From NCBI GenBank assembly GCA_013002205.1, contig JABDKN010000299.1:1-55147 (forward strand): a stretch of 55,147 nucleotides of DNA, read 5' to 3'. Source of the stretch: Granulosicoccus sp. (GTDB lineage: Bacteria; Pseudomonadota; Gammaproteobacteria; Granulosicoccales; Granulosicoccaceae). The notes under the pieces are model-generated. The model searched no databases, was not told the origin of the DNA, and saw nothing but the letters and a program-made list of their open reading frames with translations. The translations under genes and the position numbers were made by a program. Positions 1 through 55,147 of the stretch are shown here, piece after piece. Positions within the stretch are counted from its first letter, which is position 1; every line of letters begins with the position of its first letter.

Positions 1-57
1 CTGAACGGCTGACTCACAGGACTCACCAAACATTCCCAACCGGTTACCGGGAACGAA

Positions 58-74
58 GCAGGCCTTCAGCCTGC
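58..74. other. Small perfect hairpin
   Basis: GCAGGC (58-63) and GCCTGC (69-74) form a perfect 6-bp stem with a 5-base loop. It lies in the gene-poor left edge of the window. No T-run follows it on the plus strand, so calling it a terminator of an upstream gene outside the window would be speculative. Confidence 0.3.
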
Positions 75-150
75 GAATGAGGCGCACCAGCACCCAGCCT
101 GGGCTACGATGAAACTGCGCATTCAGCGCGATCGGCTCTGGTCCTCTGCC

Positions 151-192
151 CTCGGCACTCGGCACTCGGCACTCGGCACTCGGCACTCGGCA
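151..192. repeat. Heptanucleotide tandem repeat (CTCGGCA x6)
   Basis: Six perfect head-to-tail copies of CTCGGCA run from 151 to 192, preceded by a degenerate unit (CTCTGCC, 144-150). The repeat lies in the 281-bp stretch before the stop codon of the minus-strand racemase gene, where I see no convincing coding sequence. A 7-base unit shifts frame with each copy, so it is a typical substrate for slipped-strand mispairing, but no gene that it would switch is evident. Confidence 0.9.
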
Positions 193-281
193 GCGGAGCG
201 AGCTACCGGTAGATTGCCTGGATACTCCTGCACGTCGCTACTGCGCCAGCATGAGCTGCCCGAGGGTTCAAGCGGGACTGG

Positions 282-1001
282 TCAGTGTGGATCGAGGGCG
301 AAGCGGCGGGGCGCAAGGCCTGACTGAAACCAGTTGATGAATGTGTGGATGGAGTACACCGGCAAGCCAGTGACGGCCTGAATATCGGCTGCATACGGGA
401 CCATATTGGTACATTCGAGCACGATCGCTCCGACATCCGGATACCGGGCCACTAGACACTGTGCAGCCTGCAGATTGTCACTGCGGCACAAAGCGATATC
501 CATGTCGCGCTCGTCGTTGAGGATGACCCGCGTAAACTCCTTGCCGTTCTCCGTACCCATTACCGGTGTGTCCATCGGGGCTCCGGCAGCGTGCAGATGG
601 GCGCCGGTGAGCGCGTGGCTATCGATGGTCAGTACGCCCACGCGCCGCCCTGCCGGTAGCAGGGACTGCACGGCGGGTATCTGCATGAGCGAGGAGGCTG
701 CCACCGGTACGCTGATCGCCGCCTTGAGTTCCCGCTGCATCAGTGACAGGAATCCGCAGCTGGTGGTGATGCCATCAACTCCTTGGCTGACCAGATCTGC
801 GGCTGCGTCGATGAACACTTGCAGCAGTGCCTGGCTGTTACTGCCGATGGCTGCACTGGCCGTGGCTCCCCGGACCACGTGATACCGGACCGGAAACGGC
901 CAGCTTTCCGGGTTGCCAGGATCGCCCGGAATACGCGGGAATCGTGTCTCGAGCATCAGTATGCCGATACTGGCTCCGTGTACGGTGTTGGGTTTGATCA
1001 T
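282..1001 (-). CDS. Aspartate/glutamate racemase family protein
   Basis: This 239-residue cytoplasmic protein belongs to the Asp/Glu/hydantoin racemase superfamily, whose members use two cysteines in a cofactor-independent racemisation or isomerisation. The two candidate catalytic cysteines are visible: Cys82 in TTSCGF and Cys197 in VLECTNM, each ending one half of the pseudo-symmetric fold. The length suits the family. It is divergent from the flavin oxidoreductase at 1067 with a 65-bp shared promoter region, and that gene leads into a TRAP transporter. The context suggests interconversion of an imported amino acid or hydantoin-like acid. The exact substrate (Asp, Glu, allantoin or hydantoin derivative, maleate) cannot be read from the sequence. 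Confidence 0.88.
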   Translation of the reverse strand: MIKPNTVHGASIGILMLETRFPRIPGDPGNPESWPFPVRYHVVRGATASAAIGSNSQALLQVFIDAAADLVSQGVDGITTSCGFLSLMQRELKAAISVPVAASSLMQIPAVQSLLPAGRRVGVLTIDSHALTGAHLHAAGAPMDTPVMGTENGKEFTRVILNDERDMDIALCRSDNLQAAQCLVARYPDVGAIVLECTNMVPYAADIQAVTGLPVYSIHTFINWFQSGLAPRRFALDPH

Positions 1002-1066
1002 GAGTTATTCTCGACGGACACACGGCACGACGCGATACCGCGAAAGACTACACGAAGGATGCACGC

Positions 1067-2332
1067 ATGAGCACGCAGAACGACTCCCTGCACACGGTAG
1101 TGATGGGCGCAGGTATCAATGGCGTCTCTGCCGCCATCTGGCTGGCCAGAGCGGGTCGACAGGTCACCCTGGTCGACCGACTGGCACCCGGGGAAGGAAC
1201 ATCACACGGCAATGCCGGTGTGCTGGCCAGTTGCTCGATCGTACCGGTGACTACGCCGGGACTGCTGGCCAAGGCGCCAGGCATGCTGATGGATCGCGAT
1301 TCTCCACTGTTCATGCGCTGGAGCTACCTGCCCAGGATAATGCCGTGGCTGGTGCGCTATCTGGCTCACGCCAATGATGCGGATACGCGCAGAATAGCCG
1401 GTGCACTGGCATTCATCATCGGCGACAGCGTGGAACAGCATCAGGATCTGGCCGGCAATACCCGTGCTGACCAGTGGCTGGTGCCATCGGATTACCAGTT
1501 TGCCTACGGATCGCGTGCCGAATTCGACAAGGACGCCTATGTATGGAATTTGCGTCGGGACAATGGTTTTGTTCCGGACATCATCGAGGGAGCTGCCGTT
1601 CAGGAAAGGGAGCCGGCTCTGAGTTCCGCCATCGGACTGCTGGCGGTCATGAAACATCATGGTCATATCAGAAGCCCGGGTCAGTACGTGAAATCACTGG
1701 CCGAGGTGTTTCTGGATCTGGGCGGCAGTATCCGCAGGGCGGAGGTTCGCGATGTCGAACTGGTGGATGACAGAATCAGAGCAGTCCGGACCGATCAGGG
1801 GGCCATCGCCTGTGGGTCAGCCGTATTGGCTACCGGTGTGTGGTCCGGTCCCCTTGGCCGGAAACTTGGCATCGAGGTGCCCATGGAGTCGGAACGCGGC
1901 TATCACGTGATTTTCCGCAACCCTTCGCAGATGGTGACGGCACCGACCATGATTGCCACCGGCAAGTTCGTCGCCACGCCGATGCATGATGGAATGCGCT
2001 GCGCAGGGATCGTCGAGCTCGGTGGGCTCGAGGCCGGCCCGTCGCGGGAACCCATCGATTTTCTGCTGCGCCACGTCAGGCAGGTTTTCCCGCAGCTGAC
2101 GTACAGTGATACCGTGGAGTGGCTGGGGCATCGCCCTGCGCCGATAGACAGCCTGCCCTTCGTCGGGCAGATCCGTTCTACCGGGCTGTATGCTGCCTTC
2201 GGGCATCATCACATCGGATTGACCGGGGGTGCCAAGACCGGCCGACTGGTAGCCGGGCTTATCACCGGCGAGCAGGATGCAGACGATCTGCGGGCCTTCA
2301 GGCCAGACAGGTTTACTGCCAAGGCCCGGTAG
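1067..2332 (+). CDS. FAD-dependent oxidoreductase, D-amino-acid dehydrogenase-like (DadA family)
   Basis: This 421-residue flavoprotein is of the DAO family. The N-terminal dinucleotide fold has the GAGINGVSA motif at residues 14-22, directly after a beta strand, and the C-terminal FAD-contacting segment includes FGHHHIGLTGGAKTG. The family oxidises D-amino acids or N-substituted glycines to imino or keto acids and passes electrons to the respiratory chain or oxygen. GAAGGA at 1054-1059 is well spaced for the ATG at 1067. It lies between a racemase-family gene (divergent) and a TRAP transporter (158 bp downstream), which supports a role in using an imported amino acid. Substrate and stereochemistry are inferred from context and are not certain. 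Confidence 0.85.
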   Translation: MSTQNDSLHTVVMGAGINGVSAAIWLARAGRQVTLVDRLAPGEGTSHGNAGVLASCSIVPVTTPGLLAKAPGMLMDRDSPLFMRWSYLPRIMPWLVRYLAHANDADTRRIAGALAFIIGDSVEQHQDLAGNTRADQWLVPSDYQFAYGSRAEFDKDAYVWNLRRDNGFVPDIIEGAAVQEREPALSSAIGLLAVMKHHGHIRSPGQYVKSLAEVFLDLGGSIRRAEVRDVELVDDRIRAVRTDQGAIACGSAVLATGVWSGPLGRKLGIEVPMESERGYHVIFRNPSQMVTAPTMIATGKFVATPMHDGMRCAGIVELGGLEAGPSREPIDFLLRHVRQVFPQLTYSDTVEWLGHRPAPIDSLPFVGQIRSTGLYAAFGHHHIGLTGGAKTGRLVAGLITGEQDADDLRAFRPDRFTAKAR

Positions 2333-2490
2333 ATTGTCCCCGGCTGTGCCTGCGCGGTTCCATTGTGCGAGCTGCACAGGTAGGATTGACGATGAATCTG
2401 ACGCATCAGTGGCCCGAGCCTGAACGATAATGCCGGGCTGCCCCGTGCGCCTCTATGGAATTCCAGCGTTTACCCGAAGGAGACAAATTC

Positions 2491-3480
2491 ATGAGTCATT
2501 CACGCATCATTCATGGTCTGGTAGCCGGGATCGCCATTGGCGCTCTGGCTCTGTCGACTGCGGCCAGCGCAGAGAAGTGGGACATGCCCATGGCGTACGC
2601 CGCCACCAATTACCACTCGGAGACCGGGGAGCAGTTTGCCCAATGCGTGACCCGTGGTACGGGCGGTGACATCGAGATCGTTACTCATCCCAGTGGCAGC
2701 CTGTTCAAGGGCGGTGATATCAAGCGGGCCGTGCAGACGGGTCAGGCACAGATCGGCGAGCGACTGATGTCCGGGCACCAGAACGAGAATGCCGTTTTCG
2801 GGTTCGATTCGGTGCCCTTCCTGGCTACCTCGTTCGAGGATTCGGCGCGCTTGTTCGACGCTGCCAGACCGACAATGGAGAATCTGCTGGACGAGCAGAA
2901 CCTGGTCATGCTCTATGCCGTGCCCTGGCCACCACAGGGGCTCTATTTCAACAAGGAAGTCAACCAGGTTGCCGACATGAAGGGACTCAAGTTTCGTTCC
3001 TACAATAATGCAACTGCCAGGCTGGCAGAGCTGACCGGCATGTTGCCCGTGACCATCGAGGCTGCCGAGATCTCCCAGGCATTCGCTACCGGTGTGGCCG
3101 AGTCGATGATCTCCTCGGGGGCGACCGGTTACGACAGAAAGGTATGGGAGAGCCTGTCGCACTTCTATGAAGTGGATGCCTGGCTTCCCTACAACTATAT
3201 AATGGTCAACAAGGATGTGTGGAATGATACCAGCGATGCCAACAGGAACGTGATCTCAGCGTGTGCCAGGCTTGCAGAATATGCCGGCACCTGGCGTGCC
3301 CGGGAGTACACCGGATTCACCATGGCGGGTTTGCGTGAAGGTGGTATGACCGTGGCACCCGCCGGTGACACACTGGTCGGTGAACTCAAGGCAATCGGCG
3401 AGACGATGACCAAAGAATGGCTGGAGGCCGCCGGTGACGATGGCAAGGCCATCATCGAGGCTTACAACGCCTCCAGATAG
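2491..3480 (+). CDS. dctP: TRAP transporter solute-binding protein (DctP family)
   Basis: This 329-residue periplasmic binding protein belongs to a tripartite ATP-independent transporter. I chose the ATG at 2491 because GAAGGAGA sits 7-14 bases upstream. The upstream in-frame ATG at 2455 lacks such a site and would bury the signal peptide. Residues 1-27 form a classic Sec signal ending in ASA. The mature part has the DctP layout: a hinge region with FKGGDIKRAVQTGQAQIG, the central GLYFNKEV segment, and the MKGLKFRSYNNATARL segment. In this family the Arg of the last contacts the carboxylate of the ligand. The membrane subunits follow directly. The ligand is probably a carboxylate such as an amino or keto acid, judging from the adjacent oxidoreductase and racemase. 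Confidence 0.93.
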   Translation: MSHSRIIHGLVAGIAIGALALSTAASAEKWDMPMAYAATNYHSETGEQFAQCVTRGTGGDIEIVTHPSGSLFKGGDIKRAVQTGQAQIGERLMSGHQNENAVFGFDSVPFLATSFEDSARLFDAARPTMENLLDEQNLVMLYAVPWPPQGLYFNKEVNQVADMKGLKFRSYNNATARLAELTGMLPVTIEAAEISQAFATGVAESMISSGATGYDRKVWESLSHFYEVDAWLPYNYIMVNKDVWNDTSDANRNVISACARLAEYAGTWRAREYTGFTMAGLREGGMTVAPAGDTLVGELKAIGETMTKEWLEAAGDDGKAIIEAYNASR

Positions 3481-3561
3481 TCCAGTGCCTTTTGCCAACT
3501 CCCGCGGCTGGCCACGCATGCACGCCCCGCGACGAGGTTCTTCTGCGGTAAGCTGGCTGAC

Positions 3562-4083
3562 ATGAGGGCGTACAGGCGGCTGTGCTCGTTTCTCGATGCC
3601 GTGTACACGGCGGGAGGCGTGCTCGCAGCCCTGTTTCTGATCGCCATTCTGCTGCTGATCGTGCTGCAGATGGTTGCGCGCTGGACCGGCCAGGTCTTCA
3701 GTGGTGCCCCGGACTATGCCGGCTATTGCATGGCATCAGCCTCTTTCCTGGCCTTTGCCCATGCGCTGAATCGTGGCGCACACATTCGCGTCAGTATCCT
3801 ACTCAACGCGCTGGGCCGGGGGCGCTATTGGCTGGAAATCTGGTGCTTTACGGCGGGTGCCCTGGCATCCAGCTATCTGGCGTGGTATGCGATCCGGGCT
3901 ACCCGGTGGTCCTACAAGTTTCACGATATCAGTCAGGGGCAGGATGCAACGCCTTTGTGGATTCCACAACTGGGCATGAGCATCGGTGCCACCTTGCTGG
4001 CCCTGTGCTTCTGGGACAACGTGGTCCGGCTGATAGTGCTCAAACAGCACGCCATCCGCGTCGATGCAGTTGCGATGCACTGA
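3562..4083 (+). CDS. dctQ: TRAP transporter small permease (DctQ family)
   Basis: This 173-residue integral membrane protein has four predicted hydrophobic helices, at about residues 15-37, 45-65, 85-110 and 130-152, the usual DctQ topology. DctQ is the small subunit that pairs with DctM and the binding protein to import a solute with the sodium gradient. The gene lies 81 bp after the binding protein and 39 bp before the large permease, all on one strand, so the three are probably one transcript. Sequence conservation in this subunit is low, so the call rests mainly on topology and gene order. Confidence 0.9.
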   Translation: MRAYRRLCSFLDAVYTAGGVLAALFLIAILLLIVLQMVARWTGQVFSGAPDYAGYCMASASFLAFAHALNRGAHIRVSILLNALGRGRYWLEIWCFTAGALASSYLAWYAIRATRWSYKFHDISQGQDATPLWIPQLGMSIGATLLALCFWDNVVRLIVLKQHAIRVDAVAMH

Positions 4084-4122
4084 CCTGCAACCCCTCACCT
4101 TGACCACAGGAATGCCACTCGC

Positions 4123-5439
4123 ATGCAGGAAATAGGCGCCATCAGTATTTTTCTGTTCGTGCTGTTACTGCTGCTGGGCTCCGGTGTCTGGGTCGGACTT
4201 GCGTTATTGGGAGTGGCGTTCGTAGGTATGACGCTGTTTACCTCACGTCCGCCGGGGGATGCCATGATCACGACGATCTGGAGTGCTTCATCCTCGTGGA
4301 CTCTGACCGCCCTGCCACTGTTCATCTGGATGGGCGAGATACTGTACAGGACCCGATTATCCGAGGACATGTTTCGTGGACTGTCACCCTGGATGGCTCG
4401 TCTTCCTGGCGGTCTGGTCCATACCAATGTAGTAGGCTGCGCGGTGTTTGCCGCCGTGTCGGGCTCGTCTGCAGCCACGCTGACCACAGTCGGCAAGATG
4501 TCCATACCCGAGCTGCGGCGTCGGAACTATCCGGAAAAAATGGTCATCGGTACGCTGGCAGGCGCAGCAACCCTTGGTCTGATGATTCCACCGTCCCTGA
4601 CGCTGATCGTCTATGGCGTGACGATCAACGAATCTATCCGCAAGCTGTTTCTGGCAGGTGTGCTACCTGGTCTCGTACTGGCACTCATGTTCATGAGCTA
4701 TGTGGCGATCATGTCAAAGATTTCGAAGGATTTCGACCCGGATCCCGAGCCGACCATGAGCTTCATGCAGAAACTGTCCAACAGTCGTTACCTGCTGCCA
4801 GTGATCCTGCTTATCCTGCTGGTGATCGGCTCCATGTATGCGGGAGTTGCCACTGCCACCGAGGCGGCAGCTTTCGGCGTTCTGGGCGCACTGGCACTGG
4901 CGGCACTGCAGGGTTCCCTGAGCTGGTCCACCTTTTCCGAAAGTCTCATGGGGGCAACACGCACGTCGGCCATGATTGCACTGATACTGGCCGGTGCAGC
5001 CTTCCTGTCCCTGTCCATGGGGTTTACCGGCCTGCCACGTGCACTGGCCGATTTCATTGCACAACTGCAACTGTCACGCTTTGAACTGCTGATGGCCCTG
5101 CTGGTGTTCTACATCATTCTGGGCTGCTTTCTCGATGGCATATCGTCTGTGGTACTGACCATGGCAGTGGTCGAGCCAATGATCCGGCAGGCGGGAATCG
5201 ATGTCATCTGGTTCGGCATATTCGTCGTGGTGGCAGTGGAAATGGCCCAGATCACCCCGCCTATCGGATTCAATCTGTTCGTGCTGCAGGGTATGACCAA
5301 TCACCAGATGGGCTACATTGCCAGAGCAGCCCTGCCCATGTTCATGATCATGGTACTGATGGTTTTCGTACTGATCGCCGTCCCCGAACTGGCCACCTGG
5401 TTGCCTGACACCATGCGCGCCACTCAGGGGGGACAGTGA
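4123..5439 (+). CDS. dctM: TRAP transporter large permease (DctM family)
   Basis: This 438-residue polytopic membrane protein has about a dozen hydrophobic helices and the conserved DctM features: FAAVSGSSAATLTTVGKMSIPEL near residues 108-130, GAATLGLMIPPSLTLIVYG, and QITPPIGFNLFVLQG near the C terminus. It is the sodium-coupled transport subunit of the TRAP system. ACAGGAA upstream of the ATG provides a ribosome site. It ends the TRAP operon and is followed by a hairpin at 5507-5525 before a convergent gene. Confidence 0.94.
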   Translation: MQEIGAISIFLFVLLLLLGSGVWVGLALLGVAFVGMTLFTSRPPGDAMITTIWSASSSWTLTALPLFIWMGEILYRTRLSEDMFRGLSPWMARLPGGLVHTNVVGCAVFAAVSGSSAATLTTVGKMSIPELRRRNYPEKMVIGTLAGAATLGLMIPPSLTLIVYGVTINESIRKLFLAGVLPGLVLALMFMSYVAIMSKISKDFDPDPEPTMSFMQKLSNSRYLLPVILLILLVIGSMYAGVATATEAAAFGVLGALALAALQGSLSWSTFSESLMGATRTSAMIALILAGAAFLSLSMGFTGLPRALADFIAQLQLSRFELLMALLVFYIILGCFLDGISSVVLTMAVVEPMIRQAGIDVIWFGIFVVVAVEMAQITPPIGFNLFVLQGMTNHQMGYIARAALPMFMIMVLMVFVLIAVPELATWLPDTMRATQGGQ

Positions 5440-5506
5440 GCGTGACCGGCAGCGCGTAGTGTGGGCGGTAACGGGTTTCACCGGGAGCCGGCAGCCCGAG
5501 CCGGCA

Positions 5507-5525
5507 GGCCGGTCAACGACCGGCC
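5507..5525. terminator. Hairpin between convergent genes, possible bidirectional terminator
   Basis: GGCCGGTC (5507-5514) and GACCGGCC (5518-5525) form a perfect 8-bp GC-rich stem with a 3-base AAC loop. It lies between the stop of the TRAP permease (5439) and the stop of the convergent small membrane protein gene (5533). No U-tract follows on either strand, so it is not a textbook intrinsic terminator. Its position and stability suggest transcript end stabilisation or termination. Confidence 0.5.
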
Positions 5526-5532
5526 AACGCAT

Positions 5533-5763
5533 TCAGGGATGCTTGGAGAAAGTGTCCAGACCGGCCCGGAACGCTGCCGAAACCCGTCTGCCGAATGCGC
5601 TGAGGGTCTCTGGACGGCTCAGATCCAGTCTTAGCTTCTCGCCCCACACGATGTAGGCAATCATCATCAGCCCCAGAGGCCATGCGAGCATGAACAGGAT
5701 GACCACCAATCCAATGTTGACCGGGGTCCAGCCGGGGGCAAGTTGCTGTTTGAAGTCGTTCAT
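5533..5763 (-). CDS. Small membrane protein, DUF2852-like
   Basis: This is a 76-residue protein with one strongly hydrophobic helix at about residues 16-40 (VNIGLVVILFMLAWPLGLMM), followed by an IVWGEKL segment and a charged C-terminal tail. The pattern W-x-P near the start, then FxxxWPLGL, then a short segment ending in W-G matches what I recall of DUF2852 proteins, whose function is unknown. It is 177 bp downstream of the universal stress protein gene on the same strand, so it may be the last gene of the SulP-Usp transcript. The call is by motif resemblance only. Confidence 0.65.
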   Translation of the reverse strand: MNDFKQQLAPGWTPVNIGLVVILFMLAWPLGLMMIAYIVWGEKLRLDLSRPETLSAFGRRVSAAFRAGLDTFSKHP

Positions 5764-5940
5764 GAGTCACCTGTGCGTGTATCAGTGTCAGCCATCTTAA
5801 ACGTGTCACGCAGACTGTACCGGGACCGTTTCCGGTTCAGGCTGGGCTGCAGTGTTTGATCGTGGGTGTAATCTGGTGTCGCAGCACTGGATTTAAAGCA
5901 CTGCCTGCCAGGACTGGGTACAGCACAGCTCGTTCAGGAT

Positions 5941-6795
5941 TCAGCGAAACAGCAGGACAGGTACCTTGCAGGAACGGATCATTTCCGTCGTGGTCGAGCC
6001 AATGATGAGGTTTCGAATGCGGGAATGCCCGTACGCTCCCATGATGAGGAGGTCGAAACCGTCACTCTCGACCTTTTCCGCGATGACGTTTTCAGGTGCT
6101 CCCGGCAGGTTCTCGGCTGTCACCTGATAGCCACTTTCGCGCAACGTGGCGGCGGCCCCTTCCAGCTGTCGACGGTCATGAGTCGAATCACGCGCAACGC
6201 TGAGCAGGTGACATGGCAGGTCCTGGTAGTGTGACTGGCTGGCAAAATACTCGACCGCCTTCATTGCGCTGGCCCCACCATCGAAGGCCAGTAGTACCTT
6301 GGCGGGTGCTCGAAAGCGACGGGCAGCCACCAGCACCGGCTTTTTTGTCGCTCTGGCTACCCGTTCCAGATTGGGACCAAGATGCAGGGTCTCGAAGTCT
6401 GCCGATTCTCCACGCTTGCCGATGACGATCAGGTCGGCATCATGCTCGAGATCCTGCACGGTTTCAGCAATTTCGCCATTGCGCAGACGCGTATGCACAG
6501 TGGAAACGCCAAGTTGCGAAAGCAGTGCCTCGGCATCCACCAGAATGGCCCGGCCACGTTTCTGGGCCAGGCGCGCCTGCTGCGCATCGAGCTCTGCCAG
6601 TTCGCTCAACAGGGCTGAACGTGCACCCAGACCGATACTGCCGCTGTAGTTGGACTGCTCGCTGGCCGTACTGCGACGCGACAGAACGTGAACCACGTCC
6701 ACATCGTAACCGGCGCGATTGGCCACCCAGGCGGCGTGCTCGCACACGCTGGATGAATAGGCTGAACCATCTATGACTGCAATAAGCTTGGGCAC
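5941..6795 (-). CDS. Universal stress protein, two tandem UspA domains
   Basis: This 284-residue cytoplasmic protein consists of two Usp domains (about residues 1-145 and 150-284). The second ends in the ATP-binding signature G-x2-G-x9-G-S (GAYGHSRIRNLIIGSTTTEM), while the first is less well preserved around residues 115-130. Tandem Usp proteins bind nucleotides and help survival under stress or starvation, usually without a known enzymatic reaction. The gene begins 18 bp after the SulP transporter gene on the same strand, so the two are probably cotranscribed. SulP-Usp pairs recur in bacteria, and the Usp may modulate the transporter, but that link is inference. Confidence 0.9.
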   Translation of the reverse strand: MPKLIAVIDGSAYSSSVCEHAAWVANRAGYDVDVVHVLSRRSTASEQSNYSGSIGLGARSALLSELAELDAQQARLAQKRGRAILVDAEALLSQLGVSTVHTRLRNGEIAETVQDLEHDADLIVIGKRGESADFETLHLGPNLERVARATKKPVLVAARRFRAPAKVLLAFDGGASAMKAVEYFASQSHYQDLPCHLLSVARDSTHDRRQLEGAAATLRESGYQVTAENLPGAPENVIAEKVESDGFDLLIMGAYGHSRIRNLIIGSTTTEMIRSCKVPVLLFR

Positions 6796-6813
6796 GTAGT
6801 CAGGTCTCTTCCG

Positions 6814-8304
6814 TCAATGTTTCATCATATCCTCTAGAGCACCTGGTTTGTCGTGCACAGCCAGTTGATCCACAATCGTTTCGCTGGCCTCGTTCAGGCC
6901 GATTATTTCTACCTCACTGCCTTCACGACGGAATTTCAGCACGACCATGTCCAGCGCCTGCACGCTGGATATGTCCCAGATGTGCGCTTTGCTGACGTCG
7001 ATGATGACTTTGTCGAGCGCCTCGCGAAAATCGAATGAGGCGGTAAACTCGTCACTGGAGGCGAAGAAGAGCTGTCCCTCGACGACGTAGCTGCGAGTGA
7101 GTCCATCGTCGCTCAGGCTGGATGTGACGCGGAAGATCTGCGAAATCTTCCACGCGAAGAATATGCCTGAAAAGAGGACCCCGACCAGGACGCCGATGGC
7201 CAGGTTATGGGTGGCAACCACGACGATGACCGTAGCCAGCATGACGATCGATGAACTGCGGGGATGATCCCGCAGGTTGAGCAGAGACGACCAGCTGAAT
7301 GTGCCTATCGATACCATGATCATGATGGCGACCAGTGCCGCCATGGGAATCATCTTCACCCAGTCGCCCAGGAACACGATCATCAGCAGCAGGAAAAGGC
7401 CTGCACAGAAGGTGGACAGACGACCACGACCGCCTGATTTCACGTTGATGATGGATTGGCCGATCATCGCGCAGCCAGCCATGCCACCGATGAAGCCGGT
7501 GGCAGTATTGGCAATGCCCTGGCCGATGCATTCGCGGTTCTTGTCACTGCGGGTGTCCGTCAGCTCGTCCACGATGGACGCGGTCATCAGCGATTCGAGC
7601 AGGCCGACAGCCGCTACCGCTGCTGAATAGGGCAGGATGATTTGCAGAGTCTCCAGGGTGAGCGGAATATCCGGCAGCAGGAATACCGGCAGTGAATCGG
7701 GCAGTTCACCCATGTCACCAACCGTACGGATATCCAGGCCCAGCGCCAGGGAGACGGCGGTGAGCAATATGATGCATACCAGGGGAGAGGGTATGACCTG
7801 CGTCACTCGCGGCAACAGGTAGATGATGCCCAGGCCGGCTGCCACCATGAGGTATGTCAGATTCGGCACGTCGATCAGTTCGGGTAACTGGGCCATGAAG
7901 ATCAGTATGGCCAGCGCATTGACGAAACCTGTCATTACCGAACGTGACACGAAACGCATAACCATCCCCAGTCGCAGCAGACCGGCTGCAATCTGCAGCA
8001 GCCCGGCCAGAACGGTGGCAGCCAACAGGTACTGCAGACCATGATCCTTGACCAGCGTAACCATCAGTACCGCCGTGGCCGCGGTGGCCGCCGAAATCAT
8101 GCCGGGCCTGCCGCCGGTGATGGATACGATGACGGCAATGGAAAATGATGCATACAGGCCCACCTTGGGGTCCACGCCGGCAATGATGGAAAAGGCGATG
8201 GCTTCAGGTATCAGCGCCAGGGCAACGACCAGTCCTGCCAGTATGTCGGCCCGAATATTGCCAATCCATTCCTGCTGCCAGTGGTACAGGGATTCTGTTT
8301 TCAC
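6814..8304 (-). CDS. SulP family inorganic anion transporter with STAS domain
   Basis: This 496-residue SLC26/SulP-type membrane protein begins its transporter core with the conserved [22 protein letters not shown] segment around residues 21-43. It has multiple helices to about residue 385 and then a C-terminal cytoplasmic STAS domain of about 100 residues ([21 protein letters not shown]). SulP proteins import sulfate, bicarbonate or dicarboxylates, often with sodium or protons. The substrate cannot be told from sequence here. The downstream Usp gene on the same strand follows 18 bp later. Upstream lies a 429-bp intergenic region shared with the divergent gene at 8734. Confidence 0.92.
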
Positions 8305-8733
8305 GATTCAGGTAGCTTTGTCCAGTGAATGTTAAAGTCAAGCACACAACAGGCCGCCAGGGCAGCATGGTGGGGCTGGCAACCGGCGGATGACTGGTCC
8401 AGGCTGAGAAAGAGCGTCATTAGTGCGACCGATTGGAATAAGCTGGCGTATACTAGCCGTTACTCAGGCCGCGACACGGTCAGATCTAGTGACAACTGTA
8501 GACCAAACTGCGCTGTAGCAGTGAGACCTGAGAGAGATGGACCTTTGCCCAGCAGGTAACATGACCTGGGCCGCTCTTGCCCCCCGCGTGCTTGTGCCAC
8601 TAGCGCTCGAGTGCGGTTGAGGCCTCACACATCGTCTGAATCAGGCCTGGTTTGCATTATGCGCAGGTACTGGTAGTCGGGATGACCGGCTGTGGTGTAA
8701 ACGAGTAGTAAAAACCAAGGTGATAGTACGCAT
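8305..8733. other. 429-bp divergent intergenic region
   Basis: This region separates the minus-strand SulP gene from the plus-strand gene at 8734. The short ORFs in it lack coding character. A TATACT hexamer at 8449-8454 resembles a sigma-70 -10 box, but I find no well-spaced -35 (TTGGAA at 8433-8438 is only 10 bases away). AAGGTGA at 8717-8723 is a good ribosome binding site for the ATG at 8734. A small RNA or a long 5' leader could be hidden here, but I see no strong structure. Confidence 0.5.
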
Positions 8734-10113
8734 ATGACCAACAGCGAGTTGCCACAGGCGCCATCCGGCGCGAGCGGTGCATCAACGGACAGTCAGTCAT
8801 CCTCCTCCAGGGAGGATGGGGGATCGTCCAGACCCAACAGGGGGCCGCGGTCCCGGAACAACAACGCCGCCCGCAACGATGGTGGTGGCGGTGGACGCAA
8901 TCGCAAGAAACGCAATGGTCGTGCGGGCAAGCGCGCCCGTACACAGAACGATGATGACCTTGGCAATCGGATCGAGAAGGGTAATCGCGCCCTGAAACCT
9001 CCGCGCGAACTGACCGAAGAGATGGACAACATTGGTAACCGGGCGTTGCCCGAGCAAGCGACCGACATTGAATACGAAGATGACAACTTCGGCAACCGGG
9101 ATCACTTCAACGTCAACAACCGGTTTCCATCCGACAGTAATCTGATCGGCATGGAGGACCCCTACCAGGTCGGCAGCCTGGTATATGGCAAGACCGGGCG
9201 AAGCCAGGGTGGTCGCAAGAACCAGGGTCGCGGCAACCAGAATCGGCGGCAGGGCTCTGCGGGCCAGGCGCGTGCAACAGGCCGAGGCTCCCAGGGGCGC
9301 CAGCGCAACAGCAACCAGGGACGTAACGCCAACCGAGGCCAGAACGGACAGGGTGAGGAAGCCCAGAATGCCACTGCGAATCAGGGTAACGGGCAGAACG
9401 GCCGAGGTCCTCGCAACCAGAATCGCAACCAGAATCGCAACCAGAACAGGAACCGGCGGCAGACCCCCCCATCAAATGGCAACCCGCGCAGTGCAGGGCC
9501 ATCCGGGCAGGACGCCAGCCCCGGGAATGCGGACAGCCCGACGGCCTCGGGAACAGCTGGTGGCGATCAGCACGTTGCCGAACCAGCCAGTGCGCAGACT
9601 CAGGAGCTGCGGCAGGGCGTCACGCCACCGGCTCAGGAGACACGCCAGAGCGTCACGACACCGACTCGGATCCCGGCACCCGTGCAGCAGAGCGACGCCG
9701 CACGCAGCGACGATGCGGTGCCGGCGAAGAAGCCCAGGGCACCAAGAAAGCCCCGGGCAGATACCCGGAGCACGGGTGCGGAAAAATCCGCAGGAAATGG
9801 ATCGGCTGACGGTGCGGCAGAAGAGGCGGCACCACGGGCAAAAAGAAAGCCACGCTCGACTTCGGCAACCGTGGTGGGCGATGGCCCGACAGCCACTGCG
9901 AAGGTTGATGAGGGGAAAATGGCGGTCAGGAAACCTCGGGCCACCGCCAGGCGGGTGCCAGCCAAGGCGGCTGATGAGGGTGCGAGTGCCGGCAATGGTG
10001 CGGCCAATCCTGCCACTGGCCCGGTAGGCAATGGCTCCGGAGCTGCCCCCAAGGCCAAACGGGCCCCACGTGTCACTCGACCGAAGGCCTCTCCTCCGCC
10101 ATCAGGTGACTGA
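8734..10113 (+). CDS. Large low-complexity, probably disordered basic protein of unknown function
   Basis: I do not recognise this 459-residue protein. It has four compositional zones. Residues 1-70 are Ser/Gly/Asn/Arg-rich with a basic RNRKKR stretch. Residues 71-150 are acidic to mixed and carry four GNR tripeptides (77-79, 83-85, 101-103, 120-122), the only part that looks like conserved short motifs. Residues 155-250 are Gln/Asn/Arg/Gly-rich with RNQN tandem units (227-238). Residues 330-459 are Lys/Arg/Pro/Ala-rich with repeated KPRA or KRxPR blocks, like histone H1-type tails. There is no signal peptide, membrane helix or catalytic motif. Nucleic-acid binding is the natural inference from RGG-like and KPRA repeats. 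It has its own ribosome site (AAGGTGA) and is monocistronic, convergent with ETF-QO 14 bp away. Confidence 0.75.
   Translation: MTNSELPQAPSGASGASTDSQSSSSREDGGSSRPNRGPRSRNNNAARNDGGGGGRNRKKRNGRAGKRARTQNDDDLGNRIEKGNRALKPPRELTEEMDNIGNRALPEQATDIEYEDDNFGNRDHFNVNNRFPSDSNLIGMEDPYQVGSLVYGKTGRSQGGRKNQGRGNQNRRQGSAGQARATGRGSQGRQRNSNQGRNANRGQNGQGEEAQNATANQGNGQNGRGPRNQNRNQNRNQNRNRRQTPPSNGNPRSAGPSGQDASPGNADSPTASGTAGGDQHVAEPASAQTQELRQGVTPPAQETRQSVTTPTRIPAPVQQSDAARSDDAVPAKKPRAPRKPRADTRSTGAEKSAGNGSADGAAEEAAPRAKRKPRSTSATVVGDGPTATAKVDEGKMAVRKPRATARRVPAKAADEGASAGNGAANPATGPVGNGSGAAPKAKRAPRVTRPKASPPPSGD
9412..9447 (+). repeat. 12-bp in-frame tandem repeat encoding RNQN units
   Basis: Three copies of CGCAACCAGAAT run head to tail at 9412-9423, 9424-9435 and 9436-9447. 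The last differs only in the final base. Each encodes Arg-Asn-Gln-Asn within the disordered protein at 8734, and degenerate copies extend on both sides. The perfect DNA identity suggests recent expansion by slippage. Confidence 0.9.
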
Positions 10114-10127
10114 CGCGTGGCCAGCCT

Positions 10128-11786
10128 TCACATGTTCGGGTAATTGGGACCGCCACCACCTTCCGGCACTACCCAGGTGATGTTCTGACTGGGGTCCTTG
10201 ATATCGCAGGTCTTGCAGTGAATGCAGTTCTGCGAGTTGATCTGGAATCGCGGTACGTCGTCATTGACGACTACTTCGTAGACCCCCACCGGACAGTAGC
10301 GTTGCGCAGGTTCAGCGTACGTGGGCAGGTTGACCTGGATGGGTATGGACGGATCAGCCAGCTGCAGATGCACCGGCTGATTGTCCTCGTGATTGGTATT
10401 GGACAGGAACACCGACGACGGTTTGTCGAAACTGATCTTGCCATCGGGTCTTGGATAGCGTGGGGCTGTGCAGTCGGCAGCCGGTTTCAGGCAGGCGTAG
10501 TCGGGCACCTCATCGCGGAAGTTGAATGGCAACCTGCCGCCGAAAAAATTCTGGTCCAGGTAGTTGTATGCACCCCCCAGGTACATACCGAACTTGTGCA
10601 ATACCGGCCCCCAGTTGCGTGAGGACTTCAGTTCATCACCAGCCCAGCTGTCCAGGAAGGCTTCATCAAATTCGCTCAGTGCCCGCCCGTCATCACCGTT
10701 GCCAAGTGCAACTGCAATGGTCTCGGCTGCCAGCATCCCTGATTTCATTGCCATATGAGTGCCCTTCAGCTTGGCAAAGTTCAGGGTACCTGCGTCGCAG
10801 CCAATCAGCAGTGCACCGGGCATGTTCATGCGCGGCAGGGAGTTGAGTCCGCCTTTGACGATGGCACGTGCTCCGTAACTGATACGCTCACCACCTTCAA
10901 GCGTCTCGCGAATGGCCGGATGTGTCTTGAAACGCTGGAATTCCTCAAAGGCGCCCAGATGCGGATTGGCATAGTTGAGATCAATGATCAATCCCACGGC
11001 CACCTGGTTGTCCTCCAGGTGATACAGGAAACCACCACCGGTCGTGCCGGTCTCCGACAGCGGCCAGCCGGCACTGTGGACTACTGTGCCCGGTACGTGT
11101 TTTCCAGATTCGACCTGCCACAGCTCCTTCAGGCCGATTCCATAATGCTGCGGTGATCTCCCCTCATCGAGTCTGAACCTGGCGATCAACTGTTTGCCAA
11201 GATGCCCGCGGCAGCCCTCGGCAAACACCGTGTATCGGGCCAGCAGTTCCATGCCGCGCTCGAAGCTGTCCTTGGGTTCGCCGTTGGCATCCAGGCCCAT
11301 GTCGCCCGTGGCGACTCCCTTGACACGCCCGTCCTCGTGATACAGCACCTCGGAAGCAGCAAAACCCGGAAAGATCTCAACCCCCAATGCCTCGGCTTTC
11401 TCGGCCAGCCAGCGAGTCAGGCTGCCCAGACTGGCTACATAGTTGCCCTCGTTGTGCATGGTTTTCGGTGACAGAAAGCCAGGCATCTTCAGCGAGGAGC
11501 TGGCACTGGTGAAGAAGCGTATGTCATCATGCGTCACGGGCGTTTTCAAGGGTGCCTTGTCCTGCTTCCAGTCAGGGAACAACTCGTCGAGTGCGCGTGG
11601 CTCTATGACGGCACCCGAGAGAATGTGTGCACCCACTTCCGAGCCTTTTTCCAGAACGACGACGCTGATTTCCCGATCCTGTTCCCGGGCGATCTGCATC
11701 AGTCGGCACGCAGTGGCAAGCCCCCCGGGGCCAGCTCCGACGATGACGACATCGAACTCCATCGACTCTCTTGCTTCAGTACTCAT
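10128..11786 (-). CDS. Electron transfer flavoprotein-ubiquinone oxidoreductase
   Basis: This enzyme, 552 residues from the chosen ATG at 11786, passes electrons from reduced ETF, loaded by acyl-CoA and related dehydrogenases, to ubiquinone at the inner membrane. The N-terminal FAD fold has VVIVGAGPGGLATA at about residues 11-24. The C terminus carries the 4Fe-4S ligands in RYCPVGVYE and NCIHCKTCDIKDP, followed by the typical end TWVVPEGGGGPNYPNM. I prefer the start giving MSTEAR, because the longer frame from 11822 adds 12 residues without family support. No etfA or etfB is adjacent. It fits with the acyl-CoA catabolic genes further along the window. Confidence 0.95.
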   Translation of the reverse strand: MSTEARESMEFDVVIVGAGPGGLATACRLMQIAREQDREISVVVLEKGSEVGAHILSGAVIEPRALDELFPDWKQDKAPLKTPVTHDDIRFFTSASSSLKMPGFLSPKTMHNEGNYVASLGSLTRWLAEKAEALGVEIFPGFAASEVLYHEDGRVKGVATGDMGLDANGEPKDSFERGMELLARYTVFAEGCRGHLGKQLIARFRLDEGRSPQHYGIGLKELWQVESGKHVPGTVVHSAGWPLSETGTTGGGFLYHLEDNQVAVGLIIDLNYANPHLGAFEEFQRFKTHPAIRETLEGGERISYGARAIVKGGLNSLPRMNMPGALLIGCDAGTLNFAKLKGTHMAMKSGMLAAETIAVALGNGDDGRALSEFDEAFLDSWAGDELKSSRNWGPVLHKFGMYLGGAYNYLDQNFFGGRLPFNFRDEVPDYACLKPAADCTAPRYPRPDGKISFDKPSSVFLSNTNHEDNQPVHLQLADPSIPIQVNLPTYAEPAQRYCPVGVYEVVVNDDVPRFQINSQNCIHCKTCDIKDPSQNITWVVPEGGGGPNYPNM

Positions 11787-11944
11787 TGCTCTTGATCTCA
11801 ATGTCGAAAGTAGGGTGGGCAATTGACCCGTTACTCGCTACGCCTGCCACACCGTCCGGTTGCGACAACTGCTTCTGCCGGAGTTGGTATCCAGCGTGCT
11901 TCGGACCGAATCTCATCGCCAGCGAATGTGCAGGGTAAAGCCGA

Positions 11945-13357
11945 TCAACGGGCAAACGTGTCCAGTGCCAGCAAATCGGTTGACTTGCCGCGTCTGGCGG
12001 CACGGGCGCGTGCACCCAACTCATCGGTGAGCCGTGCGGCCAGCGCCTGCATGGCCCGGCTCTCGCCGTGGACCAGCAGGACGGGCGGTCTGCCCTCGAA
12101 ATGGCTGTACCAGTCCACCATTCCCTGTTGATCGGCGTGGGCTGACAGACCGCCGACCGTGTGTATTTGAGCCCTTACCGCGATTTTTTCCCCCCAGATT
12201 TTCACGCTCTCGGCACCGTCTACCAACTGGCGGCCCAGGGTTCCCGGCGATTGGTAACCGGCGATGATGACGTGGGCATCTGCCCGCCAGAGGTTATGCT
12301 TCAGATGATGAATGATACGCCCACCGGTACACATTCCACTGCCGGCTATGACGATGGCGCCTGATTCCATCGCATTGATGGCACGTGATTCATCGGCGGT
12401 CTGCGAGAATTTCAGGTTCGGCATGGCCAGCAAAGGCCCGTTCTTTCTGTAGTAGGCAGCCGCCTCTTCGTCGTACAGCCTGATGTGTTTCAGGTACACC
12501 TCGCTGGCGCGGATAGCCATTGGACTGTCCAGGAAGATCTTCCAGCGATCCAGTTCCCACTCCCTGAAATAGCGTGCCATGGTGTAGAGGATCATCTGGC
12601 TGCGACCCACCGAAAAGGCAGGAATGAGGATATTCCCGCGTGTGCTGCTCAATGCACTGGCAATTCCGTGTACCTCTTCAAGTGTTTCTGACCAGTCCCG
12701 ATGCAGCCGGTTGCCATAGGTGCTTTCCATCAGGACCAGGTCGGCCTTTTTCAGACAGGTGAAGTCTTTGAGTATCGGCGAGCCACGGTGCCCGAGATCG
12801 CCGCTGAAAACCACGGTACGTGCCTCATCATCCTCGACCAGTTTTATTTCCACGATGGCAGAGCCCAGTATATGACCGGCATCGAACAGCCTGACGGTGA
12901 CACCTGGCGCAACCTTGACCGGCACCTCGTATTCCATGGGTACGAGCCTGGTCAGGGTGTCTTCCACATCTTTCTGATCGTAGAGCGGCGACAGCAGTGG
13001 TTTGCCGGCACGCCTGCGTTTACGGTTCCTGTATTCCACATCGCGGGCATTGAGATTGGCCGAATCCTTCAACAGGATCTGCACCAGATCACAGGTTGCC
13101 GCATGCGTATGTACCTTGCCGCTGAACCCCTGGCTGAGCAACATGGGTAAGCGGCCGCAGTGATCGATGTGCGCATGACTGAGCACCACGGCATCCAGCT
13201 CTGACGGGTTGAACGGAAAGGGATCGTGGTTGCGGAGTTCATCGTCCTTGTTTCCCTGTATCAGGCCACAATCGAACAGAACCCGTGACGTACCTACCTC
13301 GATGAGGTGGCAGGAACCCGTCACTTCCTCGGCCGCACCGTAACTTGTCAGTTTCAT
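11945..13357 (-). CDS. MBL-fold / beta-CASP RNA-processing-type nuclease
   Basis: This 470-residue metallo-beta-lactamase protein belongs to the beta-CASP group (CPSF-73/YsgH-like). The zinc motif HAHIDH is at residues 61-66 in SHAHIDHCGRLP. The beta-CASP insertion follows at about 180-380 and includes SGMCTGGRIIHHL. The C-terminal RNA-metabolising MBL motif GGLSAHADQQGM carries the last metal-binding His. Relatives cut RNA 3' ends or act as RNases. A bacterial substrate for this subgroup is not established. The gene is divergent from rlmL with a perfect palindrome at 13404-13421 between them, so an RNA-metabolism pairing with the rRNA methyltransferase is possible. Confidence 0.9.
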   Translation of the reverse strand: MKLTSYGAAEEVTGSCHLIEVGTSRVLFDCGLIQGNKDDELRNHDPFPFNPSELDAVVLSHAHIDHCGRLPMLLSQGFSGKVHTHAATCDLVQILLKDSANLNARDVEYRNRKRRRAGKPLLSPLYDQKDVEDTLTRLVPMEYEVPVKVAPGVTVRLFDAGHILGSAIVEIKLVEDDEARTVVFSGDLGHRGSPILKDFTCLKKADLVLMESTYGNRLHRDWSETLEEVHGIASALSSTRGNILIPAFSVGRSQMILYTMARYFREWELDRWKIFLDSPMAIRASEVYLKHIRLYDEEAAAYYRKNGPLLAMPNLKFSQTADESRAINAMESGAIVIAGSGMCTGGRIIHHLKHNLWRADAHVIIAGYQSPGTLGRQLVDGAESVKIWGEKIAVRAQIHTVGGLSAHADQQGMVDWYSHFEGRPPVLLVHGESRAMQALAARLTDELGARARAARRGKSTDLLALDTFAR

Positions 13358-13403
13358 CGCGTTAAGTCAGCCGCCGGGATCGGTGCGGCATTGGTTTCCC
13401 CGT

Positions 13404-13421
13404 ATACAATGCCCATTGTAT
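13404..13421. promoter_or_regulatory. Perfect palindrome between divergent MBL nuclease and rlmL genes
   Basis: ATACAATG (13404-13411), CC, CATTGTAT (13414-13421) is a perfect 8+2+8 inverted repeat. Each arm contains TACAAT, a good match to a sigma-70 -10 element, one on each strand. It could therefore be a pair of back-to-back -10 boxes or a regulator's operator. I do not find convincing -35 hexamers at the right spacing on either strand. Confidence 0.5.
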
Positions 13422-13485
13422 CCAAGTGCGGTTGCCAGGGTGAGGCCGCCTGATTTTCCAGTTCTCCAACCGGGTTCATTCCGTC

Positions 13486-15819
13486 GTGCCGTCTTCTGCC
13501 AATTCACCTGCGATCAACGCCATGCGCACCGACGTTGAATTCTACGCCTCCTGCGGCGGCGGCCTGGAACATCTGCTGGCCGGGGAACTGCGCGCGCTTG
13601 GACTGGCAGACGTGCAATGCGCTGGCGCAGGTGTCCGTTTCGCCGGCGGACTGGCAGCCGGCTACAAAGCCTGTCTCTGGTCGCGGGTGGCCAACCGGGT
13701 GCTGATGCCGATACATCAAGGCCCGGCCGCCACCCCGGAAGCCCTGTACGATCTCGTGCGCGAAGTCGACTGGGCGTCTCATGTCGATGTGGACGGTAGT
13801 CTGGCTGTGGATTTCTTTACCGCCAGGTCAGCGATCACGCACTCGCAATATGGGGCATTGAAGGCCAAGGATGCCGTCGTCGACCAGTTTCGCCAGGAGA
13901 AGGGGCGTCGACCCGACGTCGATCGGGATACACCTGACCTGCGCATCAATATCTATCTGTACAGGGACAAGGCACGCATCGCCATCGATCTGTCGGGCAG
14001 CAGTCTGCACCGGCGCGGTTATCGCGATGCCGGCGGACTGGCTCCCCTGAAGGAAAACCTGGCTGCAGCCCTGCTGTTGTCTGCCGGGTGGCCAGAGGCT
14101 CTCGAGCGCGGTTGGCCGCTGGTCGATCCCCTGTGCGGGTCCGGGACGCTGCTCATCGAAGCCTCCATGATGGCATGCAACAAGGCACCCGGTCTGCTGC
14201 GCAACTACTTCGGCTTTCTTGGCTGGAAAGGACACGATGCCAGCCTCTGGCAGGACGCCCTCGACCAGGCGCGTCTTGATGAACGCCAGTCGCCGGTGCT
14301 GATCGCCGGGTGCGATCATGATGCAGCCGTCATTGAACTATGCCGTCACAACCTGGCCCAGGCCGGGCTGGATGACAGTGTCACTGTGGAGCTGATGTCG
14401 CTCAGTGATGGACGTCCACAGGTCCTGCGCGATGCCGATGTGGGACTGCTGGTGACCAATCCACCTTATGGAGAACGTCTGGCAGGTGACGCACGTTTCT
14501 ACACTGACCTGGGGGCAAGCCTGAGCAGGCATTATGCCGGCTGGCACTGTGCACTGTTCACGGCCGATTCAGCACCCTACGCACGTACCCGCTTACCCTT
14601 GTCACGCCATCTCAGTGCCAGGAATGGCGGCCTGGATTGCGTGCTGTTGACAGGGGACATTCCCAGAGCGAGCAAGCTCGGTGCCACGCCTGCGCAGACG
14701 GAGAGTACTCAGGTCGAATTCGCACACGTCGAGCCTGTCCGGGTGCAGCATGGCAGCAGGGATCCCGTTGCCGCGTCTGCATCGCAGCAGGCGCATCCGC
14801 AAAGCACGCTCTATCGAGAACCGCACGGTACCGTGTCCCGGGTGGACGCCACCTCCTTTGTCAACCGCCTGAAAAAGAACCTGCGCGCGCTCAAGGGCTG
14901 GAAGCGACAGAATGACGTCCATGCCTATCGCCTGTACGATGCAGACCTGCCCGAGTTTGCCGTTGCCATCGACCTGTACGACTGTGACCGGCTGCATTGT
15001 GTCGTACAGGAATACCAGGCGCCGCCTACGGTGAACGTGGCCGTGGCAAAGGCGCGTCTGGACGCCCTGATGCGGGCGATCCCGGATGCCCTGAACGTGG
15101 AACCCGAATGCCTGCATCTGAAGGTGCGTGAGATCAAGAGCGGGCCGCAGCAGTATGAGCGAATGCACGGCGGAACCTCCAGCGTGTGCCTGGTCGAGGA
15201 ATTCGGCGCGCAGCTCGAGGTCAATTTCACCGACTACCTGGACACCGGCCTGTTCCTGGATCATCGACCCGTGCGCCGTTACATTGCGGCAAACAGTCAG
15301 GGCAAACGCTTTCTGAATCTGTTTGCATACACCGGTACGGCGACGGTTGCAGCAGTGGTCGGTGGCGCTGCGGGCAGCGTGTCGGTGGATACCTCCAGTC
15401 GTTACTGTCAATGGGCCATGCGTAACCTGGATCGTAATGGTGCGGCACCACACAGGCATGAGGTGATACGGCAGGATGTCTTCAGCTGGCTCGAACACGC
15501 TGCTGTGGGTATGCGTGACGAGGTACGCTTCGATCTGATCCTGCTGGATCCACCGACGTTTTCCAATTCGACGGCCGTTGCGGATGACTGGAACGTACAG
15601 CGCGATCACCTCAGGTCCATCGATGCGTGTCTGTCAGTGCTGGCACCGGGTGGCACGCTTATCTTTTCGAATAATTATCGACGCTTCAGACTGGATGCCG
15701 CTCTACTGGGCGATACTGGCAGGAATATTGTCGTCGAAGATAGAAACAGCTGGTCGATTGACCGGGATTTTCAACGCCGGCAGCGTATCCATCGATGCTG
15801 GTTTATCCATAAACGGTAG
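13486..15819 (+). CDS. rlmL: Bifunctional 23S rRNA guanine methyltransferase RlmK/RlmL
   Basis: This 777-residue fused enzyme makes m2G2445 (N-terminal RlmL half) and m7G2069 (C-terminal RlmK half) in 23S rRNA, E. coli numbering. A THUMP-like RNA-binding region lies at about residues 55-170. The first Rossmann methyltransferase has VDPLCGSGTLLIEASM and VTNPPYGERL (Asn325). The second has FLNLFAYTGTATVAA and LILLDPPTFSN (Asp688). E. coli RlmKL is about 700 residues, and the extra length here is mostly a linker around residues 400-445. The start is uncertain: GTG at 13486 or ATG at 13522, neither with a strong ribosome site. It is divergent from the MBL nuclease gene. Confidence 0.96.
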   Translation: MPSSANSPAINAMRTDVEFYASCGGGLEHLLAGELRALGLADVQCAGAGVRFAGGLAAGYKACLWSRVANRVLMPIHQGPAATPEALYDLVREVDWASHVDVDGSLAVDFFTARSAITHSQYGALKAKDAVVDQFRQEKGRRPDVDRDTPDLRINIYLYRDKARIAIDLSGSSLHRRGYRDAGGLAPLKENLAAALLLSAGWPEALERGWPLVDPLCGSGTLLIEASMMACNKAPGLLRNYFGFLGWKGHDASLWQDALDQARLDERQSPVLIAGCDHDAAVIELCRHNLAQAGLDDSVTVELMSLSDGRPQVLRDADVGLLVTNPPYGERLAGDARFYTDLGASLSRHYAGWHCALFTADSAPYARTRLPLSRHLSARNGGLDCVLLTGDIPRASKLGATPAQTESTQVEFAHVEPVRVQHGSRDPVAASASQQAHPQSTLYREPHGTVSRVDATSFVNRLKKNLRALKGWKRQNDVHAYRLYDADLPEFAVAIDLYDCDRLHCVVQEYQAPPTVNVAVAKARLDALMRAIPDALNVEPECLHLKVREIKSGPQQYERMHGGTSSVCLVEEFGAQLEVNFTDYLDTGLFLDHRPVRRYIAANSQGKRFLNLFAYTGTATVAAVVGGAAGSVSVDTSSRYCQWAMRNLDRNGAAPHRHEVIRQDVFSWLEHAAVGMRDEVRFDLILLDPPTFSNSTAVADDWNVQRDHLRSIDACLSVLAPGGTLIFSNNYRRFRLDAALLGDTGRNIVVEDRNSWSIDRDFQRRQRIHRCWFIHKR

Positions 15820-15918
15820 TCCGATTACACGGCTCTGGTGTGCAATGGCGGTAATGCAATGCCATCGTGTCGTCAGAGGTCTATGAATGATTGATGAATA
15901 ACAGGACAGGGGACAGGT

Positions 15919-17022
15919 GTGGCTGAATTTTTTTACGAGTATGGCTTGTTCTTTCTCAAGTCGCTGACGTTCGTGATTGCGGTGGTGGCCATCATCATGG
16001 CCATCGTGGCGGCCGCCATCAAAGGTCGCCAGGTAGCTGGTGCGGCCAGCAGCGGGCATATCGAAATCAAGAAGTACAACGAACGGCTGGAAGATATGCA
16101 GGATGTGCTGACATTCTCGCTGATGGAACCGGAGGCGCGTAAGCAGGCGGAGAAGGACAAGAAAAAGACAGAGAAGGTAGAGAAAAAAGCGGCCAGACAG
16201 GCGGCCAGGAAAGCCAGGAAGCAGCGCGGCAGTGGCGAAACCATTGTCGCCGAAAAGACTCGCCCCAGACTGTTCGTGCTGGATTTCGATGGCGATTTAC
16301 GGGCCAGCGAAGTCGACAAGCTGCGTCGCGAGATTACCGCTTTGTTGACCACGGCCACGCCAGAGGACGAGGTGATGCTGCGTCTTGAAAGTGGCGGGGG
16401 CATGGTCACCTCATACGGTCTGGCGGCCTCGCAGCTGGACCGGATACGTGACAGGAAAGTGCCCTTGACCATCTGCGTGGACAAGGTGGCGGCCAGTGGC
16501 GGCTACATGATGGCCTGTGTGGCAGATAAACTGGTAGCTGCGCCATTTGCCGTTCTGGGGTCCATCGGAGTCGTTGCGCAGATTCCCAATTTTCATCGTT
16601 TATTGAAAGAGCTCAATATCGATTTCGAGATGTTGACCGCGGGTAAATACAAGCGAACACTGACCCTGTTCGGCGAGAACACCGATGAAGGACGGCAGAA
16701 ATTCATCGAGGATATCGAACGCATCCACGCACAGTTCAAACAGTATGTGGCGCAGCGTCGTCCGACACTGGATATCGAGACCGTGGCCACCGGCGAAATC
16801 TGGTCAGGCCAGGACACACTGGACCTGAACCTGGCGGACAGGCTTGCAACCAGCGATCAGTACATGATCGATGCCTGCGAAGAACGTGACGTGCTGATAG
16901 TCCAGTACAAGGCTCGCAAGCACCTGATGGAGCGACTGTCACTGGGCGTCCAGAACACGATCGATGGTGTACTTCTCAGGTGGTTTGAGCGCTTGATGAA
17001 AAGTCGGTACTCGATCGGCTAG
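15919..17022 (+). CDS. sohB: Inner-membrane serine protease SohB (S49 family)
   Basis: This 367-residue membrane-anchored peptidase has an N-terminal helix at about residues 10-34 and then a charged Lys/Ala-rich linker (about 72-107). The S49 protease domain follows, with catalytic Ser193 in KVAASGGYMM and Lys245 in GKYKRTLT. The 52-residue spacing between the two matches E. coli SohB. The start is a GTG at 15919, preceded by an AG-rich stretch. The signal-peptide-peptidase-like fold acts at the membrane. Its substrates are not defined. It lies 99 bp downstream of rlmL on the same strand. Confidence 0.95.
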   Translation: MAEFFYEYGLFFLKSLTFVIAVVAIIMAIVAAAIKGRQVAGAASSGHIEIKKYNERLEDMQDVLTFSLMEPEARKQAEKDKKKTEKVEKKAARQAARKARKQRGSGETIVAEKTRPRLFVLDFDGDLRASEVDKLRREITALLTTATPEDEVMLRLESGGGMVTSYGLAASQLDRIRDRKVPLTICVDKVAASGGYMMACVADKLVAAPFAVLGSIGVVAQIPNFHRLLKELNIDFEMLTAGKYKRTLTLFGENTDEGRQKFIEDIERIHAQFKQYVAQRRPTLDIETVATGEIWSGQDTLDLNLADRLATSDQYMIDACEERDVLIVQYKARKHLMERLSLGVQNTIDGVLLRWFERLMKSRYSIG

Positions 17023-17242
17023 GAGCTGGATGGTGTGAAACGCGGCCCGATCATGCGCCCTGACTTCGGTGCTGCTGATGTGTCGGCTGCCGTCAATATA
17101 GAAGGTGACTGGTACACGGTTTTCCGATATCGTTCAATCGCAGGTTGACGCTCTCGGCAGTGTCGCAGGAATGCCACTGCTGCAAATTCGAGTGTCCAAC
17201 CGCTGCCAGGCAGGCATGGCCAACCAACTCCGGAGATTCTTC

Positions 17243-18406
17243 ATGAGCACTCTTACTCTTTCGTTTCTGGGCAGTATCGCACTGGCGGGCCTGCTGGTGC
17301 AGACGGCAGGTGCCGACATGCTGAGCAAGCTCGGACCTGGTGAAGGGCAGCTGAACATCGTTGCCTGGCCGGGCTATCTGGAGAGGGGCGAAACGGATCC
17401 AAAATTCGACTGGGTAAGCGGATTCGAAAAAGACACCGGCTGCATGGTGCAGGTAAAGACGGCCAATACCTCCGATGAGATGGTGGCGCTGATGAACGAG
17501 GGCGGCTTTGATCTGGTGACAGCCTCCGGTGATGCGTCGCTGCGACTGGTGGCTGGCGGGCGCGTGCAGGAAGTCAACACCGCACTCGTTCCCAGTTGGA
17601 AGCACGTGGATGAGAGGCTGAAGAGTGCGCCCTGGCATACCGTCGATGGCAGACACTACGGCGTTCCCTATATGTGGGGACCGAATGTGCTGATGTTTAA
17701 CACCGAGGTTTTCAAAGAGGCACCCACCAGCTGGAACGTCGTGTTCGAGGAGATGCAACTGCCAGACGGCAAATCCAACGTCGGTCGTGTGCAAGCCTAC
17801 GATGGACCGATTCACGTGGCAGATGCGGCCAACTACCTGATGTTTCATCAACCGGAACTGGGTATCCAGAGTCCCTACGAACTGAACCAGGAACAGTATG
17901 AAGCCGCGCTGAACCTGCTGCGAGGACAACGCAAACTGGTATCGCGCTACTGGCACGACGCGTTCATACAGATGGACGATTTCACCAACGAAGGTGTTGT
18001 GGCCTCCGGTTCCTGGCCCTTCCAGGTGAATATCCTGAAGTCCGGCGGGGCGCCGATAGCCTCCGTCATTCCACAGGAAGGCGCCACCGGGTGGGCGGAT
18101 ACCACGATGATGCATGTGGATTCTGAAAATCCCAATTGCGCCTATCTGTGGATGGAACATACCTTGTCATCCAACCTGATGAGTGACCTGTCGGTCTGGT
18201 TCGGTGCCAATCCAGCCGTGCCTGCTGCCTGCACCGATGGTCGTGGCATGCAGACTGCCGAAGGCTGTACGGCCAACGGCATGGATGATTTCGAGCGCAT
18301 CAGGTTCTGGACGACACCGGTTTCCAAATGTGCTTCGCAGAATGATCAATGCGTACCGTATTACCGCTGGGTCAGCGATTATATTGGCGTCATCGGCGGA
18401 CGTTGA
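17243..18406 (+). CDS. ydcS: ABC transporter periplasmic binding protein, YdcS family
   Basis: This 387-residue binding protein of the polyamine/extracellular solute-binding group closely resembles E. coli YdcS along its length: LNIVAWPGYLERGETD, FDLVTASGDASLRL, GKSNVGRVQAYDGPI and the end WVSDYIGVIGGR. I chose the ATG at 17243, with CGGAG at 17231-17235, because it gives a signal peptide ending near AGA (residues 1-22). The longer frame from 17105 hides it. In E. coli the YdcSTUV system is linked to putrescine or GABA-type solutes and YdcS also to polyhydroxybutyrate formation. Whether that applies here is unknown. It heads a four-gene transporter operon in the same order as E. coli. Confidence 0.93.
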   Translation: MSTLTLSFLGSIALAGLLVQTAGADMLSKLGPGEGQLNIVAWPGYLERGETDPKFDWVSGFEKDTGCMVQVKTANTSDEMVALMNEGGFDLVTASGDASLRLVAGGRVQEVNTALVPSWKHVDERLKSAPWHTVDGRHYGVPYMWGPNVLMFNTEVFKEAPTSWNVVFEEMQLPDGKSNVGRVQAYDGPIHVADAANYLMFHQPELGIQSPYELNQEQYEAALNLLRGQRKLVSRYWHDAFIQMDDFTNEGVVASGSWPFQVNILKSGGAPIASVIPQEGATGWADTTMMHVDSENPNCAYLWMEHTLSSNLMSDLSVWFGANPAVPAACTDGRGMQTAEGCTANGMDDFERIRFWTTPVSKCASQNDQCVPYYRWVSDYIGVIGGR

Positions 18407-18493
18407 CACATCACCGCTCACGATCCGCGTTGCCAGCAGCCATTCGATGTCATCGGGGTTCAGGATGGAGCAGCGGTTGATACGCAAGCCGGT

Positions 18494-19489
18494 ATGATCC
18501 AGACGGCGGTCGAATTCGCTGCGGTTTCCCGTCATTTCGGAGACATTCGCGCGGTCGATGAGGTAGACCTCCGCATCGCCGAGGGTGAATTCTTCGCCAT
18601 GCTCGGGCCATCCGGATCAGGCAAGACGACGTGCCTGAGGCTGATTGCCGGCTTCGAACAGCCGACGGCAGGGCAGATACATATCTTTTCCCGAGCCATG
18701 GCCGGCGTACCTCCGTATCGTCGCCAGGTCAACACGGTCTTTCAGGACTACGCGTTGTTCCCGCACCTGAGTGTGTCGGACAATATCGCCTACGGCCTGA
18801 TGATCCGTGGCCAGGGCAGATCGATGCGACGTCGTGCCGCGGAGGAGGCTCTTGAACTGGTTCGCTTGCCCGGATACGCTGATCGCAAACCCGGTGAACT
18901 GTCAGGTGGGCAGCGTCAGCGCGTGGCGCTGGCACGTGCACTGGTAAACCAGCCAAAGGTTCTGCTGCTGGACGAACCGCTGGGTGCGCTGGATCTGAAA
19001 CTGCGTGAACAGATGCAGGATGAACTCAGGAGCCTGCAGAAGTCGCTGGGAATCACCTTTGTCTTCGTCACTCATGACCAGGGCGAAGCATTGTCCATGG
19101 CTGACCGTGTTGCCGTGTTCGATGCCGGGAAGATCATACAGGTCGGGACACCACAGGAGGTCTATCACCGGCCACGCAATGCTTTCGTTGCCGACTTCGT
19201 GGGATCCTCCAATGTCCTGCCGGCGCACCTGACCGAATCCTTTACCGGCCAGTCCTGTCCGGCCAGTCTGCGACCGGAGTGCATCCGTTTCGTCGACACG
19301 GGTGGCTGCCTGGTGACCGTTGCCAGTGTCAGCTTCCTGGGTTCAGCGACGCGCTACACCGTGCTGCTCGATGGGACGCCGTTGACCGTGCTGAGCGACA
19401 ATGCCCAGGTGGCTGCCCAGCCAGGTAGGGAGGTCCGCATCGACTGGGACAACGAGCGCCTGCATTGCATGAGCGAGGGGCATGAGTAG
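18494..19489 (+). CDS. ydcT: ABC transporter ATPase, YdcT/PotA family
   Basis: This 331-residue ATP-binding subunit has Walker A GPSGSGKTT (about residues 38-46), the Q-loop FQDYALFPHLSV, the ABC signature LSGGQRQRVALARAL, Walker B VLLLDEPLGALD and the switch His in FVTHDQGEAL. A C-terminal TOBE domain follows at about residues 240-325. It energises import of the YdcS ligand. It starts 87 bp after the binding-protein gene and overlaps the next permease gene by 8 bp, so translation is probably coupled. Confidence 0.94.
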   Translation: MIQTAVEFAAVSRHFGDIRAVDEVDLRIAEGEFFAMLGPSGSGKTTCLRLIAGFEQPTAGQIHIFSRAMAGVPPYRRQVNTVFQDYALFPHLSVSDNIAYGLMIRGQGRSMRRRAAEEALELVRLPGYADRKPGELSGGQRQRVALARALVNQPKVLLLDEPLGALDLKLREQMQDELRSLQKSLGITFVFVTHDQGEALSMADRVAVFDAGKIIQVGTPQEVYHRPRNAFVADFVGSSNVLPAHLTESFTGQSCPASLRPECIRFVDTGGCLVTVASVSFLGSATRYTVLLDGTPLTVLSDNAQVAAQPGREVRIDWDNERLHCMSEGHE

Positions 19490-20438
19490 TTCTTTGCAGT
19501 CTCTGAACCGCTCTGCTACGGGTGCTACAGGCCCGCTTGCCGCACTGTCCGATGCACTGTGGCGACGTCCAGGGCTGTTCGTCTTTCTGCTCCTGGTATT
19601 GCCTGTTCTATGGCTCGGCATCGTCTATCTCGGCTCTCTGTTCGCCTTGCTGATACAGAGTTTTTTCTCTATTGATGAATTCTCCGGCATGATCCGTCAC
19701 GAGTTCACGTGGAAGACCTATCGTGAGCTGCTGAACCCGATCAACCTGGATATCATCGGCCGGACGGTGTTGATGGCTACCGCCGTGACCATTGCGTCCG
19801 CCATCGTCGCTTTTCCGATCGCCTACTACGCGGCGCGCTATGCGCAAGGTCGCTGGAAAGCATTTTTCTATCTTGCCATCATGCTGCCATTGTGGTCCAG
19901 CTACCTCGTCAAGGTCTATGCATGGAAACTGATCCTGGCCAAGGAGGGGATTCTGAACTGGCTTTTCACCAGCCTGCACCTGAACGGGTTACTGGAGATG
20001 CTGCTGGCCATTCCCGTGATCGGTGGAAATTCCCTTTCAGTGAGCTACATCGGGACGTTTCTCGTGTTCCTGTATGTGTGGCTGCCCTTCATGGTTCTGC
20101 CCATGCAGGCTGCCATCGAGCGGGTACCACAAAATTACCTCGAGGCATCGGCGGATCTGGGGGGCAATCCCTGGCAGACGTTCAGACATGTTCTGCTGCC
20201 ACTGGCCTTGCCCGGTATCATTGCCGGCTCCATATTCACGTTCTCCCTGACGCTGGGGGACTACATCATTCCGCAGATCATCGGGTCATCGCGATTGTTC
20301 ATTGGCCAGGCGGTTTATTCCCATCAAGGCACGGCGGGCAATATCCCGCTTGCGGCAGCACTGACCGTGGTGCCCGTGGTCATCATGGCTGTCTACCTGT
20401 GGGTGGCCAAGCGAAAGGGTGCCTTCGATGCACTCTGA
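19482..20438 (+). CDS. ydcU: ABC transporter permease, YdcU/PotB family
   Basis: This 318-residue inner-membrane permease has six predicted helices. The EAA-loop motif [26 protein letters not shown], at about residues 220-245, contacts the ATPase. The first helix begins after a 30-residue N-terminal extension, as in YdcU. It overlaps the ATPase gene upstream by 8 bp and the next permease gene downstream by 11 bp. It forms the membrane channel together with the gene at 20428. Confidence 0.93.
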
Positions 20439-21240
20439 ACACAGGCGCGCGCCACGCATGCTCAAACTGGCAGCGGGTGCCGGCCTGTTGTTCATGCACC
20501 TGCCCATCCTGCTGATCTTCGTCTACGCATTCACCACCGAGGACAAGACCTATCAATGGCCGCCTCCGGGTTTTACGCTGAAGTGGCTGGCCGTTACCTG
20601 GAACAGAGCCGACGTCTGGGAAGCGATGAGGCTCTCGGTCAAGGTTGCCAGCGTCTCCACCGTGATCGCACTCGTGCTGGGAACGCTCTGCGCGGCGGCT
20701 GTCTCGCGTACACGCTTCTTCGGTCGTGAAGCTATCTCGTTACTGGTCATCCTGCCTATTGCACTGCCAGGTATCATCACGGGTATAGCGCTGCGTTCCG
20801 CCTTCAATCTGGCAGATATTCCGTTCTCGTTCTGGACGATCGTGCTGGGTCATGCGACGTTCTGTGTGGTGGTGGTCTACAACAATGCCGTGGCTCGATT
20901 CAGGCGAACCTCCGGATCGCTGATTGAGGCGTCGATGGATCTGGGAGCCAACGGCGTGCAGACGTTTCGCTATATCGTCCTGCCCAACATAGCCACCGCC
21001 CTGCTCGCCGGCGGTATGCTGGCCTTTGCGTTATCGTTCGATGAGGTGATCGTCACGACGTTCACGGCCGGGCAACAGGCGACGCTCCCCATCTGGATGC
21101 TCGAGGAACTGGTCAGACCCCGCCAGCGACCGGTGACGAATGTGGTTGCCATGGTCGTGGTGTTGATCACGTTCGTACCGATTCTGGCCGCGTATTACCT
21201 GACACGCGGCGGCGGCAACACCCGCCCCCCGGGCAATTAG
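20428..21240 (+). CDS. ydcV: ABC transporter permease, YdcV/PotC family
   Basis: This second permease has 270 residues from the ATG at 20428. I prefer that start because GAAAGGG lies 9-15 bases upstream, whereas the in-frame GTG at 20419 overlaps that site. The EAA-loop motif [22 protein letters not shown] is present at about residues 167-188. It has six hydrophobic helices. It is the last gene of the ydcSTUV-like operon and is convergent with the P-type ATPase gene, 17 bp away, with no obvious terminator hairpin. Confidence 0.93.
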
Positions 21241-21257
21241 CCGACCACCCCGACTGC

Positions 21258-23954
21258 TCAGCTTGCTGGCCGGGCTGTGTAATTCTGGAGGGACAGGCGC
21301 AGTTGCTTTTCGACTTCAATGATGGCAAAGAAGGTCAGCCCGATTCCCAGGATCAGCACCCCCTCGAAAACGGGAACCGACTCGGTATTCAGTACCGATT
21401 GCGCCAGGGGGAGATAGGTGGCGATGAGCTGGGCACCCACCACGATGATCAGGCTGAACCAGATTGCCCGTGTGCCGCGCACCATCACCCAGGACAGTGA
21501 GGTGCTGTAAATGTTTCGAATGAAGAAAAGATGGAATATCTCCAGCACCACGAGCAGGTTCATGGACATCGTTTGCGCCAGGATATTGGAATGACCCCGG
21601 TCGATGGCGTACTTGTAGAGTCCGAACACGGCAAGAACGAACAGCAGGCTGACGAAGATCACATGCCAGATCAACTGGCCTGACAGCAATGGAGTGGATC
21701 GTGGCCGTGGTGGTCGCTTCATGGTGCCGGTTTCGGTGGGCTCGAACGCCAGGGCCAGGCCCAAAGTGACCGCCGTGATCAGGTTGACCCACAATATCTG
21801 CACAGGGCTGATCGGCAACGCATGTCCTACCAGCAGGGCTATCACGATGGTACCGGCTTCACCGGCATTGGTCGGAAGTGTCCAGCTGATCACCTTGCGC
21901 AGATTGTCGAAGACCGTCCGTCCCTCGCGAACTGCCGCCTCGATCGAGGCGAAATTGTCGTCTGCCAGTACCAGTTCGGCAGCTTCCCTGGCGGCCTCGG
22001 ATCCTGTCACGCCCATGGCAATACCGGCGTCTGCCCGCTTCAGTGCGGGAGCATCGTTGGCACCGTCACCGGTCATCGCGACAATCAGGCCGTTCGCCTG
22101 CAAGGCAGTGACCAGCCTGAGTTTGTGTTCAGGTGAGGTGCGGGCAAAGATGTTGGCCTCGATCGCTGCGACGGCCAGTTCAGCGTCGGTCAGCTTCTCG
22201 ATGTCGGCCCCCGTCAGCACGTTGTCCGGATTCTTCAAGCCAATCTGGCGGCCTATGGCGCTTGCCGTGCCGATATGATCACCGGTTATCATTTTCACCG
22301 CGATACCCGCCTGATGACATTCGGTGATGGCCGGAATCACTTCGCTCCGCGGTGGGTCGATCAGCCCCACCAGCCCGAGAAACGTCAGGTTTCCCGTGAT
22401 GTCCTGCAGGTGAAGCTGGTGGCCACCTGCCGAAAGACTGGCCAGGGCCAGCACACGCTGACCTCTGGCTGCAATCCGATGGGCAGCTTCATGCCAGCAA
22501 TCGATATCGAGCGGTTCGCGCCCGGACCCGTGCGACTGATCCATACACATCGACAGGAGTTGCTCAGGCGCGCCCTTGACCAGTGCGCTTCGCTCACCGT
22601 CGTCGTTTTCGACGAGGACAGCCATGTAACGGTGTTGAGCGTCAAATGGAATCTCGTCGATACGGTGCCAGTGCCCGGTGGTTGCTCCAGCCTTGGCGGC
22701 AAATGCCAGCAGGGCACCTTCCATCGGATCCCCCTGGACTGTCCAGTTTCCGGCAATATCGTGAAGGGCGGCATCGTTGCACAGCGCGGCGGCCGTGGCC
22801 ACCGGCTGCAAGGCTCCCGCCTCAGGTAGCGGCGATATCTCACCACTGGGTGAGTATCCTTCTCCGCCGATGACATAGTCGCCCGTTGCCAGCGCAACAG
22901 AGGCGAGCAGCATCTCGTTGCGCGTGAGAGTGCCGGTCTTGTCGGTGCAGATAACCGAAACGGCGCCGAGCGTCTCGATCGATGGCAATCTGCGTACGAT
23001 CACATGCCGCCGCGCCATCGCCTGCACGCCAACGGCCAGTGTAATGGTCAGCACGGCTGGAAGCCCTTCAGGGATGGCCGCAACCGTAAGCCCCACCACG
23101 GCCATGAACATCTCGTCGAAGGCGATATGTTCGACAAAGAATCCGAAGATCAGCAGAACGGCGGCCAGCAGAATGATCATGGCGCTCAGCCAGCGTGAGA
23201 AACGGTTCATCTGAACGACGAGCGGGGTCGTGAGGACCGTTACATTGCGCAGCAGGCCGCTGATCTTGCCTATCTCGGTGTCGATCCCTGTGGCGACCAC
23301 CACGCCTCGCCCTGTGCCTCCGGCAACGAGCGTGCCGCTGTAGGCCATTGAACTGCGATCCCCCAGTGGCGCATCCGCGGCAACTGCTGAACTGCCTTTG
23401 TCAACCGGAACCGACTCTCCGGTCAGAATGGCCTCCTGTGCTCGAAGGGCGCGTGCGTCGATCAGCCGCAAATCAGCCGGCACCCTGTCGCCCTGCTCGA
23501 GTAGAACGATATCGCCTCGAACGAGGGAAGCCGCGTCAATGCTGAATCGCTTTGCGCTCCTGAGTACCGAGGCACGAGGTGCCAGCATCGACCTGATAGC
23601 GCTCATGGCACTTTCAGCACGGCCTTCCTGGACGAACCCGATCACGGCATTCGCCGTGACGACCGCCAGTATGACGCCAGTATCGATCCAGTGACCCAGG
23701 CTGGCGGTGATGGCTGCCGAAGCAATCAGCACATAGATCAACACATCGTGAAAATGCCGAAGGAAGCGCAATAATCCCGAACCCGGTGGCTGCAGTGGCA
23801 GCATATTGGGACCATCTTCAGCCAGTCGCCGTGCCGCCTCTTCCGCCGGAAGACCCTGGGCCGATGAGCTCAGTTGTTCCAGGCAGGTCGTGTAATCCAA
23901 GCAGTGGGCGGAGCCGGGTTGCAGTCCTTTTCCTTCAATCTCTGCGTCATTCAC
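21258..23954 (-). CDS. P-type cation-transporting ATPase (type II-like)
   Basis: This 898-residue ion pump has all core motifs: TGES at 178-181, PEGLP in M4 at 295-299, the phosphorylated Asp338 in CTDKTGTLT, and the hinge TGDGANDAPALKRA. The overall layout resembles SERCA/PMR1 calcium pumps. In M6, however, the sequence is WVNLITAVT (722-730), so the SERCA ion ligand Asp800 is replaced by Ala728 while Asn724 and Thr727 remain. Ion specificity is therefore open (Ca2+, Mg2+, Mn2+, Na+ or K+). A universal stress protein is divergent across a 228-bp region containing a perfect inverted repeat, which suggests a stress-linked ion homeostasis unit. Confidence 0.93.
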   Translation of the reverse strand: MNDAEIEGKGLQPGSAHCLDYTTCLEQLSSSAQGLPAEEAARRLAEDGPNMLPLQPPGSGLLRFLRHFHDVLIYVLIASAAITASLGHWIDTGVILAVVTANAVIGFVQEGRAESAMSAIRSMLAPRASVLRSAKRFSIDAASLVRGDIVLLEQGDRVPADLRLIDARALRAQEAILTGESVPVDKGSSAVAADAPLGDRSSMAYSGTLVAGGTGRGVVVATGIDTEIGKISGLLRNVTVLTTPLVVQMNRFSRWLSAMIILLAAVLLIFGFFVEHIAFDEMFMAVVGLTVAAIPEGLPAVLTITLAVGVQAMARRHVIVRRLPSIETLGAVSVICTDKTGTLTRNEMLLASVALATGDYVIGGEGYSPSGEISPLPEAGALQPVATAAALCNDAALHDIAGNWTVQGDPMEGALLAFAAKAGATTGHWHRIDEIPFDAQHRYMAVLVENDDGERSALVKGAPEQLLSMCMDQSHGSGREPLDIDCWHEAAHRIAARGQRVLALASLSAGGHQLHLQDITGNLTFLGLVGLIDPPRSEVIPAITECHQAGIAVKMITGDHIGTASAIGRQIGLKNPDNVLTGADIEKLTDAELAVAAIEANIFARTSPEHKLRLVTALQANGLIVAMTGDGANDAPALKRADAGIAMGVTGSEAAREAAELVLADDNFASIEAAVREGRTVFDNLRKVISWTLPTNAGEAGTIVIALLVGHALPISPVQILWVNLITAVTLGLALAFEPTETGTMKRPPRPRSTPLLSGQLIWHVIFVSLLFVLAVFGLYKYAIDRGHSNILAQTMSMNLLVVLEIFHLFFIRNIYSTSLSWVMVRGTRAIWFSLIIVVGAQLIATYLPLAQSVLNTESVPVFEGVLILGIGLTFFAIIEVEKQLRLSLQNYTARPAS

Positions 23955-24035
23955 CGCGAAACTCTCTTCTCAAGGTGACTCAGGCCTGCCCGTTCTGCAC
24001 GGGACCCGATGATTCTGTGGTCGACAGGCCGGGGA

Positions 24036-24060
24036 TGCACCTGCACTGCATGCAGGTGCA
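24036..24060. promoter_or_regulatory. Perfect 10+5+10 inverted repeat in a divergent promoter region
   Basis: TGCACCTGCA (24036-24045), CTGCA, TGCAGGTGCA (24051-24060) is a perfect inverted repeat. It lies between the start codons of the P-type ATPase (23954, minus) and the UspE-like gene (24183, plus). It fits a dimeric regulator operator controlling both genes. The same sequence could form a hairpin in RNA, but it is far from either gene end. Confidence 0.6.
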
Positions 24061-24150
24061 ATGCTGTCTGGCATGTGCCTGTCTGTCGGAAGTGTGAGCT
24101 ATATGGGTATGTGTGTCCACGCTGGACATCCCGGGCAACGCCCACAGGCT

Positions 24151-24175
24151 TATACTGCTGACATCGGCAGGAGAG
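24151..24175 (+). promoter_or_regulatory. Candidate -10 box and ribosome site for the UspE-like gene
   Basis: TATACT at 24151-24156 matches a sigma-70 -10 element closely, and GGAGAG at 24170-24175 is a ribosome site 7 bases before the ATG at 24183. If the -10 is real, the leader is only about 20 bases. The nearest -35-like hexamer, TGGACA at 24123-24128, is 22 bases away and so too far for a standard promoter. Confidence 0.4.
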
Positions 24176-24182
24176 ATTTTCG

Positions 24183-25148
24183 ATGAGGCCATTCAAGCGA
24201 ATCCTGTGCGAAGCAGGTCTGGGTGATACGCGCATGCGTGTACTCGAACGTGCAGTCGATCTTGCGCAGAAGAACCAGGCCGAGCTGGCGGTCATCGATA
24301 TCATCGAGCCCTGGCCAGGTGATTGGGGTGAAAGTCAGACACCAGTGCAGCGACGCTCTATCAGGCATGCTCGCGAGCAGAGGCTCGAGCAGACCCTGGT
24401 CCCTTTCAGAAAACGCATGGCTATCGATGTGCACAGTGCAACCGTGACGAGCATGCCGTTTCTTGCACTTGTCCGTGAAGTAATACGGGGCGAATATGAC
24501 CTGGTGATCAGGGAGAGTGAGGATCCCGACTGGATCGATTGCGCACTGGGCAGCGATGATATGCAACTGCTGCGCGCCTGTCCCTGTCCGGTGTGGCTCC
24601 TCGATCCGGCGGCTCCGCAACATTGCCGGCGCTTACTCGTCGCGGTCGACGTCGATCGTCAGTATCCAGCCCACGAGTTGGAAACACGTCGTGCGCTCAA
24701 CCGTCTGACGCTCCAGCTTGCCTGTTCCCAGGCAATCCTCGAATCAGCAGAACTGCATGTAGTGCATGCCTGGCAGCCCGAGTCGGTGACGAATTCATAT
24801 CACGGGATGAGCACCGGGCAGATGAACGACTACGACGGGCGCAGACGTACACTGCATCAACGGGAGCTTGCCCGACTTCTTGAACATACTGAAGATTACA
24901 TCGGGCCGGAGTCGTTCAGGCGGATCGAACTTCAGGAGCACCTGCTGGACGGATCGCCCCGACGCCTCATTCCCCAGCTGGTGCGTCGGATGGGTATCGA
25001 TCTGGTGGTGATGGGGTCTGTGGCACGCACCGGTATCAAGGGTTTGTTGATCGGTAACACAGCCGAAGCCATCCTCACCCAGCTCGATTGTTCCGTGCTG
25101 GTGGTCAAGCCTCCCGGATTCGAGACACCGGTGACTCTGGAAGACTGA
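24183..25148 (+). CDS. Universal stress protein, UspE-like tandem Usp
   Basis: This 321-residue cytoplasmic protein has two Usp folds (about residues 1-145 and 152-318). The second contains the nucleotide-binding-type segment VVMGSVARTGIKGLLIGNTAEAIL. UspE-type proteins act in stress resistance, adhesion and motility control and have no defined catalytic reaction. The gene has a good ribosome site (GGAGAG). It is divergent from the P-type ATPase with an inverted repeat between them, so the two are likely co-regulated. Confidence 0.9.
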   Translation: MRPFKRILCEAGLGDTRMRVLERAVDLAQKNQAELAVIDIIEPWPGDWGESQTPVQRRSIRHAREQRLEQTLVPFRKRMAIDVHSATVTSMPFLALVREVIRGEYDLVIRESEDPDWIDCALGSDDMQLLRACPCPVWLLDPAAPQHCRRLLVAVDVDRQYPAHELETRRALNRLTLQLACSQAILESAELHVVHAWQPESVTNSYHGMSTGQMNDYDGRRRTLHQRELARLLEHTEDYIGPESFRRIELQEHLLDGSPRRLIPQLVRRMGIDLVVMGSVARTGIKGLLIGNTAEAILTQLDCSVLVVKPPGFETPVTLED

Positions 25149-25219
25149 CCGGGTGAGCTGATCCGTCGGCCTGTGGCCCTCCATGCAGTGCGCAACGCGA
25201 TCCGCCGGGTACTCGCCGT

Positions 25220-26902
25220 TCACAATTCGGTGGCCCACTCCCGGAGCTTGTACTTCTGGATCTTCCCGGTCGAGGTCTTGGGCAGATCCCGGAAAACGAT
25301 GGTCTTGGGGCACTTGAAATGCGCCAGATGATCACGACACCAGTCAATCAATTCCTGTTCACTGGCATTGGCGCCGCGTTTGAGGGTCACGAAGGCGCAC
25401 GGTGTTTCTCCCCATTTATCATCGGGACGTGCTGCCACGGCGGCTTCCAGTACAGCTGCATGGGCGTACAGTGTGTCCTCGATCTCAATCGACGAGATGT
25501 TCTCGCCGCCTGAGATGATGATGTCCTTGGAGCGATCCAGGATGCGCAGGTAGCCATCGGGATCCATGACGGCCAGATCGCCACTGTGGAACCAGCCACC
25601 ACGAAAGGCTTCCTGGTTGGCCTCATCATTTTTGTAGTAGCCGCGCATCACGATATTGCCACGAAACATGACCTCGCCAATGGTGGTGCCATCCCGGGGT
25701 ACGGCTTGCAGTGTGTCCGGGTCCAGGACGTCCAGCTCATCGAGAACCTGGTAGCGCACACCCTGGCGTGACTTCAGGCGTGCCCGTTCATGTTCGGGCA
25801 ATGTGTCCCAGTCGGGGTTCCATGCGCACATGACGGCAGGGCCGTAGGTTTCGGTCAGTCCGTAGGTATGCGTGATATGAAAACCAAGTGATTCGATGCG
25901 CGAGAGTACGCTGGCCGGAGGTGGGGCGGCGGCGGTCATGATGTCCACCCTGTGCGGTAAAGTCCGTACGATCTCCCGGTCTGCATTGATGATGAAGTTC
26001 AGGATAATCGGTGCTCCGCAAAAATGCGTGACTTTATGCAGCTCGATGCTGCGGTAGATCATCTCGGCCGTGATGCTGCGGGCGCAGATACTGGTACCCG
26101 CGTTGGCCGCCAGTGACCACGGGAAACACCAGCCGTTACAGTGGAACATGGGCAGCGTCCACAGGTAAACCGGGTGCGGGCCCATATGCCAGCCGGTGAT
26201 ATTGGACAAGGCGTTCAAGGTGGCGCCGCGATGATGGTAGATCACTCCCTTGGGCTTGCCGGTCGTGCCGGAGGTGTAATTCAATGAAATGGATTGCCAT
26301 TCGTCTTCCGGCAGTTGCCATTGCCAGTCGGCGTTCATTGCCGGCAGATCGGCGCTCGAGAATCCGGGATCGATGAACTGTTCATAATCGATTGATGAAA
26401 CAGGCTCACCTGTCGCGTCAGGATCATCGATGGCGATCAGCAGGGGAGGGTTTTCAAGACCTGAAATGGCTTCCCGTACCAGTGCGGTGGAATCGCAATC
26501 CACGAACAGGATGCTGGCGCCGCCATGTTCGAGTATGTAGCGAACGGTCGTCGCCTCCAGCCTGGTATTGATCGCGTTGAGTATGCCACCACACATGGGT
26601 ACGCTGAAATGCAGTTCGTAAAGGGCCGGGATGTTCGGCGCGATCACGGCAACACGGTCCCCGCGCTGAATGCCGCAGGCAACCATTCGCTTGGCACCCT
26701 GCATACTGCGTCGGTAGGTTTCGCACCAGCTCAGGCGGCGCTCGCCATGTATCAGTGCCAGCCGGTCAGGGTAAACCTCGGCACTGCGTCGAATGAAACT
26801 CAAGGGTGACAGTGGCGCGTAATTGGCCCGGTTCGTTGGTAGTGGAACAGCACCGTCGCCCGGCTGACACCCTTCGGGAACAGTCGGTTGATAGTCGGCC
26901 AT
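25220..26902 (-). CDS. AMP-forming acyl-CoA synthetase
   Basis: This 560-residue ANL-superfamily enzyme activates a carboxylic acid with ATP and joins it to CoA. The P-loop-like motif YTSGTTGKPKGV lies at about residues 188-199, the THTYGLTETYG motif at about 330-340, and the hinge and catalytic end have SGGENISSIEIE and PKTSTGKIQKYKLR. Length and motif spacing suit medium- or long-chain and aryl acyl-CoA ligases of the FadD/AlkK type. The chain preference cannot be read from sequence. It is divergent from the CoA-transferase gene at 27152. Confidence 0.92.
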   Translation of the reverse strand: MADYQPTVPEGCQPGDGAVPLPTNRANYAPLSPLSFIRRSAEVYPDRLALIHGERRLSWCETYRRSMQGAKRMVACGIQRGDRVAVIAPNIPALYELHFSVPMCGGILNAINTRLEATTVRYILEHGGASILFVDCDSTALVREAISGLENPPLLIAIDDPDATGEPVSSIDYEQFIDPGFSSADLPAMNADWQWQLPEDEWQSISLNYTSGTTGKPKGVIYHHRGATLNALSNITGWHMGPHPVYLWTLPMFHCNGWCFPWSLAANAGTSICARSITAEMIYRSIELHKVTHFCGAPIILNFIINADREIVRTLPHRVDIMTAAAPPPASVLSRIESLGFHITHTYGLTETYGPAVMCAWNPDWDTLPEHERARLKSRQGVRYQVLDELDVLDPDTLQAVPRDGTTIGEVMFRGNIVMRGYYKNDEANQEAFRGGWFHSGDLAVMDPDGYLRILDRSKDIIISGGENISSIEIEDTLYAHAAVLEAAVAARPDDKWGETPCAFVTLKRGANASEQELIDWCRDHLAHFKCPKTIVFRDLPKTSTGKIQKYKLREWATEL

Positions 26903-27151
26903 CGGGCGAACTCCTGCAGCTGGAGTCTGTCACTCTGCCAGTCGTCTGGTCGGACCGTCAAGTACCCACCAGTGATGTGCCCGGCCGAGTCGATCCCCGG
27001 CCTGCACAACCCTGAACCCACCTGTTGGACGGTTCAGGTACTCGCCAGGGCAGGCCACAGTGAGATATGGTTGGAACGTGCGCAAGCCCTTCATCCAGAG
27101 ACCGGTTTCACATCGGTGCCAGTCCACAACCAGCCCCGGAGAATGCCTGCC

Positions 27152-28357
27152 ATGAACGATTCAGAAAATCTGCCACTCGCGGGAATCCGTGTGCTGGAAA
27201 TGGGGCAATTGATCGCCGGACCGTTTGCCGGACAGATACTGGCCGCCTTCGGGGCCGAGGTGGTGAAGATTGAAACTCCCGGCAAAGGCGATCCGCTGCG
27301 GACCTGGCGTGTGCTGGACGACGAGGGAACGTCTTACTGGTGGCGCAGTCTGGCACGCAACAAGAAGTCGGTAACGCTGAATCTGTCGAAACCTGACGGT
27401 TGCCTGATTGCCAGACGGCTGATCCTCGAGGCCGATGTCCTGATCGAAAATTTTCGTCCCGGGCGCATGGAAGCCTGGGGACTTGGTCCGGGCGACATCA
27501 GGCAGGATCATCCGGAGTTGATCTACACACGCGTATCCGGTTACGGGCAAACAGGTCCGTATGCCGGTAAACCCGGTTTTGCTTCGGCCTGCGAAGCTGT
27601 GGGTGGATTGCGCTACGTCAATGGCCAGCCAGGCGAAAAGCCGGTGCGCATGAATCTGTCGCTGGGCGATACGATTGCCGGTTTGCACGCCACCATCGGT
27701 GCCCTGATGGCATTGATCGCACGGCAGCGACTGGGGCGGGGAGGGCAGATGGTGGACGTATCCATCGTCGAGTCAGTGTTCAACATGCTGGAAGGCGTAT
27801 TGCCTGAGTTCGATGGCGCCGGTGTGGTACGTGAACCGTCCGGCTCGACCGTCACGGGCATCGTGCCGACCAACACCTATCGATGCCGCGACGGGCGTTA
27901 CATCGTGATCGGTGGAAATGGCGATTCGATCTTTAAAAGACTGATGTCGGCAGTTGGCCAGCAAGGTTTGGCAGACGACCCCCGCCTGGCCGACAATCGC
28001 GGACGGGTGGCTCACGAACAGGAGATCGACGACGTACTGTCTGCGTGGAGTGCCACGCTTGATTCAGACCAGGCGCTACGGATTCTCGATAAGGCAGATG
28101 TTCCGGCTGGACCGGTGAATTCCATTGCCGATATCTGCAATGACCCGCACTTCATGGCCCGCGGCGTATTCGAGCCCCTGAATGTGAACGGCAAGGAGCG
28201 TCTCATGCCGGCCATGCATCCTCGCCTGGACGCTACGCCAGCCCGATCCCGGTGGAGTGGACCCTCTCTGGGTCAGCATACCGGGCAGGTCCTGCAGGAC
28301 TGGCTTGGTATCGATGATAACCAGCTTGCAAGCTGGAAAGAGCAGCACCTGATCTGA
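27152..28357 (+). CDS. Class III CoA-transferase (CaiB/Frc family)
   Basis: This 401-residue enzyme moves CoA between acids through an acyl-aspartyl intermediate. The family N-terminal motif is ENLPLAGIRVLEMGQLIAGP. Asp173 in NLSLGDTIAG aligns with the catalytic Asp of formyl-CoA transferase. I chose the ATG at 27152 because CCCCGGAG at 27134-27141 is well spaced. The frame is open back to 26888, but the upstream part has no family similarity and overlaps the divergent gene. With the neighbouring acyl-CoA synthetase it probably handles activation of one or more carboxylic acids; substrate unknown. Confidence 0.92.
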   Translation: MNDSENLPLAGIRVLEMGQLIAGPFAGQILAAFGAEVVKIETPGKGDPLRTWRVLDDEGTSYWWRSLARNKKSVTLNLSKPDGCLIARRLILEADVLIENFRPGRMEAWGLGPGDIRQDHPELIYTRVSGYGQTGPYAGKPGFASACEAVGGLRYVNGQPGEKPVRMNLSLGDTIAGLHATIGALMALIARQRLGRGGQMVDVSIVESVFNMLEGVLPEFDGAGVVREPSGSTVTGIVPTNTYRCRDGRYIVIGGNGDSIFKRLMSAVGQQGLADDPRLADNRGRVAHEQEIDDVLSAWSATLDSDQALRILDKADVPAGPVNSIADICNDPHFMARGVFEPLNVNGKERLMPAMHPRLDATPARSRWSGPSLGQHTGQVLQDWLGIDDNQLASWKEQHLI

Positions 28358-28384
28358 GCGTTGCCCGTCAGGATGGATGAATAC

Positions 28385-28459
28385 GCAGCAGCGTTACCGG
28401 CAACTTCAGTAGTTCAGCTACAGAACAGGCAGCAGCGTTACCGGCAACTCCAGTAGTTC
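28385..28459. repeat. Two 31-bp direct repeats, period 44 bp
   Basis: Copies at 28385-28415 and 28429-28459 match at 30 of 31 positions. Each begins GCAGCAGCGTTACCGGCAAC and ends CAGTAGTTC, with a 13-bp spacer. They lie in the 185-bp gap between the CoA-transferase stop and the small membrane protein gene. They could be regulatory iterons or the relic of a local duplication. Confidence 0.85.
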
Positions 28460-28542
28460 GGCGGAAAAGCACACAGGCACCTCAGGCCCGCGATATAACC
28501 GGCAGCCAACGATCAAGTTGTCAGAAACAACGTCGATACCGT

Positions 28543-29013
28543 GTGCATGAGCCGTATTCGGGATCGGAAATGTTGATTAGTTCGCAACTGGTGCGCTTTG
28601 CCATGGCGTCTGGAATGTATCTGTTGCTGATGTGGGGCTACGCCGTGCTTCCCAGTGCCCAGTGGTTTGCAGCGTTTCTGGCACTGATCATGTGCGCCAT
28701 GCTGGTGTTCTGGGTAAGCGAGTCGGCTGCAGACGCCGACTATCGCTCAAGAGGCAGCCAGGCAGCTCGCGTGAAGCAGACTACCAGGCAGTCTCTGACC
28801 GTTACGGATGAATTCGTTGATTCTGCCGGTTTTCCTGTCATGGACGATGGTTCCGGGTCCTTGCCGCCCAGTCTGGAGGCCTCCATTCTGAGACTCGATT
28901 CACTAAAAGCGGAGTTGATGGTCCAGTACGCTCAGTTTGGCAGAGATCAGTCGTTATTGAATAGTAGTGGACTCGGATTCTGGCATGGCAACAGGAAGCC
29001 CGGGACCCACTGA
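28543..29013 (+). CDS. Small two-helix membrane protein of unknown function
   Basis: I do not recognise this 156-residue protein. It has two hydrophobic helices at about residues 17-37 and 40-58, ending in LVFWVSESAADADY. A soluble tail of about 95 residues has a possible amphipathic segment near 118-135 (LEASILRLDSLKAELMVQY). The start is uncertain: GTG at 28543 or ATG at 28570, the latter placing the first helix near the N terminus. It precedes a c-di-GMP regulator gene on the same strand, with one very short ORF between, so it may be a membrane partner of that pathway. That is inference from position only. Confidence 0.55.
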   Translation: MHEPYSGSEMLISSQLVRFAMASGMYLLLMWGYAVLPSAQWFAAFLALIMCAMLVFWVSESAADADYRSRGSQAARVKQTTRQSLTVTDEFVDSAGFPVMDDGSGSLPPSLEASILRLDSLKAELMVQYAQFGRDQSLLNSSGLGFWHGNRKPGTH

Positions 29014-29014
29014 A

Positions 29015-29209
29015 ATGATCTCAATTGCAGGTACCAATGCAGTCGAGGTGAATATCAATTCGCCATATTCAGGCAACCCTGAACACTTGAATCGATTTGT
29101 GAATACGATCGTTCCAGAACTTAAGGCTCCATCGCCGGTCCTTCAGGGCGGTTCACCAGCGCTTGCGCGTTTGCTCCATGGTGGCAGTCCAGGGGTAGTA
29201 ATCAACTGA
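29015..29209 (+). CDS. Possible 64-residue small protein coupled to the c-di-GMP gene
   Basis: An ATG at 29015, one base after the preceding gene's stop codon, opens a 64-codon frame. Its stop TGA overlaps the ATG of the response regulator (ATGA at 29208-29211 region, ATG at 29209). The product has no recognisable domain, with a weak internal repeat GGSPALARLLHGGSP near the end. The tight stop-start joints at both ends suggest translational coupling. There is no clear ribosome site, so it may simply be a fortuitous frame. Confidence 0.35.
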   Translation: MISIAGTNAVEVNINSPYSGNPEHLNRFVNTIVPELKAPSPVLQGGSPALARLLHGGSPGVVIN

Positions 29210-31410
29210 TGAGCCCCACCTCTCCACAATCGCTGCACATGGTGCTGCCTCGCGTCCAGCGTGAGCGGCCAGTGGTGTTGCATGTGGACGATGACATGGC
29301 CAGCCTGATGATGGCGGAAGGGGCCCTGGAAGAGGCCGGATTCGATGTACTGCATGCTGCAAACGGCATCGAGGCGGTGGACATTTTCCGGCAGAAAGAA
29401 CCAGACCTGATCATCATGGATGCCGTGATGCCGGTGATGGATGGCTTCGAGGCCATTCGCGGAATTCGCCAGTTGCAGGCTGGCACACATGTGCCCATTC
29501 TCATGATCACCGGGCTGGATGATTTTGATTCCATCACCCGTGCCTACGATGAGGGTGCCACGGACTTCCTGACCAAGCCGATAAACTTCTTCATTCTGCC
29601 GCATCGAGTGCAGTACATGCTGCGCTCCAAGCTGACGGCGGACGCCTTGCGTTCCAGCCAGTCGAAACTGGACAATGCACAGCGCATAGCCAGGCTGGGT
29701 AACTGGGAGTGGTGCCTGGCCAGTCAAGGCCTGTCCTGGTCACGCGAGTTTGGCCGGGTACTGGGCCTGAGCGAGAACCAGGTAATGGAGACCTGGCCTG
29801 AGTTCCTGGAACATATAGAGGATGCCGACAGGCACAATGTTCGCCTGCTGGCGGAACAGGCGGTCGAGGAAAACCAGCCCTTCAACATCGAATTCTCGGT
29901 GCCCGGACCAGATGCCGATTCGTACAGGCGTATCCGGCTCGAGGCCGAACCCTACGGGCAGGATGGTGGAGAATGTACGCATATGCTCGGGACCATCCAG
30001 GACATCACCGAACGTATCAATGCACAGAAGCAGATACATAATCTTGCCTATTTCGATCTGGTTACCGGCCTGCCCAACCGTGCCCAGTTGAATGAACAGC
30101 TGCGATACACGCTCAAGCTTGCCAAACGCAACGATAACAAGTTCGCCCTGTTGTTTCTGGATCTAGACCACTTCAAACAGGTCAACGATACGCTGGGACA
30201 CGATGCGGGAGATGACCTGCTGAAACAGGTGTCTGCCAGACTCACACATGTCGTACGCGAAACAGACGTGGTCAGCAGCAGTGATACCGACTTGAGTGAA
30301 GAGGCCGATTCCCAGCATACCGTGGCGCGACTCGGTGGCGACGAGTTTGTCGTACTACTGGGTCAGCTCAATCGGGCTGAAGACGCAGCTCGAGTGGCGG
30401 AACGCATAGCCCAGTCGGTCAGTGAGCCCTACAAGATCGGGGACAATCTGGTTTCGGTAACGACCACCATTGGCATCAGTGTCTATCCGGCCGATGGTGT
30501 CAATGCCGAAATGCTGATGAAGAATGCAGATATAGCGATGTACCATGCCAAGGAATCAGGACGCAACGGGTATCAGTTCTATTCGCGGCAAATACATGAG
30601 CAGACGCTTGCCCGTTTTTCCCTCGAGGGCGACTTGCGAGACGCCATCGAGAACAGGCAATTGACCCTGGTGTATCAACCCAAGGTCGATATGAGCGATG
30701 GCACGATCTGCGCTGTCGAAGCGCTGGTCAGATGGGATCATCCTGAACACGGACCTGTCAGTCCTGCCGAGTTCATTCCACTGGCAGAAGAGACAGGCCT
30801 GATACTGCCGCTGGGGCGCTGGGTCCTGTGCGAGGCCACACGCCAGATGCAGACCTGGATCGACGCTGGTATCAAGCCACTGATCATCGCAGTCAACTGC
30901 TCCTCGGTGCAGTTCCAGCGGAGCGACATGATCGAAGACATCAATGATGCCATCAGCGCCAGTGGACTGGATCCACATCTGCTGGAGATCGAGCTGACCG
31001 AGAGCCTGCTGCTGCAGGACATCGAGCTGGGTATCAGAATTCTGCGCGAGATGAAGGCACTGGGTATCCAGGTGGCCATCGACGATTTCGGTACCGGATT
31101 CTCCTCACTGAGCTACCTGAAACGCCTGCCGGTCGACAAGCTCAAGATAGACGCCTCCTTCGTCAAGGACCTGGGCGTGGATGCGGGTGATATTGCGATT
31201 GTCTCCGCCATCATCACCTTGAGTCACAACTTGAACCTGTCGGTCGTGGCCGAAGGTGTGGAAACGCAGCAACAGTACGACATTCTGCATGGTTTCGATT
31301 GCAATGAGGCGCAAGGTTACCTGATCAGCCATCCCATGCAGGCAAGCGAGTTCGAGCTCTGGCTGAGTCAGTACACACGACCTCGCTTCAAGAGGGCAGC
31401 GGGCCTCTAG
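29209..31410 (+). CDS. Response regulator with PAS, GGDEF and EAL domains (c-di-GMP turnover)
   Basis: This 733-residue cytoplasmic regulator has four domains. The receiver spans about residues 20-140, with phospho-acceptor Asp71 in LIIMDAVMP and Lys in FLTKPI. A PAS/PAC sensor lies at about 160-275, ending in GTIQDITERINAQKQ. GGDEF follows at about 285-450 with the intact active site GGDEF at 376-380. EAL lies at about 470-720 with EALVRWDHP, VNCSS, IELTES, DDFGTGFSS, KLKID and AEGVET present, so phosphodiesterase activity is plausible. An acidic Ser/Asp/Glu-rich insertion of about 17 residues separates the RETD I-site (350-353) from the GGDEF loop, where five residues are usual. Net synthesis or degradation of c-di-GMP cannot be predicted. 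Confidence 0.95.
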   Translation: MSPTSPQSLHMVLPRVQRERPVVLHVDDDMASLMMAEGALEEAGFDVLHAANGIEAVDIFRQKEPDLIIMDAVMPVMDGFEAIRGIRQLQAGTHVPILMITGLDDFDSITRAYDEGATDFLTKPINFFILPHRVQYMLRSKLTADALRSSQSKLDNAQRIARLGNWEWCLASQGLSWSREFGRVLGLSENQVMETWPEFLEHIEDADRHNVRLLAEQAVEENQPFNIEFSVPGPDADSYRRIRLEAEPYGQDGGECTHMLGTIQDITERINAQKQIHNLAYFDLVTGLPNRAQLNEQLRYTLKLAKRNDNKFALLFLDLDHFKQVNDTLGHDAGDDLLKQVSARLTHVVRETDVVSSSDTDLSEEADSQHTVARLGGDEFVVLLGQLNRAEDAARVAERIAQSVSEPYKIGDNLVSVTTTIGISVYPADGVNAEMLMKNADIAMYHAKESGRNGYQFYSRQIHEQTLARFSLEGDLRDAIENRQLTLVYQPKVDMSDGTICAVEALVRWDHPEHGPVSPAEFIPLAEETGLILPLGRWVLCEATRQMQTWIDAGIKPLIIAVNCSSVQFQRSDMIEDINDAISASGLDPHLLEIELTESLLLQDIELGIRILREMKALGIQVAIDDFGTGFSSLSYLKRLPVDKLKIDASFVKDLGVDAGDIAIVSAIITLSHNLNLSVVAEGVETQQQYDILHGFDCNEAQGYLISHPMQASEFELWLSQYTRPRFKRAAGL

Positions 31411-31457
31411 TGGGTCGCGCCAGGAAAGTCTGTTCGGATCCACTACAGTTGGCTGCT

Positions 31458-32270
31458 TCAGCGATGCGTCCACTGTGGTGGGCGTTTGTCGAAAAATGCA
31501 TCGATACCCTCGCTGACATCCTGTGCCATCATATTGCAGGCCATGGCATCGGAGGCTGCGGAGTACGCCTCTGCCATGGGCAACTCCAGCTGACGGTAGA
31601 AGAGCGACTTGCCGGTAGCCACCGCTACCCGGGATTTTGCGCAGATTTTCCGACATAACAGTTCGACGGCATCGTCCAGCGACTCTGCCGGGACGCACTG
31701 GTTGAGCAGACCCCAGTCAACGGCTGTGCGTGCATCGATGAACTCGCCGGTCATCAGCATCTGGAAGGCCCGTTTGCGCTGCAGGTTTCTGGACAGCGCC
31801 ACCGATGGTGTACTGCAGAACAGCCCCAGGTTGATACCCGATACAGCAAAGCGGCAATGCTCTGCTGCGATCGCCAGATCACAGTTGGCGACCAGTTGAC
31901 AGCCTGCGGCCGCCGCCACACCCTGCACTTTACAGATCACGGGTTGCGGTAGCGCCAGGAGGGTCTGCATGAAACGACTGCACTGGTTGAACAAGTGTCG
32001 CTGCCATTGCTCTCCTCCGGCGGGCTCATCCACATGGGCGCGCATTTCCCGCAGGTCGTGTCCGGCACAAAATGCCTTGCCGGTGGCGGCAATGACCACG
32101 ACTCGAGTGGCAGGGTCTATCGTGTCCAGTGCGTGTTGCAGTGCCAGCAGCATGGCTTCGCTGAGGGCATTGAACTGCTCCGGGCGATTGAGTGTGAGTG
32201 TCAGGATGCCCTGAGTATCGAGGTGTTCTGTCAGAATCGGAGAATTGGTGGCAGGTTCCGGCTGATTCAT
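31458..32270 (-). CDS. Enoyl-CoA hydratase/isomerase family protein
   Basis: This 270-residue crotonase-fold enzyme acts on acyl-CoA. The first oxyanion-hole segment VIAATGKAFCAGHDLREM (about residues 58-75) and the second, QGVAAAAGCQLVANCDLAIA (about 117-136), are both intact. The usual second catalytic acidic residue of true hydratases is not obvious at the FCSTPSVALSRNL region, so isomerase or other crotonase chemistry remains possible (ECHDC3-like proteins look similar). It is convergent with the c-di-GMP gene and divergent from the thioesterase gene at 32460. Confidence 0.88.
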   Translation of the reverse strand: MNQPEPATNSPILTEHLDTQGILTLTLNRPEQFNALSEAMLLALQHALDTIDPATRVVVIAATGKAFCAGHDLREMRAHVDEPAGGEQWQRHLFNQCSRFMQTLLALPQPVICKVQGVAAAAGCQLVANCDLAIAAEHCRFAVSGINLGLFCSTPSVALSRNLQRKRAFQMLMTGEFIDARTAVDWGLLNQCVPAESLDDAVELLCRKICAKSRVAVATGKSLFYRQLELPMAEAYSAASDAMACNMMAQDVSEGIDAFFDKRPPQWTHR

Positions 32271-32410
32271 CGTTCAGGTCTCAAGCGTTGGTCGAGGCCG
32301 AATGGTCACGCTCCTGCACGGCAATGGCCTGGGTGTGAACCGGTTTCGATTCCGTTCAGGATTCCACCAGACCCGGATGCGGCATGCGGTATCGTCTATC
32401 AGCCTGTGTC

Positions 32411-32437
32411 ACCCTAGGGTACCATTGCTGTCAATGG
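32411..32437. promoter_or_regulatory. Two adjacent palindromes, candidate operator
   Basis: ACCCTAGGGT at 32411-32420 is a perfect 10-bp palindrome. CCATTG (32422-32427), CTGT, CAATGG (32432-32437) is a perfect 6+4+6 inverted repeat immediately after it. Both lie in the 189-bp divergent region between the crotonase and thioesterase genes, 22-49 bases before the thioesterase start. Their position fits a repressor site for acyl-CoA genes. No regulator gene is adjacent. Confidence 0.4.
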
Positions 32438-32459
32438 CCCACGAGGCGGGAAAGCGATA

Positions 32460-32987
32460 GTGAGTGTAACTACCGACGCAACCGGCAAGCAGGCTGGCAC
32501 AGCTGTGAGTGCAGAATCATCTGAAACCGTGAATGGCCTGATGCTGGACGAGGAGTCGTTCCGTCTTATCATGGGGAACAGACTACCCTTTGCACAGATG
32601 CTGGGGCTGCAAGTCGACTACTTCGCCGGGGACCATGTGCGCCTCAGGGCTGTCTTCAGTGAACGCTTCCTGCGACCAGGCGGCACCATTGCCGGCCCTG
32701 TCATGATGGGCCTGGCCGATGCAGCGCTGTACGCACTGGTACTGTCTCGCATCGGACCGGTGGAACTGGCCGTCACCACCAGCCTGTCGATCAACTTTCT
32801 GCGAAAACCGGAACCGGCCGATGTGATTGCCGAGGCAAGAATGCTGAAACTGGGAAAGCGTCTGGCAGTGGGCGAAGTCACGCTCTTCAGTGAACGGCCC
32901 GGCGTCGGGGATCCGGTTGCCCACGTCACCGGCACCTATTCGATTCCGCCTCCCGAAGATCGTGCAGCACAGAGCCATCAGGTCTGA
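32460..32987 (+). CDS. PaaI-type hotdog-fold thioesterase
   Basis: This 175-residue protein has a single hotdog domain at about residues 38-160. The helix motif GGTIAGPVMMGLADAALYALV, at about residues 73-93, is typical of the PaaI/YbgC-like acyl-CoA thioesterase group, which hydrolyses acyl-CoA to free acid and CoA. The start is a GTG at 32460 with GGGAAAG 6-12 bases upstream. It is followed 15 bp later by the haloacid dehalogenase gene, so the two are probably cotranscribed. Confidence 0.87.
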   Translation: MSVTTDATGKQAGTAVSAESSETVNGLMLDEESFRLIMGNRLPFAQMLGLQVDYFAGDHVRLRAVFSERFLRPGGTIAGPVMMGLADAALYALVLSRIGPVELAVTTSLSINFLRKPEPADVIAEARMLKLGKRLAVGEVTLFSERPGVGDPVAHVTGTYSIPPPEDRAAQSHQV

Positions 32988-33002
32988 ACAGGAGCATCGC
33001 CC

Positions 33003-33692
33003 ATGTCACCCTCCCGCTTTGAAATTATCGAGGCCTGTGTATTCGATGCGTACGGTACCCTGTTTGACGTCAATTCCGCCGTGGCGAGCCTGCGCGACCG
33101 CGTCGGGCCGCAGCACGGTGCATTGTCGGCCGCCTGGCGTGTCCGGCAGCTCGAGTACACCTGGTTGCGCAGCCTGATGAAAAGCCATGTGGATTTCTGG
33201 CAACTCACCGCAGATGCGTTGTGGGTCAGTCTTCGGGAATTCTCACTGGACAGGGAAAACCTGCACGAGGAACTGATGCAGGCGTACCTGCATCTGGCCG
33301 CCTTCCCCGAGGTGCGGCGGGTGTTGGCCCTGTTGCGCCAGGCGGGCCTGCGCTGTGCCATTCTGACCAATGGCAGCCCGATGATGATCGAGTCAGCCGT
33401 GGCCAATGCCGGTATTGGTGACTACATCGAACAGCAGTTGTCTGTCGAATCGGTGGGCATCTACAAACCGGACGCGCGGGTGTACCAACTGGCGGTGGAC
33501 CGACTCGGCGTATCAGCCGAGCGTATCGCGTTCCTGTCGTCCAACGCCTGGGATGCCGCCGGTGCTGCGCATTTCGGATTCGCCGTGGCCTGGGTGAATC
33601 GCTACTCGCAACCGCCAGAACGATTGCCGGGAACCCCTGCGGCCAGCTTGTCCACACTTGACGAACTGCCACCGTTGCTGGGTATCTGCTGA
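33003..33692 (+). CDS. Haloacid dehalogenase, type II
   Basis: This 229-residue HAD-superfamily hydrolase has nucleophile Asp15 in CVFDAYGTLFD, the Ser/Thr motif LTNGSP near residue 121, the Lys in IYKPDARVYQL near 156, and SSNAWDAAGA near 179. That last motif is characteristic of L-2-haloacid dehalogenases, which convert (S)-2-haloacids to (R)-2-hydroxyacids. Its last 91 bp overlap the convergent DUF1289 gene. The sequence conservation is good, but true dehalogenase activity versus a general phosphatase-like role is not decided by sequence. Confidence 0.92.
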   Translation: MSPSRFEIIEACVFDAYGTLFDVNSAVASLRDRVGPQHGALSAAWRVRQLEYTWLRSLMKSHVDFWQLTADALWVSLREFSLDRENLHEELMQAYLHLAAFPEVRRVLALLRQAGLRCAILTNGSPMMIESAVANAGIGDYIEQQLSVESVGIYKPDARVYQLAVDRLGVSAERIAFLSSNAWDAAGAAHFGFAVAWVNRYSQPPERLPGTPAASLSTLDELPPLLGIC

Positions 33693-33850
33693 CGCTCCAG
33701 GCATGCAGCGAGAACGGCCAGTCTTTGCTCACTGTCCATCGTTGACCAACGGGTAATCTCCTCGATGGTTCGCTGGCAGCCTGCACACCATTGTGTGGGT
33801 TCGTCGATACGACAGAGTCCCTGGCAGGGTGAGGCGATGTGCAGTGTCAT
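33602..33850 (-). CDS. DUF1289 small cysteine protein
   Basis: This 82-residue protein has the DUF1289 signature SPCQGLCRID at residues 7-16 and WCAGCQRTIEEITRWSTM at 21-38. The four cysteines are Cys9, Cys13, Cys22 and Cys25 (C-x3-C and C-x2-C), probably metal binding. The function is unknown. The conserved core ends near residue 52, and the remaining 30-residue tail is encoded antisense to the 3' end of the haloacid dehalogenase gene. It starts within the last codons of the HMG-CoA lyase gene (ATGA overlap at 33847-33850), so the two are translationally coupled. Confidence 0.85.
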   Translation of the reverse strand: MTLHIASPCQGLCRIDEPTQWCAGCQRTIEEITRWSTMDSEQRLAVLAACLERQQIPSNGGSSSSVDKLAAGVPGNRSGGCE

Positions 33851-34818
33851 GTCGACGTGCTGTGTCCGCCTGCGATACCACGAGCAGCAAACAGGGCACG
33901 CGCTGCGCGAGATTGCGTTTCACGACCAAGCTGTTCACTGATATAGCGGCTGGCGTCGAGTAGTCCGTCAAGATCGACACCATGCTCGATACCGAGTCCG
34001 TCGAGCAGGTAGACGACATCTTCAGTCGCGACGTTACCCGTCGCGCCGACTGCAAACGGGCAGCCGCCCAGCCCGCTGACTGATGTGTCGATCGTGCCAA
34101 CCCCGCGCTGCAGGGCTACCAGAATATTCGCCAGCGCCTGTCCGTAAGTGTCATGGCAATGCACGGCCAGGCGCTCCACGGGTATCCCGCCATCAAGCAG
34201 TACGTCGAGCAGGTGATTCATGCTGCCTGCCGTACCTGTACCGATGGTGTCGCCCAGGGATACTTCGTGACAGCCTGCGTCCAGCAGATGACGGGTCAGT
34301 CGACGTACCGCCTCTGGCGCCACAGCACCCTCGTAGGGGCATCCCAGGACGCAGGAAAGATACCCTCGGACTGGCAGCCCCGCGGCGGCCGCGCGAGACA
34401 GCACTGTCTCATAGCGACTCAATGTAGCCGCAATGCTGGCGTTCAGGTTCTTCATGGAAAAGCTCTCCGTGACGGCTGCAAAGATTGCAACCTCGCTCAC
34501 GTCGGCATCGATGGCCGCATCCAGTCCCCGCTCGTTGGGTGTCAGAGCGGTATAGCGCACTCCGGGGTAGCGCCTGATGGTGCTGAATACATCGCCAGAG
34601 TCGGCCATTTGTGGTACCCAGCGTGCCGATACGAAAGAGCCGGTTTCTATGACTGACAGCCCACAGGCCGAGAGTTTGTCCACCAGGGTGCTTTTCTGCA
34701 CGACAGACAGCGCAGTGGCTTCGTTCTGCAGGCCATCGCGTGGCCCCACTTCCACCAGGCAGACCTTATCAGGAAGTTTCACGTTCGAGTTCTTCTCAAG
34801 ATGAATCGCTGTATTCAA
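33847..34818 (-). CDS. Hydroxymethylglutaryl-CoA lyase
   Basis: This 323-residue TIM-barrel enzyme cleaves 3-hydroxy-3-methylglutaryl-CoA to acetyl-CoA and acetoacetate at the end of leucine degradation. Catalytic Arg27, Asp28 and Gln31 lie in VEVGPRDGLQNE. The metal-binding HCHDTYGQ and the flexible loop GLGGCPFAVGATGN, with its catalytic Cys, are also present. Other leucine-pathway genes (liu cluster) are not adjacent, but acyl-CoA enzymes lie nearby. It overlaps the downstream DUF1289 gene by 4 bp. Confidence 0.94.
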   Translation of the reverse strand: MNTAIHLEKNSNVKLPDKVCLVEVGPRDGLQNEATALSVVQKSTLVDKLSACGLSVIETGSFVSARWVPQMADSGDVFSTIRRYPGVRYTALTPNERGLDAAIDADVSEVAIFAAVTESFSMKNLNASIAATLSRYETVLSRAAAAGLPVRGYLSCVLGCPYEGAVAPEAVRRLTRHLLDAGCHEVSLGDTIGTGTAGSMNHLLDVLLDGGIPVERLAVHCHDTYGQALANILVALQRGVGTIDTSVSGLGGCPFAVGATGNVATEDVVYLLDGLGIEHGVDLDGLLDASRYISEQLGRETQSRAARALFAARGIAGGHSTST

Positions 34819-34871
34819 GAATACCGCGTTACACTTTATCCTGTCGCTTCCCCTCCCGGCATCCTGCCCTC

Positions 34872-35780
34872 ATGAATGTCTTCAATTTCGGCTCCATCAA
34901 CGTGGATATGGTGTATCGCGTACCGCACCTGGTGCAACCGGGAGAAACCCTGGCCAGTCGCTCGCTGGTCACCGTGCTGGGTGGCAAGGGGGCCAATCAG
35001 TCGGTGGCGCTGGCGCGCGCCGGCATCGACGTGCAGCACATCGGTCGTATCGGTGTTGCCGACGAATGGGCCGCTGCGCAGATGGCAGCGGCGGGTGTCG
35101 GCATGGACCATGTCGAGGCGATCGACGGGGCGAGCGGACATGCCATCATCCAGGTGGACGACGCTGGTGAAAATTCGATCATCCTGCACGGTGGCGCGAA
35201 TCAGAGTTTCGATGCCCCGGTACTCGAGGCGCAGCTCGGCACCGCAGCAGAGGGTGACTGGCTGCTGATGCAGAACGAATGCAATGGACTGGATGTCGCT
35301 TTCGATGTGGCAGTACGCCACGGATTATCCATCGCCTTCAACCCGGCGCCGATGGCCGGGAATGTCATGGCCCTGCCACTGGAACGCTGTGCGGTATTGA
35401 TTGTCAACGAGACCGAGGCGGCGGAACTCGCCGGCGCGGAAGATCCAGAGGCAGCGCTGGCTATTCTCGCGGCACGCTATCCGCAGACCCGGGTGGTGCT
35501 GACCTTGGGCGCCGCGGGAGCCATGCTGCAGGTTGGCACCAGGCAGATTCGTCAACCGGCGACGGCCGTCCAGGTGGTGGATACCACCGGAGCAGGGGAT
35601 ACGTTCGTGGGGTATTTCATGGCCGGACTCATTCAGGCGATGGATGATGCGAGCGCCTTGGGTCGGGCCTGCCGGGCAGCCGCGCTGTCGGTGACGGTCG
35701 CCGGTGCGGCGCCCAGCATACCGACCGCCGTTGCCGTCGACAATTTCCAGGAACCAACAGTCCCCCCATGCACAAGATAA
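34872..35780 (+). CDS. Ribokinase (PfkB family)
   Basis: This sugar kinase has 302 residues from the ATG at 34872, which places the family N-terminal strand NVFNFGSINVDMVY at the start. The open frame continues upstream to 34740 but overlaps the divergent HMG-CoA lyase gene and has no similarity. PfkB signature 1 (GGKGANQSVALARAG, about residues 37-51) and signature 2 with the catalytic Asp (DTTGAGDTFVGYF, about 237-249) are present. Ribokinase phosphorylates D-ribose. It overlaps the nucleoside hydrolase gene by 13 bp, so the pair would release ribose from nucleosides and phosphorylate it. Confidence 0.92.
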   Translation: MNVFNFGSINVDMVYRVPHLVQPGETLASRSLVTVLGGKGANQSVALARAGIDVQHIGRIGVADEWAAAQMAAAGVGMDHVEAIDGASGHAIIQVDDAGENSIILHGGANQSFDAPVLEAQLGTAAEGDWLLMQNECNGLDVAFDVAVRHGLSIAFNPAPMAGNVMALPLERCAVLIVNETEAAELAGAEDPEAALAILAARYPQTRVVLTLGAAGAMLQVGTRQIRQPATAVQVVDTTGAGDTFVGYFMAGLIQAMDDASALGRACRAAALSVTVAGAAPSIPTAVAVDNFQEPTVPPCTR

Positions 35781-36787
35781 TTCTGGACACCGATCCGGGC
35801 GTCGACGATGCCATGGCCATTGCCTATGCGCTGGCCCACCCGGACATCGAACTGCTCGGCCTCACCACCGTGTTTGGCAACATCAATATCGACTATGCCA
35901 CGCGCAACGCCCAGTATGTCCTTGACGTCTGCGGAGCATCGGCGGTCGCCGTGGCCCGGGGAGCGTCCATGCCGGCTGTGCAGTTGCCGCTGCCGTACGC
36001 GGATTTCGTGCACGGCACCGATGGCCTGGGTAACGTGTATCCAGGCAGTCAGCCCGGAATGGCTGCGACCAGGGACGTCGCACTTCGCCCCGAGGCACGC
36101 CACGCCCGGGTCGAACCGGTCGACGCGGCCGAATTCATCATCCGTAGTGCACGGGAACATCCCGGCGAGATAACCCTGGTGGCAGTCGGTCCACTGACCA
36201 ACGTGGCGGAAGCTTACAGGCGTGAACCCGCCCTGCCGTCACTGCTGGCCGGGCTCGTCATCATGGGCGGAAGTGTGGAGGAACCAGGTAACGTCTCCCC
36301 GGTGGCCGAAGCGAACTTCCTCAACGATCCGCACGCGGCTGATGCATTGCTGGCTGTTGACTGGCCGGCTACCATCGTCGGGCTGGATGTGACCCATCGG
36401 ATCATGATCGCTGACAGTGATCTGCAACGACTGGCTGACCAGGCCGGGGCGACCGGTTCGCTGATCTGGCGGAGCAGCCGCTTCTACGTGGATTTCTATA
36501 CTCGCAAAGGTGCGGCGCAGGGCGCGGCGGAACCGCAGTGTGCCATGCACGATGCAGCGGCCGTTGCCTGTGTACTGATGCCCGAGGCGTTTAAGGTCGT
36601 CAGGGGTGCAGCCCGGGTAGTGAGTGAAGGTATTGCGATCGGACAACTCGCAGTGGATCGCAGGGGCTATGCTTATGCTGTACCGCACTGGCAGGATCGC
36701 CCGGCTTCCGCCGTGTGCATGGCCGTCGATTCAGACAGGGTACGAGAACATTTCCTGGATACGATCATCAATTATCATCGAACGTGA
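35768..36787 (+). CDS. Nucleoside hydrolase (inosine-uridine type)
   Basis: This 339-residue enzyme cleaves ribonucleosides to base and ribose. The N-terminal calcium- and ribose-binding motif DTDPGVDDAMA is at residues 7-17. The NxxxEFN-like ligand motif appears as AEANFLNDPHAADALL near 176-191, and the C-terminal Asp-containing segment MHDAAAVACVL lies near 259-269. It overlaps the ribokinase gene by 13 bp. With the BMP-type importer at 42948 it makes a coherent nucleoside salvage set. Base specificity is not predictable. Confidence 0.93.
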   Translation: MHKIILDTDPGVDDAMAIAYALAHPDIELLGLTTVFGNINIDYATRNAQYVLDVCGASAVAVARGASMPAVQLPLPYADFVHGTDGLGNVYPGSQPGMAATRDVALRPEARHARVEPVDAAEFIIRSAREHPGEITLVAVGPLTNVAEAYRREPALPSLLAGLVIMGGSVEEPGNVSPVAEANFLNDPHAADALLAVDWPATIVGLDVTHRIMIADSDLQRLADQAGATGSLIWRSSRFYVDFYTRKGAAQGAAEPQCAMHDAAAVACVLMPEAFKVVRGAARVVSEGIAIGQLAVDRRGYAYAVPHWQDRPASAVCMAVDSDRVREHFLDTIINYHRT

Positions 36788-36795
36788 GGCCTGCA

Positions 36796-38211
36796 GTGAA
36801 AACACCAACTGGGTTCTGGTTGACCGCTATATCATCCTGCCTGTTCGTCAGCGGCTGTGACTGGGTGGATTCGACAGGCACCCAGGGTGCCGGTGTGCCC
36901 GTCACCGAAGTATTTCTGGACGATGCACCGGTCGGCGGTGCCATCGCACTGAATGAGAAGTCGGTCGCACGCATTACTGCCAGTCGCGATACCAGTGCGT
37001 CCACGGAACAGACGTTTGCCTGGAGTGAATCCGCTCTGGATCAGGGGAATCTGGCCAATTGCCAGAATCTGAGCAATTACAACCCGACTCTGGCGGCCGA
37101 TTCGCTGGCCGCAGCCTGCACCGATCCGGCACAGTGTTCACTGAACTTCGAACGTGTGGACACCGAAGATGGCGTGGCCGAATTCCAGCTTCTGGCACCT
37201 TCGCTCAAGGCGCCCGTGGGTGTGCGCTATGGACTGACCGTCACCGATTCGGCCGAACGCGTCAACACGCGGGACTTCGATTTCTGCCTGTTGTCGATCA
37301 ATGAGGCACCGCTGGCCAATGACGATACCTTCGTGGTATTGGAAGGAGATCGGGAATATTTCGGTCCCGATGAATTGAACCTGCTGAGTAATGATCACGA
37401 CGACGATGATGTCAGCAATACCGAGTTCCGTATCCTGCCGACCCTGGCGAAGTTGCCGACGAAGGCTGCCTTCTTCGAGATCGACGAGGACGGTACGTTC
37501 ACCTACGAATCCAGTCTGGAGGGAATCCTGACGGATGAGTTCGACTCATTCGACTACCAGCTCAGTGACGGTGTACACGTATCCACGGCCACCGTGACCA
37601 TCCGTATCGTTGCCAGTAACCAGGCCCCGGAACTCCTTGACGAAATCCCGCCCCTGACTGCAGTGGCGGGCGAACCATTTCTGGAAAACCTTGCCTTGTA
37701 CTTCAGCGATCCGGAAGGAGGAACGTTGAGCTTTTCATTGGCCAATGCCGCGGTTCTTCCGGATGATGGCACGCTGGCCCTCGATGAAGAAGGCGTTCTG
37801 TCAGGTACGCCCGACGACGACGACGTCGGCTCCTATGTGCTCACCCTGATCGCCAGTGATGGCGGGCGAAATGCCCAGGCCATCATCAACCTGCAGGTGG
37901 AGGCAGCACCACTGGTACCCGAGAATTCACCTCCGGAGTACATTGAAGATTCCGTGTTTGACCAGATCATTCTGCTGGGACGCTTCATTCGCCCGATCAT
38001 CCCCGAATTCGTGGACCCGGACGGCGATTTACTGACGTATGCGATCATTGGACGCAGCAGCCTGCCCGCAGGTGTTGAAATAGACGAGGATACGGGGGTG
38101 GTCTCCGGTCGCCCACTGGCACGCACCTGGGTCCGGGAATTGCGTATAGAAGCGACAGATCCGTCTGGCGCTACTGCGGTGTCCGACACTTTCTATATTC
38201 GTGTGCGTTAA
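36796..38211 (+). CDS. Ig/cadherin-like repeat lipoprotein
   Basis: This protein has 471 residues from a GTG at 36796, chosen because it begins a lipoprotein signal: charged start, hydrophobic core and lipobox FVSGC with Cys21. The upstream ATG at 36715 lies inside the nucleoside hydrolase gene. The residue after Cys21 is Asp22, the inner-membrane retention signal in E. coli. A Cys-containing N-terminal region is followed by a cadherin-like stretch (about 170-275) and then two putative Ig (He_PIG-type) repeats ending in GxLxGTP/GRP motifs (LDEEGVLSGTPDD, IDEDTGVVSGRP). Such domains bind partners or carbohydrates. It lies 8 bp after the nucleoside hydrolase and 6 bp before the amidotransferase. 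Specific function unknown. Confidence 0.8.
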   Translation: MKTPTGFWLTAISSCLFVSGCDWVDSTGTQGAGVPVTEVFLDDAPVGGAIALNEKSVARITASRDTSASTEQTFAWSESALDQGNLANCQNLSNYNPTLAADSLAAACTDPAQCSLNFERVDTEDGVAEFQLLAPSLKAPVGVRYGLTVTDSAERVNTRDFDFCLLSINEAPLANDDTFVVLEGDREYFGPDELNLLSNDHDDDDVSNTEFRILPTLAKLPTKAAFFEIDEDGTFTYESSLEGILTDEFDSFDYQLSDGVHVSTATVTIRIVASNQAPELLDEIPPLTAVAGEPFLENLALYFSDPEGGTLSFSLANAAVLPDDGTLALDEEGVLSGTPDDDDVGSYVLTLIASDGGRNAQAIINLQVEAAPLVPENSPPEYIEDSVFDQIILLGRFIRPIIPEFVDPDGDLLTYAIIGRSSLPAGVEIDEDTGVVSGRPLARTWVRELRIEATDPSGATAVSDTFYIRVR

Positions 38212-38217
38212 ATCTGC

Positions 38218-38916
38218 ATGGACCGAAGTACTGCCCCTTATCTGTTTGTCAAACATTCCGAAAACTGGAATGTCGACCGCTGTACGCGCTGGATGATGGA
38301 TCATGACAAGGTCGTTGACTGGTGTTATCCGGTCAGTGACGACCCGTTTCCCGACCCTCGCCACTATGCCGGGATCGTGGTGTTCGGTGGAGCCAACAGT
38401 GCCAACGACTGCTCGTCCCACGACTGGGTACGTCGTGAGCTGGTCTTCGTGGAACAATGCCTGAAGCATGACGTGCCGTTTTTTGGCATCTGCCTGGGTG
38501 CACAGATGCTGGCCCGCGTGCTGGGCGCACGTGTACGTCCACATGAGAGCGATGTCACGGAAGTAGGCTTCTGCCGCGTCGATCCGGTGCCGGAGGATCC
38601 GGCTTTCCTGGATTCACCCCTGACAGTCATGCAATGGCACTCGGAAGGATTCGACCTGCCGCCGGATACGCGACGTATCGCCACCGGTGATGCGTTTCCG
38701 AACCAGGGCTATCGACTCAATGAACATACGCTGGGTGTGCAGTTTCATCCAGAGGTCAACTCCGAGGTGCTGGCTATCTGGCATGAACGCAATCGAGTCC
38801 GGAAACCCGGGCAGTTGAGTGACGAGGACCGGGCCCGCATGATGGCCGATGCACATGTTCACGACGAGAGCATCAGCCACTGGCTGAACGGCTTCCTGAG
38901 CCGGTGGACTGCCTGA
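38218..38916 (+). CDS. Class I glutamine amidotransferase
   Basis: This 232-residue stand-alone GATase-1 protein carries the full triad: nucleophile Cys92 in FFGICLGAQML, His177 and Glu179 in VQFHPEVNS. It resembles GMP-synthase-type amidotransferase domains, which strip ammonia from glutamine (or act on gamma-glutamyl compounds, as PuuD does) and hand it to a partner. It starts 6 bp after the lipoprotein gene and ends 39 bp before the FMN glutamate-synthase-domain gene. That neighbour is a possible ammonia acceptor, which is inference. It could instead be a gamma-glutamyl hydrolase. Confidence 0.88.
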   Translation: MDRSTAPYLFVKHSENWNVDRCTRWMMDHDKVVDWCYPVSDDPFPDPRHYAGIVVFGGANSANDCSSHDWVRRELVFVEQCLKHDVPFFGICLGAQMLARVLGARVRPHESDVTEVGFCRVDPVPEDPAFLDSPLTVMQWHSEGFDLPPDTRRIATGDAFPNQGYRLNEHTLGVQFHPEVNSEVLAIWHERNRVRKPGQLSDEDRARMMADAHVHDESISHWLNGFLSRWTA

Positions 38917-38955
38917 TCGCTGATTCTATCGGCTACCATAGGGGCCGGAGGAATT

Positions 38956-40602
38956 ATGCGCACTGAATTCGTTGTTGGCTCCACTCTGGTTGCACTGCTG
39001 ATCGTGCTGTGGGGACTGGCCTGGAGCCCCGCGTACTGGTTGCTGTTGCCCGTACTGCCGCTGATCGGTGTCGGCGTGTACGACATGGTGCAGACCGAGC
39101 ATTCGCTGCGCCGCAATTTCCCGCTGGTCAGTCGGGGACGATGGATTCTTGAAGGGTTGCGGCCCTACCTGCGTCAATATCTGTTTGAATCCGAAACAGA
39201 CGGTGCCCCCGTGTCACGCATGTTCCGCTCTGTGGTCTACCAGCGCGCCAAGGGCCAGAGCGACACCGTGCCTTTCGGTACCAAGGTCGACATCTATCGT
39301 GATGGTTACGAATGGATTGCCCATTCCATCGCTGCAATCGACACACACGGCACGGTGAGTGATCCCAGGGTGACAGTGGGCGGTCCTGATTGCACACGGC
39401 CCTATTCGGCCAGCCTGCTCAACATCAGTGCCATGAGTTTCGGCTCCCTGAGTGCCAACGCGATACTGGCACTGAACCAGGGTGCCAGGAAAGGCGGTTT
39501 CGCCCACAACACGGGTGAGGGGGGACTGTCACGCTATCACCTGGAAGGTGGTGGTGACATCATCTGGCAGGTCGGTACCGGCTATTTCGGCTGTCGCTCG
39601 GAGGCGGGGGGGTTCGATGCTGACAAGTTTACCCGTACCGCCAGTCATGCCCAGGTCAAGATGATCGAGATCAAGCTGTCGCAGGGGGCAAAGCCCGGTC
39701 ACGGCGGAATATTGCCCGCGGTCAAGAACACCCCGGAAATTGCCGAGGCACGGGGTGTGCCGGCCGGTACCATGGTGGCCTCGCCACCGGCGCATGCCGC
39801 TTTCTCGACACCGGTCGAACTCATGCAGTTCATTGCCCAGTTGCGCACGCTCAGTGATGGCAAGCCGGTGGGCTTCAAAATGTGCGTCGGTCGGGAAAGC
39901 GAAATCGTGGCACTGTGCAAGGCCATGGTGCACACCGGCATCAAACCGGATTTCATCACGGTCGATGGTGGCGAGGGTGGAACCGGGGCGGCACCACTGG
40001 AGTTTTCCAATTCGGTAGGCATGCCATTGCGGGACGGACTTGCCTTCGTCTGTGACTGCCTGTCCGGTTTCGATCTGAAGAAAGACATACGGGTAATCGC
40101 CGTCGGTAAGATGTTTACCGCGTTCCATATCGTCAAGAATCTCAGTATCGGTGCAGACATGTGCTACAGCGCGCGCGGTTTCATGTTGTCGCTGGGATGC
40201 GTCCAGTCACTGATCTGCAACACCAATCATTGCCCGACCGGAATTGCAACCCAGGACCCGACCCTGGCCAAGGGGCTGGTGGTTACCGACAAAAATGAGC
40301 GGGTCCATCGATTCCATGCCGAGACGATCGAACGTGTCAACGAAATCGTGGCGGCGGCTGGCCTGCGTTCGCCCGGTGAGCTGAATCGTACCCATGTCTA
40401 TCGGCGCATCAGTCAGCAACGCATCAGTCGTTACGATCAATTGTTCGAATATATCGAAACCGGCAGTCTGCTCGAGGCCCCATACCCGGCTCGCTTCGAG
40501 CAGCAGATGGCCGAGTCGCATGCCGGGACTTTTCTACCCACCAGCTATATTGCGCAACACGCTGCCGGTATCAAGGCTCTGGACGTGGCGGCCAGAGCCT
40601 GA
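38956..40602 (+). CDS. Membrane-anchored FMN-binding glutamate synthase-domain protein
   Basis: This 548-residue protein has two N-terminal helices (about residues 8-37) followed by a GltS FMN domain. It shows ISAMSFGSLSANAILALNQGA, the glycine-rich HNTGEGGLSRYH, the phosphate-binding VDGGEGGTGAAP and three cysteines, Cys415, Cys421 and Cys426 (C-x5-C-x4-C). That spacing matches the 3Fe-4S site of glutamate synthase. The class II amidotransferase domain of real GltB is absent. The reaction of this stand-alone family is not established. GGAGG at 38947-38951 is a strong ribosome site. A class I amidotransferase gene precedes it by 39 bp. Confidence 0.9.
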   Translation: MRTEFVVGSTLVALLIVLWGLAWSPAYWLLLPVLPLIGVGVYDMVQTEHSLRRNFPLVSRGRWILEGLRPYLRQYLFESETDGAPVSRMFRSVVYQRAKGQSDTVPFGTKVDIYRDGYEWIAHSIAAIDTHGTVSDPRVTVGGPDCTRPYSASLLNISAMSFGSLSANAILALNQGARKGGFAHNTGEGGLSRYHLEGGGDIIWQVGTGYFGCRSEAGGFDADKFTRTASHAQVKMIEIKLSQGAKPGHGGILPAVKNTPEIAEARGVPAGTMVASPPAHAAFSTPVELMQFIAQLRTLSDGKPVGFKMCVGRESEIVALCKAMVHTGIKPDFITVDGGEGGTGAAPLEFSNSVGMPLRDGLAFVCDCLSGFDLKKDIRVIAVGKMFTAFHIVKNLSIGADMCYSARGFMLSLGCVQSLICNTNHCPTGIATQDPTLAKGLVVTDKNERVHRFHAETIERVNEIVAAAGLRSPGELNRTHVYRRISQQRISRYDQLFEYIETGSLLEAPYPARFEQQMAESHAGTFLPTSYIAQHAAGIKALDVAARA

Positions 40603-40623
40603 TAAGGGCCATACTGGATAATC

Positions 40624-40746
40624 ATGAATCAGCGCGACAGTGAGCATCCGGTGTCCGGAGTGAATACGGCAGAGTTGCTGTCCGGAGCTCTTGGGTGGCT
40701 GTGGATCCTGCCAGGGCTTTGTTACTGCGCGTATTCTCGTGGCTGA
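40624..40746 (+). CDS. Possible 40-residue leader peptide before the antiporter gene
   Basis: An ATG at 40624 opens a 40-codon frame (MNQRDSEHPV at the start, ending CAYSRG) whose TGA at 40744-40746 overlaps the antiporter start region (GTG at 40739). The hydrophobic middle (ALGWLWILPGLCYC) could span a membrane. It may be a translationally coupled leader or a chance frame. I see no homology or strong ribosome site. Confidence 0.25.
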   Translation: MNQRDSEHPVSGVNTAELLSGALGWLWILPGLCYCAYSRG

Positions 40747-42436
40747 ATCCAATAGCCTGCTGCTGAATGTCTTCATCTATCTGCTGGCAGGACTGCTGGC
40801 AGTTCCCAGTGCCAAGCGACTGGGCCTTGGTCCGGTTTTTGGTTACCTGTTTGCCGGCATCCTGATCGGTCCCTGGGGTCTTGCCCTGATTCGTGACGTG
40901 CAGCATATCGAGCTGTTTTCCAGGGTAGCGACGGTACTTCTGCTGTTTCTGGTGGCCTTGCAGGCAACCCCGGCTCGCGTGCACCAATTGCTTGATGGTG
41001 CAGTTTCACTGGGCGTCCTGCAATTGCTGCTGACCACGCTGGTGATCATGCTGGTGGGTATGCTGATCGGGCATCCCTGGCATCATGCACTGGTTGCCGG
41101 TATTGCATTGTCCATTTCATCCGAGGCAGTTGCCAGTCATGCCTTCAACGAACGCTATCCGACAGGCTCGGCGTTGACCGAAGCGGGGCATCAACTGCTG
41201 CTTACACAGTCGATTGCCATCGTACCGGTCCTGGTCTTTCTCCCGGTACTGGGTTTCGATGCGCTCATCACGCAGGGCAGTCCATGGCCGCGGGTTGTCA
41301 TGGGGCTGATGTTTCTGGGCGGTTTCGGCATCTTCGGGCACCTGATGCTCAAACACGCGTTTCGCTATGTCGTGAGTATCGGTCTCGACGAGGTCTTCGC
41401 CGCCTTTGCACTGTTGCTGACCATTGGCCTGTTGCTGATCGTCCAGGCACTCGATCTGCCACTGGAGCTGGGCGCTTTGCTTGGTGGACTGCTGTTGATC
41501 CGGTCCGAATACGGGTCGGCCATACGTATCGCCATGCGCCCTTTCAGCGGTTTGCTGTTCGGCATGTTCTTCATCACCACCGGGATGCAGATCGACTTTG
41601 CCACCTTCATTCGCAAACCACTGGAGACATTCGCACTGGTTGCCCTGCTGGTGCTGGTCAAGGCCTGGATCTTTCGTAACATCCTGCGCTATTCCAAGGT
41701 ACCGCGACAACAACGTATCTGGCTGGCAACCGTACTGGCGCAGAGTGGCGAGCTGGCGTTCGTGGTCATCGCACTGGCCATCGCCTACCAGGCCATTCCT
41801 GACAAGCTGGCCGCTCAACTGGTACTCGTCGTGGCGCTGTCCATGCTCGCCACACCCATGCTGCTGTTCTTTGCTGCACGCCGGGATACGCTGCCGGCAC
41901 GCCAGCAGACCGATACCGGTGTGGTCGCAGGTCAGACCGCAGATTCACAGGTAATCGTGGCAGGTTTTGGCCGCGTAGGCCGAGTCGTTTCCAGCATGCT
42001 GCAGGAGAACGGCTTTCGGGCCGTCGTCATTGACCACAGCCCGGACAGGTTTGCGGCATTGCGGGCTGCGGGTTTCGTCGGCTTCTATGGCGACGCCACA
42101 CGACCTGATCTCCTGGAAGCCGCAGGTGCGGCCCAGGCTGCCGTGATCGTCATTGCTCTGGATGATCCGGAAGCGGCCGCCGAGTTGCTCAAGCGTGTTC
42201 GCCGCGAGTATCCGCACCTGACCGTGCTGGCACGTGCCGTTGGCACCGCAGACGAGCACCGCCTGATACGTGACGGGGCGGACAGGGCATATCGCGAGAC
42301 ATTTGAAACTGCCTTGCTGATCGGCGAAGATGTACTGGAACTGGTGGGCCTGAGCCCGTTGGATGCCCAGGCAATGGCCGAACGCTTCAGGGATGCGGCG
42401 CTGGAATCTCAACCTGCATCGGCAGTGCGCAGGTAA
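40739..42436 (+). CDS. Monovalent cation:proton antiporter, CPA2/KefB-like with RCK domain
   Basis: This membrane antiporter has 565 residues from a GTG at 40739. The alternative TTG at 40691 would add 16 residues before the first helix without family support. It has about 12 helices over residues 5-385, with GPVFGYLFAGILIGPWGL near the start. An RCK/TrkA-N NAD-binding domain follows from about residue 404 (VIVAGFGRVGRVVSSML) and ends near 520. KefB/KefC-type proteins exchange K+ for H+ under electrophile stress. The glutathione-gating specifics cannot be assigned here, so a generic K+ or Na+/H+ antiporter is the safe call. Confidence 0.9.
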   Translation: MAESNSLLLNVFIYLLAGLLAVPSAKRLGLGPVFGYLFAGILIGPWGLALIRDVQHIELFSRVATVLLLFLVALQATPARVHQLLDGAVSLGVLQLLLTTLVIMLVGMLIGHPWHHALVAGIALSISSEAVASHAFNERYPTGSALTEAGHQLLLTQSIAIVPVLVFLPVLGFDALITQGSPWPRVVMGLMFLGGFGIFGHLMLKHAFRYVVSIGLDEVFAAFALLLTIGLLLIVQALDLPLELGALLGGLLLIRSEYGSAIRIAMRPFSGLLFGMFFITTGMQIDFATFIRKPLETFALVALLVLVKAWIFRNILRYSKVPRQQRIWLATVLAQSGELAFVVIALAIAYQAIPDKLAAQLVLVVALSMLATPMLLFFAARRDTLPARQQTDTGVVAGQTADSQVIVAGFGRVGRVVSSMLQENGFRAVVIDHSPDRFAALRAAGFVGFYGDATRPDLLEAAGAAQAAVIVIALDDPEAAAELLKRVRREYPHLTVLARAVGTADEHRLIRDGADRAYRETFETALLIGEDVLELVGLSPLDAQAMAERFRDAALESQPASAVRR

Positions 42437-42477
42437 ACGGCAATATCCGACTGGAACATAGAGGATGCGCAGATTTC

Positions 42478-42780
42478 ATGAAAGGAAATGACGTCGAATC
42501 AATTACCAAACTGCTCAAGGAGCATGATGTCGCAATGTCAGCAGTCAAGGCCAACAAGCTGATGCTGCAAATGGGCCTGCTCGAGGAGGCGACGCGGGAA
42601 AGCGCAACGCGCCCCGGGGTCATGAAGAAGTACAAGGTTCTCAGCGAAAAGGGTTTGGACTACGGTGTCAACGAAGAGAATCCGCAGAGTCCCGACCAGA
42701 CCTCACCGTACTACTACAAGGACAGTTTTCCCGAACTCGCCAGGCTGTTGCTCGAGGCCGAACGGGCAAGTGGAAAATAG
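42478..42780 (+). CDS. Small hypothetical protein, possibly winged-helix
   Basis: I do not recognise this 100-residue protein with certainty. Residues 4-35 look like two helices (ESITKLLKEHDVAMSAVKANKLMLQMGLLEE). A basic turn follows (MKKYKVLSEKGLDYGV) and then a YYYKDSFPELARLLLEAE end. The helix-helix-wing-like order resembles small DNA-binding winged-helix domains. There is no signal peptide or cysteine pair. It stands alone between the antiporter (41 bp upstream) and the BMP-type importer (167 bp downstream). Good codon character supports it as real. Confidence 0.6.
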   Translation: MKGNDVESITKLLKEHDVAMSAVKANKLMLQMGLLEEATRESATRPGVMKKYKVLSEKGLDYGVNEENPQSPDQTSPYYYKDSFPELARLLLEAERASGK

Positions 42781-42858
42781 TCCACGACTGAAGAGTTGTA
42801 TGCCATGACAGTTGCAGGCAGTCCGGACGATGCGCTGATAGCGTGAAAATGGATCGTG

Positions 42859-42937
42859 ATACACTCGAATCTGGCGGCCGAAGTGTGACTGGGAGGCCCT
42901 TTCCAGCGCCATTTCAGCCGTAACCAACTCCTTAGAG
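42859..42937 (+). promoter_or_regulatory. Candidate extended -10 and ribosome site of the nucleoside importer operon
   Basis: TACACT at 42860-42865, preceded by TG one base upstream (TGATACACT), fits an extended -10 promoter that can work without a -35. AGAGGA at 42932-42937 is a good ribosome site for the ATG at 42948. This is the only gap of note before the four-gene importer operon. Confidence 0.35.
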
Positions 42938-42947
42938 GATCAACACT

Positions 42948-43943
42948 ATGACGATTTCACGCTTGGGTGTCTTTGCCGGGATGCTCCTGGCTGCATCCGC
43001 AGCTACAGCCGCTGACATTACGCCCGCCGTCGTGTTTGACATGGGCGGCAAGTTTGACAAGTCGTTCAACCAGGGCGTCTATGACGGCGTCGAGCGCTTC
43101 AAGGCGGAATCTGGAATCGAGTACCGTGAGTTCGAAGTTACCAACGAGACACAGCGTGAACAGGCTATCCGCCGCATGGCACAGCGTGGCGCCAATCCGA
43201 TCCTGGGCGTCGGCTTTGCCCAGGCTGGCCCGATGGAAACAGTGGCCAGGGAGTTTCCCGATACCAAGTTCACTTTGATAGACGGCGTGGTGGATCTGCC
43301 TAACGTCCAGTCGGTGGTGTTCAAGGAGCAGGAAGGTTCCTTCCTGGTCGGTCTGCTGGCTGCAATGGCCTCCGAAAACGGGATGGTCGGTTTCGTGGGT
43401 GGCATGGATATTCCGCTCATTCGCCGTTTCGCCTGCGGGTATGAGCAGGGTGCCAAATATGCCGATCCGTCGGTGGACGTCATTCAGAACATGACCGGCA
43501 CGACGCCTTCCGCCTGGAACGACCCGGGTCGCGGCAGTGAGCTGGCCAAAGGCCAGTTCGATCGTGGCGTGGATGTGATCTATGCGGCTGCCGGTGGGAC
43601 CGGTGTGGGTGTCTACCAGGCAGCGAAGGATGGTGGCAAACTGGCGATCGGCGTCGATTCCAACCAGAACTACCTGCATCCGGGCACCATGCTGACGTCC
43701 ATGCTGAAACGTGTGGACGTCGCCGCTTATAATGCCTTCGCCGAAGCGCAGAACGGTACCTGGTCGGCGGGAATCAAGGTATTGGGCCTGAGCGACGACG
43801 GGGTAGGCTGGGCACTGGACGAGAACAATGAATCGCTGATCACCGAGGACATGAAAGCGGCTGTGGAAGCGGCTTCAGCGAAGATCGTCGCCGGTGAAAT
43901 CACTGTTCATGACTACATGAGCGACAATAGCTGTACCTATTGA
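42948..43943 (+). CDS. BMP-family (nucleoside-type) ABC binding protein
   Basis: This 331-residue periplasmic protein of the Bmp/PnrA family binds purine or other nucleosides in characterised members. Residues 1-22 are a signal peptide ending ATA. The mature N terminus has VVFDMGGKFDKSFNQGVYDG, the hallmark of the family. DCs for ligand contacts (Asp in FDMGG, Asn in SFNQG, Asp in GVDSNQN) are in place. It is the first gene of a four-gene importer (ATPase and two permeases follow). No lipobox Cys is present, so it is a soluble periplasmic form. Nucleoside salvage genes lie at 34872-36787. Confidence 0.93.
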   Translation: MTISRLGVFAGMLLAASAATAADITPAVVFDMGGKFDKSFNQGVYDGVERFKAESGIEYREFEVTNETQREQAIRRMAQRGANPILGVGFAQAGPMETVAREFPDTKFTLIDGVVDLPNVQSVVFKEQEGSFLVGLLAAMASENGMVGFVGGMDIPLIRRFACGYEQGAKYADPSVDVIQNMTGTTPSAWNDPGRGSELAKGQFDRGVDVIYAAAGGTGVGVYQAAKDGGKLAIGVDSNQNYLHPGTMLTSMLKRVDVAAYNAFAEAQNGTWSAGIKVLGLSDDGVGWALDENNESLITEDMKAAVEAASAKIVAGEITVHDYMSDNSCTY

Positions 43944-44003
43944 TTCCACTTCCTGCTGGTCGGGCACAGTGAGCTGCATGACTGGCTTCGGGCCAGCTCG
44001 TCG

Positions 44004-45647
44004 ATGATCGAGGATCTCGACGGTACGGGCGGTGCTGATGGACCACCGCCCGCTGCCGTTTCACCCTCTACCCGGTCATCGCCTGGCGGGCTGTCCGGCA
44101 ATTACGCCATTGAACTGCAGGGAATCTCCAAGCGATTCGGTGCAGTGCTTGCCAACAGGGATATCGACCTGCGGGTAGAGCGCGGTACCATCCACGGCAT
44201 TGTCGGGGAAAATGGTGCCGGCAAATCCACACTCATGAGCATTCTGTACGGCTTCTACCAGGCTGATAGTGGAAAAGTGCTCATCAATGGCAGTCCCGTG
44301 TCCATACACAATTCACGCGATGCCATTGCCTCTGGTATCGGCATGGTGCACCAGCATTTCATGCTGGTCGAGACGTTCAGCGTGCTCGAGAACGTCATGC
44401 TGGGTGCTGAAGAGCACGCGCTGCTGTCCCGCAGTGCCGCCGATGCGCGCACCGAGTTACAGCGACTGGCGGACCAATATCAACTGTCGGTGCATGTGGA
44501 CACACTCGTGTCCGAGCTTCCGGTCGGGGAGCAGCAGCGCACCGAAATTCTCAAGGCACTCTACAGGCACGCCGAGATTCTCATTCTTGACGAGCCCACA
44601 GGTGTACTGACCCCACAGGAAGCGGATCAGCTTTTCCGTGTCCTCAGGGCGCTCAAGGCGCGTGGCGTGACGATCATTCTGATTACCCACAAGCTGCGTG
44701 AGATCATGGACATCACCGATACGGTCTCGGTGTTGCGCATGGGTGAGATGGTTGCGCACCTGAATACCAGCGAAACCAGTATGAGCGAGCTGGCCGAGTT
44801 GATGGTGGGTCGCAAGCTGGAATCGAAAAGCTACCATCGGGAGGTGCCATTGCCGGCCGACACCGAAGTCGGCATCGAGGTCGTCGACCTGGGAGTGATC
44901 GACAGTCGTGGCAAGTCCAGGCTGCAGAATCTGTCCTTTACCGTCAAGCGTGGCGAGATACTGGGAGTGGCGGGGGTGGCCGGAAACGGGCAGAGCAAAC
45001 TGCTGGAAGTGCTTGCCGGCATCACGCCGCCTACAAGTGGCTATTTCGTCATCAACGGACACCGGATCTCTGCTGATAAACCGGGCAATCCGTCGCTGAT
45101 GCGACAGTACAAGGTTCATCACGTGCCTGAAGATCGACTCAAGCTGGGTCTGGTGAAAGCGTTCACGGCGGCCGAGAGTTCAGTGCTGGGTTACCAGCGT
45201 GCTGCGCAATTCAACTGGCGCGGCTTGTTGCAGCTGGACTTCATACGTAACGCCTGTCGGCGGCTCATGGATGCATTTGATGTGCGACCAGTAGATCCCA
45301 GGCTCAAATCGGCCTCATTCTCCGGTGGCAACCAGCAGAAGCTGATACTTGCTCGTGAACTGGAAAAAGCACCGGATGTGCTGCTGGTGGGGCAACCCAC
45401 CCGGGGTGTGGATATCGGCGCCATCGAACTCATTCACGACAAGATCATCGACATGCGCGATGCTGGATGTGCCGTGCTGCTGGTCTCGGTCGAACTGGAT
45501 GAAATAATGTCCTTGGCGGATCGCATCATCGTCATGTTCGAAGGCAGGATCGTGGCCGAAGTCAGTGGACGCGAAGCCGACAAGACACAGCTGGGCCTGA
45601 TGATGGCGAATGCTCATCAGACTGCGGCCGGGGATGCAGCTGCATGA
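44004..45647 (+). CDS. ABC importer ATPase with two NBDs (nucleoside-type, NupO-like)
   Basis: This 547-residue protein has two ATP-binding domains in one chain, as in simple-sugar and nucleoside importers. Domain 1 has Walker A GENGAGKST (about 70-78) and Walker B ILDEPTGVLTP, with a relaxed signature LPVGEQQR. Domain 2 has a degenerate Walker A GVAGNGQSKL, a full signature FSGGNQQKLILAREL and Walker B-type LLVGQPTRGVD. This pattern is standard for the family, where only one site may be catalytic. A 30-residue Pro/Ser-rich N-terminal extension is unusual. It overlaps the permease gene by 4 bp. Confidence 0.93.
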   Translation: MIEDLDGTGGADGPPPAAVSPSTRSSPGGLSGNYAIELQGISKRFGAVLANRDIDLRVERGTIHGIVGENGAGKSTLMSILYGFYQADSGKVLINGSPVSIHNSRDAIASGIGMVHQHFMLVETFSVLENVMLGAEEHALLSRSAADARTELQRLADQYQLSVHVDTLVSELPVGEQQRTEILKALYRHAEILILDEPTGVLTPQEADQLFRVLRALKARGVTIILITHKLREIMDITDTVSVLRMGEMVAHLNTSETSMSELAELMVGRKLESKSYHREVPLPADTEVGIEVVDLGVIDSRGKSRLQNLSFTVKRGEILGVAGVAGNGQSKLLEVLAGITPPTSGYFVINGHRISADKPGNPSLMRQYKVHHVPEDRLKLGLVKAFTAAESSVLGYQRAAQFNWRGLLQLDFIRNACRRLMDAFDVRPVDPRLKSASFSGGNQQKLILARELEKAPDVLLVGQPTRGVDIGAIELIHDKIIDMRDAGCAVLLVSVELDEIMSLADRIIVMFEGRIVAEVSGREADKTQLGLMMANAHQTAAGDAAA

Positions 45648-46771
45648 GTCTCAACACCAGCAGCATCCCGTTGCCCGGGTGGATCGAAATCGGGGTCATA
45701 CCTGTACTTAACATCCTGATGGCGCTGTTTTTCGCAGGACTGATCATGCTGGCGATCGGGGTGAATCCGCTGCAGGCAGTTGGCATCATGATCAATGGCG
45801 CCTTCGGCTACGATGAGGCAGTTGGTTATACCCTGTATTACACCACTAACTTCATCTTTACCGGCCTGGCGGTAGCGGTTGCCTTCCACGCCAGTCTGTT
45901 CAACATCGGTGGGGAGGGTCAGGCCTATATCGGAGGACTGGGAGTTGGCCTGGTGTTCCTGCTACTGGATGACTTTCTTCCAGCCGTACTGCTGATACCG
46001 ATAGGAATCATGGCCGCCGGACTCTTCGGTGCAGCCTGGGCATTCATTCCGGCGTGGCTGCAGGCCTACCGTGGCAGCCATATCGTCATTACCACCATCA
46101 TGTTCAATTTCATTGCAGCTGCAATCATGGTGTACCTGCTGGTCAATGTGCTGATCAAACCGGGCCAGATGTCACCCGAGTCACGCCTGTTCGACGAGTC
46201 GGCGTGGCTGCCGTTCATGCATGAATTCCTGGGCTGGTTCGGCGTCGAGATTACCCGGACTCCACTCAATCTTTCATTGTTCTTTGCGCTGACGTGTTGC
46301 CTGTTTGTCTGGATCTATATCTGGCGCACACGATGGGGCTACGAACTGCGTACCGCTGGTCACAGTGAAGACGCTGCGAGGTATGCCGGTATCAGGCCAC
46401 GGACCGTGATTGTCAGTGCCATGTGCCTGTCGGGTGCGCTGGCAGGTTTCGTCGCTGTCAATGAGATCATGGGTGTGCATCATCGACTGCTGCTCAACTT
46501 CACCGCCGGCTATGGCTTCACCGGCATCGCCGTTTCACTGATGGGGCGCAATCACCCGGTGGGCATCATCATGGCCAGCCTGCTGTTCGGCGTGCTGTAC
46601 CAGGGCGGCGCAGAGCTGGCCTTCGAGATTCCAAAAATCACGCGGGAGATGGTCGTGGCCATCCAGGGCCTCATCATCCTGTTTTCCGGCGCCCTGGCAC
46701 TGATGCTGCGGCCCTGGGTAGTCAGGCTGTACCTGAGATTCAAATCCGTCGAAGACGTGGTGCCCGCCTGA
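45644..46771 (+). CDS. ABC importer permease, BMP/nucleoside type (NupP-like)
   Basis: This 375-residue inner-membrane permease of the branched BPD_transp_2 family has about 9-10 hydrophobic helices. The conserved FNIGGEGQAYIGGLG segment lies at about residues 85-99, and SGALAGFVAVNEIMGVH lies near 265-281. It is the larger of two paired permeases forming the channel. It overlaps the ATPase gene by 4 bp and the next permease gene by 1 bp (TGATG), so all are translationally coupled. Confidence 0.93.
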   Translation: MSLNTSSIPLPGWIEIGVIPVLNILMALFFAGLIMLAIGVNPLQAVGIMINGAFGYDEAVGYTLYYTTNFIFTGLAVAVAFHASLFNIGGEGQAYIGGLGVGLVFLLLDDFLPAVLLIPIGIMAAGLFGAAWAFIPAWLQAYRGSHIVITTIMFNFIAAAIMVYLLVNVLIKPGQMSPESRLFDESAWLPFMHEFLGWFGVEITRTPLNLSLFFALTCCLFVWIYIWRTRWGYELRTAGHSEDAARYAGIRPRTVIVSAMCLSGALAGFVAVNEIMGVHHRLLLNFTAGYGFTGIAVSLMGRNHPVGIIMASLLFGVLYQGGAELAFEIPKITREMVVAIQGLIILFSGALALMLRPWVVRLYLRFKSVEDVVPA

Positions 46772-47742
46772 TGGATGCCTTTTCCGGTTTCTTTGCGATA
46801 CTCGATGCCACGCTGCGAGTGTCCACTCCGCTGATTCTGGCTGCCATGGCGGGCCTGTTTTCCGAACGCTCCGGCATCGTGGATATCAGTCTGGAAGGCA
46901 AGATGCTGGCCTCGGCATTTGCGGCCGCAGCCGTTGCGGCAGTCACCGGCAGCGCCTGGCTGGCGCTGGCCATCGGCATTCTGGTGGGTGTTGCCCTGGC
47001 ATTGGTACATGGTTTTGCCTGCATCACCCATCGTGGTAACCAGGTCGTCAGCGGCCTGGCCATCAACATACTGGCCTCCGGGCTGACGGTCGTACTGGGG
47101 ATAGCCTGGTTCTCCCAGGGTGGGCAGACACCATCACTGGGCAGCGATGCGCGGTTCATGCCGCTGAGTCTGCCACTGACAGACGCAGCACGTGAGATCC
47201 CGGTCATCGGTCAGTTCTACGGCGATGTCATCAGCGGGCATAACCTGTTGGTCTATGTCTCGTGGCTGGTGGTTTTCGGCACATGGTGGGTGGTCTACCG
47301 GACCCGATTCGGATTACGCTTGCGTGCGGTGGGCGAAAACCCGCTGGCTGTCGACACCGCCGGTCTGTCCGTGAGTGGCCTGCGTTATTCGGCGGTTGCC
47401 ATCTGCGGTGCCCTGTCCGGTATTGCCGGCACCTACCTGTCCACAGCCCAGAACGCCGCCTTTGTCCGCGAGATGACGGCGGGGCAGGGTTATATCGCCC
47501 TTGCCGCCCTGATCTTCGGCAAATGGCGCCCTCTGCCTGCCATGTCCGCCTGTCTGATGTTCGGTTTTCTCGATGCCGTTGCAATACGTTTGCAGGGTGT
47601 CGTGCTGCCCGTGATCGGCGAAGTGCCCGTCCAGGCCATCCAGGCGTTGCCCTACGTGCTTACCGTGGTCCTGCTGGCAGGCTTCATTGGCAGAGCCACC
47701 GCCCCCAAAGCCGTAGGCACCCCTTTCCTCAAAGAGCGCTAG
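46771..47742 (+). CDS. ABC importer permease, BMP/nucleoside type (NupQ-like)
   Basis: This 323-residue second permease has about 8-9 helices. GLFSERSGIVDISLEGKMLASAFAAAAV near residues 28-55 is the conserved family segment, and LSGIAGTYLSTAQNAAFVREMTAGQGYIALAALIFGKW near 213-250 is the loop that contacts the ATPase. It closes the importer operon. Its stop codon lies inside the first of three GCGCTAGCG repeats at the left edge of the inverted-repeat-bounded segment. Confidence 0.93.
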   Translation: MDAFSGFFAILDATLRVSTPLILAAMAGLFSERSGIVDISLEGKMLASAFAAAAVAAVTGSAWLALAIGILVGVALALVHGFACITHRGNQVVSGLAINILASGLTVVLGIAWFSQGGQTPSLGSDARFMPLSLPLTDAAREIPVIGQFYGDVISGHNLLVYVSWLVVFGTWWVVYRTRFGLRLRAVGENPLAVDTAGLSVSGLRYSAVAICGALSGIAGTYLSTAQNAAFVREMTAGQGYIALAALIFGKWRPLPAMSACLMFGFLDAVAIRLQGVVLPVIGEVPVQAIQALPYVLTVVLLAGFIGRATAPKAVGTPFLKER

Positions 47743-47760
47743 CGCTAGCGGGCGCTAGCG
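47736..47760. repeat. Three palindromic GCGCTAGCG units
   Basis: GCGCTAGCG occurs at 47736-47744, 47742-47750 (overlapping the first by three bases) and 47752-47760. The core CGCTAGCG is self-complementary. The first copy contains the TAG stop of the permease gene. The array directly abuts the left inverted repeat of the segment at 47759-48072, so it may be part of that element's end or a target-site feature. Confidence 0.8.
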
Positions 47761-48072
47761 GGTCGGACCATCATAAGCTACTGTTTCCTTGTTAGATAAC
47801 CAGGAAATTAGCGACCAAATGACGCTTAAACCGCTGGAAATATCCGGTAAATGGCCCCTTTAATCGTCGCTTGTCGATTGCATGTCGGCACTTAGGCCAT
47901 TGATCATCGAGGACACTTGGAATCAACTCAAGCCTTCGAATCCCTGATTCAACGGCAAGACGTGTGCTAATCGAGGCTTTTTTCGGACATAAAGGACCGT
48001 TTAATCTTTGAGAAACCCTGGAAAAAGCTGTATCTCTCAAAGGAATCAATAACTAATGGAGGTCCGACCCCG
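47759..48072. mobile_element. MITE-like 314-bp segment bounded by imperfect inverted repeats
   Basis: GTCGGACC at 47762-47769 reappears inverted as GGTCCGAC at 48061-48068. Extending inward, 47762-47788 and the reverse complement of 48042-48068 match at 21 of 27 positions, with a C+G3/C+G4 run outside each. The interior is markedly more AT-rich than its neighbours: by my count 168 of 300 bases in 47761-48060 are A or T, about 44% GC. An 85-codon minus-strand frame (47792-48049) spans most of it but matches no family I know. This looks like a small non-autonomous transposable element or degenerate palindromic element, inserted between the importer operon and argG. No target-site duplication is evident. 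Confidence 0.6.
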
Positions 48073-48087
48073 TGCGATGTTTGTTAG

Positions 48088-49458
<1,371 letters not shown>

Positions 49459-49488
49459 GCGAACCCGGTTTCGCTGCACGTCGCAGGT

Positions 49489-50631
49489 ATGAGTACCGAG
49501 ATGCCATCTACTGGTGATGACATAACGCAGATACCTCAGCAACCTGGACGTACGGTAGGAGATTACCGCGCGTTGCTGTTATCGGATACGCCACTGCTGG
49601 ATGTGCGAGCGCCTGTCGAATTCGACAAGGGTGCATTTCCCACATCGATCAATCTGCCTCTGATGAACGATGAAGAGCGGCATCAGGTTGGCATCCGCTA
49701 CCGGCAGTCCGGCCAGCAAAGCGCGATTGCACTGGGTGCCGTACTGGTGTCAACGGAATTGCGTGCGCAGCGAGTGGCTGCCTGGGCACAGTTTGCCGCG
49801 CAGAATCCTCATGGCGCACTTTACTGCTTTCGCGGTGGCTTGCGTTCACGAATCGCCCAGCATTGGTTGACGGAGTCGGGCGTGGACCTGCCGATGATCG
49901 AGGGTGGATACAAGGCATTACGAACTTTCCTGATGAAGTCGCTGGCCTCACTGTGCCAGGCCATGAACCTGACCCTGATAGGTGGACGAACCGGTAATGG
50001 CAAAACCTTGCTGATCCGCCAGCTGGGCGATAGCGTGGATCTGGAAGCACTGGCCAGTCATCGAGGCTCCAGTTTCGGTAGCCTGGGTGTCGAACAGCCG
50101 CGTAATATCGATTTCGAAAACGCCGTGACGATAGAACTGATGAAGCTGGAGGACGCTGGGATTGCACATGTCTATCTGGAGGACGAAGCTCGACTGATCG
50201 GTCGTGTCTGCGTACCAGATACTTTACGCAATGCCATGCAGCGAGCGCCAATAGTGATCCTCGAATGCGATATGCAGCAACGTATCGTCAATTGTTTCGA
50301 CGACTATGTTCCGGATCTGCTTGGACGTTATCAGCATTTACATGGAGAGGAGGCAGGTTTCGTTGCCTATGCGGATCATCACCGCAACAGTCTTGCGCGC
50401 ATCCGGAAGCGCTTCGGCGGGGAAAATTATCACCGCGCAATGACCCTGCTCAATCGGGCACTCACATTGCACCGCGAGCATGGGGAGACCTGTGCCTATG
50501 CTGAATTCATCGAGTTGTTACTGCGCGATTATTATGACCCGATGTACGATTACCAGCTCAGGAGTAAATATCACCGTGTTACATTCACAGGACCGGCAGA
50601 CGAATTGATTGACTGGATAAAAAACCAGTGA
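49489..50631 (+). CDS. mnmH: tRNA 2-selenouridine synthase
   Basis: This 380-residue enzyme (SelU/MnmH) replaces sulfur with selenium in the wobble 2-thiouridine of certain tRNAs, using geranyl diphosphate and selenophosphate. The rhodanese domain at about residues 20-145 has the catalytic Cys113 in YCFRGGLRSR. The P-loop domain has GGRTGNGKT at 165-173. It overlaps selD by 4 bp (ATGA at 50628), tying it to the selenophosphate supplier. It starts 30 bp after argG on the same strand. Confidence 0.95.
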   Translation: MSTEMPSTGDDITQIPQQPGRTVGDYRALLLSDTPLLDVRAPVEFDKGAFPTSINLPLMNDEERHQVGIRYRQSGQQSAIALGAVLVSTELRAQRVAAWAQFAAQNPHGALYCFRGGLRSRIAQHWLTESGVDLPMIEGGYKALRTFLMKSLASLCQAMNLTLIGGRTGNGKTLLIRQLGDSVDLEALASHRGSSFGSLGVEQPRNIDFENAVTIELMKLEDAGIAHVYLEDEARLIGRVCVPDTLRNAMQRAPIVILECDMQQRIVNCFDDYVPDLLGRYQHLHGEEAGFVAYADHHRNSLARIRKRFGGENYHRAMTLLNRALTLHREHGETCAYAEFIELLLRDYYDPMYDYQLRSKYHRVTFTGPADELIDWIKNQ

Positions 50632-52874
50632 ATGCTGCGCCTATGGTCTGTGACGTCTGCCTGCTCGGAGGTGGTCATAGTCACGTGCTGATGATCCGAC
50701 GCTGGGCCATGCAGCCGCTGCCAGGCGTTCGCCTGACACTCGTGTCGAGTGCTGTGGCAACACCCTATTCGGGCATGTTGCCGGGTCTGATTGCCGGGCA
50801 CTATGACGTGGATGAAATGCATATCGATCTGCGCAGGCTGTGCACCTGGGCTGGCATACGATTCGTGGAGCAAACGGCCATCGCACTGGATCTGGCGACA
50901 CGCCAGGTCGAATTCGAACATCGGCCTGCGCTGGCGTTCGATGTCCTGTCGCTGGACACCGGCAGCACCCCTGACCTGTCCGTGGATGGCTCGAGCGAGC
51001 ATGTGACGCCAGTGAAACCGGTCAATGATTTTCACAACCGCTGGTTGCAGATCCTCGATCGGTTGAACCAACCGCACTCCGGACCGGTATCCGTCGGTGT
51101 CGTGGGTTCCGGTGCCGGTGGATTCGAGCTGGTGAGCGCCATCCGACACCGGTTGCCTGTAGAGCTGGCTACCGTTCACTGGTTCCTCAGGCAGGATGCG
51201 CCGCTGAGTGGCCGACCGGTGCGCGTAGGAACACTGGCGTTGGCGGCAGCGAAACGTGCCGGGATCAATGTCATCACTCGCTTCGATGTCAATCGGGTAG
51301 AAGCTGGCCGGCTGATCGCCACGGACGGTCGCGAATTCGAGCTGGACGAAATTCTCTGGTGTACCGCTGCTACAGGTCCGCCATGGCCGGAAGCAGCCGG
51401 CCTGGCCACGGACAGCCGCGGATTTGTCGCCAGCAATGCATACTTGCAGAGTATTTCCCACGACTTCGTTTTTGCTGTCGGGGATATTGGCACACAGTTG
51501 GAAACACCCAGCGCCAAGGCAGGTGTGTTCGCAGTTCGCCAAGCGCCCTATCTGTACGAGAACATCCGCCGTTATCTGCTTGGTGAACCCCTGAAACGCT
51601 ACCGGCCGCAAGCCGATTTTCTGAGTCTGATGGCCACCGGTGGCAAACGTGCCATTGCCAGTCGCGGTCCACTGGTCATCGAAGCGGACTGGGTCTGGCG
51701 CTGGAAAGATCGCATCGACCAGAACTTCATGCGCAAGTTTCGGGACCTGCCTTCCATGCGGCTGAACGCCAGTGTGCAACGCCTGCCGGATGCACTCAGG
51801 AGTCGCTTCCTGGACGGCGTGAGTGGTAGTGAATCGCCTGTTGGCAATATGCGCTGTCGTGGTTGTGGTGCAAAGGTCGGTGCGCCGGTTCTGGAGCGTG
51901 TTCTGGCCTCGCTCGACTCGCCCGGACTGGTCGAGGCATCGCTGCTCTATGCCCCTGCCGGCGATACTGCCGTGCTGGAGATGCAAAGTACCATGCTGGC
52001 ACAGTCGGTCGATCACATCGACGCCATCATCGACGATCCCTATCTACTGGGAAAGATTGCCGCACTTCATGCACTGAGCGATGTGGTGACCGTGGATGCC
52101 GATGTCCATTCCGCTCAGGTCATGGCTACGGTACCCGGCGGATCCGATGCGACCGTTGAACGCGAGCTCAGGCAGCTGATGACCGGTTTGTTGGAAGTAC
52201 TTGCCGAGGAGCGTTGTACGCTGGCAGGCGGGCATTCGGTGCAGGGGGATGAGCTGTCGATTGGCATCGTCGTCAACGCTGTACTGAACCAGCGCAGTGA
52301 GGCCGGTGCGGAAGGGTCGAAGAGGTTAAAAGGCGTCACTGCGGGTGATGTGCTGATAGTGACGAAGCCTCTGGGTATCGGCACACTGTTTGCCGGTCTT
52401 GCACAGCACGACGCCAGGGGTGAGGCCGTAAACGCCGCTCTGGCAGTGATGCTCACCAGCAACCGGAGGGCTGCGCAATTGCTACGCAGTTCGGGCGCAA
52501 GATTCATGACCGACGTGACCGGGTTCGGTTTGCTGGGGCACTTGCAGCGCCTGGCAGATGGACTGCAGACGGGTGCGAGGGTAAGGGTGGATCATGTGCC
52601 TCTGTTGTCCGGAGCACTGCACCTGGCCAGGCAGGGCGTGCGCAGTTCTTTGTGGCCCCAGAACCGCCAGGTGCTGACCGACATCGACATCGCTGCTTCT
52701 GTGTCCGCCGAGCAGCTTGCCCTCCTGTGCGATCCGCAAACCGGTGGTGGCTTGCTGGCCATCGTGCCTGAGCCGGCGCGGCAGGGTTGTCTCGATAGCC
52801 TGCATCTGGCCGGCTATGCCGATGCCTCGGTAATTGGTGAGATCGTCAGTGAATCCCGGTTGTCTCTTCATTGA
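50628..52874 (+). CDS. selD: Selenide, water dikinase fused to NADH-dehydrogenase-like domain
   Basis: This 748-residue fusion has a pyridine nucleotide-disulfide oxidoreductase domain at about residues 7-365 (FAD motif LLGGGHSHV at about 12-20, NAD motif GVVGSGAGGFELV at about 159-171) joined to SelD from about 405. The SelD active site is MRCRGCGAKVG with Cys413 and Lys416 in the places of E. coli Cys17 and Lys20. There is no in-frame TGA at that position, so this is a cysteine form. SelD makes selenophosphate from selenide and ATP. The oxidoreductase part may reduce a selenium precursor. It overlaps mnmH by 4 bp. I see no selA, selB or selC here, which fits use of selenium for tRNA modification. 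Confidence 0.95.
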   Translation: MNAAPMVCDVCLLGGGHSHVLMIRRWAMQPLPGVRLTLVSSAVATPYSGMLPGLIAGHYDVDEMHIDLRRLCTWAGIRFVEQTAIALDLATRQVEFEHRPALAFDVLSLDTGSTPDLSVDGSSEHVTPVKPVNDFHNRWLQILDRLNQPHSGPVSVGVVGSGAGGFELVSAIRHRLPVELATVHWFLRQDAPLSGRPVRVGTLALAAAKRAGINVITRFDVNRVEAGRLIATDGREFELDEILWCTAATGPPWPEAAGLATDSRGFVASNAYLQSISHDFVFAVGDIGTQLETPSAKAGVFAVRQAPYLYENIRRYLLGEPLKRYRPQADFLSLMATGGKRAIASRGPLVIEADWVWRWKDRIDQNFMRKFRDLPSMRLNASVQRLPDALRSRFLDGVSGSESPVGNMRCRGCGAKVGAPVLERVLASLDSPGLVEASLLYAPAGDTAVLEMQSTMLAQSVDHIDAIIDDPYLLGKIAALHALSDVVTVDADVHSAQVMATVPGGSDATVERELRQLMTGLLEVLAEERCTLAGGHSVQGDELSIGIVVNAVLNQRSEAGAEGSKRLKGVTAGDVLIVTKPLGIGTLFAGLAQHDARGEAVNAALAVMLTSNRRAAQLLRSSGARFMTDVTGFGLLGHLQRLADGLQTGARVRVDHVPLLSGALHLARQGVRSSLWPQNRQVLTDIDIAASVSAEQLALLCDPQTGGGLLAIVPEPARQGCLDSLHLAGYADASVIGEIVSESRLSLH

Positions 52875-52905
52875 TCGCACTTCACACGACCCGGATACCG
52901 TCATC

Positions 52906-54042
52906 ATGAGCAATACCATTTTATGGCTGCGAGCCGAAACCAAGGCGTATGAAGAACGCACACCGGTGACACCGTCAGTGGCGCAGAAGCTGATTGATGC
53001 GGGGTTTGAACTGGTCGTGGAGCGCAGCACCGCGCGTGTGTTCGCTGATGAAGACTATGCAGCCGCCGGTTGTGTGCTGGCAGAGGCAGGAGCCTGGCGC
53101 AAGTCGCCGGAGCAGGCCATCATACTGGGCCTGAAGGAACTGGATCCGGCATTCGGCCCGTTCACTCGCCGTCATGTGCACTTTGCACATGTTTACAAGG
53201 AACAGGCCGGATGGCAAGGAACTCTGGAGGCTTTTCGCCAGGGAGGCGGCACGCTGTACGATCTTGAATACCTGGTCGACGATCAGGGCAGGCGGGTGGC
53301 TGCCTTTGGTTACTGGGCAGGATTCGTCGGTGCCGCAACCGCCGTTCTGGCTTACGCTGGCCAGCAGCAGCGCAAGCTGCCCAGTCTCGACGCACTGTCG
53401 GCCTGGCCTGATCGAGATGCCCTGATTGTCGAGGTACAGGAACAGCTGTCGCAATCGTGTGCCCTGCCAGGTGCGCTACCGAGTGCTCTGGTCATTGGCG
53501 CGCTGGGACGCTGCGGTCGGGGCGCGTGTGAATTGCTGCAAGCCTGTGATCTGCAGGTAACACAGTGGGATATGAATGAGACCGCCGCAGGTGGTCCTTT
53601 TGATGAAGTCCTGACGCACCATCTGCTGATCAATTGCGTGTTCGTCGGCGCCCCCAATCCGCCTTTTACCACTCACAACCATTTGCTCTGCGACCAGCGT
53701 ACGCTGAGCGTCATAGCAGATGTGAGCTGCGACCCGACCGGTCAGTTCAATCCGTTGCCCATCTATCACAGCTGCACGACCATGGATCATCCAGTTGCTC
53801 GGCTACTGGAATCCGCGGGTAAGGCCCCGGCGCTGGATCTCATTGCAATCGATCACCTGCCATCGTTGCTGCCACGCGAAAGCAGTGAAGATTTCGCCAA
53901 TCAGTTGTTGCCGCACCTGCTGACACTGAACCAGCTGGACACCGGTATCTGGCGCCGTGCGGAGTCCGTGTTCCAACACCATGTGGACCGACTGTCGACG
54001 TGTTCAGCGAACAGTGAGCGCTACCAGAGCGACGAGCAGTGA
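52906..54042 (+). CDS. Saccharopine dehydrogenase (NAD+, L-lysine-forming), Lys1 type
   Basis: This protein has 378 residues from the ATG at 52906. The open frame extends upstream to 52834, inside selD, but the chosen start matches the family N terminus (ILWLRAETKAYEERTPVTP). The family catalyses saccharopine + NAD+ + H2O = lysine + 2-oxoglutarate + NADH. The NAD motif GALGRCGRGA and the tail IDHLPSLLPRESSEDFANQLLPHLL closely match fungal Lys1. The gene is 31 bp after selD and overlaps the convergent DUF3429 gene by 39 bp at the 3' end. A role in lysine breakdown or synthesis cannot be decided without the partner gene. Confidence 0.92.
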   Translation: MSNTILWLRAETKAYEERTPVTPSVAQKLIDAGFELVVERSTARVFADEDYAAAGCVLAEAGAWRKSPEQAIILGLKELDPAFGPFTRRHVHFAHVYKEQAGWQGTLEAFRQGGGTLYDLEYLVDDQGRRVAAFGYWAGFVGAATAVLAYAGQQQRKLPSLDALSAWPDRDALIVEVQEQLSQSCALPGALPSALVIGALGRCGRGACELLQACDLQVTQWDMNETAAGGPFDEVLTHHLLINCVFVGAPNPPFTTHNHLLCDQRTLSVIADVSCDPTGQFNPLPIYHSCTTMDHPVARLLESAGKAPALDLIAIDHLPSLLPRESSEDFANQLLPHLLTLNQLDTGIWRRAESVFQHHVDRLSTCSANSERYQSDEQ

Positions 54043-54468
54043 GAATACGGCCCCGCCGGTGAGTATCAGTCTCAGTGTCACAAACCAGTCTGGTAATTCG
54101 CCGCGACGTGCGGCAGCGTAGTCCAATGCAAGCTGGCAAGCGAATCCGGTAATGAGCAACAGCAGCATGGACGAAGGCGGAAGCAGCAATGCGGCCCAGG
54201 CCACAAGGCTTGGAACGATGCTCATCGTCAGCGGACGCCATTGCCTCAATCGGGTGTCGTCGTCGAGCAGCTTACCCCAACGCACGCCACCCAGAAAACT
54301 GAGGATCACCGCGCCATAGCCTCCCAGTGCAAAGATCGCCTCGTTCGTCGCGGCACCTGACAAATCGGCGTATACCCAGGCGGCGACGGCCGTTGCCAGA
54401 AAAGGCAAAAGTCCGCCCAGACCCAGAACCAGTGCCGGGCGCGGTATGGATGAAACCTGATGCATCAT
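54004..54468 (-). CDS. DUF3429 membrane protein
   Basis: This small integral membrane protein has 154 residues from the ATG at 54468 and about five hydrophobic helices, beginning PALVLGLGGLLPFLATAVAAW. The motif FLGGVRWGKLL lies near residues 56-66. These match DUF3429, a family of unknown function common in proteobacteria. A start at 54465 is equally possible, and one at 54495 would overlap the gpx gene. It follows the glutathione peroxidase gene by 10 bp on the same strand, and its 3' end overlaps lys1-type dehydrogenase by 39 bp. Confidence 0.85.
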   Translation of the reverse strand: MMHQVSSIPRPALVLGLGGLLPFLATAVAAWVYADLSGAATNEAIFALGGYGAVILSFLGGVRWGKLLDDDTRLRQWRPLTMSIVPSLVAWAALLLPPSSMLLLLITGFACQLALDYAAARRGELPDWFVTLRLILTGGAVFSLLVALVALTVR

Positions 54469-54478
54469 TGTCGATCGA

Positions 54479-55078
54479 TTACAGCAGAGTTTCAATGGCG
54501 CTGGTCAACTGTGTGCCGAGAGGCTGCACTGGCGACCCGAAGTGAGTGATGACCTTGCCGTCTCGATCGATCAGGTACTTATTGAAATTCCAGCGTGGGT
54601 AGGTGCCTGTGGCTGCTGCCAGATCCTGATAGAGCGGGTGTGCACTGGCCGAGGTCACATGAATTTTCTGGAACATGGGAAACGTTACACCATAGTTCAG
54701 CTCGCAGAATTCAGCCACTTCCTCTTCAGAGGAAAGCTCTTGCCTGAAATCGTCTGAGGGAAACCCCAGCACCGCGAACCCCTTTGCAGAATATCGCTTG
54801 TGCAGTATTTCAAGCCCTTCAAATTGAGGTGTAAAACCGCACTTGCTGGCAGTATTGACGATCAGCAGGACCTTGTTTGCATAGGATTCACACAGAGGGC
54901 GTGCTTCCGGACTCATCAGCGGTCGTATGGTGTGACTCAGCAATGAATTACAGGCATTATTACCAAGTGTTTGCTCAGTGAAGTCGGTCCGATCAACAGC
55001 CAGAACCGACCGTGACAGGGCCAGTGTGCCGGCCACCGAAGGAAGCAGGAGACATTTAAGACAGTCGCGACGATTCAT
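54479..55078 (-). CDS. Glutathione peroxidase family protein, probably exported
   Basis: This thiol peroxidase has 199 residues from the ATG at 55078, preceded by GTGGGAATGGT. Family motifs are NTASKCGFTPQF with the peroxidatic Cys, GFPSDDFRQE in the segment of the second conserved site (Asp where many members have Gln), and the WNFNKYLID tetrad segment. The N terminus is a signal-like sequence: twin arginine NRRDCLK followed by a hydrophobic core ending SVLA, close to a Tat motif, so it is probably periplasmic. Substrate (glutathione or thioredoxin) is undetermined. The longer frame from 55111 would mask the signal. Confidence 0.9.
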   Translation of the reverse strand: MNRRDCLKCLLLPSVAGTLALSRSVLAVDRTDFTEQTLGNNACNSLLSHTIRPLMSPEARPLCESYANKVLLIVNTASKCGFTPQFEGLEILHKRYSAKGFAVLGFPSDDFRQELSSEEEVAEFCELNYGVTFPMFQKIHVTSASAHPLYQDLAAATGTYPRWNFNKYLIDRDGKVITHFGSPVQPLGTQLTSAIETLL

Positions 55079-55147
55079 ACCATTCCCACTCAAATCAAGA
55101 CAGTTTGCCATGCCAACAGGGCGTCCCGTGGCGTTATCTGAAAATTA

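Follow-up and report, generated by a model that had tools for sequence, protein, structure and literature searches.

A probable gene-less doublet of Y1 transposase end modules upstream of argG in Granulosicoccus

Insertion sequences of the IS200/IS605 group are not known to duplicate their target, and their ends are unlike each other and not inverted, whereas the ends described here are inverted. Y1 transposase genes flanked by TIRs instead of REPs are described in those portions of Di Nocera et al. (2013, PMC3733652) that treat TIRtrons and TIRYT; the TIRYT repeats are dispersed as singles, dimers and clusters and carry the motif GGGGWSAS, and self-complementary tracts are mentioned in these portions for some TIRs only. 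The passages of Quentin et al. (2018, PMC6006769) on TnpAREP subclass 2.1, which takes in 20 of 26 TIRYT examples, give a median protein length of 238, define class 2 by the signature Y---NP and report no REP-like sequences near subclass 2.1. REPINs, in the parts of Bertels and Rainey (2011, PMC3116915) that introduce them, are inverted doublets whose movement is presumed to be due to a RAYT acting in trans; singlets and tandem clusters occur as well. Within the portions of these papers drawn on here, the nearest published kind to the repeats at our locus is the TIRtron/TIRYT repeat.

The window, that is, the whole stretch of DNA analyzed, comprises 55,147 nucleotides from a Granulosicoccus genome. 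Between the stop codon of an ABC-transporter permease gene (BPD_transp_2; 46771–47742, plus strand, TAG at 47740–47742) and argG, encoding argininosuccinate synthase (48127–49458, plus strand, ATG at 48127), we located an element of 311 bp (47760–48070, no strand) consisting of two inverted ends of ~107 nt and a 97-nt middle. A sequence-only reading had drawn the borders at 47759–48072; the element stands, while its exact limits lie 1 and 2 nt further in. The 27-bp inverted ends with 21 matching positions described there were recovered (21/27 over the outer 27 nt), a repeat search of the window extending the arms to 31 nt (47760–47790 and 48040–48070, 81% complementary), and the AT-richer interior of about 44% GC was measured as 45.1% for 47787–48043, in comparison with 61.8% for the permease gene and 55.0% for argG. 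A second 21/27 inverted match was found within coding sequence at 2531 of the window, so a match of this quality at a span of 250–360 bp is not rare by itself; the inverted-end observation is nevertheless real because the ends recur elsewhere. The left end unit (47760–47866, plus strand) contains a terminal motif at 47760–47786 and a hairpin region with a degenerate hairpin at 47825–47864 (plus strand; arms 47825–47841 and 47848–47864), of which 7 of 17 pairs in the scored range are Watson–Crick. The right end unit (47964–48070, minus strand) is its inverted counterpart, with the terminal motif at 48044–48070 and a hairpin region (minus strand; arms 47989–48005 and 47966–47982) retaining 9 of 17 pairs at the axis; both window hairpins are thus decayed. 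In the middle segment (47867–47963, no strand) we found no conserved sequence and saw no gene. No Rfam family reached its gathering score in the window, and the plasmid collection gave no match to it. Folded as DNA, the whole 311 nt gave a z of –2.1 with the ends pairing with each other, a result that is not decisive.

Each end of this kind has two parts within ~107 nt: a terminal motif of 27 nt, reading GGGTCGGACC-NNNN-TAA-NNNN-TTGA followed by two further bases, and a hairpin centered 85.5 nt from the first G. Among those listed of the 163 ends from the genus, the center of the strongest local hairpin recurred. In an alignment-free test, complementary pairs were counted around each possible axis. 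For the 163 genus ends, the peak of pairing lay at 85.5 nt, counted from the terminal G (0.458 vs. 0.255, sd 0.040); with near-copies removed (158 of the 163 ends), the Watson–Crick fraction at this axis was 0.464 against 0.252 (sd 0.038) at other axes, and shuffling gave 0.250 with a maximum of 0.272 in 100. The same axis was found outside the genus, where non-redundant ends of transposase genes scored 0.568 (43 upstream) and 0.569 (47 downstream), with shuffled maxima of 0.302 and 0.294, respectively. By group, the fraction at axis 85.5 reached 0.739 in the left ends of the seven argG copies and 0.437 in their right ends. Of the genus ends next to the transposase, the 13 upstream gave 0.588 and the 13 downstream showed no peak at this axis. 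When the best axis between 83.5 and 85.5 was taken, 40 of the 163 genus ends had at least 11 of 17 pairs, the shuffled rate being 0.004. Across 241 ends, mean covariation on the axis diagonal stood out (z 1.41 vs. 0.02 for other diagonals, with sd 0.25 and maximum 0.66). Taken singly, the pairs covaried modestly beyond column make-up, with 3 of the top 25 on the diagonal where 0.2 were expected. The consensus arms of the 241 ends read CTTAaA...cc.TTTT and aAAAa.ggc..TTTAagg.

A profile was built from 90 outside-genus transposase ends, obtained from 59 upstream and 67 downstream ends (including 10 genus-level loci) by removing the genus-level loci, nested ends and near-copies; for the axis test above, the 59 and 67 were reduced to 43 and 47. 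Scored against this profile, the window ends took the top two ranks among 110,082 positions (right 38.8, left 35.8), the next position, which lies inside the element, scoring –18.7. The hairpin-region scores exceeded those of the ends' own mononucleotide shuffles (p 1.5e-4 and 5e-5) and peaked at offset 0. Twelve of the 163 genus ends, nested or more than 75% alike, were dropped, and 140 of 151 genus ends surpassed the 95th percentile of their own shuffles. With positions 28–107 alone, the right end ranked first and the left end third, behind another AT-rich place inside the element.

The sequence-only reading took the segment for a MITE-like element dependent on a transposase elsewhere, and the gene-less structure and the existence of a transposase with related ends are borne out, the enzyme being of the Y1/HUH rather than the DDE kind. 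A wildcard search with the terminal 18 nt found 20 places in the own genome with at most two mismatches, six of them with zero or one. A reversed-pattern control was as frequent (10 and 10 vs. 14 and 6, not split by mismatch number), and many of the two-mismatch places may therefore be due to chance. On contig C76, two of these places lie 1.1 kb from each other and bracket a transposase of 249 amino acids; the left end at C76 is two changes away from GGGTCGGACC. The protein matches Pfam Y1_Tnp (3.6e-12, 46.9 bits against a cut-off of 23) and TnpArep of PDB entry 4er8 (E 0.008), and reaches 70.8 bits with NCBIfam REP_Tyr_transpos (NF047646), below the curated cut-off of 80. It is a Y1 (HUH, IS200/REP-type, RAYT-like) transposase and not a DDE enzyme.

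For the wider survey, we derived an end model, R1, from the 26 ends found at 13 transposase loci of the genus. Ends bracket the transposase in 13 of the 17 genus genomes having a match of at least 53% identity and occur in none of the 10 lacking one, four of which have matches of 36–40% only (Fisher p 1.5e-4); this co-occurrence is partly built in because R1 derives from transposase flanks. In the remaining four (G008, G011, G019 and G026), the transposase is present and the end model found no ends. An in-frame stop interrupts 3 of the 13 bracketed matches (G001, G006 and G015), the own copy having none. R1 matched in 15 of 57 genomes, 13 of 27 within the genus and 2 of 30 others; the 13 are those with the bracketed transposase and contain 3–21 matches each. 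When eight outside-genus genomes were searched with the genus-made R1, four gave no match. We also studied 80 transposase loci (49–84% identity, 10 of them genus-level) and found the terminal motif on both sides in 53, upstream only in 6, downstream only in 14 and on neither side in 7. The HuH motif NHIH/NHVH was present in all 80 proteins and WE in 78; the tyrosine motif was YIDLNM in 63, another Y...NM in 12 and Y...NI in 1, with NP in none and the pattern not found in 4. The YIDLNM branch includes records titled Gamma- and Deltaproteobacteria and others and would lie close to the subclass without a reported recognition structure. YIDLNM-type transposases, often with GGGTCGGACC ends, were also seen in records titled Deltaproteobacteria, Thioalkalivibrio and various MAGs (L184–L254), and the Desulfocicer vacuolatum genome that contains L184 carries a 234-bp doublet (L292).

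Further ends of this kind do occur elsewhere in the genome and in relatives, as the sequence-only reading had expected. R1 found nine ends in the own genome, or 11 on seven contigs when two weaker right ends are counted; these 11 share at most 47% identity over positions 28–107, and no recent movement is thus shown. To describe their arrangement, 80 stretches were picked from the R1 matches listed, a sample and not a census, with 120 ends after merging of registers. Adjacent pairs closer than 700 bp were convergent in 22 cases, tandem in 15 and divergent in none, and the remaining ends had no neighbor above threshold within 700 bp. The convergent doublets measured 214–331 bp in 19 of the 22 cases, 214 corresponding to two 107-nt ends back to back. 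Of 125 end positions (including five register doubles), 87 had less than 10% of their length covered by ORFs of at least 120 amino acids; among 400 stretches drawn at random from these loci, the number was 92.

Set against the described systems, the ends share with TIRtrons and TIRYT repeats, as characterized in the portions cited above, the flanking of a Y1 transposase gene by the same inverted repeats (13 of 17 genus genomes) and the dispersal as singles, dimers and clusters. The motif GGGGWSAS given there resembles our (G)GGGTCGGA/(G)GGGTCAGA, although the common form (G)GGGTCGGA has G where GGGGWSAS has A; GGGTCAGG and GGGTCAGACC forms occur as well. The difference from the repeats in that account is the two-part module of ~107 nt with a hairpin at a fixed distance. 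TnpAREP subclass 2.1, in the passages cited, agrees in the NHIH/NHVH and WE motifs and approximately in length (median 238, here 249), whereas the class 2 signature Y---NP gives way here to YIDLNM in 63 of 80 proteins and a conserved hairpin is present. With the REPINs of the source parts named above, the element shares the design of an inverted doublet of the end module of a RAYT-like gene and the mostly intergenic location; in contrast, the ends are of ~107 nt and not a short REP of 20–40 nt, and matches number 3–21 per genome. The GT[AG]G foot of REP hairpins had no counterpart in the 241-end consensus, in which no tetranucleotide just before position 66 is conserved. The close transposase is usually a single gene per genome with conserved neighboring sequence. 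IS200/IS605 elements, in the portions of PMC8266576 concerned, have the Y1 chemistry and subterminal hairpins in common with ours, whereas here the hairpin lies far inside, on an axis at 85.5 nt. We found no description of the fixed-distance hairpin geometry, or of such ends in Granulosicoccus, among the open-licence PMC articles listed by our searches or in the passages cited, and an earlier description may exist.

At argG, seven genomes contain the element (G000, G018, G012, G023, G024, G006 and G015) and seven have an empty site (G001, G008, G019, G020, G005, G016 and G014); the order permease–argG was read in all except G015, whose contig begins 8 nt before the element. The filled genomes and the empty G001 form one clade (support 97/94), outside which the site is empty and within which the ArgG and ArgG-plus-permease trees did not fix the position of G001 as inside or basal to the filled genomes. 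All 7 argG right ends have T at position 16, which is shared by none of the 156 other ends of the genus and by 2 of the 90 from outside it; the simplest reading of this common state is a single old insertion, probably inherited by the seven genomes rather than recently arrived. The flanks read ...CGCTAAC/GCGGGGGGATG... in the empty G001 and ...CGCTAAC[element]GGTGGGGATG... in the filled G015. The empty sites considered by the sequence-only reading thus exist, but the target duplication it mentioned with them is not visible between filled and empty flanks at argG, the one site compared. The interiors cannot be aligned between species, their identities of 0.36–0.51 matching the 0.35–0.52 of 20 shuffled pairs. 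The seven left ends nevertheless keep 79.0% standard pairs in the hairpin, a level reached in 0 of 500 shuffles, and 10 of the 17 pairs have changed on both sides, compared with 3 when the partner is slid by one column. These paired changes could reflect vertical maintenance or rewriting by other copies. With seven genomes sharing the insertion, the argG copy allows the question of selection on the structure of an old element to be asked.

The element was earlier thought to sit where the argG promoter should be. It does lie upstream of argG, but a conserved extended –10-like motif (TGTTAGACT; 48082–48090, plus strand) is found just outside the right end, and the promoter need not have been removed. 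Within the 110 bp that precede the argG start, the pattern TGNTA[AG][AG]CT is present in all 7 filled genomes, in 5 of the 7 empty ones and in 3 of 10 others, counts made without a chance control; as it is present in filled and empty genomes, the likely promoter core predates the insertion. We infer that the motif is the argG promoter and that the terminal palindrome of the element would occupy the –35 place. A scan of 47600–48300 found no sigma-70 two-hexamer promoter.

Several explanations other than a transposase-linked doublet were weighed. A chance inverted repeat in an AT-rich intergenic region might be suggested by the other 21/27 pair in the window; with both ends at least 54 bits above the next window position on an independent profile and further ends elsewhere in the genome and relatives, we give this virtually no credence. 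A classic MITE of a DDE insertion sequence, with short TIRs cut as double-stranded DNA and a target duplication, would fit the size and the inverted ends, but among the loci examined it is a Y1 enzyme that lies between such ends, the filled and empty flanks lack a duplication and the ends contain a conserved subterminal hairpin, all of which make it very improbable.

A host-serving relic, in which the ends are kept for the argG or permease transcript as a terminator, RNA structure or protein site and not for the transposase, deserves more weight, and we consider it unlikely rather than remote. It would account for the left hairpin pairs being kept in seven genomes while the interiors are no more alike than shuffled sequences, and for the right end lying 56–57 bp from the argG start in all seven filled genomes. 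The form of the hairpin is, however, explained by the transposase, as the same hairpin occurs at the same distance around transposase genes outside the genus; moreover, pairing is weak in the window copy itself and G001 lacks the element. In our view, the segment is probably a non-autonomous doublet formed by the end module that belongs to a Y1 (HUH, RAYT-like) transposase element.

For a doublet of this kind, the full element would be the transposase between two such ends, and the argG copy would retain the two ends, with no gene and 97 nt of unrelated DNA between them. The C76 transposase may recognize the hairpin in single-stranded DNA and cut next to the GGTCNGACC terminus, and doublets may be moved or copied in trans without target duplication, as proposed for REPINs. 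A single entry at argG, between the permease stop codon and the putative extended –10, would have taken place in the ancestor of the clade, and inheritance since then would have left the ends recognizable and the interior unalignable between species. More tentatively, and at somewhat less than even likelihood, we propose that a widespread Y1 branch of the YIDLNM type uses a two-part end, the GGTCNGACC terminus and a hairpin exactly 85.5 nt inside, and that the argG hairpin has been kept by paired changes while the surrounding element DNA was randomized, so that selection would act on old copies, whether these serve as live substrates or as host elements. The fixed geometry at both ends of transposase genes, in gene-less doublets and in distant bacteria would offer a concrete substrate for TIR-associated RAYT-like transposases.

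The three units reported next to the left end are there, as three overlapping GCGCTAGCG words (47736–47760, no strand) starting at 47736, 47742 and 47752, the first spanning the permease stop codon TAG; they resemble short tandem copies of the stop-codon region. G006 and G024 have related CGCTAAC duplications at this junction. Short tandem duplications at the left junction (GCGCTAGC, CGCTAAC) were seen in the window at 47736–47760 and upstream of argG in L060 and L062, that of L060 taking in the terminal 10 nt of the element.

As we surveyed the ends, we identified a complete metH gene (C180, L096:704–4754; also L137, L156, L160 and L166) that in five genomes lies between two convergent ends. 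In G007, the downstream side alone is readable and bears an end, and in G001 the gene is split over two contigs with an end on each outer side. A bracket of two ends could in principle move the gene, but metH was rejected as cargo since the same neighbors occur without ends in G008, G019 and G026, and the ends are in our view independent insertions next to a resident gene. Tandem end motifs spaced by 113–114 nt were seen in L105, L142, L143, L153, L159 and L170, the second copy reading GGTC[CT]GACCC[CT]GGTAAGTG or near; the arrangement may be a minimal form with a single hairpin, or else a product of replication. In L114, an end is followed by GGTCGGACC-ATGAAG...CTTCAT-GGTCCGACC palindromes with a AGCCAAGGCT core.
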